This document shows, piece by piece, positions 1 to 64,000 of a stretch of DNA of 64,000 nucleotides; the first letter of the stretch is position 1, and every line of letters starts with the position of its first letter. Source of the DNA: Myxococcus xanthus (lineage in GTDB: Bacteria > Myxococcota > Myxococcia > Myxococcales > Myxococcaceae); the NCBI RefSeq assembly GCF_900106535.1, contig NZ_FNOH01000008.1, positions 248,001 through 312,000 on the forward strand, in the 5' to 3' direction. Under the pieces are notes generated by a model. That model ran no database searches and was not told the DNA's origin. It worked only from the letters and a program-made list of their open reading frames with translations. Made by a program: the position numbers and the translations under genes.

Positions 1-844
1 CCAAGGGAGGAACGGAAAGTTCGGCACGCACCTTGTCGGTGCGCAGACCACTCTTGAGCGGGCGGGGGCTGGCGAGCTTCAGCTCCGCCATGCGGGTGGG
101 GACGATGAGCTTCGCATCGAACCCGAACACCTCGCACAGCGCGCGGCCAAAGCCCACCCGGTCGATGACCGTTCCGCCGCAAGTGTTCCACACGCCACCC
201 AGCCGCCGCGTCCCCAGCTCCACCAGCATGGCGGCCACGTTGTCCGCGAAGCTGGGCGACACAATCTGGTCCTCGAAGAGGCGCACCTGCTGCCCCTTCT
301 CCAGCGCGGTCACCAGCCAGGCACCGAAGTTGAGCCGGCCCTCCACCGGAGGCCAGCCATACACCACGGCGGTGCGAGCAATGGCGCAGCCGGGCGCGAG
401 CATGCGCGCGGCTTGCTCCCCCATGTGCTTCGTCACTGAGTACACGCCGCGAGGATTCGGAATCGCGTCCTCGGAATAGGGCCCGGCCTCGCCGTCGAAG
501 ACGTAGTCCGTGGACACGTGCACCAGGTGCGCACCGGCCTTGCGAGCGCTCCGCGCCACGGCGGCGGCCGCGGTGACATTCCCCGCGTACGCGGCCTCCG
601 GGTCCTTCTCGCAGGCATCCACCTCCGTCATGGAGGCGCAGTGGATGACCACCTCGGGCGCGGCGGTCTCCACGGCGGCGGCGACGTCCGCCTCGCGCGT
701 GAGGTCCACGCTCGCGTAGCCATACGCTCCGCCCGTACGCCGGGCACCGCGGCCCAGGCCCACCACCTGGTGCCCGCCCTGGTGGAGCAAGGAACACACG
801 CGGCTGCCCACCAACCCGTTGGACCCCGTGACGAGGAAGCGCAT
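1..844 (-). CDS. rfbD: dTDP-4-dehydrorhamnose reductase, 3' end beyond window
   Basis: The reading frame begins at an ATG (842-844) and runs off the left edge after about 281 codons, so the C-terminus is missing. The N-terminus shows a Rossmann motif (VTGSNGLVGS) and the short-chain dehydrogenase catalytic pattern with a Tyr-x3-Lys (YSVTK) near residue 135. Other RmlD hallmarks are HVSTDYVFDGE and the CASMTEVDACE stretch. It should reduce dTDP-4-dehydro-L-rhamnose to dTDP-L-rhamnose in the cytoplasm, the last step of rhamnose donor synthesis. The start lies 3 bp after the rfbB stop, so the two are almost certainly cotranscribed. The epimerase and thymidylyltransferase genes of the pathway are not in this window. 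Confidence 0.9.
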   Translation of the reverse strand, partial: MRFLVTGSNGLVGSRVCSLLHQGGHQVVGLGRGARRTGGAYGYASVDLTREADVAAAVETAAPEVVIHCASMTEVDACEKDPEAAYAGNVTAAAAVARSARKAGAHLVHVSTDYVFDGEAGPYSEDAIPNPRGVYSVTKHMGEQAARMLAPGCAIARTAVVYGWPPVEGRLNFGAWLVTALEKGQQVRLFEDQIVSPSFADNVAAMLVELGTRRLGGVWNTCGGTVIDRVGFGRALCEVFGFDAKLIVPTRMAELKLASPRPLKSGLRTDKVRAELSVPPL

Positions 845-847
845 GGC

Positions 848-1873
848 TCAGGCCCTCCCCTGCAGGCGCGTTCGGTACTGCGTTTCGAAGTACTGGCGAT
901 AGGCGCCACTCGTGACGCGCTGCCACCACGCAGGGTGGTCCACGAACCAGCGCACCGTCTCCGCCAGGCCTTGCTCGAAGGTGTGCGCGGGCGTCCAGCC
1001 CAGCTCCGCGCGAATCTTCGACGGGTCGATGGCGTAGCGCCGGTCATGCCCCGGCCGGTCCTTCACGTACTGGATGAGCGACTCCGGCTTGCCCACGAGG
1101 CCCAGAATCGCCTTCACGATGTCGATGTTCCGCCGCTCCGCCCCGCCGCCGATGTTGTAGACCTCGCCGGCCCGGCCCTTCTCCAGCGCCAATAGCAGCG
1201 CATGGCAGTGGTCCTCCACGTGGAGCCAGTCGCGCACGTTGCCGCCGTCGCCGTACACCGGCAGCGGCTTGTCGTGCAGCGCGTTCACCACCATCAACGG
1301 AATCAACTTCTCCGGGAACTGGTAGCGGCCGTAGTTGTTCGAGCAGCGCGTGACGACGACGTCCAGGTTGAACGTGTGGTGATACGCGAGCGCCACCAGG
1401 TCGGAGCTCGTCTTGCTGGCCGAGTACGGGCTGGAGGGCTGCAACGGCGAGGACTCGGTGAAGGCGCCCGTGGGCCCCAGCGAGCCGTAGACCTCGTCGG
1501 TGGACACCATGAGGAAGCGCCTCACGCCGCGGGCGCGGCTGGCCTCCAGGAGCTGCTGGGTGCCCAGCACGTTGGTGGTGACGAACACCTCCGGCCCGAG
1601 GATGGAGCGGTCGACGTGGCTCTCCGCCGCCAGGTGCATCACCGCGTCGATGGCGTGCACGGACATCAGGTGCTCCACCAGCTCGCGATTGCCGATGTCG
1701 CCCCGGATGAAGACGTGCTGGGGGTCGCCCTCCAGCTCGGACAGGCTCTCCAGGTTGCCGGCGTACGTGAGCTTGTCGAGGTTGACCACCGTCCAGGCAG
1801 GCCGCTCACGGCGCAGATACTTCACGAGGTTGGACCCGATGAAGCCACAGCCACCTGTCACCAGTACGTTCAT
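848..1873 (-). CDS. rfbB: dTDP-glucose 4,6-dehydratase
   Basis: This 341-residue protein has the usual RmlB length. It opens with the NAD-binding Rossmann motif TGGCGFIGSN (residues 6-15). It carries the dehydratase signature STDEVYGSLG near residue 123 and the catalytic YSASK near 150. It also has the RCSNNYGRYQFPEKLIPL stretch typical of sugar-nucleotide dehydratases. It converts dTDP-glucose to dTDP-4-keto-6-deoxyglucose, the second step of dTDP-rhamnose synthesis, feeding the adjacent O-antigen glycosyltransferases. It is divergent from the GT4 gene at 1994, and rfbD follows at 3 bp. This is the nucleotide-sugar enzyme, not the ABC ATPase that older M. xanthus literature also called RfbB (called wzt here). 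Confidence 0.95.
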   Translation of the reverse strand: MNVLVTGGCGFIGSNLVKYLRRERPAWTVVNLDKLTYAGNLESLSELEGDPQHVFIRGDIGNRELVEHLMSVHAIDAVMHLAAESHVDRSILGPEVFVTTNVLGTQQLLEASRARGVRRFLMVSTDEVYGSLGPTGAFTESSPLQPSSPYSASKTSSDLVALAYHHTFNLDVVVTRCSNNYGRYQFPEKLIPLMVVNALHDKPLPVYGDGGNVRDWLHVEDHCHALLLALEKGRAGEVYNIGGGAERRNIDIVKAILGLVGKPESLIQYVKDRPGHDRRYAIDPSKIRAELGWTPAHTFEQGLAETVRWFVDHPAWWQRVTSGAYRQYFETQYRTRLQGRA

Positions 1874-1908
1874 TGTCCCGTGGACCTCATGCGCTCGGAG
1901 CGAGCGCC

Positions 1909-1937
1909 TGCGTATCGAAGGGGTCCACGACCGTCAA
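1909..1937 (-). promoter_or_regulatory. Possible sigma70-type promoter for rfbB-rfbD
   Basis: On the minus strand a TTGACG -35 element (1932-1937) is followed after exactly 17 bp by TACGCA (1909-1914). The -35 is strong and the -10 weak, with only its first two bases matching. It lies about 35 bp upstream of the rfbB ATG in the 120-bp gap between divergent genes. Confidence 0.3.
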
Positions 1938-1993
1938 GGCGCGAGGGAAGCCAGGCTTGTGGGCGGCCCAGCACGGGGGTAAGGGAGCCGGTC

Positions 1994-3634
1994 GTGAGCA
2001 TACCGCGCCCCCCTCCCCGCCGGACCGGGCTTCCCGCCATCCACCAGGTGCTCCCTCGGCTCGCCTGGGGCGACGCCGTGGGCAATCAGGTGCGCTATCT
2101 CCAGGGCCTGCTGCGCCGCTGGGGCCATGCCTCCGAAATCTACGCCGACGCCTGGGACGACGCATGCAAGGACCAGGTCCGCCCGATGCGCGACTCCGCG
2201 CGAGAAGCGGACCGCGACGCCGTCCTGCTGGTGCATCACAGCTTCGAGTCGCGGATGGTGCCACGCATCGCGAAGAGCCCAGGCCGCAAGGTGCTCGTCT
2301 ACCACAACGTGACGCCCGCGAGGCTGTTCGAGGGCTTCGAGCGGAAAGTCGCCGCCGCATGTGACGCCGCTCGGGATGAACTGCTGGCGCTGCGTCCCCA
2401 CGTCGAAGCGGCCTTCGCCTACTCGCGATTCAGCGCCGAGGAACTGGTCGCCGCGGGCTACCCGAACGTCGCGGTGCTGCCCTTCGCCATCGACTGGGCG
2501 GCGTTCGACACGGCGCCGGACCCGGCGCTCCAGGCCGAGTTGGACGACGGCATGTCCAACATCCTTTTCGTGGGCCGCGCGGTGCCCAGCAAGAAGGTAG
2601 ATGACGTGCTGCGCGTCTTCACCGCGTACCAGCGGCTCTACCAGCCCCGCAGCCGGCTCGTCGTCGCGGGCTACCTGCACCGGGATGGGGCCTACGGCGC
2701 CTATCTGCACGGGTTGAAGGACGTGCTGGGCGCCGAGCAGGTCCGCTTCCTGGGACGCGTCAGCGCCGCGCAGCTCTCCGCCTGCTTCGCCACGGCGTCC
2801 GCATACCTCTCCATGAGCCGCCACGAGGGCTTCGGCGTGCCGCTGCTGGAAGCCATGTACCGGGGCGTTCCCGTGGTGGCCTATGGCGCCGCCGCCCTGC
2901 CGGAGACGATGGGCGGCGCGGGGCTCGCCACGCGCTCGGACGAGCCTCGGGAGGTCGCGAAGCTGCTCGCCGTGCTGGACCGCAACGCCGGGCTGCGCGC
3001 GCAGGTCATCACCGCGCAACGTGAACGCATCGCCGAGCTGTCGCAGGAGGCCGTAGCCGAACAGGTCCGCGTGGCCTTCGAAGACATCTGCTCCAGTACG
3101 GCGCCGCGGCCCCCGGTGGCCACGACGACGACGGCCACCGTGGAACTCGTCTGCCCAGGCTTCACCGTACGGCCCGAGGAGCCGGCCTCGCGTCTGGCCC
3201 GCCGGGTGGCGGAGCGCCTGCCAGGTGCCCGGGTGCTTGCCCTGCGCCCGTGGGGTGAGGACGCGTCCCTGACGCTGGAGCCCATCAGCGACGATGGAGT
3301 CGCGGTGACGCACTTCACGCCGGACCAACCGGTGGACTCGAACCCCAGGACGGCCCTACCGGGGTCCTCCGCGATGGAGACGGCGGTGCGGGCTTCGAGC
3401 GCGCCTGTGGTGCTGTTGAGCGCGGACACGGTGTCTGCGCAGACACTGCTACCCCATGTCTCCGCGCGAGCCTGGGGCGTCTGTGCACCTGCCAGCCAGT
3501 CGGCCCTGCTCGCATCCGCCCAGGAGCACCTGGGTGACAGGTTGGTGGTGGAGGAGCCGGCTCAGGTCGAGACGGCATTGCAGGCACTGCTCACGACGCT
3601 GGCTTCAACGGGAGTCCTCCCACGTGCGACCTGA
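1994..3634 (+). CDS. GT4 family glycosyltransferase with C-terminal extension
   Basis: I place the start at the GTG at 1994, preceded by AAGGGA at 1981; the open frame continues upstream but there it is antisense to rfbB. The 546-residue product has a GT-B (GT4) fold. An N-terminal acceptor half (about 15-175) contains GDAVGNQVRYLQ and LVYHNVTP. The C-terminal donor half (about 185-370) contains NILFVGRAVPSKK and the diagnostic E-x7-E segment HEGFGVPLLEAM. The last ~170 residues resemble no glycosyltransferase part I know and may be a docking domain. It probably transfers a sugar during O-antigen assembly at the inner face of the cytoplasmic membrane. The next gene overlaps its 3' end by 11 bp, implying translational coupling. 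Donor and acceptor cannot be read from the sequence. Confidence 0.85.
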   Translation: MSIPRPPPRRTGLPAIHQVLPRLAWGDAVGNQVRYLQGLLRRWGHASEIYADAWDDACKDQVRPMRDSAREADRDAVLLVHHSFESRMVPRIAKSPGRKVLVYHNVTPARLFEGFERKVAAACDAARDELLALRPHVEAAFAYSRFSAEELVAAGYPNVAVLPFAIDWAAFDTAPDPALQAELDDGMSNILFVGRAVPSKKVDDVLRVFTAYQRLYQPRSRLVVAGYLHRDGAYGAYLHGLKDVLGAEQVRFLGRVSAAQLSACFATASAYLSMSRHEGFGVPLLEAMYRGVPVVAYGAAALPETMGGAGLATRSDEPREVAKLLAVLDRNAGLRAQVITAQRERIAELSQEAVAEQVRVAFEDICSSTAPRPPVATTTTATVELVCPGFTVRPEEPASRLARRVAERLPGARVLALRPWGEDASLTLEPISDDGVAVTHFTPDQPVDSNPRTALPGSSAMETAVRASSAPVVLLSADTVSAQTLLPHVSARAWGVCAPASQSALLASAQEHLGDRLVVEEPAQVETALQALLTTLASTGVLPRAT

Positions 3635-4145
3635 AGACCTCATCACGCGCAGCCCCACGGCCGAAGCCGTGGCACGCGAAACACAGCAACTGCCCACGCC
3701 CCCCGATGAAGCCCAGGAAGCGCTTCGCCAGACGCTGGAGGCGGCGGCCCGCCCACCCACGCCCGCGCCCTGGCCCGCGCTGCTCCAGGAGGCGCGTGGG
3801 AAGATGGACAGCCGCTACGCGGAACCGGCGACCTCCCACCGGGGAGGCTTCACAGGCACGGCGCTCGTCCTGGCCAAGCGCGCCTTCCGCCTCACCTTCC
3901 AGCCCTTCATCAACGAAGTGCTGCGCAAGCAGGTGGAGTTCAACGAGTCCATCCTCGACGCGCTGGCCACCCTGCACGACGTTCAGCGTGAGCAGGCCCG
4001 TGCCCAGGCCGCATGGCGCAAGGAGTTGGAGCGCAGGCTGGCGAAGCTCGAAGCCACGGGCACCCGCACCGAACCCGTCAAGACAGAGCAGCAAGTGCCC
4101 ACGCCTGCCGCGTCATCCAAGCGGACACGCAAGCGCGGCCGGTGA
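3624..4145 (+). CDS. Small helical protein of the glycan locus, unknown function
   Basis: A GTG start at 3624, with GGGAG about 8 nt upstream, gives 173 residues overlapping the preceding glycosyltransferase by 11 bp. There is no signal peptide, membrane segment or catalytic motif. Residues about 75-115 form an amphipathic segment including LAKRAFRLTFQPFINEVLRK and then QVEFN, followed by a charged probable coiled coil rich in Gln, Arg and Glu. A basic tail ends in KRTRKRGR. The central segment closely matches a region present in two to three copies in WbgA (14527-18354), which suggests a shared docking or membrane-association helix. The coupling to the upstream glycosyltransferase supports a partner role. 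The function is unknown. Confidence 0.75.
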   Translation: MRPEDLITRSPTAEAVARETQQLPTPPDEAQEALRQTLEAAARPPTPAPWPALLQEARGKMDSRYAEPATSHRGGFTGTALVLAKRAFRLTFQPFINEVLRKQVEFNESILDALATLHDVQREQARAQAAWRKELERRLAKLEATGTRTEPVKTEQQVPTPAASSKRTRKRGR

Positions 4146-4326
4146 CGACCAGGGCACGGGACCTCGGCACGTCATCCTCGTGAACCCGGGTCCCGCAGGA
4201 GGATGCGCGAACGCCTCCGGCCTCGACCTGCGATGAGCATGTGACTCAGGGGCAGCGTTGAGGCAGGCGGCCGTTCGGGTGTATTCCCCAGCCGTTCGAC
4301 GCTTTCCTCTGTCCAGGGTCCGGTCC

Positions 4327-6510
4327 TTGCGCATCTGCCTCGTCTCCAAAGAACTCGCCCCCTTCGACAGGGGCGACATCGCGACCTACGTGGCAACCAT
4401 GAGCCGGGCGCTTGCGGAGGCCGGACATGAGGTCCATGTCTTGACGGCGGCGCATGCCGACTGGCAGCGGGCCGTGTCCTACCTCCCCGGCGTGCACCTG
4501 CACGCGGTGGATGAGCGAGAGGTGGACTTCAAGGGTGCGTTTCCACACGCCCCCCTTCGGCATGCGTGGGCGGCGTACAGAAGCCTGCTGGAACTCAACG
4601 CGCGTCATCCCTTCGACGTCATCGAGTTCCCCGACGACGCAGGCGAGGGCTATTTCGCGATGCGCGCCCGGCGGACGCTGGGGCACTTCGAGCCAGCGGT
4701 CCTCGCGGTGCGCTTGCACGACTCCACCCACGACCGCCTGCTGCTCAACAGAGTGGCCACGCTCGACATGGACATCGCCCAGCGCGAGCACATGGAGGAC
4801 ACGTCCATCCGTGAAGCGGACCTCGTGCTGTCTCCCTCCGGACCAGCCATGGAGCGAGTCCGCATCAGGCTGGAGCTGAAGCGCACCGGCGTCGTGATTC
4901 CACCTCCGTTCGCGTCACGCCGGGAGCACCGCTCATCCCCGCGTTCCCACGAAGGACTGCCCCAGGTGCTGTACGTCGGAGACCTGGAGTACCGAAAGGG
5001 CGTGCATCTTCTCGTCGAAGCCATGCAGGTGCTCTTCGAGCAAGGCGTCGTCGCGGAGGTCCGGCTCATCGGGGCTGACACGCGCACCGGCCCGTTCGGC
5101 CGCTCCCTGCGACAGTGGCTGGACCAGCGCATCGCCCCCGCCTGGCGAAACAGGTTCCACTTCGCACCTCCGCTCGAGGGGGCAGACCTCGCGTCGGCGC
5201 TCGCCGAAGCAACCGTGTGCTGCATCCCCTCTCGCTGGGAGCACTTCTCCCACGTGTGCATGGAAGCCATGTCCGCAGGAGCGCTCGTGGTGGGCAGCGA
5301 TGGAGGGGGCAACGCCGAACTCATCGAGGACGGCCAGAGCGGCTTGCTGTTCCGGAGCGACGATGCTTCGCGGCTTGCCCGCGCGCTCGAGCGAGCCCTG
5401 TCCACACCGGCGCTCCAAGAAGCCGTCCGGCAGACAGCGCCAGCGCGCATCGCTGCCTATTGCGCTCCCGCCAGCATCGTCCGCCAGTTCGAAGCGGCAG
5501 TGGCGGATGCGCGGCGCCATCGTCACGTGGGCCCCATCAGCGCCGCGACCAGGAAGAAGGACTCGGCCACACCGTACGTGTCCATCCTCGTGCCCTACTA
5601 CAACATGGGGCGCTACCTCCCCGAGACGCTGCGGTCCATTCGCGCCCAGACCTTCACGGACTACGAAATCATCCTCGTGGATGACGGCTCGACGGATTCG
5701 GAGAGCCGGGCCGTGCTGGAGACGCTCCACGAGCCAGACCTCCACATCCTCCGCAAGCCCAACGGAGGGCTCAGCTCGGCCAGGAACGCCGGTCTGCGCG
5801 CGGCACGGGGCCGGTATGTCCTCCCGCTGGACCCGGACGACCTCATCCAGCCCACCTTCCTGGAGAAAGCCGTCGCGGTGATGGACAGCACCCCAGGGCT
5901 GGCCTACGTCACGTCACTCGTCTCCTATTTCGTCGAGTCGCCGGACCAGCCCGTGGGCGGATGGATTCCCTGGGGCACCGAGCGTGACGCGCTCCTCGCG
6001 GAGAACGTGGCCTCGACCTGCACCGCGCTGATGGAGCGACAGCGCATCGAAGAAATCGGCGGCTACGACGAGTGGCTTACGGCCTATGAAGACTGGGACG
6101 TCTTCTGCTCCCTGGCCGAGCGAGGGCTCGCGGGCTCCGTCATCCCGGAACCACTCTTCCTGTACCGGCTGCGTCCGGACTCGATGACCCGCAGCATGCG
6201 AGTGAATGACCGTCATGCGCAGATGGCCTACCTGTGCCAGAAGCACCCTGCGTTGCCGCTCCACCCGGAGCGCGCACTCCGCATGCAGCTCGGCCGGGCC
6301 CACAGGCAGGAACTCCATCTTCGCGCGACAGGCTCGGCCTCCCCACCACTCCTGAATCGCTTCGCCGACAAGATGAACGCCACGCTCAAGCGGTTCGACT
6401 TCGCCCATGCCACCTTGAGGCGCGCCGCGCTTTGGGTCGCGGGAGCAGACGACGACTCCCGCCCACTGCGTCATCAGGTCATGGAGCGGTTCTTCAGGCG
6501 CCGCAATTGA
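4327..6510 (+). CDS. Bifunctional GT4-GT2 glycosyltransferase
   Basis: The likely start is the TTG at 4327, because the conserved GT4 N-terminus (RICLVSKELAPF) begins immediately after it. In-frame alternatives at 4258 (TTG) and 4279 (GTG) would add up to 23 residues. The ~727-residue protein fuses two enzymes. Residues 1-400 are a GT4 GT-B domain with VLYVGDLEYRKGVHLL and the donor-site stretch SRWEHFSHVCMEAMSAG. Residues ~415-650 are a GT2 GT-A domain with SILVPYYNMGRYLPE, VDDGSTD and LDPDD. The final ~60 residues contain a KMNATLKRFDFAH segment resembling repeats at the C-terminus of the 10072-12414 product. It probably adds two successive sugars of the O-antigen repeat. The sugars are unknown. 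Confidence 0.85.
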   Translation: MRICLVSKELAPFDRGDIATYVATMSRALAEAGHEVHVLTAAHADWQRAVSYLPGVHLHAVDEREVDFKGAFPHAPLRHAWAAYRSLLELNARHPFDVIEFPDDAGEGYFAMRARRTLGHFEPAVLAVRLHDSTHDRLLLNRVATLDMDIAQREHMEDTSIREADLVLSPSGPAMERVRIRLELKRTGVVIPPPFASRREHRSSPRSHEGLPQVLYVGDLEYRKGVHLLVEAMQVLFEQGVVAEVRLIGADTRTGPFGRSLRQWLDQRIAPAWRNRFHFAPPLEGADLASALAEATVCCIPSRWEHFSHVCMEAMSAGALVVGSDGGGNAELIEDGQSGLLFRSDDASRLARALERALSTPALQEAVRQTAPARIAAYCAPASIVRQFEAAVADARRHRHVGPISAATRKKDSATPYVSILVPYYNMGRYLPETLRSIRAQTFTDYEIILVDDGSTDSESRAVLETLHEPDLHILRKPNGGLSSARNAGLRAARGRYVLPLDPDDLIQPTFLEKAVAVMDSTPGLAYVTSLVSYFVESPDQPVGGWIPWGTERDALLAENVASTCTALMERQRIEEIGGYDEWLTAYEDWDVFCSLAERGLAGSVIPEPLFLYRLRPDSMTRSMRVNDRHAQMAYLCQKHPALPLHPERALRMQLGRAHRQELHLRATGSASPPLLNRFADKMNATLKRFDFAHATLRRAALWVAGADDDSRPLRHQVMERFFRRRN

Positions 6511-6516
6511 AGCGTC

Positions 6517-6542
6517 GGCCGCTCCATGCGGCGGAGCCGGCC
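6517..6542. terminator. Hairpin between convergent genes, no T-run
   Basis: GGCCG-CTCC pairs with GGAG-C-CGGCC around a short loop in the 45-bp gap between the GT4-GT2 gene and the convergent GT2 gene. No T-tract follows on either strand, so it is at best a weak or Rho-assisted terminator. Confidence 0.25.
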
Positions 6543-6555
6543 CCATATACGTGCG

Positions 6556-7749
6556 CTACCCGCCCAACCGCCCCTCCTCTGCCGGTGGAAGTGAAGCGGG
6601 CTCTCGAGGGGTGAGCGACACCACGGGGGGCGCGACACCTTCCGCCGCCGGCACGAGTGCGCTCGGCTCCTTGCGAATCAACGACCGCAGCCGCAACCCG
6701 AACAGGGCGGAAGCCACCTTCGTCATGAACTGGAACCCCTTGAGCCCCGTCAGGCTCGAGGTCCCCGTCGTGCGTGGGCGCATCGCGACCGAGACCTCTC
6801 CGATTCGAAGCCCGGCGAGCGCGACGAGCGCGACGGACTCTGGCTCCGGGTACTCATCCGGCATGAGGCGCAACAACGTGGCCACCGCCCGAGGCGAGTA
6901 CACCCTGAAGCCCGATGTCGGGTCCGTCACCTGGGCCCGCTGGCCAAACATCCCCAGCAGCATGCTCACGACGCGACCTCCCATCCAGCGAAGCGGCGTC
7001 GTGCTGACCAACGTGTCCGTGCCTCCCATCGCGACATCGCAGAAACGGGAGCCAATGAGCAGGTCGGTCTGCCCGCTCCGCGCCGAGCGAACCAGGTCCG
7101 GGATGGACTCAACGGGATGTTGTCCGTCGGAGTCACACTGCACGACGTAGCTGACCTCCAACCGCTGGGCCAGGAGGAACCCCGTCCGCAGCGCCCCGGA
7201 CACGCCGATGTTGGTGTGATGTGTGACGTGGTTCCGTGGAGCCAGCCGCCGTAGCACCCCGGCCGTTCCGTCCACCGACCCATCATTGACGATACAGAAA
7301 TCCAGCTCCCAGTCTGGCGTGGCGCGAGTCAGCGCCGTGAGGCGCGGCAGGAGCGCAGGAAGGCTTTCCGACTCGTTGTAGCAAGGGAGAACCACCAGCA
7401 CGCGGGGGCGACCACCTTCGGACGTCGCTGGCGCGTCGGGAAACGTTTGAGCGGCAAGGGCTGACACGACCTGCCCCAGTTGCCGCTGCGCGCGTGTGCT
7501 CTCCGCGTAGTGAGCCAGCATCTGAACGAACAGGAACATGGTGAGCCCAGCCAGGACCATGTTGCTGACCAAACTGATGCCCATCAGTCGAGCCACGGGC
7601 AGCAACCAATCCGGACGGATGGCCGCCACGAGCACGAAGCCACTGGCAAGGAACCACGTCACGGAATGCCGTGCCGCGAGCCGCGCGCCGAACTGGGAAA
7701 TGACCACGAAGAAAAAGCCCACCACCACGGTAATGAATGGCAGCGACAT
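6556..7749 (-). CDS. Membrane-anchored GT2 glycosyltransferase (DUF2304-GT2)
   Basis: The chosen ATG (7747-7749) has GGGGA upstream and precedes a hydrophobic N-terminus; an ATG at 7803 would add 18 residues unlike any leader. The ~397-residue protein has three membrane segments in residues 1-85, including SLPFITVVVGFFFVVISQFG, in the arrangement of DUF2304 proteins. A GT2 domain of the dolichol/polyprenyl-phosphate sugar transferase type follows, with VLVVLPCYNES, VNDGSVDGT, QCDSDGQHP and IGSRF. Such enzymes usually load a sugar onto undecaprenyl phosphate for later transfer outside the cytoplasm, or modify a lipid-linked glycan. That role, and pairing with the divergent multi-span protein at 7854, is inference. 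Confidence 0.85.
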   Translation of the reverse strand: MSLPFITVVVGFFFVVISQFGARLAARHSVTWFLASGFVLVAAIRPDWLLPVARLMGISLVSNMVLAGLTMFLFVQMLAHYAESTRAQRQLGQVVSALAAQTFPDAPATSEGGRPRVLVVLPCYNESESLPALLPRLTALTRATPDWELDFCIVNDGSVDGTAGVLRRLAPRNHVTHHTNIGVSGALRTGFLLAQRLEVSYVVQCDSDGQHPVESIPDLVRSARSGQTDLLIGSRFCDVAMGGTDTLVSTTPLRWMGGRVVSMLLGMFGQRAQVTDPTSGFRVYSPRAVATLLRLMPDEYPEPESVALVALAGLRIGEVSVAMRPRTTGTSSLTGLKGFQFMTKVASALFGLRLRSLIRKEPSALVPAAEGVAPPVVSLTPREPASLPPAEEGRLGG

Positions 7750-7853
7750 TCCGGAGTCCCCACAGCAATGCCCTGACGCACGAACACGCAGAGAAGCACT
7801 CACACTTCTCAGGTTTGCATTGCCCCCCCCTCCGTACGGTACTCACGCCATCA

Positions 7854-10088
7854 ATGCAATCCCCTGAAGCACCGGTGCCAGTCCTTGACGTACGCCCCGA
7901 CCCGCGGCGCTGGCCTCGCGCCGCGATGAGCATGTTGCTCGCGCTCAGTACCGCGGGGGTATTGACGATGGGGGCATGGGTCCCCCTCTTCCAATCCCTG
8001 AGCTCCCGCGTCGTGCTGGTCCTGGGGTGCCTGGCTTTGGGAGTGGTGCTCTACCGCTTCCTACTTCCGTGGCTGCACAGTTGGCTGACGCGCTACTCGC
8101 CCGCTCAGCAGCGGACCTGGCTGGGGGTCGTCGCCCTGGTCACCATGCTCGTGATGGTAGCCACCCCGCTCCACGTCATGATGCCCGCGGAACGACTGCC
8201 CGTGACGGTCCGTGCCACGGGCGAGCGGAACCCCAGTTCCCAGGGCAGCGAGGTGTGGGTTCTCGGATTGCTCGACGCCTACGGTAGCCCACTGCCTTCC
8301 GATGGCTGGCGTTCCGAAGGAAAGTGGGAACGCCGTGATGGAGGCGCCTGGCTTTCGCACCTCGACCAGCCGGCGCGCCTGCATTGGGAAGCAGGCGGTC
8401 ACAAGCCCAGGGTCCTCCAATTGTTGGCGCACGGGCACTCCGGCATCGTGGAGTACACCGTGAACGGTCGAACCGAGCGGCTCGACCTCTATTCGCCGCC
8501 CGGGACGGACGCACGCCGAGACCTGGTCCTCCACCCTCCTCCCATCGCATTGACCTCCATTGCCGGGATTCGAATCACCGTCATGTTGGCGGCCCACGCA
8601 CTGGTCCTCGGCACCCTCCTGCTCCTGATGGGGCTCTGGCTCACGGGCCGTCCGCCACCACCCCTCAAGCCCATGCCACGGCGCTGGGTGGGACTGCTGA
8701 CGGCCATCCCCACCGTGGTGGTGGCTGGCATCTGGCTGCTGACTGTCTACCCGGGAATGCTGAGTCCAGACTCGACATCCCAATGGCGTGACGCCCTTTC
8801 CGGGTCCATGGATGATGCGCATCCACTGTTCCACACCGCTTCCATCCGATTCCTCCAGAAGCTCTGGGAATCACCCGCGGCGGTGGCGCTCGCACAGATT
8901 GCCGGCCTGGGGGTGCTCGTCGGCTGGGGCTGCGCGGCGCTCGCGAGGGCAGGTGTCTCCCGAGGCATCATCGCGCTCACCGCGACGGTGTTCGCGCTGG
9001 CGCCCGTGAACGGGACGATGGCCGTCACCCTCTGGAAGGACGTCCCGTTCAGCCTCTGCATCCTGGCCCTGTGTATCTGGGTCTTCCGCTCCGCGACCGA
9101 CACCACCACGCGCTGGGACGTGCCGTTCTGGGTGAGCATGGTAGTGCTGGGAGCCATGGCCATGTTGTTCCGTCACAACGGCCTGCCCGCGGTGGTCGGA
9201 ACCTTCCTGGCACTGGGTCTCCTCCGGAGGGAGCGCTACAAAGCGGTGGCGCTCGCGCTCGTGGCCACGTTTGTCGTCGCCTCGGGGACCCGCTGGGTGC
9301 TGAGCCAGACGTACACCATCAAACCCTTTCCCAAGGGGATGACGCTGATCGGATTCCTGGGCGCCCATGTGGCGGCAGGAACGCACCTGGAGCCCGGCGA
9401 ACGAGCCCTCCTCGAGGAGCTCCACCCGCTCGACGACAAGTGGAACTACCGCTGCTTCAGCAACGTGTTCACCATCTGGGACGGACGCTTCGACATGAAC
9501 GCGCTGACCCGGCACAACAAGGCGTTGCTTCCGCTCCTCGTCCGCCTGACACAACGAGACGCAGCGCCAGTGCTCTCACACGTGCTGTGCAGCAGTTCGG
9601 TGCTGTGGAAGCTCTCGCAAGGCTCGGACCACATCAATGGTCCTCCCATCTGGAGGGGGCCCCACGGGGAACTGGACACCCTCGAGCCCGGAGCGCGACA
9701 CCTTCGGTCCGACTCACTCCTTCCAGTCCTGCGTGAGCCCCTTCTCCGGTGGACCGTCCGGACGCTTGAGCCAGACCTGGCCTGGCTGCTCTGGCGCCCG
9801 GCGCTGCCGCTCTACCTGCTGCTGCTCGCCTGCGCGGTGGCATGCATCCGCCACCGGACCTGGCGGCTTGCCGCCGTGGCGCTCCCCGTCGTCTTGCACA
9901 CGGCGGCGCTCGCCGCGCTCATCCCGTCACCCGACGTGCGCTATCAGTACCCCGTGTTCCTCGTGGCCCTGATGTTCGTTCCCGCGTGGCTCGCGGGGAT
10001 GCGACTGAATGCGGCGCCGGCGACCGAAGCGCCGCGGCGCGCGCCTTCCGTCTCGCAGGACGCGCCGACGCTCAGGTCAGCCGGCTGA
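7854..10088 (+). CDS. Multi-span membrane protein, possibly a GT-C-like transferase
   Basis: The likely ATG is at 7854, giving ~744 residues; longer in-frame starts would enter the divergent GT2 gene. Two N-terminal membrane helices are followed by a ~100-residue hydrophilic domain, then about eight to ten further helices, another soluble region and a C-terminal helical bundle. The VYPGMLSPDSTSQW segment after the fourth hydrophobic stretch, an acidic loop following a membrane helix, is reminiscent of DUF6020-like and GT-C type membrane proteins. Beside a polyprenyl-phosphate-type GT2 it could transfer a lipid-linked sugar or act as a polymerase or ligase, but no catalytic motif proves this. 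Its last 17 bp overlap the 3' end of the convergent gene at 10072. Confidence 0.7.
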   Translation: MQSPEAPVPVLDVRPDPRRWPRAAMSMLLALSTAGVLTMGAWVPLFQSLSSRVVLVLGCLALGVVLYRFLLPWLHSWLTRYSPAQQRTWLGVVALVTMLVMVATPLHVMMPAERLPVTVRATGERNPSSQGSEVWVLGLLDAYGSPLPSDGWRSEGKWERRDGGAWLSHLDQPARLHWEAGGHKPRVLQLLAHGHSGIVEYTVNGRTERLDLYSPPGTDARRDLVLHPPPIALTSIAGIRITVMLAAHALVLGTLLLLMGLWLTGRPPPPLKPMPRRWVGLLTAIPTVVVAGIWLLTVYPGMLSPDSTSQWRDALSGSMDDAHPLFHTASIRFLQKLWESPAAVALAQIAGLGVLVGWGCAALARAGVSRGIIALTATVFALAPVNGTMAVTLWKDVPFSLCILALCIWVFRSATDTTTRWDVPFWVSMVVLGAMAMLFRHNGLPAVVGTFLALGLLRRERYKAVALALVATFVVASGTRWVLSQTYTIKPFPKGMTLIGFLGAHVAAGTHLEPGERALLEELHPLDDKWNYRCFSNVFTIWDGRFDMNALTRHNKALLPLLVRLTQRDAAPVLSHVLCSSSVLWKLSQGSDHINGPPIWRGPHGELDTLEPGARHLRSDSLLPVLREPLLRWTVRTLEPDLAWLLWRPALPLYLLLLACAVACIRHRTWRLAAVALPVVLHTAALAALIPSPDVRYQYPVFLVALMFVPAWLAGMRLNAAPATEAPRRAPSVSQDAPTLRSAG

Positions 10089-12414
10089 CCGTGCTCCGAA
10101 TCGCGCGGTGAATGACGGGCATCCGCTTGAAGAGCGTGTTCGCGCGGTCCACGAGCACGTAACGAAGCGGAGGCGCATCCCCGGGATTCACGCTCCCCAC
10201 CGCTCCGCTGGCGGGAGCGGGTTTGCCCGCGACGGCCTGCTTGAGCAAGGGGTGCACGAGGGGCAGGCGCTTCAAGGCCGCGTTCATCAAATCCACCACG
10301 TCGTAGCGCAGCGGGCGCGCGGCCTCGGCCAGCGCCTGGGCGGACTCCAGGGACGCGGACGCCGCGGAGGACGGCCGACGCTCATGCGTGTCTAGCGCGC
10401 CATATGGGTCGACCATGGCCTCGCGGGAGTGCGCGAGCAGTGCGAAGAGCCGCGTCGACGGGTGCAGTGGCGCGGGCACGCCTTCGAAGAGCCGCACCAG
10501 CCAGCGGAAGTGCTGGCGCTGCTGGGACGCGGACGGGGTGATGGCATGCCCCCGCCGCGAGAAGAAGTGGACCTGGTTCGTCACCAGGAAGCGGTGTCCC
10601 CCCTGCGCGAGCCGCAGGAAGAAATCCCAGTCCGCATAGCCGGACAGGGTTTCGTTGTAGGCGTGCTGCTCCAGGACGGTTCGGCGCAGCAGCGCCGTGG
10701 GCGCGGAGACCTGGTTCGCGGCCAGCGCGTACGTCGGACAATCCCCCAGGTACGTCATGAACCCTTTGAACTGGCGGTTGGCCAGCTCTTCGCTGGAGTG
10801 GAAGCGGCCTCCGGTGGGGACCACCCCTGAGAACTCCTGTCGCGCTTCCAGCGCGGCGACGGCGTGCTGGATGAAGTCCGGGGACAGGCTGTCGTCCGAC
10901 TCCAGGAACACGACGTATTCCCCGCGTGCGGCGCGGACACCCAGGTTACGAGCCCCCGCGAACCCGCGGCGGATCGGGGAGCGGACGACACGAAGCCCCT
11001 CCCCTTCAGCCGCGGACCGCTCCAGGCGCTGCAGGACCTGCATGTCGAAGGCGCTCGTGGACCCATCGTCCACGATGACGACTTCCACTTCCGGGTACGT
11101 GCTGGCGGCGACACCTTGCAGCGCGATGGGCAGGAAGATGCCCTGGTCCTGATTGATGATGACCACGCTGACCAGCGGCGACCGAGGGCTTCGCGTGGGC
11201 AGCGCCTCCCGCGCGTGGCGCTCCCAATAGGGACGGTCCACCGTCCAGCGGACGGGGGCCAGCTCCGGGCCTTCCAACGCCTTGCGCATGGCCACCACCA
11301 GCGCGTCCAGGCTGCCGTCATACTTGTGGCAGTGGACCCCGTCGACGAAGGGGCTGTCGTCACCGAAGGCCAGGCAGGCCGAGTTGAGCACCAGCCGGGT
11401 GCCCGCGACGGAAGCCTCGTAGGCCGTGAGATTCAGCGACTCATAGCTGGAGGTGATGACCACCACCCCCGCGCGCATGTGCGCTTCGCGGTCAGGACCT
11501 GGCTTGATGAAGACGAAGCGGTCCGTCAGGTCCGACGGGATGAGCGCCTTGACCTCTGCGAGGAATTCCGGGTCGAAGGCATGGCACGCCAGGATGGCCT
11601 TGCCCTGGTACTCCGGCCACGTACGCATCAACAGCACGGCACCCCGGACGAAGACATCCGGCTGCTTGAAGTGCTGGATCTTGGTGACGAACACCAGGTT
11701 GCGCTGGGTCGCGGGAACGTCGAACGGCCGGGACGACTCCGCCGGAGACTCCATGACCACCGGGGGAAACTCCACCCGCACCTTGCGCATCCACGCGTCA
11801 TCGAAGCCGTAGAAACGCCGGTTGAACTCGGCGATGCATGGCAGGTGCCCCACCACGAGGTCCGCATCGAGCAAGGACTTCCGCTCGATTTCGTACCGCC
11901 CCAGGTTCTCGACCTCGAGCGTGTTGGGCTCGTGGTGCATGAGGGTGCCGTAGCTCGAGTGCAGCCGCACCGAGAGGGTGGTCTGCGCGAAGGCCAGCCC
12001 CAGGTGCTTCTCCTGCAGCGCGGCGAAGGCCCAGCCGCGGAAATCCGCGAACTCGATGACGTCGAAGCGCAAGCCCTCCGCTTCGCGCGCCTTCAGGTAA
12101 CGCATCACCTCCAACGACTCACCGTGCCAACGAGAATCCCGAAAGGCTTCCGTGGGCGGATAGAAGCCATGCGCATCCGCGGTGGTCTGTTGTGGCTCGC
12201 GGAAGTCGCACAGATGCGCCTTCACCCGTCCCCCGAAGAAGAGCTCCACCTGGGCCGTCTGCACGGAAACGGTGGGCGGGAACAGGACATGGAACTCCAC
12301 GTTCGCGCCGTGGCGCTGCGAGTCCATGATGAGGTTGTGCGCGACGCGGCCAATGCCCCCGGGGGTGAAGGGGTAGAGCTCATCGGTAACGAGGCAGACG
12401 CGGGTCATGCTCAT
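10072..12414 (-). CDS. Bifunctional GT4-GT2 glycosyltransferase with C-terminal repeats
   Basis: The 780-residue product starts at an ATG overlapping the upstream stop as ATGA; an ATG two codons later is an alternative. Residues 1-370 form a GT4 domain (RVCLVTDELYPFTPGGIGRV at the start). Residues ~405-640 form a GT2 domain with LVSVVIINQDQGIF, VDDGST and LESDDSLSPDF. The last ~80 residues contain two copies of a ~30-residue unit: one begins PLRYDVVDLMNAALKRLP (~700) and the other PLRYVLVDRANTLFKRMP (~748). Both are basic and amphipathic, plausibly for membrane or partner contact. A degenerate copy lies at the end of the 4327-6510 product. It probably adds sugars to the O-antigen repeat; specificity is unknown. 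Confidence 0.85.
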   Translation of the reverse strand: MSMTRVCLVTDELYPFTPGGIGRVAHNLIMDSQRHGANVEFHVLFPPTVSVQTAQVELFFGGRVKAHLCDFREPQQTTADAHGFYPPTEAFRDSRWHGESLEVMRYLKAREAEGLRFDVIEFADFRGWAFAALQEKHLGLAFAQTTLSVRLHSSYGTLMHHEPNTLEVENLGRYEIERKSLLDADLVVGHLPCIAEFNRRFYGFDDAWMRKVRVEFPPVVMESPAESSRPFDVPATQRNLVFVTKIQHFKQPDVFVRGAVLLMRTWPEYQGKAILACHAFDPEFLAEVKALIPSDLTDRFVFIKPGPDREAHMRAGVVVITSSYESLNLTAYEASVAGTRLVLNSACLAFGDDSPFVDGVHCHKYDGSLDALVVAMRKALEGPELAPVRWTVDRPYWERHAREALPTRSPRSPLVSVVIINQDQGIFLPIALQGVAASTYPEVEVVIVDDGSTSAFDMQVLQRLERSAAEGEGLRVVRSPIRRGFAGARNLGVRAARGEYVVFLESDDSLSPDFIQHAVAALEARQEFSGVVPTGGRFHSSEELANRQFKGFMTYLGDCPTYALAANQVSAPTALLRRTVLEQHAYNETLSGYADWDFFLRLAQGGHRFLVTNQVHFFSRRGHAITPSASQQRQHFRWLVRLFEGVPAPLHPSTRLFALLAHSREAMVDPYGALDTHERRPSSAASASLESAQALAEAARPLRYDVVDLMNAALKRLPLVHPLLKQAVAGKPAPASGAVGSVNPGDAPPLRYVLVDRANTLFKRMPVIHRAIRSTVSRLT

Positions 12415-14465
12415 GGCTGTGCGAACTCAAGGTAGTGGTTGATCGCTTGGGCACAGAGCGTCTGGGTGTAGTCCTCCAGCATCTGCGCGTACTCCTCCGG
12501 CGAACGCTCCCGGAGGCCGACGACCCGCTCCAACGCCGAGCGAATCTGTCCGAGCGAGCCGGTGCCCGCGACCTGAACCAACCGCTGAAAGGGGTGTTCA
12601 TCCAGAGCCCCCAGGGTCAACGGCCCTGTCAGGCACGCCACACCGTGAGTCAGCCCCTCCAGGGCGGTCATCGGCTGGCACTCGGCGAGCGTCACGTTGA
12701 GGACGACGTCCGTCTCCCGGATGAGGTTGAACAGCTCCGAACGGTTCAACGGCCCGACGTTGATGACGGAAGCCTTGAGGGGCAGCTCCGGGCGGGCCGA
12801 GAAAGGACTGGTGACGAAGACGCGCTCCATCCCCGGCAGTGACGCGGCGACGAAGACGTTGGAATAGAAGTTCTTCCACCAGTTGTTGGGCGTGGGAACG
12901 AAAGCGGCCCGCGTCGGCGGAGCGCGGTGTCGCTGGTCCGCCGGTGCCACCCGAGGAGGAAGGTTGAGCAGGACCTTCTGGAAGAGCAGCGGCGACATCA
13001 AGTGCATCTCTGGCTTGACGCAAGCCACGGCATCAAGAAGCCCCTGCTCCCGGAGCACCAGCAAGCGGCTGAAGGTCTCCAATTCGAAGTCGAAGTGGAA
13101 CTGGGCCGTGGAGCCGTGCCACACGCAGCATAGCTTGAGCGTGCTGCCGAACACGCGGCGAAGCATGTGCATGACTTCCAGGGCATTGGGCGAAAACCCC
13201 TGGAAGATGACGGACCGTGCGCCCAGCCGCTCACACGTTTCGGCGATGCGCTGGTGGTCCGCCGCGGTCAACGCGCGATTCGCGGTGATGCCAATCTTGT
13301 GTCCCGGCGCGTAGCCAGACGCAGCACGGATGCCGTACCACTCCTGGTGGAAGAGATGCACCACCCGGGAGAGCCGCGGGTCGACGTGAGCCCACGTCGT
13401 ATCCAGCGGCGCATCGACAACGACGGCCTCCGCCGCGTTGTCATGCCCATACCGCGGCGCCAGCGCGTCGGCCGGCGCCCGAGCAGTCACCACCGGCTCG
13501 GCGCGAAGGCGGACCAGCTCATCCGAAAGCGACAACAAGCGCTGCCGCCGCTCCGACCGCTTCAGTTCGACCGTCAGGCGCTCCGTCAGCTCGGAGACCT
13601 GCATCCCCGTCAGGCCGTTCCCCTCCCGGAGCACCTCGCCCGCGTGCTCCGTCCACGCCCGCAGTCGGGGCAGGGACTCGACGTTCAGCGACTCCAGCGT
13701 CACCTCCCGGCGCTCGTCCCGGGGCTCCTCGACGGACTGGAGCTGGAAGAAGCGACGGCCTTGGGACGCGTTGCGCTTGAAGACGTAGACGTCATGCGTG
13801 GCCAGGAGGCCACCGCCATGATGCATGTCCCAGCCAGCGGGCGTCAGTTCCGCGTACGGGTGCAGCCAGCAGCCCTGGTGCCAGGCGTTCTCCCAAACAC
13901 CGAAGGGAACAAGCTGGTTTTCGACCAGGCACAGCAATCCGCCAGGACGCACCAGCTTGCCCAGCGATTCCAGCAGGCCAGGCAGGCGCTCCGGCGGGTT
14001 GTGGATGAGGACGGACACGGTGAACACCACGTCGAACGTCCTGTCCCCCACCGCCGTCAGGGCATCCGGCCCACAGAAGAGCCGCTCTTCCACGGGCTCC
14101 AGCCCCACGGGCGGCGCGTGCCGCAGGGGCTCCATCATCGCCTCGGAGAAGTCGTAGCCGTGGTAGCGAACGCCTTCGAGGGACGCCAGATAGGAGGCAT
14201 GCCGCCCGAAGCCGCAGCCAAACTCCAGGACGTCCAGCGGCCTCCCCAGCGCGCGTTGCTCGGTCTGCATCAGCTTCGTGAGCAGCGCCTCTTGTTGGCC
14301 ATACCCGGGGTTGCCCGCGTCCTGGCGCGTGCGGATCATCTCTCGATAGGTGTAGCCGCTCGTGGCCTTCCAATACTGGCTGCTTGCCGCTTCTTCCGGC
14401 TGCGACTGCCGCGGGGCGCTCGGCTCCGGCGACGACGCGATGTGAAGATGGGTGTCATCCCGCAT
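12411..14465 (-). CDS. Methyltransferase-glycosyltransferase fusion
   Basis: The ATG at 14465 is supported by AGAAGGA about 10 nt upstream and gives 684 residues. An in-frame ATG further upstream would extend into wbgA. Residues ~35-200 are a class I SAM-dependent methyltransferase with motif I VLEFGCGFGRHASYLA and a following YHGYDFSEAM. Residues ~245-310 are charged and probably coiled coil. Residues ~345-684 look like a GT-B domain, with VCWHGSTAQFHFDFE, a VFVTSPFS segment and the donor-type ETDVVLNVTLAECQPMTALE. Such fusions can methylate a sugar and transfer another, or cap the chain. The stop overlaps the next gene by 4 bp, and wbgA ends 61 bp upstream, so it belongs to the wzm-wzt-wbgA operon. 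Confidence 0.8.
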   Translation of the reverse strand: MRDDTHLHIASSPEPSAPRQSQPEEAASSQYWKATSGYTYREMIRTRQDAGNPGYGQQEALLTKLMQTEQRALGRPLDVLEFGCGFGRHASYLASLEGVRYHGYDFSEAMMEPLRHAPPVGLEPVEERLFCGPDALTAVGDRTFDVVFTVSVLIHNPPERLPGLLESLGKLVRPGGLLCLVENQLVPFGVWENAWHQGCWLHPYAELTPAGWDMHHGGGLLATHDVYVFKRNASQGRRFFQLQSVEEPRDERREVTLESLNVESLPRLRAWTEHAGEVLREGNGLTGMQVSELTERLTVELKRSERRQRLLSLSDELVRLRAEPVVTARAPADALAPRYGHDNAAEAVVVDAPLDTTWAHVDPRLSRVVHLFHQEWYGIRAASGYAPGHKIGITANRALTAADHQRIAETCERLGARSVIFQGFSPNALEVMHMLRRVFGSTLKLCCVWHGSTAQFHFDFELETFSRLLVLREQGLLDAVACVKPEMHLMSPLLFQKVLLNLPPRVAPADQRHRAPPTRAAFVPTPNNWWKNFYSNVFVAASLPGMERVFVTSPFSARPELPLKASVINVGPLNRSELFNLIRETDVVLNVTLAECQPMTALEGLTHGVACLTGPLTLGALDEHPFQRLVQVAGTGSLGQIRSALERVVGLRERSPEEYAQMLEDYTQTLCAQAINHYLEFAQP

Positions 14466-14526
14466 GGTGGAGATTCCTTCTGCCGCGGCCCCCTGGGCCA
14501 ATGTTCGACCGCCAGCGCCCCTGTGT

Positions 14527-17500
14527 TCAGCTGGCGTGTTCCAAGGATGAAGCCCGGTCATCCAGCGTCGCCGCTGGGTGCGCACCTGTGTTCAGCAAGC
14601 CCTTCATGACCCGGTCTACCTCGGCCTCCCACGACGTCCGGCTGACCCGCTCCGCGGCATTCGTACCGAGCCGGGCCCGGAGCGCGCCGTTGGAGACGGC
14701 GTCGCGAAGCCGGGCCAGTACGCCACTCGGGGTCGGCTCGGCAAGCAGGCAGTTCTCACCGTGCGTCAGCAACCACCGATTGGTGGGATTGTCGTTCGTG
14801 ACGACCGTGACACCGCAAGCCATCATCTCCAACGGCAGGTACGACGGATGCCGGGTGAACATGAAACACAACCCGACATCACACTCGCGGTAGAGCGCCC
14901 CCGTCCGTTCCGCCGGCAACATTCCCAGATTGGTGACAAGCCCCCTGACGCCGTAGGCCTCGGGGTCCCACTCCGCGCCCGCCGCGAGCACCTCGACGGC
15001 GGGGCCCAGCTCCCGCTTGAGCTGCGCCAACGCGGCCAACCCCAGCTCGAAGCCGTTGCGCTCATTGCCCGGGCGTCCGTAGAAGAACACACGCACAGGA
15101 CCCTGGCGCGGTGGCCGGCGCGGATGAAACAAGGTCCCATCCACGGCGGGCTCGAACCAGGCGCCCTCCATCCCATGCAGGCCCACGACGTGTTCGTAGA
15201 GCCCGGGCGTGTTGAAGATGCCGTAGAAGCCCAGGCCATACGTCTGCTCGGCCAGCGCGGAGGGGGTGCCCGCCGCATGGAACAGCGGTTCGTAATCCTG
15301 GACGAAGTAGCCGCGAAGGCCCGCCCGCGGGTGGTGCAGCACGCGATAGGCGGAGGTCCACGCGGTGGCCAGCGCCAGATCGCATGCGGGCAGGAGCGCC
15401 ACGTCCTCTGGCCGACGCAGCACGCGCACCGCCCCGACCGCGCCCGGGCAGATGGCCGCCACGCGGGCCTCGATGTCACCGGGCCTCACGTTCGGCTGGT
15501 CGTAGATGACGAAGTCGCTGCGCACGCCGTGGCGGCGCTGCATCAGGTCCGCGAAGCGGAAGATGGTGTGGATGCCCGCGTAGACATGGCCGAAGGCGGG
15601 AACGAACCAGGTTGCCGTCTCCACCCGCCCCTTCGCGCGCAGCGCCGCCAGCGCCGCCGGCGCCGACTCGCGCGAGGTCTGGGCCTGTTCGGGCGTGAAG
15701 TCCCACGCCTCCAGGTGCTCGATGAGGTGCCGCTGTGCCCGCGCACGCTGCTCGCCCCGGACATCCCGCGCGCTCGGAACGTCGCGCCCCAGCGTCCGGA
15801 CCGCCAGTTGCTCGCCATCCTCCGGATGTCGGCGGAGGCCGCAGTCCGTGGCCGTCAGCGTGAGGTGCGGGTTGTAGTAGGGGTCGCCCTTCGGCCCCAG
15901 CCACGGCCGGTAGGCAGCATAGGACAGCCAGTAGTCCGCTTCGGGAATGGCGTCCGCACGCCGGCTGGCCGACTCATGATGAATGAGCCGCGTCTGCGCC
16001 GTGCACACCACGCGGAGGCCCTGGGCATTCAGCCGCAGGCCCAGCTCCACGTCACTGCCACACACCTGGAAACGCTCGTCGAAGCCCCCCAGCGACTCGA
16101 AGACCTCGCGGCGGAGGATGACGCACGCGCTGGTGACGGACAGCCAGTTCCGCGTCCATTCGGTGTGCCCGAACGGAGTGGAGATGGGCCCCTCCGGCAG
16201 CCGCCAGAAAGGATGTCCCGCGAAGCCCGTCATCCCCACCACGACGCCCGCATGCTGCACGGTGCCCTCGGGGAAGAGCAGCTTGCACCCCACCGCGCCC
16301 ACCTCGGGCCGCTGGGCCTGGGAGACCAGCTCATCCAGCCAGGAGGGGTCCACCACCTCCATGTCGTTGTTGAGGAAGAGCAGCAGCTCCCCGGAGGCCT
16401 GCTTCGCGGCCCAGTTGTTGATGGCCGGGTAGTTGAAGGGGTGGTCCCACGTCAGCTTCACCAGCCGCGGGTCCACCCACTGCTCCAGCAGCGCGAATGT
16501 CTCTGGCCGGGTGCTGTTGTTGGAGACGAGCAACACCTCGAAATGGGGGTAGCGGGTCTGCGCCAGGAGGCTGTCCACCAGCGTGCGCAGCAGGTCCGGG
16601 CGGTCCTTGAACGGGACGATGATGGAGACCTTCGGCGTGCCCCGCACCGGATAGCGGACCCGGTACTGAATGGGCGCCGGGCTCGTCACCTCCGCGGACT
16701 CCCCCTGGCGCGCCAGGTGCTCCGACAGCGCCCGCACGCCCGCCTTCGTCGCCGTGTCCAGCCCAGCGCCCCGGCTGGCCGAAGCCGCCGACCCCTCACG
16801 TGCGTGGTACAGCGGCTCCGTGATGTGACCAATGGACGAGGTGGCCTCGCTCAGCCGTAGCATCAGGTCATGGCCCTGAGCGCCATCGAAGCCCTCTCGC
16901 AGACCGCCCACCTGCGCCAGCGTCTCGCGACGGACCACCAGGAAGTGACGGACGTAGTCCACGGAGCGCAACAGGTCGGGCGACCAGTCCGGCTTGAAGA
17001 ACGGCGCGGAGCGGTGGCCCTGCGCGTCCAAGCCGTCCTCGTCCGTGTAGAGGAGCGCGAGCTCGGGCTGCGCCAGGAACGCCAGCGCCACCTCGGCCAG
17101 TGCATGCGGTGAGAGCGTGTCCTCGGCGCCCAGGAACCCCACGAAGTCCCCACGGCACGCCGCGAACCCTTCGTTGGTGGCCCGGGCCGTGTCCCCTTCG
17201 GATGACGCGGTGAGGACGCGGATGCGAGACTCCCGCTCCGCCGCTTCCCGGAGGATGCGCGCCAGGTGCGGCGCGGTGCTGGCGTCATCCACCAGGAGCC
17301 ATTCCCAGTCGGCGTACACCTGAGAGCTCACCGAGGCGAGGCACTCACGAAGGAAGGCTTCCGAGGCATCGTGGACCGGCGTGACCAGCGAGATGAGCGG
17401 GCGCCGCGACAGCCGCGCGACGGCTTCCTGTGCCGCGGTGACACGCGCCGGCTCCCGCGCCGCGCACCAGGCGGGGTAGTCCGCCAGCGACGGCGGCTGT

Positions 17501-18354
17501 GGCGGTGCCGTCCGCGTGCCCAGGAGGTTGGCGAGCGCGAGCACCGACTCGGCATTGAAACGGGACTGCCGCCGCAGCACCTCGCCCCACAGTGGCTGGG
17601 TGACGCGGAGGGCGCCGGGCAGGGTCCGGCCCGCCAGCGGCTCGCGCAGCGCTTCGACGTCCGCGACATGGCGGCGGGCCTCGGCTTCTCCTGGCGCCTG
17701 GGCACCCGCCGCCGCGCGGATGGCCTCCACCATGGCCAGGTTCCACCGGGCCTGCCCCTGAAGCACGGCCTCCAGCACGGGCCCCAACGTGTAGAGGTAG
17801 CCCCGCTTGGCGAAGCCCACCAGCGCTCCCGCCACGCGGCCGCGATGCGACCCCACCACCCACCGGGTGGGCACCGCCAGCGGCTCCAGTTGAGCGACGG
17901 CCCAGGAGGACACGTCATCGCGCAGGCCCAGGGCCCGATGCACCGTCAGGTACTCCAGCACCCGCACGAGCGCGCGGTTGAAGTTCCCCTGAGGCCGAAG
18001 CATCTCGACGTGGAACGGCTCCAACCCGTTGACGAAGGCACGCTTGGCGGACGTCACCAGCGTGCCCCCACGCGCCCGATGAGACGCCGGGATGGAGAAC
18101 GCAGCCGGGTCCGCCAGCCTCGCGGCTTCCTGGAGAGAGGACATGCCCTGGCCGCCGTCGGGGAGCGCGCGGTGGAGGTGCTCCGTCGCCAGGCGCAGCG
18201 CGCCTTCCAGGGCGCTGCGCTCATCACACTGTTCGGGCGCGCACGGCTGACGCTCCTCCAGCACCTTCCGGAGGACAGCCACCATCTGCGCGAAATCTCC
18301 CGGCCCCGGCGCCGCCACGTGCCCCTGCGTCACATCAGCCCACTTCTGCCACAT
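14527..18354 (-). CDS. wbgA: Three-domain O-antigen glycosyltransferase WbgA (formerly RfbC)
   Basis: The 1,275-residue length and position after wzm-wzt match the M. xanthus O-antigen protein described as RfbC/WbgA. The start ATG has AAGGGTGA upstream. Residues ~94-136 and ~169-213 are two copies of a helical module (TSAKRAFVNGLEPF; FAKRGYLYTLGPV), with a degenerate third near 244-278. A first GT2 domain (~318-540) has LISLVTPVHDAS. A second (~573-800) has VSIIVPFKDRPDLL and FLNNDMEVVD. The C-terminal domain (~910-1255) has TWFVPAFGHVYAGIHTIFRF, like the WsaF family of GT4 rhamnosyltransferases. That fits the neighbouring dTDP-rhamnose genes. It probably builds a large part of the O-antigen repeat alone. 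The first GT2 has FLGAEDT where a DxD-type motif is expected, so it may be altered. Confidence 0.92.
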   Translation of the reverse strand: MWQKWADVTQGHVAAPGPGDFAQMVAVLRKVLEERQPCAPEQCDERSALEGALRLATEHLHRALPDGGQGMSSLQEAARLADPAAFSIPASHRARGGTLVTSAKRAFVNGLEPFHVEMLRPQGNFNRALVRVLEYLTVHRALGLRDDVSSWAVAQLEPLAVPTRWVVGSHRGRVAGALVGFAKRGYLYTLGPVLEAVLQGQARWNLAMVEAIRAAAGAQAPGEAEARRHVADVEALREPLAGRTLPGALRVTQPLWGEVLRRQSRFNAESVLALANLLGTRTAPPQPPSLADYPAWCAAREPARVTAAQEAVARLSRRPLISLVTPVHDASEAFLRECLASVSSQVYADWEWLLVDDASTAPHLARILREAAERESRIRVLTASSEGDTARATNEGFAACRGDFVGFLGAEDTLSPHALAEVALAFLAQPELALLYTDEDGLDAQGHRSAPFFKPDWSPDLLRSVDYVRHFLVVRRETLAQVGGLREGFDGAQGHDLMLRLSEATSSIGHITEPLYHAREGSAASASRGAGLDTATKAGVRALSEHLARQGESAEVTSPAPIQYRVRYPVRGTPKVSIIVPFKDRPDLLRTLVDSLLAQTRYPHFEVLLVSNNSTRPETFALLEQWVDPRLVKLTWDHPFNYPAINNWAAKQASGELLLFLNNDMEVVDPSWLDELVSQAQRPEVGAVGCKLLFPEGTVQHAGVVVGMTGFAGHPFWRLPEGPISTPFGHTEWTRNWLSVTSACVILRREVFESLGGFDERFQVCGSDVELGLRLNAQGLRVVCTAQTRLIHHESASRRADAIPEADYWLSYAAYRPWLGPKGDPYYNPHLTLTATDCGLRRHPEDGEQLAVRTLGRDVPSARDVRGEQRARAQRHLIEHLEAWDFTPEQAQTSRESAPAALAALRAKGRVETATWFVPAFGHVYAGIHTIFRFADLMQRRHGVRSDFVIYDQPNVRPGDIEARVAAICPGAVGAVRVLRRPEDVALLPACDLALATAWTSAYRVLHHPRAGLRGYFVQDYEPLFHAAGTPSALAEQTYGLGFYGIFNTPGLYEHVVGLHGMEGAWFEPAVDGTLFHPRRPPRQGPVRVFFYGRPGNERNGFELGLAALAQLKRELGPAVEVLAAGAEWDPEAYGVRGLVTNLGMLPAERTGALYRECDVGLCFMFTRHPSYLPLEMMACGVTVVTNDNPTNRWLLTHGENCLLAEPTPSGVLARLRDAVSNGALRARLGTNAAERVSRTSWEAEVDRVMKGLLNTGAHPAATLDDRASSLEHAS

Positions 18355-18395
18355 GACTCACCCTTCGCCCTGGGTACCGGCGCGCTCCTGAACCT

Positions 18396-19709
18396 TCATC
18401 CCACCTCCACACGCGGAGACGTGCCCGGCTCGAATGGGACGCCCGCCTGGGAGTTGGCACCCGGCTCCACCAACCACCGGTGAGGAGGACGAAACACCCC
18501 CTCCTCCTCGGTCGCCGACACCACCCGGAACGCACAGCGCCCGGACGACTCACCCTTCGAGGCCCGAGCCGACACCACCAGGGAGTAGTCGCCCCCCAGC
18601 GCCCCCAGGCGCTCGACCACGAAACGAAGCACGCCCGGGTTCGGCATCCGAGAGAGCACCACCGCCTCACTGCGGGTGCTCGTCTCATACAGGGTGCGTC
18701 CGTCCGCGGCCTGCAGTCGCACGTGGAAGTCCACGTCCTCACACGGCCCTTCCACGGAGAAATCCGCACGGACCTCCAGGCCCTCCTCCGGCGACAGGAC
18801 TTCCAGGGACTCTCCCCGAGCATCCAACAACTGCACCCGGTGGATGCGGACGGGCCCTTCGGCGGGCAGCGATTCGGAGGGGACTTGCGGCAGCGCACCG
18901 CCCCCTTCCGTGAGCGCCGGAGGCGTGAAGGCGGCGGACTGCGCCTCCGCCAGGGAAATGGCCTCACGGTACTCGGCGGTGACCTCCGAGGGCTTGCCCA
19001 CGCGGCGGACGTAGCCACCATCAATCCACGCAGCCAGGTCGCACCAGCGCTCCACGGTGCCCAGCTCGTGCGTCACCAGGACGATGGTCTTCCCCTGACG
19101 CTTGAAGTCCATCATCTTGGCGAGGCTCTTCTTGCTGAAGTGCTCGTCCCCGACGGCGAGGATTTCGTCGATGATGAGGATGTCCGGGTCCACGTGCGTG
19201 GCCACCGCGAACGCCAGGCGCATGTACATGCCACTGGAGTAGGTGCGCACCGGCTCGTCGATGAACTCGCCCAGCTCACTGAAGGCGATGATTTCATCCA
19301 TCCGGGCCCGGACCTCGGCGCGCGTCATGCCCAGGATGATGCCGTTGATGAGGATGTTCTCCCGTCCGGAGAAGTCCGGATGGAAGCCAGCGCCCAGGTC
19401 CAGCAAGGCGGAGATGCGACCGTTGATCTGCAAGTCGCCGGAGGTGGGCGTGTAGATGCCGGTGATGAGCTTGAGCAGCGTGCTCTTCCCCGAGCCGTTC
19501 CGCCCGATGATGCCCACCGTCTTACCCTTGGGGATGGTGAGATTGATGCCGCGCAGCGCGGTGATGAGGCTGGCATCACGCGACTGGCGCTTGCCGCGCA
19601 GCCAGCGAAGCAGCTCGGATTTGAAGGTCGTGTACTCGCCCCGGATGGTCCGCTTCCGGAAGCTCTTCACGACGTCCTTCAGGATGATGGCGTCCATGGA
19701 TTCAGGCAT
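18396..19709 (-). CDS. wzt: O-antigen ABC exporter ATPase Wzt (formerly RfbB)
   Basis: I choose the ATG at 19709, 8 bp after the wzm stop, giving 437 residues; an ATG four codons later is possible. The ATPase half has Walker A GIIGRNGSGKST, the signature region YSSGMYMRLAFA and Walker B ILIIDEILAVGDEHF, with the switch His in LVTHELGT. From ~270 onward a second domain follows, the position of the carbohydrate-binding Wzt C-terminal domain that recognises the finished chain. It includes IHRVQLLDARGESLEVLSPE and a beta-rich region. With Wzm it exports lipid-linked O-antigen across the inner membrane. The C-terminal domain is probably matched to the chain terminus made by the downstream enzymes. 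Confidence 0.95.
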   Translation of the reverse strand: MPESMDAIILKDVVKSFRKRTIRGEYTTFKSELLRWLRGKRQSRDASLITALRGINLTIPKGKTVGIIGRNGSGKSTLLKLITGIYTPTSGDLQINGRISALLDLGAGFHPDFSGRENILINGIILGMTRAEVRARMDEIIAFSELGEFIDEPVRTYSSGMYMRLAFAVATHVDPDILIIDEILAVGDEHFSKKSLAKMMDFKRQGKTIVLVTHELGTVERWCDLAAWIDGGYVRRVGKPSEVTAEYREAISLAEAQSAAFTPPALTEGGGALPQVPSESLPAEGPVRIHRVQLLDARGESLEVLSPEEGLEVRADFSVEGPCEDVDFHVRLQAADGRTLYETSTRSEAVVLSRMPNPGVLRFVVERLGALGGDYSLVVSARASKGESSGRCAFRVVSATEEEGVFRPPHRWLVEPGANSQAGVPFEPGTSPRVEVG

Positions 19710-19717
19710 GCCGACGC

Positions 19718-20500
19718 TCAGATGGACTCCGCGAACTCTTCGCGGCGGGATTCGAAGATGGACGAGGCGGCCCACAGCAGCACCACGGAGACGGCCGCCA
19801 GCGCCATCAAGGGCTCTGCGTCCGGAAGCCGGTGCTCGTAGAAGATGGCCTGGTACGACGTCATCAGGCTGACCATGGGATTGAGGGCCAGCATCAACGA
19901 GCGGGCGCTCTCATCCTGGATGGTGGAGAGCGGATACAGCACCGGCGTGGCGAAGAACCACAGCGTCAGCAGGTTGCTGACGATGTGCTGCAGGTCCCGG
20001 AATGTCACGTTGATGGCCGCCAGGATGTAGGTCAGCGCCAGCGTGAAGGTGAGCTGGATGAGCACCACCACCGGGAACAACACCACGTGCCAGGTTGGCC
20101 ACTGTCCGTACGCCATGCCCAGCACCAGCATCAGCGGAAGCGACAAGACGAAGTTACAGAGGTTCGTCACCACCACCGACGTGGGCAGCACCTGGGCCGG
20201 GAAGCGGACCTTGGTCAGCAAGTCCCGTCGGTCGCTGATCGCGCTGGCCCCGCCGCCGACCGACGTGGAGAACCAGATCCACGGCAGCAGGCCCACGAAC
20301 ATGAAGAACGGGAAGTTGGGGATGTTCTGCCGCATCACCACGGTGAACAGCAGCACGTACACCAGCATGTGGAGCGTCGGATTCAGGAACGTCCACAGGA
20401 AGCCGAGGAACGAGCCGCGATAACGCGCCTTCAGTTCCCGCTGGACGAGGCTGATGAGCAAGCCCCGGTACTGATACAGTTCACGGACGAGCCGAATCAT
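19718..20500 (-). CDS. wzm: O-antigen ABC exporter permease Wzm (formerly RfbA)
   Basis: The ATG at 20500 follows AGAAGG at good spacing and begins an N-terminus typical of ABC-2 exporters (YQYRGLLISLVQRELKARY). The 260-residue product has about six membrane helices and the ABC2 motif region RYRGSFLGFLWTFLNPTLHM. It pairs with Wzt to move polyprenyl-linked O-antigen to the periplasm. In M. xanthus this cassette is needed for O-antigen display and affects motility and development. It is the first gene of the run wzm-wzt-wbgA-(methyltransferase)-(GT4-GT2). Confidence 0.95.
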   Translation of the reverse strand: MIRLVRELYQYRGLLISLVQRELKARYRGSFLGFLWTFLNPTLHMLVYVLLFTVVMRQNIPNFPFFMFVGLLPWIWFSTSVGGGASAISDRRDLLTKVRFPAQVLPTSVVVTNLCNFVLSLPLMLVLGMAYGQWPTWHVVLFPVVVLIQLTFTLALTYILAAINVTFRDLQHIVSNLLTLWFFATPVLYPLSTIQDESARSLMLALNPMVSLMTSYQAIFYEHRLPDAEPLMALAAVSVVLLWAASSIFESRREEFAESI

Positions 20501-20661
20501 GAGGGGGCCTTCTATAGCAGGGCCGCTTGCTGTTGCGAGGACGCCCGGCGCCCCCGGCCCCACTCTGCTGACGCCCTCGGACGGCTGCTCATTTGAAGAG
20601 CAAGCCATCAACCGAGCGAATGTCCGGCCCTGGCTCCAGCGCCTGAGCAACCAGGACACCG

Positions 20662-20697
20662 GAAAAACAAAAGGCCCCCTGGCTTCCCAGAGGGCCT
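20662..20697 (-). terminator. Rho-independent terminator after tRNA-Gly copy nearer wzm
   Basis: On the minus strand a 10-bp stem GGCCCTCTGG/CCAGGGGGCC with one G-U pair is followed by TTTTGTTTTT. It begins 6 bp past the encoded CCA end of the tRNA at 20703. Confidence 0.9.
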
Positions 20698-20702
20698 CAA
20701 TT

Positions 20703-20777
20703 TGGAGCGGGAAAAGGGATTTGAACCCTCGACCCTCGCCTTGGCAAGGCGATGCTCTACCGCTGAGCTATTCCCGC
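20703..20777 (-). tRNA. tRNA-Gly(GCC), second in transcription order
   Basis: The minus strand folds as a cloverleaf: 7-bp acceptor stem GCGGGAA/TTCCCGC, D-arm GCTC...GAGC, anticodon loop TTGCCAA with anticodon GCC, T-arm with the TTCAAAT loop, and an encoded CCA end. It is identical to the copy at 20829. Confidence 0.97.
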
Positions 20778-20793
20778 GTCAGACCCTGCAAAC

Positions 20794-20824
20794 TAAAAGG
20801 CCCTCTGGGTTTCCAGAGGGCCCG
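20794..20824 (-). terminator. Rho-independent terminator between the two tRNA-Gly genes
   Basis: A perfect 10-bp stem GGCCCTCTGG/CCAGAGGGCC with loop AAAC is followed by TTTTAG on the minus strand. It sits between the two tRNA copies, so the downstream copy either depends on read-through or has its own start in the short spacer. Confidence 0.85.
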
Positions 20825-20828
20825 ATTT

Positions 20829-20903
20829 TGGAGCGGGAAAAGGGATTTGAACCCTCGACCCTCGCCTTGGCAAGGCGATGCTCTACCGCTGAGCTATTCC
20901 CGC
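20829..20903 (-). tRNA. tRNA-Gly(GCC), first in transcription order
   Basis: The 75 nt are identical to the 20703 copy, with anticodon GCC and an encoded CCA end. A promoter lies upstream at 20960-20988 and a terminator directly downstream. Confidence 0.97.
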
Positions 20904-20959
20904 ATCAGGTGCTACGCTTCCGTCACCGTCGTGTGACCGCCGGGCCGGAAGTGAGGTGG

Positions 20960-20988
20960 GGTATACAGAGCCCTTCCGGACCCGTCAA
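20960..20988 (-). promoter_or_regulatory. Sigma70-type promoter for tRNA-Gly genes
   Basis: On the minus strand TTGACG (20983-20988) and TATACC (20960-20965) are separated by 17 bp. This places initiation about 50 nt before the first tRNA. The -35 overlaps the pgsA stop codon, so the tRNAs can be transcribed independently of pgsA. Confidence 0.7.
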
Positions 20989-21674
20989 ACACTTTTCGCG
21001 GGGTCGGGCTCCCCCCCACGCTTCGCCAACATGGCCAGGAACGCCCGGAAGTAGACCACCGCGCTCCACACCGAGAAGGCACCAGACAGGTAGACGAGCA
21101 CCTGGCCCACCAGGTTGTAGTCCACCGGCACGGAGAAGGTGCCGAACTCCAGTGGATGCACGTAGTGGACGCAGAGCGAGATGATGCCCACCAGTTGGAG
21201 GGACGTCTTCCACTTCCCCTCCTGGCCCGCGGCGATGACCATGCCCTCGCTGGCGGCGATGGTGCGCAGCCCGCTGACGATGAGCTCCCGCGCCAGCAGG
21301 ACGATGACGACCCACGCGGCGATGCGCCCCAGCCGCACCATCATCACCAGGGCCGCCATGGCGATGAGCTTGTCGGCCAGCGGGTCCATGAACTTGCCGA
21401 CCACGGTGATGAGGTTCCACTTCCGCGCGAGGTAGCCATCAACCACGTCAGTGATGGCGGCCACCGCGAAGACGAGCCCCGCCAGCAGCGAGTTGAGGGG
21501 GTCCGCGTCGTAGGTCAGCCACACGAAGAGCGGAATGATGAGGATGCGCCCCAACGTGAGCATGTTGGGCAGGTTCCAGAACTCCTGCACCAACACGCTG
21601 GGCTTGCGCGCCGCGCGCTTCCGGGCGCGCTCCTCTCGCTTCCGCTGTTTCCGCGCCGCTCGGTCCGTGGCCAT
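20985..21674 (-). CDS. pgsA: CDP-diacylglycerol-glycerol-3-phosphate 3-phosphatidyltransferase
   Basis: The ATG at 21674 has AGAAGGG at good spacing and gives 229 residues. A strongly basic N-terminus (residues 5-25, mainly K, R and A) precedes about five membrane helices. The CDP-alcohol phosphotransferase signature D-x2-D-G-x2-A-R-x8-G-x3-D-x3-D is complete (DVVDGYLAR ... GKFMDPLADK). The enzyme makes phosphatidylglycerophosphate from CDP-diacylglycerol, the committed step to phosphatidylglycerol and cardiolipin, in the inner membrane. It follows the TPR-AIM24 gene by 13 bp and is probably in its transcript. The extra basic leader is longer than in most PgsA proteins. Confidence 0.93.
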   Translation of the reverse strand: MATDRAARKQRKREERARKRAARKPSVLVQEFWNLPNMLTLGRILIIPLFVWLTYDADPLNSLLAGLVFAVAAITDVVDGYLARKWNLITVVGKFMDPLADKLIAMAALVMMVRLGRIAAWVVIVLLARELIVSGLRTIAASEGMVIAAGQEGKWKTSLQLVGIISLCVHYVHPLEFGTFSVPVDYNLVGQVLVYLSGAFSVWSAVVYFRAFLAMLAKRGGEPDPAKSV

Positions 21675-21687
21675 GGCAGGGGCCCTT

Positions 21688-23184
21688 CTAGCGGACACCG
21701 AGGGCGATGAGGGCAAAACCTTCACCGCCCAGCTCCACCGCCGCCCGAAGCGGCTCCCCAGAGGGGGACTTGAGCACGGGCACCATGCGCGGCGTGAGGT
21801 TCCCCTGCCAGCCCACCAGGTGCGTCAGCGGCACCGTCACCGGCTGCTCCTGGTGCACCGCCACCGCGCGCAGCGGCCCCGGGAGGCTCAAGAGCACCTG
21901 GCCCTGCCCTCGCAGGTGCACCAGGTCCAGGTCCGGCGCGATGTCCGACGGAACCCGCCCGTTCTCGAACATGACCGGCTCCTCGAAGGCGAACACGCAC
22001 TCGTCGCGGAAGTACGCGGAGTCCTCGCCCAGGTCCACCGCCAGGAAAGTACGGGTCGCGGCCGGCTCCAGGTAGAGCACGCCCTGCCCCCGGGCACGCA
22101 CCATCCGCGCCGCCCCTTCCCCGAACGACTTGTCCGTGGCCCGGCCCCGGAACCGCTTCATCTCCGGCTGGAAGGAGAGCTGCCCCGCCAGCGCCACCAG
22201 GCCATCCAGACGCGTCAGGAGCTCCCCCTCCACCGCCACGGTGTAGCAGCCCGGCCCCGCGCAGAAGGGCCGCGACGCCTCCGCGCCGGGAAGGACGACC
22301 GAGCCGGCGAGTTCGGCCAGCGACGACCGCCCGCCGTCCCGAACGGGTGAGGACTCCGGCGCCGGAGACGTGGGCGCCAGCGACGTCGCGGGCACCTTGC
22401 GCAGATGCAACCGCGTCAGGGGCACGGGCGCCAGCGGCACGCTCGTGGCCACCGTGTCGGCGGTCTCTTCGAAGGCCGACTCGGGAGGCGCCTCCCGCGC
22501 CACGCCAATGTCAGCCGCGGCGTCCGTCGCCTCGGACGCCGAGGCGCCGGACAGGGCACTGGGGCCCTCGTCTTCGGCGAAGCGAATCTCCTCTTCTTCC
22601 TCCGGTTCGGCGGCGGGCGGCGGCGGCTCGGCGACAAGGGGCTCCACCGGCGCGCTTCGGAGCGGCGGCACGGCGGCGGAGGCCGGCTTCGCGTAGCTCT
22701 CCCCCGCGATGGCGCGAGACATCTTCTCCGCCATGACGTCACTGCCGGCGAGCAGGAAGTGCTCGCGAGCGCGGCCGTACTCGCCCATCTGCGCCAGGGT
22801 GAGGCCCAGGTAGTTCTGGGCCTTCTGGTGCTCGGGGGCCAGGTCAGTGGCCGTCTCGAACTCGCGCGCCGCGCGCTGGAGCGCGGACGTCTTCAGGTAC
22901 ACCAGTCCCAGGTTGACCCGCAGTGTCGGGTCCACCGGGTTGTCGCGCACCAGCATCTCGTACAGCTCGGCCGCCCTGTCGTACAGGCCAAGCTTGAAGT
23001 AGCAGAGGCCCAGCAGGTTCTGCGCCTTCTCCATGCGGGGATGGAGCTGGTGGGCACGCTCCAGGAACGGCTGAGCCTCGTGGACCCTGCCTGCGGCCAA
23101 CAGCTCGCCACCGCGGGAGAGCTGCTGGAGGAACTCATCATCAGCGGGGCTCGTCTCCCCCCGCCCCTTCGCGCGCGTCGTCAT
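21688..23184 (-). CDS. TPR protein with C-terminal AIM24-like domain
   Basis: The likely ATG at 23184 gives 498 residues and a 44-bp overlap with the lytic transglycosylase gene; no strong ribosome site is visible. Residues ~15-175 contain about four tetratricopeptide repeats (AQNLLGLCYFKLGLYDRAAE and similar). A variable acidic and Pro/Ala-rich linker follows. Residues ~300-498 form a beta-rich domain, with RGQGQVLLSLPGPLRAVAV and LVGWQGNL, that resembles the AIM24/DUF124 family. AIM24 proteins have no firm biochemical role; the TPRs suggest an adaptor. There is no signal peptide, so it is predicted cytoplasmic. Confidence 0.75.
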   Translation of the reverse strand: MTTRAKGRGETSPADDEFLQQLSRGGELLAAGRVHEAQPFLERAHQLHPRMEKAQNLLGLCYFKLGLYDRAAELYEMLVRDNPVDPTLRVNLGLVYLKTSALQRAAREFETATDLAPEHQKAQNYLGLTLAQMGEYGRAREHFLLAGSDVMAEKMSRAIAGESYAKPASAAVPPLRSAPVEPLVAEPPPPAAEPEEEEEIRFAEDEGPSALSGASASEATDAAADIGVAREAPPESAFEETADTVATSVPLAPVPLTRLHLRKVPATSLAPTSPAPESSPVRDGGRSSLAELAGSVVLPGAEASRPFCAGPGCYTVAVEGELLTRLDGLVALAGQLSFQPEMKRFRGRATDKSFGEGAARMVRARGQGVLYLEPAATRTFLAVDLGEDSAYFRDECVFAFEEPVMFENGRVPSDIAPDLDLVHLRGQGQVLLSLPGPLRAVAVHQEQPVTVPLTHLVGWQGNLTPRMVPVLKSPSGEPLRAAVELGGEGFALIALGVR

Positions 23185-23827
23185 TCTGGGATGTGGGCTC
23201 GCTGGGGCCGCTCGAGACGGCCGCCTCGCGCTCCTTGTAGTGGTAGTAGAGCTTGAGCACCTTGCGCACGTACCCCTGCGTCTCTTCGTAGGGGGGCACC
23301 TTGCCACCGTAGCGCTTCACCGCTTCGGGGCCGGCGTTGTACGCGGCAACCATCTTCACCATGTCGCCGTCGAACATGTTGGCGAGCACGCGCAGGTAGC
23401 GCACGCCGCCCTCGATGTTGTCGCGCTCGTTGAAGATGTCCTTCACGTACATGTCCGTCGCCGTGGCCGGCATGAGCTGCATCAGCCCGCTGGCGCCCTT
23501 GTGGCTGAGCGCGTTGGGGTTGAAGTTGCTCTCGGTGTGCATGACGGCGCGCACGAGCGCCGGCGGGATGCGGTAGCGCAGCGCCGCGGCGGTGATGTGC
23601 GGATCCAACTCCGGCGGGGTCCGCTTGCGGCCCACCACCGGCGTGTTCTTCGCGGGGGCCTTGGTGAACGTGCCCTTCAGCGTCTTGGCCCGCTTGCTGC
23701 CCGAGGGCTGCACGTTCGTATAGATGATGGTGCCGTCCTTCTCGACGTACCGGTAGATGGCATCCGCCCCCGCCGACAAGGGCAGGGCCAGCACGGCGAC
23801 GGAGAGGAACGCGGAATAGGCACGCAT
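23141..23827 (-). CDS. Lytic transglycosylase (DUF4124 + SLT domains)
   Basis: The 228-residue protein starts with a Sec signal peptide (ending near SAGADA). A short DUF4124 segment (IYRYVEKDGTIIYTNVQP) follows. From ~80 it has an SLT domain with the catalytic Glu in VMHTESNFNPNALS, then GLMQLMPATA and MVAAYNAGPEAV. It should cleave peptidoglycan glycan strands in the periplasm with formation of 1,6-anhydro-muramic ends. The C-terminus is hydrophilic. It is divergent from nadB, and its 3' end overlaps the TPR-AIM24 gene. Confidence 0.92.
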   Translation of the reverse strand: MRAYSAFLSVAVLALPLSAGADAIYRYVEKDGTIIYTNVQPSGSKRAKTLKGTFTKAPAKNTPVVGRKRTPPELDPHITAAALRYRIPPALVRAVMHTESNFNPNALSHKGASGLMQLMPATATDMYVKDIFNERDNIEGGVRYLRVLANMFDGDMVKMVAAYNAGPEAVKRYGGKVPPYEETQGYVRKVLKLYYHYKEREAAVSSGPSEPTSQNDDAREGAGGDEPR

Positions 23828-23914
23828 ATCGGCCCACGAACCTTAGACATCCGCGGGAAAGTCCTCAAGAAAACGCCTTGTTTCCAGCACTTACAGTCGT
23901 TAAGGCTGCTCACC

Positions 23915-33822: not shown

Positions 33823-36333
33823 TCAGGTCTCTTCGGGGGCCGGCGCGCCCAGCTTCTCCAGCAGCTTCTCGACCGAGTCGCTGTCCTGGCTCACGTCCGC
33901 CACCGCCGACCGATACTCCGTGTCCGTCGCCTTCTCCACATCCGGCAACATGCGACTGATGACGGCGCGCGCCGCCTCCGCCTGGCACTCCGGCAGGACG
34001 ACGGCGAACACACCTCCGCCCAGGTGGGAGATGGCATCCGGGTGGCGCACCCGCTTGCGCATGACATCGGCGATGTTGGACGGCACCGGCTCCACCGGCC
34101 GGTCGGGCCGGAGCACGGCGAGGCTGAGCGCGCGGTGGTAACGCCGGCTGCGCGCCACCTCCTGCTCCAGCCGCAGCAGCAGCCCGCGCCGGTCGTGCAG
34201 GCCCGTGGCGGGGTCGCTGCCGGTGCGCCGCTGCAAGGCGCTGCTCTTCTCCTTCTCCTGCTGCTCGCGCTCACCCTGGCGCAGCTTGAGGGCGCGCTCG
34301 GTGCGGTTGAGCAGCTCCACCGCGTTGAACGGCTTGCTCATGTAGTCCACCGCGCCCAGGTTGAGCGAGCGGACCTTCTCCGCCACACCCTGGTGGGCGG
34401 ACAGCAGGATGACGGGGATGCGCGCGGTGTCCGTCGAGGACTTGAGCGCCATGGCCGCGTCCAGACCGTCCAGCTTGGGCAGGAACACGTCCATGACCAC
34501 CAGGTCCGGCCGCTGGGCCTTCGCCCGGGCCAGGCCCTCCGCGCCGTCGCGCGCCACCTCCACGCGGTACTTGGAGCGCAGCACCTCCGACAGCACCGCG
34601 GCGATCTCCGGCTCGTCCTCCACCACCAGCACGCGCGGCTGCTCCTGCGGCGTGGACGCGGCGGCGGGCGGCGGGCGCGGGTTGCGCGGCGCTTCCTGCG
34701 CCAGCGGCAGCGTGAAGACGAAGATGCAACCGGTGTCCGGCGGGCTCTCCGCCCAGATTTCACCGCCGTGCAGCTCCACGAACTCCTTGCAGATGGCCAG
34801 CCCCAGGCCGGTCCCACCCTTGCCACCGTGGCGGTAGCGGTCGAAGACGAGGTGCAGCTCGTCCGGCGGGATACCCACGCCGTCGTCCTGCACGCACACC
34901 TTGGCCGCGTCCCCATCCGGGCGGCCCAAGCGCTGGGTGCTCACCACCACCTCACCGTCCTGGCGCGCGTGGTGGATGGCGTTGGTGATGAGGTTCTGCA
35001 GCACCTCGTGCAGCTTCACCTCGTCACCGATGAGCATCAGGCTGTCCGGGCAGTCGGCGCGCAGGGACACGCCCCGGTCCGCGGCGAGAATCTCCAGTTC
35101 GTTGACGGCGTCGCGGCATAGCTGCGCCACGTCCAGGACGCGAGGCTCGATGGACAGCCGCGCCGCCTCGCCCTTGCCCTTCTCCAGCAGCGACTCCACC
35201 AGGCCGAGAATCTTCTTTCCCTGGCGAATCATCGCCTCGGAGGACTGCCGCTGCTGCGGCTCCAGCGGCCCCTCCTGCAACAGCCGGCCGTGCCCCAGGA
35301 GCACCTGAAGCGGCGCGCGCAGGTCGTGGCTGCACACCGCGATGATTTCGTCCTTGAGCCGGTTGAGCTCCTTCAGCCGGCGGTTGGCCTCGTTCAGTTC
35401 CTGGTAGCGCTGGACGTAGGCCTCCTCCAGGTCCTCGCGCTTCTTCTTCACCGCGGTGTGCAGGCGCGCGTTGCGGATGGAGTTGGCCAGCACGCCGGCC
35501 ACTGCCTGGGCGAACTCCTGCTCGTCCCGGCCGAACGACGCGTCAGCGCGCGAGACCCGTAGGAACAGCGCCCCCAGCAGGTCGCCCTGACAGATGAGGG
35601 GCTGCACCAGGATGGACTTCACGCCCAGCGGCAGGATGTTGGTGCGGACCTCCGCCATCAGCGGGTCGCGCTGCGCCTCCTCGATGACCACCGATTCCCG
35701 CGTCTCCAGCGCGCGGCGCAGCTCCGGGTAGCGCATCACCTCGATGTCCAACTGGACGAGGCTCGGGTCCTCCTGCGTGGCCACCACCTTCGCGGTGCGG
35801 GCATGGCTGCCCTCCACCAGCACCACGGAGCAACGGTCCGTCCCGGTGACACGGCCGACCTTGTCCACGGCGATGCGGAGTATCTCCTCCAGCTCGAGCG
35901 AACTGGTGGCCGCCTGGGTGATTTCCAGCAGCATCCCCATCCGCAGGCGGATCCGCTCTTCCCGGTCACGCAGCCGGCCTGCGCGCAAGGCGGCCTCCAG
36001 ACGGGGCACCACCTCGTCGGCGCTGCGGATCCAATCGTCCACCGCCAGCCGCTTGAAAGCTTCCGCCGAGCGCGCGCGGCCCAGGTCCACCAGCACCGGC
36101 AGGCGCTGGAGCCGGTCCACCTTGCGCAGCGACTCCAGCATCTCCGCGGCCCGCTTCGCCGTCACCGCCAGCAGGACGACCTCTGGCTGCAACGTGTCCG
36201 CGACCTGGGCCAGACCGCTCTCCTTCTCCGCCGACGCACACTGGTAGCCGCTCGACGTGAGCCGCTCCATGAGCGCATCGCCCGCCTCCTTGGCGGCCAC
36301 CACCAGCACGCGCCCCCGCTGATCAGCCTGCAT
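33823..36333 (-). CDS. Hybrid histidine kinase: GAF, HisKA, HATPase, receiver, degenerate GGDEF
   Basis: I use the ATG at 36333; a GTG at 36345 is also possible. The ~836-residue protein begins with a receiver-like domain lacking a clear phosphoacceptor (VLVVAAKEAGDALMERLTSS). A GAF domain (~130-295) and a coiled coil follow. Next is HisKA with the phospho-His in CSHDLRAPLQ (~350) and HATPase with the N-box NLITNAIHHA, DDGVGIPPDEL and GGTGLGLAICKEF. A true receiver has VVMDVFLPKLDG and KPF (~575-690). The C-terminal ~150 residues are GGDEF-like (DPATGLHDRRGLLLRL) but read HLGGGVFAVVL where the active site should be GG(D/E)EF, so cyclase activity is unlikely. It is cytoplasmic with no membrane segment. 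The signal and partner regulator are unknown. Confidence 0.9.
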   Translation of the reverse strand: MQADQRGRVLVVAAKEAGDALMERLTSSGYQCASAEKESGLAQVADTLQPEVVLLAVTAKRAAEMLESLRKVDRLQRLPVLVDLGRARSAEAFKRLAVDDWIRSADEVVPRLEAALRAGRLRDREERIRLRMGMLLEITQAATSSLELEEILRIAVDKVGRVTGTDRCSVVLVEGSHARTAKVVATQEDPSLVQLDIEVMRYPELRRALETRESVVIEEAQRDPLMAEVRTNILPLGVKSILVQPLICQGDLLGALFLRVSRADASFGRDEQEFAQAVAGVLANSIRNARLHTAVKKKREDLEEAYVQRYQELNEANRRLKELNRLKDEIIAVCSHDLRAPLQVLLGHGRLLQEGPLEPQQRQSSEAMIRQGKKILGLVESLLEKGKGEAARLSIEPRVLDVAQLCRDAVNELEILAADRGVSLRADCPDSLMLIGDEVKLHEVLQNLITNAIHHARQDGEVVVSTQRLGRPDGDAAKVCVQDDGVGIPPDELHLVFDRYRHGGKGGTGLGLAICKEFVELHGGEIWAESPPDTGCIFVFTLPLAQEAPRNPRPPPAAASTPQEQPRVLVVEDEPEIAAVLSEVLRSKYRVEVARDGAEGLARAKAQRPDLVVMDVFLPKLDGLDAAMALKSSTDTARIPVILLSAHQGVAEKVRSLNLGAVDYMSKPFNAVELLNRTERALKLRQGEREQQEKEKSSALQRRTGSDPATGLHDRRGLLLRLEQEVARSRRYHRALSLAVLRPDRPVEPVPSNIADVMRKRVRHPDAISHLGGGVFAVVLPECQAEAARAVISRMLPDVEKATDTEYRSAVADVSQDSDSVEKLLEKLGAPAPEET

Positions 36334-36819
36334 CTCGACTCTCACGGTGAACCCCAGACCCGGCGGCATGGCGCCGGGTAGAGAGGCTGCAAAAACCCGC
36401 TGCGTGCGAAAGAGTTCATGGTTCGGATCCCGATCATGCCGCTGAACACGCCCTGGAGCCAGAACGGCGGGCATGGGTGGGAGGATGTGGCCACGTCGGT
36501 CCCCGCCGCCCCCAAGCCCTCCGGGAGCCGAGCGTACACGATGGACGTCACTTCCCAATCACCCGCGGACCGCGCACGGCCGCCCGCCCTGCCTACCGCC
36601 CATCAGGCGCCAGTGGGGCTGCACATGCAACTTCCTGGCGCATCCCTGGCGCTGTGACGCCGCCCACCGCACAAGGTCCCAACGGCGCGGGCGGAACTAC
36701 CACAGCCCGCGGACATTGGGGGACGTTCCGCACCCAGGGGGGAGAGAGAATCGGTTCGGGCCTCTCCGGCAAACGGGCCTGGATGCCTGGGACGCCGCGT
36801 ACCGGCTAGAGTCGGCGCC
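36334..36819. other. Intergenic region between divergent kinase and lipoprotein genes
   Basis: This ~485-bp gap is the only gene-free stretch over 300 bp. I found no tRNA, repeat, clear hairpin or convincing sigma70 promoter. A sequence at 36636-36651 with GG and GC spaced by 10 bp loosely fits sigma54 but is unconvincing in such GC-rich DNA. It should hold the divergent promoters. Confidence 0.6.
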
Positions 36820-38421
36820 ATGGCCCACCCCTCCCTGACGCGGCGCGCGCGGCGCTCCGCACTCATCGTCGCCGGCAGCCTGGCCGCCGCCTGTGGCGGC
36901 AGTGAACCGCCCCCTCCCACGCCGGATCCCCCCCAGGTCGCCCTGACGGTGCCCGCGAGCATCATCTCCGACGACAAGCTCCAGGTCATCGTCACGGTGT
37001 CCGGCTGCGAGGGCGGCTCGACGCTCAACGTCAATGACCGGGAGACCCTGCTCCGGACCTTCCCGCACAGCGGCGGCACCATGACGCTGACGCTGGAGCG
37101 CAACGACATTCCCTACGCCACAGCGGGCCTGGCCGCGAACCTGTCGTTGAACGCGGTGGCCACGTGCTCTGACGGGCGTACGAATCGCTCGCAGCCCGCC
37201 CCTGTCTCCTACTTCCCGGTGCAGCGCCGCATCGTGGAGCCGCAGAACGCCGGACAGGTCGTCACCGACCACTTCGTCATCGACGGCACCAGCGCCAACC
37301 CGACCTTCTTGGGCTGCGGCGTCCCGCCGACGGAGATTTCCACGCTGTACCGCGTGAACCTCAGCGGCAAGGTGACGGGCACTGTCGGAATGCCCATCGC
37401 CTGCACCCCCGAGACGGTCATCACCGAGCGCAACCCCATCAGCGGCAAGCGCTGGGTGTGGACCCCGAACGTGGGCGCCTTCGCCGTGGACGCCGACCTG
37501 CGCATCACCGCGCGCACGACGACGGACATCGGCCCCACGCAACTCACTGTGCTGCCGGGCGGTGACGCCATCATCGTCAACCGCATCGACGAGGTGCGCC
37601 GGCTCTCCCACAACCCCGACGGCACGTCGGAGAGCGTGGCCGAGGTCAAGTGGCTCTACGCGCCCACGACGCTGGAGAGCGTCATCGCTCCGCCCCTGGT
37701 TCGCGCGGACGGGTTGATTCTCATCGCCTCACTGGGCACGGGCCCGGATGCTTCGCGCACGGACGTCACCGTCACCGAACTGTACGCGGGCGAGACGGGT
37801 GAGCAGGGCGCCGGCGGAACGGCCCGGGCCGCATACAAGCTACGGACCTTCGCGCGCAACGAGCGCCTCCCCCTGGGCGCCTTCAACGACACGGGCAACA
37901 CGCTCTTCCTGGGCCTCCAGCTCGGCTCGGAGCAGTCGCAGGTCATCGCGTGCGCCGCGAACCAGGACGAGTGCGAGGGCGCTCGGCTCCAGTGGACCAG
38001 CCCCGCGCTCCCGGTGCCGCTGGCGCACATCCTCTATCACCCGGGCGCCTCGCGCCTCGTCGCGGTGGGCCAGCAGCGCGTGTGGTTCCTCGACGCGTCG
38101 GGGCAGATTCGCAACCGGGACAACCGCTCCATCGACGCGAATGGCGCGCTGAACGTGCTCCAGGTGCTGCGCCGGCCGAACTCGCCGGAGCTCTTCCTGC
38201 TCAACGCGCCGGCCCGCGGACTGGATGGCGCGCCGACGCTGCCCAACGAAATCGTCGCCGTGGACCAGACGTCCGGCGGCGAGGCCCGCGAGCTGTTCCG
38301 CCACCAGGTGGTCGGCAGCCTGGGCGGTGCAATCGACCCGGAAGGCCGGCTGTGGGTCCGCACTGGCTTCGACGTGGTGCAGACGCTGCCTCTGTCCGAC
38401 TACCGCCGCTACCGGCCGTAG
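36820..38421 (+). CDS. Predicted lipoprotein, possible beta-propeller
   Basis: The 533-residue protein starts at ATG 36820 with a signal peptide and lipobox SLAAAC (Cys ~25). A short Gly/Ser then Pro-rich linker follows. The remainder is beta-rich and contains widely spaced Cys residues, as well as stretches such as LTVLPGGDAIIVNRIDEVRR, LAHILYHPGASRLVAVGQQR and GGAIDPEGRLWVRTG. These resemble blades of a beta-propeller. I recognise no specific family. It converges with tlyA, 10 bp away. Location in the outer or inner membrane periplasmic face is inferred from the lipobox. Confidence 0.7.
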   Translation: MAHPSLTRRARRSALIVAGSLAAACGGSEPPPPTPDPPQVALTVPASIISDDKLQVIVTVSGCEGGSTLNVNDRETLLRTFPHSGGTMTLTLERNDIPYATAGLAANLSLNAVATCSDGRTNRSQPAPVSYFPVQRRIVEPQNAGQVVTDHFVIDGTSANPTFLGCGVPPTEISTLYRVNLSGKVTGTVGMPIACTPETVITERNPISGKRWVWTPNVGAFAVDADLRITARTTTDIGPTQLTVLPGGDAIIVNRIDEVRRLSHNPDGTSESVAEVKWLYAPTTLESVIAPPLVRADGLILIASLGTGPDASRTDVTVTELYAGETGEQGAGGTARAAYKLRTFARNERLPLGAFNDTGNTLFLGLQLGSEQSQVIACAANQDECEGARLQWTSPALPVPLAHILYHPGASRLVAVGQQRVWFLDASGQIRNRDNRSIDANGALNVLQVLRRPNSPELFLLNAPARGLDGAPTLPNEIVAVDQTSGGEARELFRHQVVGSLGGAIDPEGRLWVRTGFDVVQTLPLSDYRRYRP

Positions 38422-38431
38422 CGCGCGCGAC

Positions 38432-39172
38432 TCAGGGCCTGCTGGCGACGAGGAGTGCCTCCACGTTGCCAGCGGGCCCGGGCACCGTGGAGTCCATCAA
38501 CCCGAGTACCTCCAGGCCCTGCTCGCGGACGAACGCCGTCACCGTGTCGATGGCGTCCTGCCTGGCAGCGACATCCCGCACCACGCCGCCCTTCCCTACC
38601 CGGTCCGGCCCCACCTCGAACTGGGGCTTCACCAGCGCGACCAAGAGCCCGCCCGGCGCCAGGTACGTCAGCACCGACGGCAGCACCTGCGTGAGGGAGA
38701 TGAAGCTCACGTCGATGACGACCACGCCGACTGTCTCCGGCAGGTCTTCTTCCGTGAGGTAGCGCGCATTGACGCGCTCGCGCGAGCGCACCCGCGGGTC
38801 CGTGCGCAGCTTCTCGTGGAGCTGCCCGTAGCCCACGTCAATCGCGTGGACGCGCGTGGCGCCGTGCTGGAGCAGGCAATCCGTGAAGCCGCCGGTGCTC
38901 GCGCCGATGTCCGCGGCCACCTTGCCTCGAACGTCGAGCCCGAAGCGGTCGATGGCGCCCTTCAGTTTCAGGCCGCCGCGCGACACGTAGGGAAGCACCT
39001 CGCCCTTCAGGCGCAGCTCCGCCTCCTGCGGAATCAGCGTTCCGGGCTTGTCCACGCGCTGGTCGCCCACCACCACCTGGCCGGCCAGGATGAGCGCCTG
39101 GGCCTTGGTGCGCGACTCGGCCAGTCCGCGCTCCACCACCAGCACGTCCAACCGCTCCTTGCGAGGCTTCAC
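38432..39172 (-). CDS. tlyA: TlyA-type rRNA 2'-O-methyltransferase
   Basis: The GTG start (39172) overlaps the dxs stop as GTGA. The 246 residues comprise an N-terminal S4 RNA-binding domain (~5-60, KERLDVLVVERGLAESRTKA). An FtsJ-like methyltransferase domain follows with motif I AADIGASTGGFTDC (~87), VVVIDVSFISL and LVKPQFEVG carrying the catalytic-type Lys/Asp residues. TlyA methylates 16S and 23S rRNA riboses in other bacteria; older annotations call it a haemolysin. The gene ends the long minus-strand run and is commonly linked to dxs and ispA across bacteria, as here. Confidence 0.93.
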   Translation of the reverse strand: MKPRKERLDVLVVERGLAESRTKAQALILAGQVVVGDQRVDKPGTLIPQEAELRLKGEVLPYVSRGGLKLKGAIDRFGLDVRGKVAADIGASTGGFTDCLLQHGATRVHAIDVGYGQLHEKLRTDPRVRSRERVNARYLTEEDLPETVGVVVIDVSFISLTQVLPSVLTYLAPGGLLVALVKPQFEVGPDRVGKGGVVRDVAARQDAIDTVTAFVREQGLEVLGLMDSTVPGPAGNVEALLVASRP

Positions 39173-40920
39173 CGTCCGCCCCCTGCCAGCAGCGCGAGGC
39201 CCGCGCGCCGCAGACCCTCCGCGTCCAGCCCCTGCTCCGCGCGCTGGACCCGCGCGTCCCCATGGGGAACGAACGCATCGGGCATGCCCATCAACCGGAC
39301 GCGGGCCATCAGCCCGTGCGCCGCGAAGAGCTCCAGCACCGCGCTGCCCAACCCGCCGCGCGTAGTGCCCTCCTCGGCCACCACGACATGACCGGACCGG
39401 CCGGCCTCCAGCAAGGCGGCCTCATCCAGAGGCGAAGCGCAGCGCGCATCCAGCACGCTCCAGCCGGGCTCGCCCCGCGCGGCCTCCAGCGCGGCGATGC
39501 CCAAAGGCCCCAACGTCACCAGCGTCAGCCGGGGCTGCTCCGCGCGAAGCAGCCAGCGAGCCCCCCGCAGCGGTGCCTCGCCCGCGCCCAGTCCTTCGGG
39601 CAGGGGCGGCAGCGTGCCGCGTGGGAAGCGGATGACGGAGGCGTGCGGCGCCGCCAGGGCAGTGTCCAGCATAGGCGCCAGGTCCTCCCCCACCATGGGC
39701 GACCACAGGTGCAGGTCCGGCAGCGGGCGCAGGGACGCCACGTCGTAGGTGCCCTGGTGCGTCGCACCATCCGCGCCCACCAGCCCCGCGCGGTCCACGG
39801 CGAAGACGACGGGCAGGCCCGGCAGGCACACGTCGTGGATGATCTGGTCGTACGCGCGCTGGAGGAAGGTCGAATAGATGCAGCACACCGGCCGCGCGCC
39901 GGCCGAGGCCAGCCCCGCGCTGAAGGTGACGGCGTGCTGTTCCGCGATGCCCACGTCGTGCACCCGGTCCGGGAAGCGCGCCTTGAGCGCGTTGAGCGCC
40001 GAGCCCTCCAACATCGCGGGCGTCACCGCCACCACTCGTGGGTCCCGGGCCATCGCGTCCTCGAGCACCGCCGCGAAGGCTTCGCTGAAGGTCCGCTGGC
40101 CACCGCGCGAGCGCACCAGCTTGCCGTCCCGCCACTCATACGGGCCCATGGCATGTCCACGCGTCTGCGTGTCGGCCTCCGCTGGCGGGAAGCCCTTCCC
40201 CTTCAGCGTCAGCGCGTGCACCACCACCGGCCGCGACGAGGCACGGGCCTCCCGCAGCGCGCGAATCAGCGCAGGCAGGTCGTGCCCATCCACCGGGCCC
40301 AGGTAGGTGAAGCCCAGGCCTTCGAAGAAGTCGCGCGCCTCGCGGGTGCGCAGCAGCGCGGGGATGGCCCCCACGTTGGCGCTGATGGACATCTGGTTGT
40401 CGTTGAGGACGACGACCAACGGCAGGGAGCTCCCCCCCGCGTTGTTGAGCCCTTCAAATGTAAGGCCCCCCGTGAGGCCGCCGTCGCCCAACACCGCCAC
40501 CACGTGGCCCCGGTGCCCCTGCTGCCGCCGGCCCTCCAGCACGCCCAGCGCCGCGGACACCGCCGTGCATGAATGCCCAGCCAGCAGCGCGTCGTGAGGA
40601 CTCTCCCGCGGGTCCAGGAACGGCGCGATGCCGCCCGCGTGCCGCAGCGTGTGCATGCGGTCACGCCGGCCCGTGAGGAGCTTGTGCGCGTACGTCTGGT
40701 GCCCCACGTCGAACAGCAGCGCGTCTTGCGGCGAATGGAACACGCGGTGCAGCGCGACGATGAGCTCCACCGCGCCCAGGGAGGCCCCCAGGTGGCCCCC
40801 CACGCGGCCGCAGATGGAGATGATGTCCTCGCGCAGTTCCTGGCACAGGAGCGGCAGTGCCTCCTCGGGAAGTGCGCGGACGTCCGAGGGCGAGCCGATG
40901 CGTGACAGCAACTCCGACAT
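39169..40920 (-). CDS. dxs: 1-deoxy-D-xylulose-5-phosphate synthase, compact form
   Basis: The ATG (40918-40920) overlaps the prenyl synthase stop by one base (TAATG). The 583-residue protein is shorter than the usual 615-640. It retains the thiamine diphosphate motif GDGGLTGGLTFEGLNNAG (~150) and NDNQMSIS. The Glu region DVGIAEQHAVTFSAGLAS, STFLQRAYDQIIHDV and DRAGLVGADGATHQG are also present. It condenses pyruvate and glyceraldehyde 3-phosphate in the first step of the MEP isoprenoid pathway. The missing length lies mainly between SANVGAI and GLGFTYLGPVDGHD, where other Dxs enzymes carry a flexible loop about 35-40 residues longer. All catalytic motifs I can name are intact. Confidence 0.94.
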   Translation of the reverse strand: MSELLSRIGSPSDVRALPEEALPLLCQELREDIISICGRVGGHLGASLGAVELIVALHRVFHSPQDALLFDVGHQTYAHKLLTGRRDRMHTLRHAGGIAPFLDPRESPHDALLAGHSCTAVSAALGVLEGRRQQGHRGHVVAVLGDGGLTGGLTFEGLNNAGGSSLPLVVVLNDNQMSISANVGAIPALLRTREARDFFEGLGFTYLGPVDGHDLPALIRALREARASSRPVVVHALTLKGKGFPPAEADTQTRGHAMGPYEWRDGKLVRSRGGQRTFSEAFAAVLEDAMARDPRVVAVTPAMLEGSALNALKARFPDRVHDVGIAEQHAVTFSAGLASAGARPVCCIYSTFLQRAYDQIIHDVCLPGLPVVFAVDRAGLVGADGATHQGTYDVASLRPLPDLHLWSPMVGEDLAPMLDTALAAPHASVIRFPRGTLPPLPEGLGAGEAPLRGARWLLRAEQPRLTLVTLGPLGIAALEAARGEPGWSVLDARCASPLDEAALLEAGRSGHVVVAEEGTTRGGLGSAVLELFAAHGLMARVRLMGMPDAFVPHGDARVQRAEQGLDAEGLRRAGLALLAGGGR

Positions 40921-41813
40921 TAGGACTTCCGCTCCACCGTGTAGCGCGCCAACGCCGCCAGCGGCCCGTCCTCGCCTTCCAGAGGGCGTACGGCCGCGAT
41001 GGCCTCGGCCACCTTCTGGTCCGCCAGCGTCCGCGACGCCTCCAGGCCCACCACCGCCGGGAAGGTGAAGCGCCCGGCCGCGGCGTCCGCGCCCGCGGGC
41101 TTGCCCAGCTCCGCCGCCGTGGCCGTCACGTCCAGCACGTCATCGGCAATCTGGAAGGCCAGCCCCACCGCGTCACCGTAGGTGTCCGCGCGCGCCAATG
41201 CGTCCGCGTCTCCACCGCTGGCCAGCACGCCCATGCGGCACGCGGCCCGGATGAGGGCGCCCGTCTTCATGCGGTGCATCCGGATGAGGTAGTCCAGCGC
41301 GGACGGCCGGTCCTCGGCGGTGTCCAGCACCTGCCCGCCCACCATGCCCGCCGCGCCCGAGGCCACCGCCAGCTCCCGGCACAGCGCGGCGCGCATGCTC
41401 TCCGGCCCACTGGCCACCAGCGTGAAGGCCTCCGTCAACAGCGCGTCACCCGCCAGGATGGCCATGGCCTCGCCGTACACCTTGTGGTTGGTGAGCCGGC
41501 CCCGGCGGTAGTCGTCGTTGTCCATCGCCGGCAGGTCGTCATGCACCAGCGAGTACGTGTGCACGTACTCCAGCGCGCACGCCGCGTCGCCCGCCACCGC
41601 CGATACGGCGCTTCCGCGCGCCACGAGGTCCGCGAAGGCCAGGCAGAGCACCGGGCGCAGGCGCTTGCCGCCGGCCAGCAGGGAGTAGCGCATGGCCTCC
41701 GCGAGCTGCGGCGGCGTCCCGGAAGGCCCGAGCCGCGCCACGCGCTCGTTCAGCAGGGCCTCGACGCGCGCCTGCTGAGCGGCCAGGAAGGAGTTCAGTT
41801 GAAACGTTGCCAC
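40920..41813 (-). CDS. ispA: Polyprenyl (farnesyl/geranylgeranyl) diphosphate synthase
   Basis: I place the start at the GTG 41813, with GAGGAG upstream; the frame upstream lies in the response regulator region. The 297 residues are typical. The first Asp-rich motif is HDDLPAMDNDDYRRG (~95) and the second FQIADDVLDVT (~230), with AGGKRLRPVLCLAF at ~45. It joins isopentenyl and allylic diphosphates to C15 or C20. Chain length cannot be fixed with confidence from the residues before the first motif. Placement one base from dxs supports a shared isoprenoid role, and in Myxococcus carotenoids, menaquinone and lipid carrier all need it. Confidence 0.92.
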   Translation of the reverse strand: MATFQLNSFLAAQQARVEALLNERVARLGPSGTPPQLAEAMRYSLLAGGKRLRPVLCLAFADLVARGSAVSAVAGDAACALEYVHTYSLVHDDLPAMDNDDYRRGRLTNHKVYGEAMAILAGDALLTEAFTLVASGPESMRAALCRELAVASGAAGMVGGQVLDTAEDRPSALDYLIRMHRMKTGALIRAACRMGVLASGGDADALARADTYGDAVGLAFQIADDVLDVTATAAELGKPAGADAAAGRFTFPAVVGLEASRTLADQKVAEAIAAVRPLEGEDGPLAALARYTVERKS

Positions 41814-41830
41814 GAGCGTCCGTGCTCCTC

Positions 41831-42211
41831 TTATGGAATCTGCGCGGGCACAAGCTCGCGAATGCGGCTGACGAGCTTGTCCATGTCCAGCGGCTTGACG
41901 AAGTAGTCCGCGGCGCCCACCGCCATGCCGTGCCGCTTGTCCTCGGGCTCCCCGCGGCCACTGATGAAGATGACGGGAATGTCCCGGAACTGCTCGTTCT
42001 TCTTCACCGCCCGGCACAGCTCGAAGCCATCAATCCAGGACATGTTCACGTCCAGGAGGATGGCATGCGGCCGGTGCAGTTGGAGCGACGCGATGAGCCG
42101 CAGGCCGTTGGCCGCCATGGTGACGGCGAAGCCTTCGTACTCCAGGGCCGCCGCCAGCAGCTCCCGCGTGTCGCGGTCATCATCGACAATGGTGATTTTC
42201 AGCTTCGACAT
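41831..42211 (-). CDS. Single-domain response regulator
   Basis: Starting at ATG 42211 (a GTG at 42235 immediately after the xseB stop is possible), this 126-residue protein is one receiver domain. It has the acidic pair in IVDDDRDT, phosphoacceptor Asp in [15 protein letters not shown] (~55), the Ser in VIFISGRGE and Lys in YFVKPLD. There is no output domain, so it probably acts by protein contact, like CheY or Spo0F types. Its cognate kinase is not adjacent. Confidence 0.9.
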
Positions 42212-42235
42212 GCCGGAATGGACGCGCCCGAGCAC

Positions 42236-42592
42236 CTAGAACGGGACGTCATCCTCCGGGGGCGGGCGAGGAGTAGGGGCCCGAGGGGCCGCGGGCGCGG
42301 GCGCCGCCGGACGCGCGGCGACCGACAGGGGCGCCACCACGTCGTTTCCGTCCTCGTCCAGCAGGAGCTGTTCGATGCGCTGCTCCGCCTCGGTGAGCAG
42401 CTTCTCGCCCCGGCGCACCAGCCGGATGCCTTCCTCGAAGGCCTTGAGCGAGTCCTCCAGAGAGAGATTGCCGCTCTCCAGCCGGCCCACCGTCTCCTCG
42501 AGCCGGGAGACCACGTCCCCGTACTGCTCGGGGACCTCGGCCTCCGCTACCTTGTCCGCCTTGGGCGCCTTGTCCGACTTCGCCACTTCCAT
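42236..42592 (-). CDS. xseB: Exodeoxyribonuclease VII small subunit with SSB-like tail
   Basis: The 118-residue protein is longer than the usual ~80. Residues ~20-80 are the XseB helical hairpin (VVSRLEETVGRLESGNLSLE; FEEGIRLVRRGEKLL). An Ala/Pro-rich ~35-residue linker follows, ending in PPPEDDVPF. The terminal E-D-D-V-P-F closely resembles the acidic D-D-D-I-P-F tip of bacterial single-stranded DNA-binding protein, which binds repair and replication partners. The small subunits decorate XseA to form ExoVII, which degrades single-stranded DNA. The ATG is preceded by GGGGAGGT. Confidence 0.92.
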   Translation of the reverse strand: MEVAKSDKAPKADKVAEAEVPEQYGDVVSRLEETVGRLESGNLSLEDSLKAFEEGIRLVRRGEKLLTEAEQRIEQLLLDEDGNDVVAPLSVAARPAAPAPAAPRAPTPRPPPEDDVPF

Positions 42593-42634
42593 CCACCTCC
42601 CCGCATGGGGCGCGGGACTCTAGAGGGTGGCCCG

Positions 42635-44350
42635 TCAGCAGTCCACCGGCCCTTTCACCGCCGTGACGGTGGCTTCGATTTCTTCACATCCCCCGAGCGA
42701 CTTCGCCCCGTTCGACGCGAGCTTCAGCCCCAGGCGCTCTCCCACCTGGACATCCGCGCCAGTGCGGACCACCGCGCCATCGCGCTGTCGGAACACCACC
42801 GAATAACCGCGGGACATCACCTTCAACGGACTCATGGCATCCAGACGTCCCTCCAGACGCTGGAAACGCTTCTGTGCATCCGCCAGGGCCCCTTGCTGGA
42901 GCGCCAGCAGCCGCGCCCGGTGCGCGGCCAGCCGGGCGCGCTCACGGGACACCTGGGCCGCCGGTGACGCCCTCTCGAGCCCCAGCCGTGCCGTCGCCAG
43001 CGCCCCGTGCCGCGTCGCCACACCTGCGCGCACCGCCTCCGACAGCCGCATGGCCAGCTTCAACAGGTGCGCCCGCTGCTCCCCCAGCCGTGCCTGGGGA
43101 CGCGCCCGCTGCAGCCTTTCGGTCAGCGACCGCAGCTCCTCGCGGTGCCCCCGCACGGCTGGCCGCAGCACGCGCATCATCGACTCCACCTGCTCGGACA
43201 GGTGCAGCCGCTGGTGGTTGATGGCCCGCCGAGGGTCCTCCAGCCGCGACGCGAGCTGCCCTTGCTCCTCGCGCAGCTCCAACACCCGGCGCTCCATGGC
43301 ACGCCGCAGACGGCCCGCCTGCGTGGCCAGCGTCAGCTCCAGGTCGGCCAGCACCGGCGCCAGGCGCTCCGCCGCGGCGCTGGGCGTGGGCGCGCGCAGG
43401 TCCGCCACGAAGTCGGAGATGGTGAAGTCGATTTCGTGGCCAATGGCGGACACCACCGGCACCGGCGAGGCGAAGATGGCGCGCGCCACCCGCTCCTCGT
43501 TGAAGGTCCAGAGGTCCTCCACCGAGCCACCACCGCGCGTCACCACGATGACGTCCACGTCCGTGCGAGCCAGCCGCTCGATGGCGCGAGCCACCTCCAC
43601 GGCGGAGCCTTCGCCCTGCACGCGCGCATCCGCCACCAGGACGCTCTGCCGCGGGTTGCGCGAATGCAGCACGCGCAGGAAGTCCTGGAGCGCCGCGCCG
43701 GTCCGGCTCGTCACCACGCCAATCCGCCGAGGCAGGTAGGGCAACGGCCTGGGGGGCCGCACACGCCCGGGACCAATGAGTCCCTCCTGGGCCAGCCGCT
43801 CCTTGAGCTGCTCGAAGGCCAGCGCCAGCGCGCCCTCGCCCACCGGCTCCAGCCGCTGAACGATGAGGCTGTAGCGGCCCTGCGGCTCGTACAGGTCCAC
43901 GCTGCCTTCGGCAATCACCTCCATGCCGTCGCGCAGCGCGAAGCGCAAGCGGGCCGCCATGGAGGCCCACACCTTCGTGTCGATGGCCGCGCCCGCGTCC
44001 TTCAGCGAGAAGTACCAGTGGCCGCGCGCGTTGGGCCCGCGGAAGCCCGTCACCTCGCCGCGCACGATGACGCGAGCGAAGCGCGACTCCAGCGTCTGCT
44101 TGAGCTGGCGGGTCAGCTCCCCCACCGACAGCACCACGCGCTCGGGCTTGGGCGGCGGAGGCGGCGCGCCCTCCATCGGACCCAGCAGCGAGGTGCCGTC
44201 CTCGTCCACCGGAGGCGGAGGAGGCTTCGGCGGCGCCGCGGCCTTCCGCGCCGCGCCAGTTGCACGAGGCGTGGAGGCGCCACTGCCAAACAGGTCACCC
44301 TGCAGGCCCACTGGCGGCAGCGTGCCGCCTCCCACCTTGCGCCGGGTCAT
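42635..44350 (-). CDS. xseA: Exodeoxyribonuclease VII large subunit
   Basis: The 571-residue protein is about 100 longer than usual because of an N-terminal Pro/Ala-rich extension (1-70). Then comes an OB-fold (~75-160, VSVGELTRQLKQTLESRF; VIVRGEVTGF). The catalytic domain has VTSRTGAALQDFLRVL, the RGGGSVEDLWTFNEE segment and GHEIDFTISDFVADLRAPTPS. A long coiled coil and a C-terminal SRGYSVVF segment complete it. The extension carries QGDLF at ~17-21, close to the beta-clamp-binding consensus Q-x-x-L-F. With XseB it forms the metal-independent exonuclease that trims single-stranded ends. Its ATG overlaps the stop of the FHA gene as ATGA. Confidence 0.95.
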   Translation of the reverse strand: MTRRKVGGGTLPPVGLQGDLFGSGASTPRATGAARKAAAPPKPPPPPVDEDGTSLLGPMEGAPPPPPKPERVVLSVGELTRQLKQTLESRFARVIVRGEVTGFRGPNARGHWYFSLKDAGAAIDTKVWASMAARLRFALRDGMEVIAEGSVDLYEPQGRYSLIVQRLEPVGEGALALAFEQLKERLAQEGLIGPGRVRPPRPLPYLPRRIGVVTSRTGAALQDFLRVLHSRNPRQSVLVADARVQGEGSAVEVARAIERLARTDVDVIVVTRGGGSVEDLWTFNEERVARAIFASPVPVVSAIGHEIDFTISDFVADLRAPTPSAAAERLAPVLADLELTLATQAGRLRRAMERRVLELREEQGQLASRLEDPRRAINHQRLHLSEQVESMMRVLRPAVRGHREELRSLTERLQRARPQARLGEQRAHLLKLAMRLSEAVRAGVATRHGALATARLGLERASPAAQVSRERARLAAHRARLLALQQGALADAQKRFQRLEGRLDAMSPLKVMSRGYSVVFRQRDGAVVRTGADVQVGERLGLKLASNGAKSLGGCEEIEATVTAVKGPVDC

Positions 44351-46083
44351 CGGGACAGCTTCTCGACCCAGGTCTTCGCCTTCTCGTGGTACTCGTCATC
44401 CGGCGGCGTCATGGCCACCACGTCCTTGAACTTGGGCAGGGCCTCCTCGGGGCTCCCGTCCTTCAAGGAGTAGGCCTGGAGGTAGACGTCCTTCGCCTTC
44501 GCCTTCAGCTCACTGATGATGTTGGTGGCGCCCGCGTGCCCGGGGTCCGCCTGCAGCGCCTTGCGCGAGTAGTCCATGGCGCGGCTCCACTGCCCCGCCG
44601 CCTTCGCCGCGGTGGCGCCCTTGTAGAAGATGGTGGCCGCCCGCGTCCCCGCGTTGCGCGCCATCTTGCTAGGGCGGCCGCCGGTGATGTCCTTGTCCAG
44701 CGACATCAGCTTCGACAGGCCCCGGGCGTCCAGGTCCTCCAGCCGCTTGTAGAGGTTGCCGAACTCCGTCACCTGCCCGAGCACCTTCTTGCACTGCGGC
44801 GTGCGCGCCATGCACGCGTTGAGGATGGCCACCGCTCCGGACATGTCTCCGTCGCGGAAGCGGTCAACCGCGGGCTCCCACGGCTTGGGGGCCGGCCCCT
44901 GGACCACGGGCCTGGGCGTGTCCCGGACGATGATGGCCTGCGCCGCCTGCTCGTTGATGAGCTTGGCGTCGCGATGCTCCGGGAAGGCCACCAGGATGTC
45001 TTCGGTGATGGCCTTGGCCATGTCGAGCTGATTCTCATCCAGCAGCTTGCGCGCCTCGCGCGTGCGCGTGTCCGCGGCCTCCGACAGCGCGCGCTTCGTC
45101 GAGTTCACCTGCTCGTAGAGAAACTGGCTCTCTCCCGCGCTGGCCAGCAGCGTACCGGCCTTGCCCAGCTCCTTCTTCGCCAGGGCCTCCTTGGCCGCCG
45201 TCAGCTTCTCCTGGACGGGAATCTCGCGCGCGGCGTGCCCGAGGTAGTCCGCCACACCCGGGTAGCCCGGGGCCTCGGTCTGGAGCTCCTCCAGCTTCGC
45301 CTTCGCTTCGACCCACTTGCCCTCGCGAACCAGGTTCTTGGCGTCCTGGAACAGGCTGCCCAGCCGCTCCCGGTGGCTCTTGCCCTGACGGGCTTCTTCC
45401 GCGGCGACCGCCTGCTGCTTCTGGACGTTCATCCGCACCACGCCTAAGCCCGCGAACAGCACCACCACCGCGCCCGCCACCCCCAGCGTGATGAGCTTCT
45501 TCTTCTTCAGCTCCTCGGGGGTAGGCGCCGTGGCCGCCGTCGCGCGCGCACTGCGCACGCGACCCCCTTCGACGCGAGGCCCCGGACGGGGCGGCACCGC
45601 GCCGCGGCTACCAGAGGCCCCCGGCCGAGGACGCGGCCCGGGGGCCGGCGCGCCGACCATCATCGTGGAGTTGGCCACGTCCTCGAAGCGCAGCTCCGTG
45701 TCGCCCAACGTGATGACGTCACCGTTGGCCAGCGGCGTCTCCTCGTTGACGACGTCGCCGTTGATGAGCGTTCCGTTGCCGGAGCCCAGGTCGCTCACCG
45801 CCCAGCCCGCTCCCGACTTCCGCACCATGACGTGCTTGCGGGACACGGAGGTGTCCGGGATGCAGATGGCGTTATCGGTCGCTCGACCGATGACGTACTC
45901 CTCCTCGGACAGGGCAAACTCCTCACCGTCCTTGGGGCCAGCGATGCAAATGAGCCGGGCGGCGGCGACGGGGGCAGGCGCGGGCCGGGCGGACGTCCTG
46001 CGCACGGCGGGACGGGACCCGGTCCCACCCGAGGGCGCCCCAGAAGGGGGCCGGCGGCGTGCCGGAGGGGAACCGTTGGACAT
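44347..46083 (-). CDS. FHA-domain membrane protein with TPR-like C-terminus (Tad-linked)
   Basis: I use ATG 46083; a GTG 9 bp upstream is possible. The ~578-residue protein has a basic disordered N-terminus, then an FHA domain (~45-135; YVIGRATDNAICIPDTSVSR and SDLGSGNGTLING). A linker, one membrane helix (~205-222, KKLITLGVAGAVVVLFAGLG) and a long helical, TPR-like periplasmic region follow. The FHA domain binds phosphothreonine in the cytoplasm, so it could link Ser/Thr kinase signalling to the Tad machine. It heads the junction with xseA (4-bp overlap) and follows a second FHA gene at 36 bp. Confidence 0.85.
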   Translation of the reverse strand: MSNGSPPARRRPPSGAPSGGTGSRPAVRRTSARPAPAPVAAARLICIAGPKDGEEFALSEEEYVIGRATDNAICIPDTSVSRKHVMVRKSGAGWAVSDLGSGNGTLINGDVVNEETPLANGDVITLGDTELRFEDVANSTMMVGAPAPGPRPRPGASGSRGAVPPRPGPRVEGGRVRSARATAATAPTPEELKKKKLITLGVAGAVVVLFAGLGVVRMNVQKQQAVAAEEARQGKSHRERLGSLFQDAKNLVREGKWVEAKAKLEELQTEAPGYPGVADYLGHAAREIPVQEKLTAAKEALAKKELGKAGTLLASAGESQFLYEQVNSTKRALSEAADTRTREARKLLDENQLDMAKAITEDILVAFPEHRDAKLINEQAAQAIIVRDTPRPVVQGPAPKPWEPAVDRFRDGDMSGAVAILNACMARTPQCKKVLGQVTEFGNLYKRLEDLDARGLSKLMSLDKDITGGRPSKMARNAGTRAATIFYKGATAAKAAGQWSRAMDYSRKALQADPGHAGATNIISELKAKAKDVYLQAYSLKDGSPEEALPKFKDVVAMTPPDDEYHEKAKTWVEKLSR

Positions 46084-46119
46084 GCGAATCACCGACTTCC
46101 TGTCGAAGTGAGCACGCGC

Positions 46120-47574
46120 CTACAGCTCGTGCTCGTAAGCCAACTGCAAACCTAGATTGTGGCAGCGATGCTCGGCCGTAGGGAAGCGTCGACCCATTTC
46201 CTGCAACGCGGCCCGAGCCGTCCGCGCATTCCGGTACTGTACGCTGCGTTGGAAATCGAGCATCAGCTGGCTGCACTTGTGGTCCAGCTCGGTTGCTACC
46301 TCGCCGAGTTGGAAACGCACGTCCTGATAGATGTCAGGCTTGGTGTCCAGCGCCTCCAGCGTCACCCAAGCGAAGCGGTACTGCTGCCACGCCTTGAAGA
46401 GGTTCTCCGCGCCGACGTCGCGCGACTCATAGAACCGGGCGCCCGCGACCACGTACTGACGCGCCTTCGCGAGGAGCTCGTCTTGCGGCAACTCCGGCAC
46501 CGGGATGATTTCCAGGCGCAGGTTCCACACACGCCAGGTGTCCTGCCCCGGCGGGTTGCGGACGTTGTCGAAGACGATGGAGTTGAGCTCACCCCGCTTC
46601 AGCGCGGAGGGCGGGAGAATCTGCTCCAGCCCGCGCTCCGTCACCGCGTTCACGTCCGGCGGCACCCAGCCCACGTCCACGCCGTTGACGACCAGCGCCA
46701 CCTCCTCCTTGGAGATGCCACTGGCCATGTAGTGGACCACGGCCACCGCCCGCGTCGGCGTGACGAACTGGAAGGCGAACGACTTGTGCTCCGGGTTCTC
46801 CCACGTCACGCCCTCGCCCACTCCGAACGAGTCTGAAATCACCTCGAAGCCCAGGTCCTCCGGCTCCACGCCGGACGCCCGGCCTTCGCCCTTGGGCATG
46901 AAGAAGACGGCCAGCACGCCCACCAGCGCCAGCACCAGGCCGCCTCCGACCGCGCCCACGCCCAGACGCGCCGGCGTCGATAGCTGCCCCCACCACAGGA
47001 GCAACCTGCCCGCCTGACTGCCCGCGAGCTCCCGGCGACGGCGCGCGCGCTCCGCCGCCGTCTGCCCCGCGCCAGGTTCGGCCTTCGCCACGGCGGCGGT
47101 GCCCGGACGCACCGGCACCACCGCGGGCTGCTGCGCGGTGGGATGGCCCTCCGGCAGCACGATGCCGCTCTCGGCGGGAATGGGGTCGTTGAGGCGGATG
47201 GGACGGGTGGCGTCCGGGTCCAGCGCTGGGACCGGGTCGCCCCGGCGGATGGGCCGCGTGGCGTCCTCGTCCCCCTCCGGCGGCACCCAGACGAAGGTGA
47301 ACTCGACGGGGCCCACGCCAATCTTGTCCCCATCCCGAAGCTGCTGCTCACCCGACAACAGCCCCCCGTTGAGCACGGTGCCATTCGAGCTGCCCATGTC
47401 CGCGACGAAGTACTTGTCGCCGCGGAGCACGATGCGCGCGTGCCTGCGCGACACGCCGTGGTCGTGCAGCACCAGGTCGTTCTCCGAGGTGCGGCCGATG
47501 TTGACCTCGGCCGCCTCGAAGGTGAGCTCCCGTCCCTGCTGGAGCCCCTGCGTGATGGTCAGGAGGATGGGCAC
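46120..47574 (-). CDS. FHA-domain membrane protein, Tad cluster
   Basis: The GTG start gives 484 residues. An N-terminal FHA domain (~15-95) has EVNIGRTSENDLVLHDHGVS and ADMGSSNGTVLNGG. It is followed by a linker with repeated DATRPIR motifs, one membrane helix (~203-227) and a periplasmic region of unknown fold (NGVDVGWVPPDVNAV; SIVFDNVRNPPGQDTWRVW). It follows tadC by 6 bp and so belongs to the cpaB-tadB-tadC unit. Like the neighbouring FHA protein it may read phosphothreonine and regulate or scaffold the inner-membrane platform. Confidence 0.85.
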   Translation of the reverse strand: MPILLTITQGLQQGRELTFEAAEVNIGRTSENDLVLHDHGVSRRHARIVLRGDKYFVADMGSSNGTVLNGGLLSGEQQLRDGDKIGVGPVEFTFVWVPPEGDEDATRPIRRGDPVPALDPDATRPIRLNDPIPAESGIVLPEGHPTAQQPAVVPVRPGTAAVAKAEPGAGQTAAERARRRRELAGSQAGRLLLWWGQLSTPARLGVGAVGGGLVLALVGVLAVFFMPKGEGRASGVEPEDLGFEVISDSFGVGEGVTWENPEHKSFAFQFVTPTRAVAVVHYMASGISKEEVALVVNGVDVGWVPPDVNAVTERGLEQILPPSALKRGELNSIVFDNVRNPPGQDTWRVWNLRLEIIPVPELPQDELLAKARQYVVAGARFYESRDVGAENLFKAWQQYRFAWVTLEALDTKPDIYQDVRFQLGEVATELDHKCSQLMLDFQRSVQYRNARTARAALQEMGRRFPTAEHRCHNLGLQLAYEHEL

Positions 47575-47580
47575 GGGGCG

Positions 47581-48471
47581 CTACCCCGCGACGTTTCCGA
47601 ACATGAATTGGAACACGATGGGCCCGAACAGCACCATGAACACCGTGGGGAAGATGCACGCGATGAGCGGAAAGAGCATCTTCACCGGCGCCTCGCCGGC
47701 CAGCTTCTCCGCGCGCTGGGTGCGGTCGATGCGCATCTGCGTGGACTGGATGCGCAGCACCTTGCCCAAGCTGGTCCCCATCTTGTCCGCCTGGATGAGC
47801 GCGGTGACGAAGGTGGTCAGGGGCGGCAGGTCCACGCGGACAATCATGCTCTTGAGGCCTTCCTCACGCGTCTTGCCCATCTTCAGCTGCTTGAGCACCA
47901 ACTGCAGCTCCTCGCGCAGCGGCCCCGGCTTGCCCTTCTCCACCACCTTGGCCAGTGCCGCGGTGAAGTCCAGGCCGGCTTCCACCGACAGCGTCAGCAG
48001 GTCCAGGCTGTAAGGCAGCGCGCGGCTGATGAGCAGGTGGCGCTTCTTCACCTGGTCGTTCAGCCACATCAGCGGGTAGTACATGCCGAAGAGCAGGAAC
48101 AGCGGCGCCCACACCAGGCTCACGCCGAAGCCGTTGAGCAGGATGAGGCCCATGATGAGGCCCACCACCGCGCTGACTTCCTGCAGCGCCATGATGTCCT
48201 CGGGCTTGTACGCCTGCGGCTCGCCCGCCTTGATGAGGTTGCGGCGCGCCTTGGCCTCGTAGCCGGGCCACATGAAGCGGCGGTTCATCGCGCCCAGGCG
48301 GCGGATGGCCACCGAGCCGAAGCCCTTCATGCCGCCCGTGGACTCGTCACGGACCTCCGACAGGAAGCGCTCCAGCATCGTCTGGTACAGCCCCAGGCCC
48401 AGGAAGCCCACGGCGCCCGCGAAGAGGAGCGCCGAGCTGCCGATCAAGATTGGCGTCAGGACATCGTCCAC
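47581..48471 (-). CDS. tadC: TadC-like inner-membrane platform protein
   Basis: The GTG (48471) has AGAGGTG upstream. The 296-residue protein belongs to the T2SF/TadC family: N-terminal membrane helix, cytoplasmic region, a central helix pair (~105-140), the conserved cytoplasmic T2SF domain with LPYSLDLLTLSVEAGLDFTA, and a C-terminal helix (FPLIACIFPTVFMVLFGPI). With TadB it forms the platform that an ATPase turns to extend the fibre. In the M. xanthus Kil apparatus the platform pair is known as KilG/KilH; which of these this gene is I cannot say. Confidence 0.93.
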   Translation of the reverse strand: MDDVLTPILIGSSALLFAGAVGFLGLGLYQTMLERFLSEVRDESTGGMKGFGSVAIRRLGAMNRRFMWPGYEAKARRNLIKAGEPQAYKPEDIMALQEVSAVVGLIMGLILLNGFGVSLVWAPLFLLFGMYYPLMWLNDQVKKRHLLISRALPYSLDLLTLSVEAGLDFTAALAKVVEKGKPGPLREELQLVLKQLKMGKTREEGLKSMIVRVDLPPLTTFVTALIQADKMGTSLGKVLRIQSTQMRIDRTQRAEKLAGEAPVKMLFPLIACIFPTVFMVLFGPIVFQFMFGNVAG

Positions 48472-48481
48472 GGTGCACCTC

Positions 48482-49327
48482 TCAGATATCGATGTTGACG
48501 ATGCGCCGGATGATGAGGATGCCCATCACTTCCATGATGGCGATGATGATCACGAGGATCCAACCGAAGATGTGGTCCATCATCGGCTCCATCAGGTCGG
48601 GCCGCATGTAGTTGAGCACCATGCCGAGCACACCGGGCATCGCCGCGACGATCCACCCCTGCAGCTTGCCCTGCGAGGTGAGCGCGTCGATCTTGCCTTC
48701 CAGACGGAAGCGCTCGCGGATCACCGTGGAGATCGTCTCGAACATCTCGGCCATGTTGCCGCCGAGCTGACGGGCGATGTTCGTGGACACGACGACCAGC
48801 TCCAGGTCGTCACTGCCCACGCGGCGGCCCATGTTGATGAGCGCCTCCTCCAGCGGAACACCCAGCTTCACTTCCTTCACGAAGAGCCCGAACTCCTGCG
48901 ACAGCGGCGGCATCGCCTCGCGCGCCACGTGCTCGATGGCCTGGGGGAACGTGAGACCGGCCTTGAAGGCGTTGGCCATGGCCTGCAGCGCGTCCACCAA
49001 CTGCACGTTGAACTTCTTGATGCGCCGCTTCCGGTAGTGCTTGACCATCAGCATCGGCAGGAAGAAGCCGAACACCGTGGCCACCACCGCCATGATGGGG
49101 TTGAAGATGATGTACGTCAGGATCCCCAACAAGCACATGCACGCGATGTTGAGGATCAACATCTGGCGTGGATCGATGAAGAGGAACATGTCGCTCAAGT
49201 CGTTCATCGACTTGGCGACGTAGCGCTCCTGGTACTGCTCATACGCCTTCGACAGGACGCTGAAGATCACCAGGCTGAAGAAGAAGACCGAGCCGGTGAC
49301 GAGGAGGAGGACGATTCCAGCAAGCAT
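48482..49327 (-). CDS. tadB: TadB-like inner-membrane platform protein
   Basis: The 281 residues carry the same T2SF fold: membrane helices near the N-terminus (LAGIVLLLVTGSVFFFSLVI), at ~60-95 and at the C-terminus. The cytoplasmic domain has LVDALQAMANAFKAGLTFPQ and ARQLGGNMAEMFETISTVI. It is the partner of TadC, 10 bp downstream. TadA, the ATPase, is not in this window. The ATG lacks a strong ribosome site; the cpaB stop is 41 bp upstream. Confidence 0.93.
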   Translation of the reverse strand: MLAGIVLLLVTGSVFFFSLVIFSVLSKAYEQYQERYVAKSMNDLSDMFLFIDPRQMLILNIACMCLLGILTYIIFNPIMAVVATVFGFFLPMLMVKHYRKRRIKKFNVQLVDALQAMANAFKAGLTFPQAIEHVAREAMPPLSQEFGLFVKEVKLGVPLEEALINMGRRVGSDDLELVVVSTNIARQLGGNMAEMFETISTVIRERFRLEGKIDALTSQGKLQGWIVAAMPGVLGMVLNYMRPDLMEPMMDHIFGWILVIIIAIMEVMGILIIRRIVNIDI

Positions 49328-49368
49328 GTGCGCGCTTCCCTAAGAGCGAGGGTGGACGACGCACGCCA

Positions 49369-50184
49369 TCACGGCGCGCCAGCGCCCGCGGCCCGCTCGG
49401 CACCGCCCTTGATGATCTGGATGATTTCGCGGCGCTTCTGCTCCAGCACGCGGGTGCGCTCACCCGACAGCAGCGTGCTGATGGTCGCGCGGCCACGCTC
49501 CTCGATGAGGTCCACGTCGTCCTCGTTGCGGAGGCTGAGCGTCAGCTGGCCGAGCTCGACCGCGAGCACCAGGATTTCGGCCTCTTCCGGCAGCACCATC
49601 AGCGAGATGTTGTTGTACTCGCGCTGGTTCTCCGGGATGAGGTTCACGTTGGTGGTACCGGTGATCTTGCCCGTGGCCACCACGATGACGTTCTGAAGCA
49701 GCGTCACGGCGACGTTCTCGTCCGTCTGCGGGTCGCGGAAGGTGCCAATCACGTCCACGTGGTCATTGGGGCGAATCCAGCCGCCCACCGACGTGGTGTG
49801 CTTCGCCTCGATGGTGAGGGCGCGCGCCTTCTTCTGCACCTTCGACGACAGCCGCTCGGCGGCCTTGGTCGTCTCGAACTGGCTCCACAGCAGCGGATCA
49901 CCCGCCTGCAGCGCGACCAGCACCTTCTGGTTCACGATGTAGGACGCGGAGTCCGGACGCACCACGGAGGACGTCACGAACTGCTCCGGCACGGAGCGCT
50001 GGGAGATCATCTCGAAGGTGATGACCGTGCCTTCAGGGACGTCCTGCGCCGCCACGACGACGGGCACCAGGTTCCATCCGCGGCGGACATCCGCCTCCTT
50101 CTTCTTGATGGCGGAATACGCGATGACGCCGGCCAGCAGGCCCAGCACAAGCGCGACGACGAGCGGAGTCTTGCCCTTCAGCAT
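49369..50184 (-). CDS. cpaB: CpaB/RcpC pilus assembly protein
   Basis: The 271-residue protein has a signal-anchor helix (PLVVALVLGLLAGVIAYSAI) and then a SAF domain (~40-110, VPVVVAAQDVPEGTVITFEM). A RcpC-like domain follows (WIRPNDHVDVIGTFRD). CpaB/RcpC is periplasmic and supports the Tad secretin. GGAGGTTTCTGAACC precedes the ATG, and a TTGACA promoter lies about 115 bp upstream. It is the first gene of the ~12-kb run to tlyA. Confidence 0.92.
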   Translation of the reverse strand: MLKGKTPLVVALVLGLLAGVIAYSAIKKKEADVRRGWNLVPVVVAAQDVPEGTVITFEMISQRSVPEQFVTSSVVRPDSASYIVNQKVLVALQAGDPLLWSQFETTKAAERLSSKVQKKARALTIEAKHTTSVGGWIRPNDHVDVIGTFRDPQTDENVAVTLLQNVIVVATGKITGTTNVNLIPENQREYNNISLMVLPEEAEILVLAVELGQLTLSLRNEDDVDLIEERGRATISTLLSGERTRVLEQKRREIIQIIKGGAERAAGAGAP

Positions 50185-50298
50185 GGTTCAGAAACCTCCA
50201 GAACGGGGGGGAGCCGTTCGGCGGCGATGATGGAGTCCGAAGTGGAGTCCAGAGCAGGTGTTTGAATACAGTGCAGTGCAATCTGCGGATGGCGCGCG

Positions 50299-50328
50299 AT
50301 GTTAGCCGTGCGATACACCGGGTGTCAA
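50299..50328 (-). promoter_or_regulatory. Sigma70-type promoter upstream of cpaB
   Basis: On the minus strand a perfect TTGACA (50323-50328) is followed by an 18-bp spacer and TAACAT (50299-50304, 4 of 6 matches). The predicted transcript starts about 110 nt before the cpaB ATG. It lies in the gap following the lipoprotein gene, so it can separate the pilin group from the platform-to-isoprenoid run. Confidence 0.65.
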
Positions 50329-50368
50329 AACCACCTCTCGCGACAGCTCTGTATCGCGCGCAATCCGA

Positions 50369-50396
50369 GACCTGACGTCGTACCGCGTCAGAGGTC
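50369..50396 (-). terminator. Imperfect hairpin over the stop codon of the 50388 lipoprotein gene
   Basis: GACCT-(CT)-GACG pairs with CGTC-AGGTC around an 8-nt loop, spanning the stop codon. No T-run follows, so it is not a standard intrinsic terminator; it may be a Rho-linked or RNA-stability element upstream of the cpaB promoter. Confidence 0.3.
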
Positions 50397-51119
50397 GTTG
50401 ATGGCGTCGCGGTCCGGCGTCGTCAGGCCGCGGCCCTCGGTGATGCTATAGAGGGCGTTCTGCACCACGCCCACGTCCTCGGAGCTGTCGATGACCTTCC
50501 CCTCGAGGAGCCGCAGCAGTTCCTGCAGCGCGTCATCCGACGTGATGGGGCCGACCGCGTAGGTCATGAATTCGTTGGAGGGGTCCCGCTCCTCGTTCAG
50601 GCAGTACATGTAGAGAGGAACGATGTAGACGTTCTCCTCCACCCCGCCGTCCGGGGTACCGGCATCGTCCCGCCCGCCGGGCCCCGGGCGAGTGGGTGGA
50701 ACGACGAGGATGGTGCGCTCGATGAGCAGCCCGTTCTGGCCGCGTCCCTCGGAGGTGGACACGACGACGAGCCCCGGGGGGAACTCCACTTCGACAGGCG
50801 CCCCGGTGTCGTTGCGGAGGGGCACGCAGACGCGGACCAAGGCGCCCGAGCCCTGTGACTCCACACTGGCGTTTTCGCACTCGCCGGAGACCTCGGCGGC
50901 GCCGCGAAGGGTGCCGGCGAAGCTGACGCCCTCGGGGAGGGAAAGGGGCGTGCCCTGCGGCGCGCCGTCGTCCTCGCCCAGGCCGGGGCGGAAGACATTC
51001 ACGCCCGCGTCGACCCCATGGGAGGGCGGCGGCTTGTTTCCGCCACCGCCGTCGCATGCCAGTACCCCTGCCCCGACCGCCGCCGCGACAACCATCCACT
51101 TCCATGCCGCCTGCGCCAT
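50388..51119 (-). CDS. Predicted lipoprotein, Tad cluster
   Basis: The 243-residue protein has a signal peptide with lipobox VLAC (Cys ~22) followed by DGGGG, then a Gly/Pro-rich linker. A beta-rich region follows (VRVCVPLRNDTGAPVEVEFP) with three Cys in the mature part, then a helical C-terminus. I know no family. Asp at +2 suggests inner-membrane retention by E. coli rules, though Myxococcus may differ. It sits between the pilin group and cpaB with gaps on both sides, and could be a pilotin or assembly factor; that is a guess from context. Confidence 0.65.
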   Translation of the reverse strand: MAQAAWKWMVVAAAVGAGVLACDGGGGNKPPPSHGVDAGVNVFRPGLGEDDGAPQGTPLSLPEGVSFAGTLRGAAEVSGECENASVESQGSGALVRVCVPLRNDTGAPVEVEFPPGLVVVSTSEGRGQNGLLIERTILVVPPTRPGPGGRDDAGTPDGGVEENVYIVPLYMYCLNEERDPSNEFMTYAVGPITSDDALQELLRLLEGKVIDSSEDVGVVQNALYSITEGRGLTTPDRDAINDL

Positions 51120-51235
51120 TGCGCGCTCCTTCCGTCAATCCAGGACGACCCACCGGCCGGGACCGCCGCGTCATGAGGTCTGGCGAGACTGGCTGAGTCT
51201 CAAGGCACCCGCAACCTTGGTGAGCGCACCAGGTG

Positions 51236-51982
51236 TCAGGGAGTGGGCGGAATCAAGGACTGCGCGGGCGGCGGAAGGTCCGGGTTGTACAGGCCTCGCA
51301 GCACCAGCGTTGCCCCCAGGTCATCCTTGAGGAGCGCCGGCTGGCCCTGGTGGAGCCCCACCAGCCGCACCGAGAAGCCCACGCCATCCGGCGTCACGTG
51401 CACCGCGAGCTGCCCCGGCACGAGCGGGTCTGGCACCGCGCTCTCGGAGAGCAGCCAGGCGACCTGGGGATGTACGGGGAGGAAGGCGCGCGTGTACACC
51501 CGCACCTCGCTGGCGCCGGACTTCTGGAGCGCGGCGCGCCACGCGTCCTGCGACCGAGGCGTCTCTCCATGTGACTGGAGCTCGTGCACCATCAGCAGGT
51601 GGACGCGCCGGGCCACGCGAAGCAGCTCCAGGTTGGCCGCCACGTCGGAGCGGGACTGCTCCAGCCCTTGCGGACGACCGCCGGCGAGCGTGGCCATGAC
51701 TCCGAGGAGGATGACGCCGGAGGCCCACAACGGCGCGGACCGGCCTCGCACCAGCTCCCAGCCCAGGCGTGCCGTGCCCACCGCCGCCAGCAACGAACCG
51801 GCCAGCACCAGCCAGCGCGGCACCTCGCCCGCGTGGAAGGGCTGACTCAAGGCCTGCGTCAGGTGCGTCCACTCGGGCACGGACGCCACGCCCACGCCCA
51901 CGGCGAAGGCGACGAACAAGACGGCGTGCACCAGCCGCAGCCCCAGCGGGGACGGCTGCCCCACCTCACTGCTTGCCGTCAC
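51236..51982 (-). CDS. Membrane protein of unknown function, Tad cluster
   Basis: The start is the GTG at 51982, overlapping the stop of the small pilin-like gene as GTGA. The 248-residue product has about three hydrophobic segments in the first ~100 residues (AVLFVAFAVGVGVASV; WLVLAGSLLAAVGTA; ASGVILLGVMATLAGG). A soluble C-terminal domain follows (HLLMVHELQSHGETPRSQ; VRVYTRAFLPVHPQVAW). No known family is evident. The overlap with the pilin-like gene ties it to fibre biogenesis. Confidence 0.65.
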   Translation of the reverse strand: MTASSEVGQPSPLGLRLVHAVLFVAFAVGVGVASVPEWTHLTQALSQPFHAGEVPRWLVLAGSLLAAVGTARLGWELVRGRSAPLWASGVILLGVMATLAGGRPQGLEQSRSDVAANLELLRVARRVHLLMVHELQSHGETPRSQDAWRAALQKSGASEVRVYTRAFLPVHPQVAWLLSESAVPDPLVPGQLAVHVTPDGVGFSVRLVGLHQGQPALLKDDLGATLVLRGLYNPDLPPPAQSLIPPTP

Positions 51983-52206
51983 GGGAACGGCAGGTTCAGC
52001 ACGAAGTAGAAGGAGTCGTAATAAATCTGGTACGCCTCCATGAACAGGTCGATGACGTTGGACTGCCGGTCCTCCGACCAACGGACCTTCACCGACGCGC
52101 CGATGATGAGCGCGACGACGAGAATCCAGTTCAACAGCGAGTACTCCAGCATGGCCTGCCCGCGACGGTTACGGGCGCGGGAACGCAGCGTCTTCGGGTG
52201 GTTCAC
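51979..52206 (-). CDS. Flp-like type IVb pilin candidate
   Basis: A GTG start overlapping the upstream gene as GTGA gives 75 residues. The N-terminal basic leader ends RRG before QAMLEYSLLNWILVVALIIG. That fits a prepilin-peptidase cleavage after Gly with Glu at +5 and Tyr at +6, the Glu-Tyr pair typical of Flp pilins. A hydrophobic helix and a short tail with five aromatic residues near the end follow. It is slightly longer than Flp (50-60) and is the best candidate for the major subunit of this apparatus. The Kil system has a pilin-like protein named KilK, but I cannot confirm this is it. Confidence 0.75.
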   Translation of the reverse strand: MNHPKTLRSRARNRRGQAMLEYSLLNWILVVALIIGASVKVRWSEDRQSNVIDLFMEAYQIYYDSFYFVLNLPFP

Positions 52207-53012
52207 GGCGTGTCCTCAGAGGTGTCGTGTCCATGCCCGTCGTCCGCGTCGCCGGGCAGGTCATCGAGTATAGCATCCGCGTACTCCAGCTTGATCTTCG
52301 GTGCGTCTGGAGCGGGGATGCGCATGCGGGGTTTGGCGTCGATTCCGTACTCCGCCACTTCCATGGCGTGACCGATGCCGGGAATCTCAATCTTGGCCAG
52401 GTTCAGCAGCGGAATCTCACGGCTGAGCCACATCCGCTTGATGACGGTGTTCTTCATGACGACTTCGACGGGGACGGCCGCCACGGTGCCTGCCAGCGTC
52501 ATCAACCGGGACTCCTTGCCCGAGCGCGTCGTGGGCTTCACGCCCTTGGGCAGCGGCGCTTGCTTCTCCGGCGGCGCGGACTGAGCCTTCTTCGCGTCCG
52601 CCTCCTGCTGCTTGAGCACGTGCTGGAGCGCCTCGTCCGAATACTCCTGGGGTTGGCCGAAGCCCGTGCCGATGTAGAGACGGGAGATGGCGTCATAGCG
52701 AATCTCATCGCCCTCCCGGGCCACCAGCATGCGCATCTGCGCGAGCGGCGACTTCATGGCCGGATGGGTCCCCGCCTCCATCTCCACCCACACCGCGTCC
52801 CGGCCCTCCTTGTCCTTCTCCTCCCCCACCACCGCCAGGCGCCAGTAGTAGACGCGCAGGCCGCCGCCGTTGAAGCGGTACGTCACCCAGTCGCCCAGCC
52901 GGGCCGGACGGGCGCCGCGGGACATGTGCTGCACCAGCTCCCGCGCGGGATTCGCCTCCACTCGGACCGGAAACGCCAGCACGACTGCGGCCACCACGAG
53001 CAGGGCCCTCAC
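52203..53012 (-). CDS. Exported protein, Tad cluster, unknown function
   Basis: GTG start overlapping the upstream gene as GTGA; 269 residues. A signal peptide (LLVVAAVVLAFPVRVEA) precedes a soluble region beginning NPARELVQHMSRGARPARLG. It contains WVTYRFNGGGLRVYYWRLAVV, and a middle stretch rich in Lys and Gln (~130-165). The C-terminus is Asp/His-rich. I know no family for it. Four consecutive 4-8-bp overlaps with neighbours show strict cotranslation. Confidence 0.65.
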   Translation of the reverse strand: MRALLVVAAVVLAFPVRVEANPARELVQHMSRGARPARLGDWVTYRFNGGGLRVYYWRLAVVGEEKDKEGRDAVWVEMEAGTHPAMKSPLAQMRMLVAREGDEIRYDAISRLYIGTGFGQPQEYSDEALQHVLKQQEADAKKAQSAPPEKQAPLPKGVKPTTRSGKESRLMTLAGTVAAVPVEVVMKNTVIKRMWLSREIPLLNLAKIEIPGIGHAMEVAEYGIDAKPRMRIPAPDAPKIKLEYADAILDDLPGDADDGHGHDTSEDTP

Positions 53013-53791
53013 TTCGCGCCCTCCTTCTTCTGGGCCTGGTCCCGCTCGTAGGCCTCGCGGCTCTGGCGCACGGCATCATCGTTGGGCACCGCGTCCGGGC
53101 GGTCCGAGCCAATCCACATCTGGACCACCGCGGTGACCCCCTCATCCGTGGGCGACAGCGTCGTCACCACCTGCTCACCCTTGCGGGCGTGCTCCATGGT
53201 CAGCTGCGTGCCGCCGCCCATCTTGAGCGCGGACTGCCGCACGGGCGCGTAGCCGCGGCGCTCCAGCTCCGCGTTCACCTGCTGCTGCACCTTCGTCAGT
53301 TCTCCCGTGACGAGCGTGGTGCGGCTCTGCGAGCCACCCGGGTCATCCCGCGTGGCCAGGTCCTGGCTGTAGAGCGCACCTTCCAGCGCCACCAGCCCAG
53401 GCGCCGGCTTCTTGGGCGGACGCACCCACAAGTCCCGCAGCGCGGTGAAGCCCACCGTCTTGCCCAGGTGCTTGCGCAGCACAACGCCGCGCTGGAGCCC
53501 CTCGCGGGTGTAGAGCGCCGACACCACGCCCTCGTCCTGCATGTCCCCTTCCACCACGGTGGGGTAGCCCTCTTCCTGCCACTTCCGGGCGAAGTAGGCG
53601 GCCACCTTCTCCATGGGGTCCGGCGTCGTGAAGTACGCGAGGCGGTAGTACTCCCCGCCAATGACCAGGTCGTTGCCGATGCGCGTGTGGATGGTGCCCG
53701 GATAGATGGGCAGCTCCTGCTCCGCGGCTGCTGGCACGGAGGCCAGCAGCACGCACAGAAGTGCCGTCCGGGCGGCCACCACCCTACTCAC
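53009..53791 (-). CDS. Exported protein, Tad cluster, unknown function
   Basis: Two starts are reasonable: GTG 53791 (AAGG 6 nt upstream, 8-bp overlap with the TadE-like gene) and ATG 53818 (GGAGG upstream). I use the first because short overlaps are the rule here. The ~260-residue protein has a signal peptide (ALLCVLLASVPAAA). The mature domain begins EQELPIYPGTIHTRIGNDLV and contains YFTTPDPMEKVAAYFARKW, a phrase seen in many exported proteins of unknown role. The C-terminus is charged. No enzyme motif is seen. Confidence 0.65.
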   Translation of the reverse strand: MSRVVAARTALLCVLLASVPAAAEQELPIYPGTIHTRIGNDLVIGGEYYRLAYFTTPDPMEKVAAYFARKWQEEGYPTVVEGDMQDEGVVSALYTREGLQRGVVLRKHLGKTVGFTALRDLWVRPPKKPAPGLVALEGALYSQDLATRDDPGGSQSRTTLVTGELTKVQQQVNAELERRGYAPVRQSALKMGGGTQLTMEHARKGEQVVTTLSPTDEGVTAVVQMWIGSDRPDAVPNDDAVRQSREAYERDQAQKKEGAK

Positions 53792-54977
53792 AGGGAACCT
53801 TGAGGTCTTGCTCGTCATTCTCCGTGGCCTCCGGGCGGGCATCCGGGTCGGTCGGGTCATCCGCCATGGCCCGCTTGCACCCCATGTAGAACTCGCCACG
53901 CGCGTTGAAGACCTTGATGTAGTTGCTGTTCGCGTACGTCATCTCGTCGCGGAACGGCGCGGTGTCGAAGCAGTTGGGCCGTTCGTGGTCGGTCAGCTCG
54001 AAGCTGCGCTTGTGCATGACGTGGAGGCCGCTGCTGGCCTTCGCATCATACTGGGCAAGGCCGGTGCAGTCGCCCTTCTGCGAGGCGCCCACGCCGTAGT
54101 TCCGGGACACCACGAAGGTCCCCAGGAAGTTGGGGAGCACCGAGGCGACCACATCCAGGATGGCGCCGATGCCCAGGCTGTCCAACGTGGAGGCGAAGCC
54201 CAGGAACACCATCCGGTCCACCTGGCGGTAGAGGCCGTGGGGCTGGCTGAGGGAACCACCGGTGTGCTGACCGGCGCGGCGGCCACGGACGATGGCGTCA
54301 CCGCCGTCCGGCATGTGCCAGCCGTTGGCGTACATGGAGTACTTCGACTTGAGCCGCAGGCTGCCCAGGTCGCGCCCGCCCATCATGTTCTCTTTGAAGA
54401 AGCCGCCGTTGCCACCGCTCTTGTCGAGGTACCGCGTCGGCAGGATGACGTTCTCGTAGTTCATCTCGACTTCGGATTCGACCCAGCCCTTGTTGTTGAA
54501 GCCCCACTGGTTCAAAACCCATCCCATGCCGTTGTTCAACGGGCTGAGGATGGCGCCCGCCAGGCCGCCTCCTTCGCTGGTACTCGGGCGGCTGAGCATC
54601 CCGCTCTCGAGGAGCGCGATCTCCTTGTTGGAGATGGTCGCCGTCACGTCCGTGTAGCGGGCAATGAAATTGCCGCCAGTGCCGTTGGGCTCCACCGAGT
54701 CCATGTCCTTGTAGCGCTCGACGAACTCCTTGTGCGCCTCCCGGCGGGCGTCCTCGAAGGCGTCATCGTGCTTCCCGTTCGCGAAGTCGGAGAGCGCGTA
54801 GCTCGTCATCTCCCAGACGGCGTAGCGCGCCGCCTCCTGGAGCTTGAGCTTCGCCCTCACCAACTCCGTGAGGTACATGCTGAACATCAGAATCATCACG
54901 AGGAGCGGCACGGAGAGCGCGAACTCGACCGTGGCGGCACCTCTTGAGCGCGAGCGCATTTGGAGACGGGCACGCAT
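53784..54977 (-). CDS. TadE-like pseudopilin with large C-terminal domain
   Basis: The 397-residue protein has a basic N-terminus and RSRG before AATVEFALSVPLLVMILMFS, the TadE pattern with Glu at +5 and Phe at +6 of a predicted cleavage after Gly. A membrane helix and a long periplasmic or surface domain of about 340 residues follow. This is far bigger than classical TadE (~150-200). It has no known fold that I recognise and few Cys. It lies directly after the TadG-like gene (8-bp gap) and overlaps the next gene by 8 bp. Large pseudopilins are described in the Kil apparatus, which this probably resembles. Confidence 0.8.
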   Translation of the reverse strand: MRARLQMRSRSRGAATVEFALSVPLLVMILMFSMYLTELVRAKLKLQEAARYAVWEMTSYALSDFANGKHDDAFEDARREAHKEFVERYKDMDSVEPNGTGGNFIARYTDVTATISNKEIALLESGMLSRPSTSEGGGLAGAILSPLNNGMGWVLNQWGFNNKGWVESEVEMNYENVILPTRYLDKSGGNGGFFKENMMGGRDLGSLRLKSKYSMYANGWHMPDGGDAIVRGRRAGQHTGGSLSQPHGLYRQVDRMVFLGFASTLDSLGIGAILDVVASVLPNFLGTFVVSRNYGVGASQKGDCTGLAQYDAKASSGLHVMHKRSFELTDHERPNCFDTAPFRDEMTYANSNYIKVFNARGEFYMGCKRAMADDPTDPDARPEATENDEQDLKVPCE

Positions 54978-54985
54978 GGCAGTCC

Positions 54986-57070
54986 TCAGTGCGTCATGAT
55001 CTTCGGGGCAATGCCCTGAAGCGGTCCGGGCAGCGCGTCCATCATCTCACCAATCTTCGGCAGCGAGTTCCGGCCCTGGAACACGGACGCCAGACGCGGG
55101 CGCCAGTAGGGGTTGAAGAAGTTGGGCTGCTCCGCCCAGTTGCCGGGACGGTGGTAGTAGGTCTGCCCACGGGAGATGACGTTGAGGCCTTCGACCAGGC
55201 CCAGGAACTTCTTCCGGTTGTTCAGCATCTCCAGGCCGTCCGTATCCGGAGTGAAGGCGAACTTCACCTTGCCCTCCTGGTTCAACAGGGCGGGCGCGTT
55301 GGTGCCGGTGCCGTCCTTGTTGTCCCGGTTCACGACCTGCTCCGGCTCCTTGTTCAGCGCCACCCAGGCGGTGGGCTGGTTGAAGTCCGCCTGGCGCTTG
55401 GCCGCGTCGTCCATGGACGCGTTGGCGGTGGGGTTGCACACCGAGCCGAGCTGGCCAGGCTCGAAGTGCATGAACGGCGTCAGGCCACCCCAGCGGTGGT
55501 GGCCGTCCTGCACCGGCCGCACGTTGGCCGCGAAGACGTCCGTACGGGCCCAGCACACGAACGCCAGCTCCAGCACGCAGATTTTCGAGCGGTGCAGCCC
55601 CACGTCGCGCTCGGGGCCACCCGGCCGCATGTGGCCGGACCAGCGCTCCGGGTTGCTCGGGTAGTTGACGCGCCAGTGCATGCCGCCCCGGTGACGACCG
55701 CTGTCGGTGTCGTTGAGCGCCCAGATGCTCGTCTTCGTCATGTGCTTGTACGGCAGCTTGGTGGTGTTGTTGTTCCCCTTGCCCTTGCGGTTGTCGCCGA
55801 AGCACTTCCAGTAGTCGTCGTTCTTGGTGCACGACACCGGGTTGTCCGCCTTGCCCACGCCCACGTCGATCTCCGGCGGGCCGAACTTGAGCCAGTACGG
55901 GTCATCCGAACCGATGTTGTCACCCTGGGCCGTCATGCCCCAGGGATTGATGTTGTCGTTCCAATCACGGATGTAGTTGCGGCCCTCCTGGCCGGGACCG
56001 CGGCCGGCGCGGATCGCGTTGGCGTTGGGGAAGCCCGTGGAGAGCATGCGCGTCTGGCCGATCTTGCCGAACTCGAAGATGCCCGGGATGTCCACGCCGC
56101 CGTTGAAGAAGTCGCGCATGAAGCTGAGCATGTCCGGCAGCGGCAGCAGGTCACCCATGCGGCGGCTGGTGATGAAGCCCTGGGGGCACGCGCCACCGTT
56201 GGCGTCACACGCGTAGCGCGTGGCGTTCGTGATTCCACCCATGGAGCGCTTGGCACGGGCGATGGGGTCTTTGGCCGCCTTCTTCGTCACGTCCAGCGCG
56301 CCGAACGGGTTCTTCCACGTGTTCGGCGCCAGCGGCTTGCCACCCGCGTGCGGGCTGTGCGCCTGGCTGAAGAGACACTGGCTGTAGAGACCCGTCGCCA
56401 ACTGGCTGGCCAGCGAGGAGATGTTGCTGTCGTTGTCGTCGATGACCGTCTGCGTGGTCTGCGTCACGTGCGTGGACGCGGACATCATCACCGCCTGCGA
56501 CGCGAAGTACATCACGCCGTTCATCACCCGGTGCGCGGGGATGATCCACTCACCGACGATCCGGTCCGGATTCAGCCGCGTGATGACCTGTTGGATGGGT
56601 CTGAGGAAGTAGTTCCGGTACGCGGTCATGATCCGGCCAATGGCCTTGATGACCGCGCTCACATACGGAATGACGTTTTCCAGGATGGGACAAGCGATCT
56701 TCCAGAAGAGGTTGTTCGTCTTGCCCGCGCATGGATTCAACGTGCGCATGAAGCCGTAGATGTCCGTGAGGAACGCCTCGGCGGAATAGATGAGTGACAG
56801 CAGCGACTGCCACATCATCGCCGACACGTAGTGCGACACCTGCGTGCGGTTCGCGTACGCGTAGAAGTTGAACGCGCGCGCCTCCATGGCGGCCATGGAG
56901 TACGACGCGGAGTCCGCCGTGTTCTGCAGGCGGATGCGTTCATGCACCGTGTGGCCGATGTTGACCGTGGTCAACACGGCGATGGACATGATCAACACCA
57001 TCAGGGCGGCCAGCACCAAGGCCTGGCCTTCCTGGCGGCGGAAACTCTGTCGGAGGGTCCGGGTGAACAT
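54986..57070 (-). CDS. TadG-like membrane-anchored protein
   Basis: The 694-residue protein begins with a short basic N-terminus, then EGQALVLAALMVLIMSIAVL. This is the TadG N-terminal (Flp pilus putative pilus assembly) pattern and has Leu instead of Glu at +5. The following NIGHTVHERIRLQNTADSAS is typical. The remaining ~640 residues are extracytoplasmic, with many Asn, Trp and aromatic residues, and no von Willebrand A domain motif (DxSxS) that many TadG proteins carry. It likely sits at the tip or base of the fibre; the function is unknown. Confidence 0.8.
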   Translation of the reverse strand: MFTRTLRQSFRRQEGQALVLAALMVLIMSIAVLTTVNIGHTVHERIRLQNTADSASYSMAAMEARAFNFYAYANRTQVSHYVSAMMWQSLLSLIYSAEAFLTDIYGFMRTLNPCAGKTNNLFWKIACPILENVIPYVSAVIKAIGRIMTAYRNYFLRPIQQVITRLNPDRIVGEWIIPAHRVMNGVMYFASQAVMMSASTHVTQTTQTVIDDNDSNISSLASQLATGLYSQCLFSQAHSPHAGGKPLAPNTWKNPFGALDVTKKAAKDPIARAKRSMGGITNATRYACDANGGACPQGFITSRRMGDLLPLPDMLSFMRDFFNGGVDIPGIFEFGKIGQTRMLSTGFPNANAIRAGRGPGQEGRNYIRDWNDNINPWGMTAQGDNIGSDDPYWLKFGPPEIDVGVGKADNPVSCTKNDDYWKCFGDNRKGKGNNNTTKLPYKHMTKTSIWALNDTDSGRHRGGMHWRVNYPSNPERWSGHMRPGGPERDVGLHRSKICVLELAFVCWARTDVFAANVRPVQDGHHRWGGLTPFMHFEPGQLGSVCNPTANASMDDAAKRQADFNQPTAWVALNKEPEQVVNRDNKDGTGTNAPALLNQEGKVKFAFTPDTDGLEMLNNRKKFLGLVEGLNVISRGQTYYHRPGNWAEQPNFFNPYWRPRLASVFQGRNSLPKIGEMMDALPGPLQGIAPKIMTH

Positions 57071-57091
57071 GGGTCGGGAGTCCTCTTCCTC

Positions 57092-58081
57092 TTACAGACC
57101 CCAGTCGGGGTTCAGGTGCATGATCCACTTGCGGTGGAAGTTGGACTGCATGCGCATGCTGTACGTGGCCGTCAGCGGCATGAAGTACCGCTTGCCAGCC
57201 AGGTTGGAAACGATCGGGATGCTGCCGTTGGCCAGCATCCAAAGCACGGTCATCTCGAGCGGATAGACGGAGTCGTACCCCATCTCGTGCTCGATACCGC
57301 GGGCGCCAGCGAGCAACGGGTTGAGGTTGCCACGCCGGTTCATCATGTTCGCGCGCGGGTCCACGGTGCCGCGGTCAATGGCGCCTCGCAGCGCCATGCC
57401 CGCGTTCGAGGCGAACCACGAGTAGAAGATGATGGAGTTCGCGAACGGTACGCGCAGTTGGTACCAGTAGCGCAGGCGGATGGTCAGTCGCGTGGACTTG
57501 CGGAACACCAGCTCCGCGTCGTCAGGCTCCGGCAGGTTGAAGAACTTTCGGATGTGGTTCTCCAGCGAGGGCACCTCCGGGAAGGAGTCCGCGCCGTCGA
57601 AGTCCAGCTCCTGCCAGTTGTAGCCGCTGCGCAGCTTCCACATCGAATCGATGGGCGTGAAGTACGCGGGACTGACGGTGTCCACGCGGATGACGCCGAA
57701 CAGGTTGGAGCCGTTCACCGTCCGGGGCACGCGGCCGCCACCGAAGTTCAGCATGCGCATGCCGGAGTCGTAGAGCTGGTGGAGGACGAACGTCTTCCCC
57801 AGCTCGACGATGTCGTCGGTACGCCCCATGGTGGGAAGCAACGCCACGATGGCCGCGTCATGCATGCGCTCGTTGTTGCCGTTCCACACGATGCCGGCAC
57901 GCGCGGCCTGGTAGGCGGCGTACTCCGTCATCAGCTTCGCGTGCTGCATCATCGTGAGCTGGATGATCCCCAGCGTCATGAAGACGGCGAGCGGCATGAT
58001 CATCGCCGCTTCCACCGCGGCCTGACCCGACTGCCGGCGAGACGCCCCCTGCGCCCGCGGTTCCTGTGCTTCCTGTCCCAT
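57092..58081 (-). CDS. TadE-like pseudopilin with large C-terminal domain
   Basis: The 329-residue protein has a leader ending RRQSG before QAAVEAAMIMPLAVFMTLGI, with Glu at +5 of the predicted cleavage. A membrane helix and the TadE-like helical continuation LMTEYAAYQAARAGIVWNGN follow. The C-terminal ~260 residues are extracytoplasmic with no recognised domain. It is the first gene of the pilin group, read from the 97-bp gap that separates it from the anti-sigma gene. I found no confident promoter there. Confidence 0.8.
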   Translation of the reverse strand: MGQEAQEPRAQGASRRQSGQAAVEAAMIMPLAVFMTLGIIQLTMMQHAKLMTEYAAYQAARAGIVWNGNNERMHDAAIVALLPTMGRTDDIVELGKTFVLHQLYDSGMRMLNFGGGRVPRTVNGSNLFGVIRVDTVSPAYFTPIDSMWKLRSGYNWQELDFDGADSFPEVPSLENHIRKFFNLPEPDDAELVFRKSTRLTIRLRYWYQLRVPFANSIIFYSWFASNAGMALRGAIDRGTVDPRANMMNRRGNLNPLLAGARGIEHEMGYDSVYPLEMTVLWMLANGSIPIVSNLAGKRYFMPLTATYSMRMQSNFHRKWIMHLNPDWGL

Positions 58082-58178
58082 GAAACCATTATCCGGGGAC
58101 TGGTGTCAGAAGCGCATCGGTCAAATGGACAGACCTGCGCCTACGTTTCCCTCCCATTTGATGAGAAAACTCGTCCCG

Positions 58179-59570
58179 CTAATTCGTGGGTTTAGCGGGC
58201 ATCTCGTTCGCCGATGACTCGCGAGCCACCCGCCGGCGCGCCGATCTGGCGGCCTCCGAGGCCGGCGCCTCTTGTATCACGAGGTTACAAGCCTCGAGTC
58301 CTTCGGCACGCCTACCCAGCGCGAACTCAAACTCACACAACTGGTTCAAAAGCGTCCAGCGCTCCTGTCCAGTCGCCCCCGAGGCCAGGGCCGAACGGAT
58401 CAGCCCAGCCGCCCGGGCCCCCTCCCCCGCGGCGAATGCCGCCCGCGCCTGGCGCGACAGCTCCGCGACGTTGGCGCGCTCCACGGGGGGCGGTGGCGGC
58501 GCGGCGGTGGGTGCGGATTTTTTCGAGGCCGGTGCCGGTGCCGGTGCGGGGCGCTGAGGCTCGGCCTTGGCAGGGGCGGCGACGCCTCCCAGGGTGCCCT
58601 TGGATTCCGACGCGTCCAGCTCGTCGTCGTAGGCAGCGCCCCGTGCCGCTGGCGACTTGGCTCCCAGGCGCAGCGAGTCGCGCGGGGGGACGGACCGAGG
58701 TGCCTGCGAGTCCGCGACGCGCCGCTCCGACCGGCCAGCGAAGGCGTCGTCCGAGTCCGCCGGCGGCGTCTGCAGGTCCATGGATTCGCTCTCGACTTTG
58801 GACTCCTCGTCCAGCGACGACGGCGCCACTTCCTGCGCCATGGGCGCGGGCTCCAGCGCGGCCCGCATGTCGGCCTTGGGTGCGCGAGCAGCGGCGGGCG
58901 GCCCACGCTTCGCCTTGCTCTCGCTTTCACGCCGAATCCGCATGTCGAGCCCGCCGCCACTACCAGCGTTGGCCCAGTCCTCCGCGAGCGGCCGCTGCTC
59001 CCGTGAGCGCTCGGCCCCCTTCGACTTCGTCGGCGCGGCCATTTCCCGGGCGGCGTAACCCGCCGCTTCCGCCTCGGCGGGCATCGTCAGCGCCGCCGCG
59101 GGGGCCGGAGCGGCCGCGGCCGGCGCGGCCGGCGCGAAACCATCGGCGGCCGGAGGGGCCACCAGTTCTTCCTTCGCGACCGCGACCTTCGCCGCGCTCA
59201 AGTCAGGCCGCGTGAGGTCGGGCGACCGGGCCTCGAGCGTCAGAAGGCCAAAGGTGCTCACAGAGGCCAGGCCCAGCACGGGCAACAACCACCGGCGCCA
59301 GCGGGACGGCTTCGGCGCGGGGCCCGCGGCGGCGCGGCGAGCGGCCTGCTGGGCATAGGCCATCAGCGACTCCAGCCCCGCGTCCGGAGCGGGCTCCACC
59401 GACAGCTGGGACATGGTGGCGCGCACCCCGCGAATGTCGTCCAGGGCCTGGGTGCAGCGGGCGCAGCTCTCCAGGTGGGCTTCCACGAGGCGGGCCTCGG
59501 GCACCGGCAGTTCGCCATAGGCGAAGTCGAGCAGCCGGTCCTCCTGCGCATGCGGATTCTGCGGCTTCAT
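58179..59570 (-). CDS. Zinc-finger anti-sigma factor with TM helix
   Basis: The 463-residue protein overlaps the sigma gene by 4 bp (ATGA). Residues ~10-45 form a zf-HC2 anti-sigma domain with the His-x3-Cys-x2-Cys motif in HLESCARC (~32). A membrane helix lies at ~92-110 (LLPVLGLASVSTFGLLTLEA). The rest is a long Ala/Pro/Ser/Glu-rich periplasmic part (~120-360), then a helical segment with a TPR-like pattern (ELSRQARAAFAAGEGARAAG). It should bind and hold the ECF sigma factor at the membrane until a signal arrives. Confidence 0.88.
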   Translation of the reverse strand: MKPQNPHAQEDRLLDFAYGELPVPEARLVEAHLESCARCTQALDDIRGVRATMSQLSVEPAPDAGLESLMAYAQQAARRAAAGPAPKPSRWRRWLLPVLGLASVSTFGLLTLEARSPDLTRPDLSAAKVAVAKEELVAPPAADGFAPAAPAAAAPAPAAALTMPAEAEAAGYAAREMAAPTKSKGAERSREQRPLAEDWANAGSGGGLDMRIRRESESKAKRGPPAAARAPKADMRAALEPAPMAQEVAPSSLDEESKVESESMDLQTPPADSDDAFAGRSERRVADSQAPRSVPPRDSLRLGAKSPAARGAAYDDELDASESKGTLGGVAAPAKAEPQRPAPAPAPASKKSAPTAAPPPPPVERANVAELSRQARAAFAAGEGARAAGLIRSALASGATGQERWTLLNQLCEFEFALGRRAEGLEACNLVIQEAPASEAARSARRRVARESSANEMPAKPTN

Positions 59571-60199
59571 CCCACCACCGTCCTTCCGTCCTCGGCGAGG
59601 TCGCCGTCGACGCCCATCTCCGCCAGCCGGCGGCGAAGCCCGTCGAGCGCGTAGCGCATGCGGCTCTTCACCGTGTTCTCGGACACTCCCGTCACCTCCG
59701 CGATGTCCTTGAAGGGGATGCCGCTGTACTCGCGCAGGGTGAAGACCTCACGCTGCTCGTCTGGGAGCGTCGCCAGGGCTCGCTCCAACAGGGGACGCAA
59801 CCGGGCGTTGTAGGCGCCGCGCTCCGGGCTGGCCCCCGCGTCCGGCAGGCCTTCCCCCAGGGGGCGCGACTCGTCCCGCTCCGCTCCCGGGGCGGGTGCC
59901 TCCAGGGAAGACGCCTGGCGGTAGCTCTCTTTGCGCGCGCTGTCCACGCAGAGGTTCCTCGCAATCGTGTAGAGCCAGGTCGTGAACTTCGCCTTGGGCG
60001 TGTAGTCGCCGGCGCTCCGAACCACCTTCAGCCACGTCTCCTGCAGCACGTCCTCCGCCCGTGCCCGGTGCCCCGTGAAGCGAAGGATGAAGTTGAACAC
60101 CGGCGTCCGGTGCTTGCGCACCAGCGCCTCGAACGCGCGCGCGTCCCCCGCCTGGAAGGCGAGCATCAGCCGCTCGTCTGAGGTTTCCGGTCCCAACAC
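59567..60199 (-). CDS. ECF-type RNA polymerase sigma factor
   Basis: The chosen GTG (60199) has AAGGAGA 9 nt upstream; a GTG 39 bp earlier is possible. The ~210-residue protein has region 2 (~15-85, AFQAGDARAFEALVRKHRTP; AEDVLQETWLKV) and region 4 (~145-195, LPDEQREVFTLREYSGIPFKD; SENTVKSRMRYAL). Between them is a non-conserved linker. It directs RNA polymerase to stress- or envelope-responsive promoters and is paired with the downstream zinc-finger anti-sigma gene. Its target promoter could not be read from this region. Confidence 0.95.
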   Translation of the reverse strand: MLGPETSDERLMLAFQAGDARAFEALVRKHRTPVFNFILRFTGHRARAEDVLQETWLKVVRSAGDYTPKAKFTTWLYTIARNLCVDSARKESYRQASSLEAPAPGAERDESRPLGEGLPDAGASPERGAYNARLRPLLERALATLPDEQREVFTLREYSGIPFKDIAEVTGVSENTVKSRMRYALDGLRRRLAEMGVDGDLAEDGRTVVG

Positions 60200-60281
60200 T
60201 CCCCCAACTCTCCTTGGAGCCACCCTCACCCGGCCCACTCCGCCACCCGTGCACAGTGAACGTGCGACGGGCCGCCAGGGT

Positions 60282-60689
60282 CTATCCCCGGCGAGGTCTC
60301 TGGTAAGTGGCGAGAATGACAGGGACGGCCACCGCTGTCACGAGCGCGCCTTGCGCCAGGAGCACCGCCGGCAGTGGCTGCTGCAGGTGCACGTACAGGG
60401 AGCGGCCGAGCGCCGCCCCCAGCAGCACGCCCGTCAGGGTGCGCACCGCGTTGCTTCCCGACGCCGGCCGGAAGCGGCCCACCGCCCAGTCCGCCAGCGC
60501 GGGAACGGTGAGCGCCAGGACGGCGGGCACGTCCAGCGCCCACCTCAGCGGGGCACGCACGGCGAACAGGCCCACCATCACGGCCAGCAGCACCGGATAG
60601 GTCCCCAGGCAGCGCGCGCACACGCGCACGCCGCCGAACAGGTAGGTGCGGTTGTACTCATCCGGATGATGATGGCTGAGCCAGAACAC
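60282..60689 (-). CDS. DUF2085 membrane protein
   Basis: The GTG at 60689 has a near-ideal GGAGG 8 nt upstream, giving 135 residues and a 32-bp overlap with the ABC ATPase gene; an ATG at 60734 is a weaker choice. The N-terminal stretch [19 protein letters not shown] then [12 protein letters not shown] has the Cys-x2-Cys and aromatic pattern of DUF2085 proteins. Three or four membrane helices follow. The function of the family is unknown. Confidence 0.8.
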
Positions 60690-61710
60690 CGGGACTTCCT
60701 CCAGAAGGGGCTGCGGCCGGGGCCTCGCGCGCATCGGCCTCCGCCAGGAAACACGCGGCGAAGTGGCCACCGCCCAGCGCATAGGACGGGGGCGACTCGC
60801 GCCGGCACCGCTCCATGGCATGCGGACAGCGCGGATGGAAGGTGCAACCGGGGGGCGGAGCCAGGGGTGATGGCGGCTCGCCCGGCACCAACAGGCGCGT
60901 CCGGGCGTGGTCCGGGTCCGGGACGGGCACCGCGGACAACAACGCCTGGGTGTACGGGTGGCGCGGCTGACGGTACAGCGACGCGGCCGGGGCCAGCTCC
61001 ACGATGCGGCCCAGGTACATGACGGCCACCCGGGTGGACACGTACTCGACGATGTTCAGGTCGTGGGCGATGAAGACGTAGGTGAGGCCCCGCGCCTGTT
61101 GCAGGTCCACCAGGAGGTTGACGATTTGCGCCTGCACGGACACGTCCAGCGCGCTGATGGGCTCGTCGGCCACCACCAGGTCGGGCCGCAGCGCCAGCGC
61201 TCGCGCGATGCCAATGCGCTGCCGCTGCCCGCCGGAGAACTCATGGGGGTAACGCGCCAGGGCCTCGCGCGGCAGCCCCATGGCGTCCACCAACTCCGCC
61301 ACCTCGCGCTCCCGCTCCCCCGGCCCTCGGGCCAGCCCGTGGATGGCGAAGGGCTCCTCCAGAATCTCCCGGACCGTCATCCGGGGATTGAGCGAGGCAT
61401 ACGGGTCCTGGAAGACGAACTGCATCCGCTGGCGCAGCGGCCGCAACTGGCGCTGGGACAGTCCGGTGAGTTCCTGTCCGTCGAAACGAACGGAGCCCGC
61501 CGTGGGCTCCACCAGCCGCAGCACCGCGCGCCCCAGGGTGCTCTTCCCGCAGCCACTCTCCCCCACCAGCCCCAGCGTCTCACCGCGCATGACGTCGAAA
61601 CCCACGCCGTCCACGGCCTTCACCGCGCCGCGCACCCGGCCGAGCACGCCGCCTCGCACCGGGAAGTGCACCTGGAGGTCGCGGACCTGGAGCAGCGGCG
61701 TGGAGTTCAC
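60658..61710 (-). CDS. oppF: Oligopeptide/dipeptide ABC transporter ATPase (OppF/DppF type)
   Basis: The GTG at 61710 overlaps the upstream gene's stop as GTGA. The 350-residue protein has Walker [24 protein letters not shown], signature [14 protein letters not shown], Walker [11 protein letters not shown] and the switch His in [10 protein letters not shown]. It also has the oligo/dipeptide C-terminal domain with a cluster of Cys ([14 protein letters not shown]). That cluster can bind an iron-sulfur site in some Dpp proteins. The matching permeases and binding protein are not adjacent. Confidence 0.92.
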
Positions 61711-62726
61711 GGCGCGGGCACCGGGTTGTGACAGGCCGCCCACTGCCCTTCTCGCGGCGAGGTCAGCGCGGGCTTCACGTGCGCACAGACGTCCAGCGCG
61801 CGCTCACAGCGCTCCCGGAAGGCACAGCCGACAGGCAACTGCCGCAGCGGTGGCACCCTGCCGGGAATGGCCCGCAGCCGCGCCCGGGAGGCTCGAGCGC
61901 CACCCACGTCGCGCCTGGACGGAATCGAGCGCAGCAGGCCCGCGGTGTACGGGTGCGCGGGCTGGGAAAACAGCGCTCGCACCGGGGCGCGCTCCACCAC
62001 CCGGCCCGCGTACATCACCACCACCGCGTCGCAGCTCTCCGCCACCACGCCCAGGTCATGCGTAATCAGCAGCACCGCCATGCCCCGCTCGGCCTGAAGC
62101 CGCGCGAGCAGGTCCAGAATCTGCGCCTGGATGGTGACGTCCAGCGCGGTGGTGGGCTCGTCCGCGATGAGCAAGGCCGGATCACACGCCAGCGCCATCG
62201 CCATCATCACCCGCTGCCGCATGCCTCCGGAGAGCTGGTGTGGATACGCGTCCACGCGCTCGGCCGGCGCGGGGATGCCCACCTGCCGCAGCATCTCCAC
62301 GGCCTTGTCCCGGGCCTGCGCGCGCGAAGCGCCCAGGTGCAGCCGGACGCCCTCGGCAATCTGCTCCCCCACGGTGAACACCGGGTTTAGCGACGTCATC
62401 GGCTCCTGGAAGATCATCGCCGCGTGACGGCCGCGCACCCGGCGCAGCTCGGCCTCCGGCAGCGTCAGCAAGTCCCGGCCCTGGAAGCGCACCTCTCCGC
62501 CCACCACGCGCACCGGCGGCTCGGGCGCCAGCCGCAGCAGGGACAGCGCCGTGAGGCTCTTGCCACACCCGCTCTCCCCCACCACGCCCAGCGTTCCACC
62601 TGGGGGCAGCGCGAAGGACACGTCGTCCACCGCGCGCACCGGCCCTTCCTCCAGCGCCAGCTCCGTGGTCAGCCCTCGGACGTCGAGCAACAGCTCCTGG
62701 CCCGCGGGCGTCACGGCGGCGGTCAC
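61707..62726 (-). CDS. oppD: Oligopeptide/dipeptide ABC transporter ATPase (OppD/DppD type)
   Basis: The GTG start (62726) overlaps the preceding gene as GTGA; 339 residues. It has Walker [23 protein letters not shown], signature [14 protein letters not shown], Walker [13 protein letters not shown] and switch His in [11 protein letters not shown]. The oligo-HPY C-terminal domain has [14 protein letters not shown]. It forms the heterodimeric nucleotide-binding unit with the downstream ATPase. Substrate specificity of the transporter, probably peptides, is unproven. Confidence 0.92.
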
Positions 62727-63739
62727 TTCTGGGCCAGCTCCTCCAGGAACTCCCCTTCCTGGATGACGCCCTTGCGGATGAGCAGGCGGATGAGGCTGGC
62801 CACCATGCGGGCCGGCTTCACCTTCTCCGTGTCCAGCGAGGCATCCTCGCCGCGGGAGATGCGCTCGATGTCGTCCAGGATGGCCAGGTCCTCGTCGGAG
62901 AACTGAGGCGTGGGCGTGAGCGGCACCGACGGACGCGAGCCCTGCGCCGCCCCTCCGAACATCACCACCGGCACGCGCGGCCGGCCCTCCGCGCCGTCTC
63001 CCTCCGCGTCGGGAGGCGGAGGCGGCGGGGGCCGCACCGGGGGCGAGGCCTTCCGGCCCAACAGGTCATCCAGCGCGTCCGCGCCGGCGTCGCCGTCGGT
63101 GGCTTCCGGGGGCGGAGGCGGGGGCGAAGCCGAGCCTCGGAGCGAGGGGGGACGGGCAGCGGGGGGCGGAGAAGGCGGTACGGACTTGGGCACGGGCTTC
63201 GGAGCCTCCGGGAAATCCCATTCGAGCGGCGCGCCAGCGGCCACGGGCGGAGGCGGAGCACCGTCCTCGTCCTCCAGGGCCACGGCTTCCACGATGTCCA
63301 GCGGCTCGCCCCGAGCCCGCGCCAGCGCGGCGTCCAGGTCGTCCGAAGCCGCCACGAAGACGCGCATCTGCTTGCGGAGCTGGAAGCGCAGCTCGTCCAC
63401 GAGCGTCACGTCCGCCGGGTCATCCACCGCGACGAGGATGCGCTCGCTGCGGCCTTCCACTTCCATCCGGAACGGCAGGATGCGGTGCTCGGACTGGAAG
63501 TCCACGGACACCAAACCCGCGACGTTCGCCGGAATCTCCTCCGGCAGCGCCACGAAGGGAAGCGCGTGCTGGGCGGACAGGGCCTGCGCGATGTGCGTGG
63601 GCGTGCACAGCCCCTGCGCCACCAGCACCTCACCCAGGCGATGACTGCCGAATGCGCCCCGACGTCCCAATGCCACGCGGACCTGCTCCTCCGTCACGAC
63701 GCCGGCCTCGACGAGCAGCTCACCAATCTTCTTGCGCAT
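62723..63739 (-). CDS. Stand-alone MshEN-type domain protein without ATPase
   Basis: The 338-residue protein begins with the type II secretion/MshE N-terminal domain (~1-130): [20 protein letters not shown] and then [20 protein letters not shown]. That is the RLGxxL-type double motif which in MshEN domains can bind cyclic-di-GMP. A long Pro-rich linker (~155-265) and a short helical C-terminus ([19 protein letters not shown]) follow. There is no ATPase domain, so it is not a secretion motor but perhaps a sensor or adaptor. Its stop overlaps the oppD start by 4 bp. Confidence 0.8.
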
Positions 63740-63745
63740 GGGGGA

Positions 63746-64000
63746 CTACCGCTTGACCTTCGCGAGATACTCCTCGCGGCTGAACACGCCCTTCTCGATG
63801 AGCAACTCCACCATCGCCTTGAGGGCGGCGACTTCCTTGCGCTGCACTTCTTCCACGTTGCGAAGCAGCTCCGCCGGGCTGCCAGAGGCCGCCGCGGGAC
63901 GGGCGGCGGGAGCCTCGGACGCAGGGGCGGGACGGGCCGAGGCCGGAGCGCCGCGCGGCGAGGTCGCCGCGGCCGCCGGGTCCAGGTCCTTGAGGTTCTT
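63746..64000 (-). CDS. Related adaptor-like protein, 5' part beyond window
   Basis: Only the last ~84 residues are visible, ending in the TAG at 63746. They comprise an Ala/Pro-rich linker and then a helical C-terminus (VEEVQRKEVAALKAMVELLI, then EKGVFSREEYLAKVKR). This resembles the C-terminal segment of the adjacent 62723-63739 product ([18 protein letters not shown]), so the two are probably paralogues. The missing N-terminus may carry the MshEN domain. The two genes are 6 bp apart, so one transcript is likely. Confidence 0.7.
   Translation of the reverse strand, partial: KNLKDLDPAAAATSPRGAPASARPAPASEAPAARPAAASGSPAELLRNVEEVQRKEVAALKAMVELLIEKGVFSREEYLAKVKR

Follow-up and report, generated by a model that had tools for sequence, protein, structure and literature searches.

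The small subunit of exonuclease VII (XseB) of Myxococcus xanthus ends in the six residues EDDVPF, an acidic tip of the kind that closes the single-stranded DNA-binding protein (SSB). Our preferred reading, to which we give a probability of about 55%, is that this end mimics the SSB tip and would let exonuclease VII (ExoVII) bind SSB-tip pockets multivalently. Its novelty lies in the carrier, on which such a docking peptide, itself known, is unexpected.

The xseB gene and the architecture of its product

The window, i.e. the whole stretch of 64,000 nucleotides of M. xanthus DNA that was analysed, carries xseA and xseB as adjacent genes on the same strand, xseA being upstream. A response-regulator gene (41831-42235, minus strand) is located between xseB and a polyprenyl synthetase gene. 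The features considered are as follows:

42635-44350, minus strand: xseA, exonuclease VII large subunit of 571 aa, directly upstream of xseB (PF02601 and PF13742, the latter an OB-fold)
42236-42592, minus strand: xseB, exonuclease VII small subunit with an SSB-like C-terminal tip (118-aa open reading frame and PF02609)
42368-42511, minus strand: XseB core (Pfam-matched residues 28-75), a helical hairpin (block-mean pLDDT of 90-96 for the helices in the fused model presented below)
42257-42367, minus strand: XseB linker, variable, Ala/Pro-rich and mostly predicted to be disordered (block-mean pLDDT going from 74 to 51 and then to 38-43)
42239-42256, minus strand: SSB-like acidic tip of XseB, six codons (E-D-D-V-P-F) abutting the stop codon (translation, pattern match and family conservation)

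XseB was recognised by its Pfam match to PF02609 (residues 28-75; E-value of 7.7e-18; 64.7 bits vs. a curated cut-off of 24). Its residues 18-82 align to residues 5-69 of the 80-residue XseB chain of the Escherichia coli structure PDB 8txr, which XseA also matches (E-value of 2.9e-81), and the Pfam domains of XseA are an OB-fold and a nuclease domain. Translation of the 118-aa frame gives the C-terminus ...RAPTPRPPPEDDVPF-stop, in which the last residues, RPPPEDDVPF, are preceded by an Ala/Pro-rich stretch. The end PPPEDDVPF after an Ala/Pro linker, reported by an earlier sequence-only reading of this DNA, is thus confirmed, and the linker of about 35 residues claimed there is close to the 41-43 residues measured beyond the core.

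The tail has the final Pro-Phe of an SSB-type tip, with acidic residues and an aliphatic one (EDDV) before it, and a tether that is disordered by prediction, pLDDT being below 50 over most of the linker and tip in two models. Membership of XseB in the SSB family itself was rejected, as PF02609 is its only Pfam match and the SSB OB-fold domain (PF00436) is absent.

The two models were obtained with AlphaFold from XseA (from residue 70) and XseB joined as a read-through fusion, with one XseB copy and 54-55 alignment rows. For the host proteins (pTM 0.50), the XseB hairpin has a high pLDDT, which falls from 74 to about 40 along the linker and is near 45 at the tip; the result was alike for a second fusion, from genome G058 (pTM 0.52). 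The tip is left unplaced in both of these one-copy, shallow-alignment models (pLDDT of about 37-45), which are weak evidence given the single XseB copy, the read-through fusion, the few alignment rows and the pTM values. A Foldseek search ranked 8txr first and provided no information on the tip.

The tip in the host genome

A DNA pattern coding for [DE][DE][IVM]PF-stop, which excludes looser tips such as those with Leu at position -3, was found to match twice in the 9.26-Mb host genome, vs. no match for the reversed control pattern. The two matches are xseB and the single ssb gene, the latter match lying just beyond the sole SSB domain found in the genome, in a protein ending in GDDDIPF. The likeness to SSB tails that had been noted on the basis of the letters of XseB therefore extends to the SSB of the host, with EDDVPF in XseB vs. 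DDDIPF in SSB. Among 27 genomes of the same genus, the pattern gave 61 matches vs. 2 for the control, the latter being counted by eye. Estimated roughly from the composition of five window proteins, and assuming 7,500 proteins, the chance expectation of such a tip is about 2e-6 per protein, or 0.02 per genome.

Conservation in the Myxococcaceae

XseB is present in 115 of 116 genomes of the class and in 180 of 193 genomes of the phylum. Its end was read in 165 of the 180 phylum genomes with a match, four of these ends being cut by contig ends (three in the Myxococcaceae and one in a family referred to here as f3). For the Myxococcaceae, the window's own family, 87 XseB were read, 84 of them complete. 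As a whole, 82 of the 84 complete proteins end in Pro-Phe and 81 possess the entire tip [DE][DE][VI]PF, which is EDDVPF in 63 cases. Concerning the three XseB off the pattern, one (G174) ends in DDDTPF and two (G007 and G053) are without tip; both of the latter belong to a small-genome genus, g4, and are the only two XseB read in it. Secondary XseB-like matches in G099, G038, G105, G138, G166 and G185 were kept out of the counts; that of G099 (L118) is XseB-like but divergent, its end being acidic and devoid of Pro-Phe.

Residue counts and column entropies were taken over all 84 complete tails, tip-less ones included. Phe at -1, Pro at -2 and Asp at -4 are each found in 82 tails, and Val at -3 in 79, or Val or Ile in 81. 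The entropy is 0.19 bits at -1, -2 and -4, 0.44 bits at -3 and 0.55 bits at -5, whereas it ranges from 1.3 to 2.8 bits in the linker at -7 to -30 (1.9-2.8 bits at -10 to -30). The length beyond the core varies from 32 to 50 residues among the 81 tip-bearing proteins.

As for the codons, they were compared in 86 Val-type tips from several families, including two repeats (L033 of L001 and L146 of L101). Val is encoded by GTC (41), GTG (28) or GTT (17), Pro by CCG (71), CCC (12), CCT (2) or CCA (1), and Asp at -4 by GAC (63) or GAT (23). Since the tip codons vary at silent sites, the peptide and not the DNA is kept, and conserved DNA was rejected as an explanation for the same reason. The low entropy at the end, the changing linker and the silent codon differences, taken together, point to selection on the peptide end of XseB rather than on the linker or the DNA. 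As judged from these alignments, the retention of the tip across nearly the whole family indicates that it very probably has a function. A chance origin of the XseB tip was rejected on the grounds of the genome-wide pattern and its control, the composition estimate, the family conservation and the silent codon variation.

The SSB tips of the same family were also analysed. SSB matches over the cut-off were found at 88 places in 84 of 86 Myxococcaceae genomes (one match below the cut-off, in G106, being excluded from the count of Ile tips), and 81 of these places have an Ile tip just downstream. Among the seven others, the SSB of G091 ends in EDDVPF, and in G014 and G059 the SSB frame has no more than 134 and 128 codons, respectively, and is perhaps cut. 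In this family, SSB thus mostly has the Ile tip and XseB mostly the Val one. Because of this difference, the XseB tip may bind differently or more weakly than that of SSB, and the Val of XseB vs. the Ile of SSB may mean a tuned affinity.

Distribution outside the Myxococcaceae

Within the same order, a tip or near-tip is present in both XseB read in family f4 (GGDDIPF and GGDPVPF), in one of the two read in f6 (DDEDLPF) and in the only one read in f7 (DDEDVPF). In f9, G072 ends in DDDNIPF and G192 has a close end (DDADIPF), the remaining three XseB being without tip. The XseB of G032, in family f5, has a degenerate end, DPDIAF. The same-order families f2 (0 of 21), f3 (0 of 10 complete) and f8 (0 of 1) gave no XseB tip, and neither did f10 (0 of 2), which belongs to the same class. 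The sequence-only reading had proposed to look across the Myxococcales for a tail kept up to its last Phe; this holds for the Myxococcaceae, with Pro-Phe in 82 of 84, and fails as a feature of the order, given f2 and f3. In other classes, one of the 32 genomes read has a similar XseB end (G124, DPDKIPF) and 31 are without it. Since the tip is missing from XseB in f2, f3 and these 31 genomes, it is not a general requirement of ExoVII.

A genome collection was also scanned for XseB with a tip on a short linker. Twelve stretches were obtained, eight of them XseB with the tip and four without XseB. The eight comprise three from Myxococcaceae/Myxococcales, four from Acidobacteriota (Blastocatellia, Vicinamibacteria, Acidobacteria and Acidobacteriota) and one from Nitrospina, whose XseB ends in SQDDDIPF; two of the three Myxococcaceae/Myxococcales stretches (L136 and L146) duplicate G102 and G091, already in the family counts. 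As the scan was narrow (it required a linker of some 36-95 bases and the TTC codon, a design that misses most Myxococcaceae), the counts outside the family are a lower bound. The recurrence of the tip on XseB across lineages suggests its repeated use.

Other proteins carrying the tip

Ile-type matches away from SSB amount to 24 of 105 in the 86 Myxococcaceae genomes; two of them are XseB (G050 and G102), eleven others were opened and eleven were left out. In these relatives, the tip is therefore not confined to SSB and XseB.

In family f2, whose XseB is without tip, a helicase with a GDDVPF- or GEDVPF-type end was found in five genomes (G003, G008, G009, G048 and G069), second pattern matches in G019, G021, G024, G034 and G056 being left out. 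It is UvrD-like according to Pfam in the two of five that were tested, and the other four copies are 75-79% identical to the first. The five genes are located at L197:1-1599 (+), L198, L199, L200 and L201, with ends in DDVPF or EDVPF. A tip on a UvrD-like helicase in a family without the XseB tip would be as expected of a portable docking tag.

A small protein ending in DDDIPF, DEDIPF or DDDVPF was found in five genomes of genus g3 and in one of family f5:

L131:289-840 (+), L203:533-1543 (-), L211, L213:1040-1588 (+), L214 and L215: small tipped protein of g3 and f5

Its copies are 67-89% identical to that of L131 and share a conserved FPNYGRSKG stretch; no Pfam match was obtained for L131, L203 and L213, and no PHROG match for L131 and L203. 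A third tipped type, at L130, L202, L207 and L210, consists of proteins related to one another that may be phage single-strand DNA-binding proteins: L130 weakly matches such a phage family (E-value of 0.0019), and L202 gave no match. Other tipped proteins include an abortive-infection C-terminal domain protein (Abi_C, PF14355) at L208:703-1518 (+), which ends in ADDDIPF and is possibly a defence protein bearing an SSB tip, and a member of a phage family of unknown function (phrog_10048, E-value of 3.6e-43) at L134:2-973 (+), ending in GGDDVPF. Kinase-like proteins and spurious frames, as judged by eye, were also among the tipped frames.

Candidate receptors

The host has RecO, RecJ and PriA (the latter over the cut-off), each of which occurs in 47 of the 48 class genomes searched. 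As these candidate receptors are nearly universal, they fail to explain the distribution of the tip. The RQC domain of RecQ was found neither in the host nor in 46 of the 48 class genomes, so that RecQ, listed among the tip partners by the sequence-only reading, is an unlikely partner in the host. The only carriers of the domain among the 48 genomes, G007 and G004, have a tip-less XseB, which also makes RecQ unlikely, and it was dropped as partner on both counts. G007, with an RQC domain (L243 and L246) and no XseB tip, belongs to the small-genome genus g4 mentioned above.

According to PMC7913777, a hydrophobic pocket of RecO receives the last Pro and Phe of the SSB tip. For RecJ, PMC4846377 places the SSB-tip Phe in a deep hydrophobic pocket of the C-terminal domain of the Deinococcus protein, with Asp contacting a Lys, the Deinococcus peptide ending in EDDLPF; according to the same paper, Deinococcus RecO reportedly does not bind the SSB tip, which argues against RecO being a receptor in general. 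The Pro-Phe end and the acidic residues used in the RecO and RecJ pockets are kept in XseB. In a search for the tip pocket of RecO by sequence, the protein of G042, a genome of the same genus, could be aligned to E. coli RecO (3q8d) only over residues 7-158, with an E-value of 6e-7.

Proposed role and alternative explanations

In the proposed mechanism, the last six residues of XseB would be a functional equivalent of the acidic SSB tip, on a disordered tether. XseA is the partner expected to carry several copies of XseB, and an ExoVII complex holds 24 XseB. In PDB 8txr (E. coli), 4 chains of XseA sequence and 16 of XseB sequence are present. Because one ExoVII holds many XseB, it would display many tips and act as a multivalent ligand for the SSB-tip pockets of SSB-docking repair proteins, the candidate partners in the host being RecO, RecJ and PriA. 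Since XseB keeps the pocket-binding features of the SSB tip in many copies, these tips would dock on the pockets of the cell's SSB partners; nuclease and repair proteins would then be brought together on single-stranded DNA, and SSB would be competed with for its partners. What we infer here is that the tip binds such pockets, which protein is its partner, how many tips a complex has and how repair is affected; a caveat on the mimic is that the motif is short.

The main rival explanation, which we consider unlikely, is that XseA itself has an SSB-tip pocket: the XseB tips would fill it and keep ExoVII off SSB-coated DNA, or inactive, until displaced by SSB tips. According to PMC3000357, Bacillus subtilis XseA co-purifies with TAP-tagged SSB and no longer forms GFP foci once the SSB tail is deleted, which means that this tail is recognised by XseA or by a protein bound to it. 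With XseA in the SSB-tail interactome of B. subtilis, XseB tips could bind to XseA and so regulate how it contacts SSB, the more so as their local concentration beside XseA would be very high. However, in PMC3000357 the interaction of XseA with SSB is marked as not determined in vitro, and both fused models leave the tip unplaced, albeit as the weak evidence described above. The acidic end could also act by charge, as an electrostatic mimic of nucleic acid sweeping the basic DNA-binding surface of XseA without any SSB-type pocket, and the OB-fold and nuclease domains of XseA would fit with this. Charge, however, leaves the terminal Pro-Phe (82 of 84) and the Val or Ile at -3 (81 of 84) unexplained, and we regard this explanation as quite improbable. 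To our knowledge, the tail of Hfq, its precedent, has no Pro-Phe end. Hfq resembles XseB in carrying a disordered tail with an acidic tip on an oligomer, and differs from the role proposed for XseB in that the charge acts on its own core (PMC5606850); the strength of this action is set by linker length according to the same paper, yet the post-core length of XseB varies from 32 to 50 residues.

The least probable of the alternatives, in our opinion, is that the tip has no docking role and is a lineage-specific remnant or a C-terminal stability signal. Its absence from many relatives and from the two g4 XseB read would agree with this. It is opposed by the retention of the peptide, despite silent codon variation, beside a freely changing linker, by the recurrence of the tip in other phyla and by the similar peptide on SSB of the same cell.

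Relation to known systems and significance

The SSB C-terminal tail (MDFDDDIPF in E. coli) and the XseB tip with its tether have in common acidic and aliphatic residues, a final Pro-Phe, a disordered linker and several copies per complex. They differ in that XseB is a nuclease subunit without SSB domain and has Val instead of Ile at -3, and its pocket binding is putative. With respect to canonical E. coli ExoVII (8txr), the XseB core and the XseA partner are common to both, the genes being adjacent in the window, and the myxobacterial XseB differs by the extra linker and tip. DdrB of Deinococcus radiodurans, for its part, itself binds and anneals single-stranded DNA, and its motif is reportedly dispensable for radioresistance. 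Among the matches listed from the mostly open-access literature on XseB/ExoVII, SSB-like tails and mimics, and Myxococcus ExoVII, none was found to describe an SSB-like tip of XseB, in line with the statement of the sequence-only reading that it knew of no such case. The papers listed for the letter strings of the tip all had DDDIPF, and none the XseB-type EDDVPF or DDVPF.

SSB is viewed as an organiser that recruits repair proteins via its tip. A nuclease with many such tips could recruit or steal the partners of SSB, and such recruitment would give ExoVII, an enzyme poorly placed in repair, a route into RecFOR-type repair. A broader and more tentative proposal, which we hold to be possible though doubtful, is that the SSB tip serves as a portable docking tag, moved between repair enzymes: to XseB in the Myxococcaceae, where ExoVII would be a many-armed decoy or recruiter, to a UvrD-like helicase in another family, and to a small protein in g3 and f5. 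If so, a nuclease and a helicase would have a part in the SSB hub, and more tips may locally be displayed by ExoVII than by SSB.
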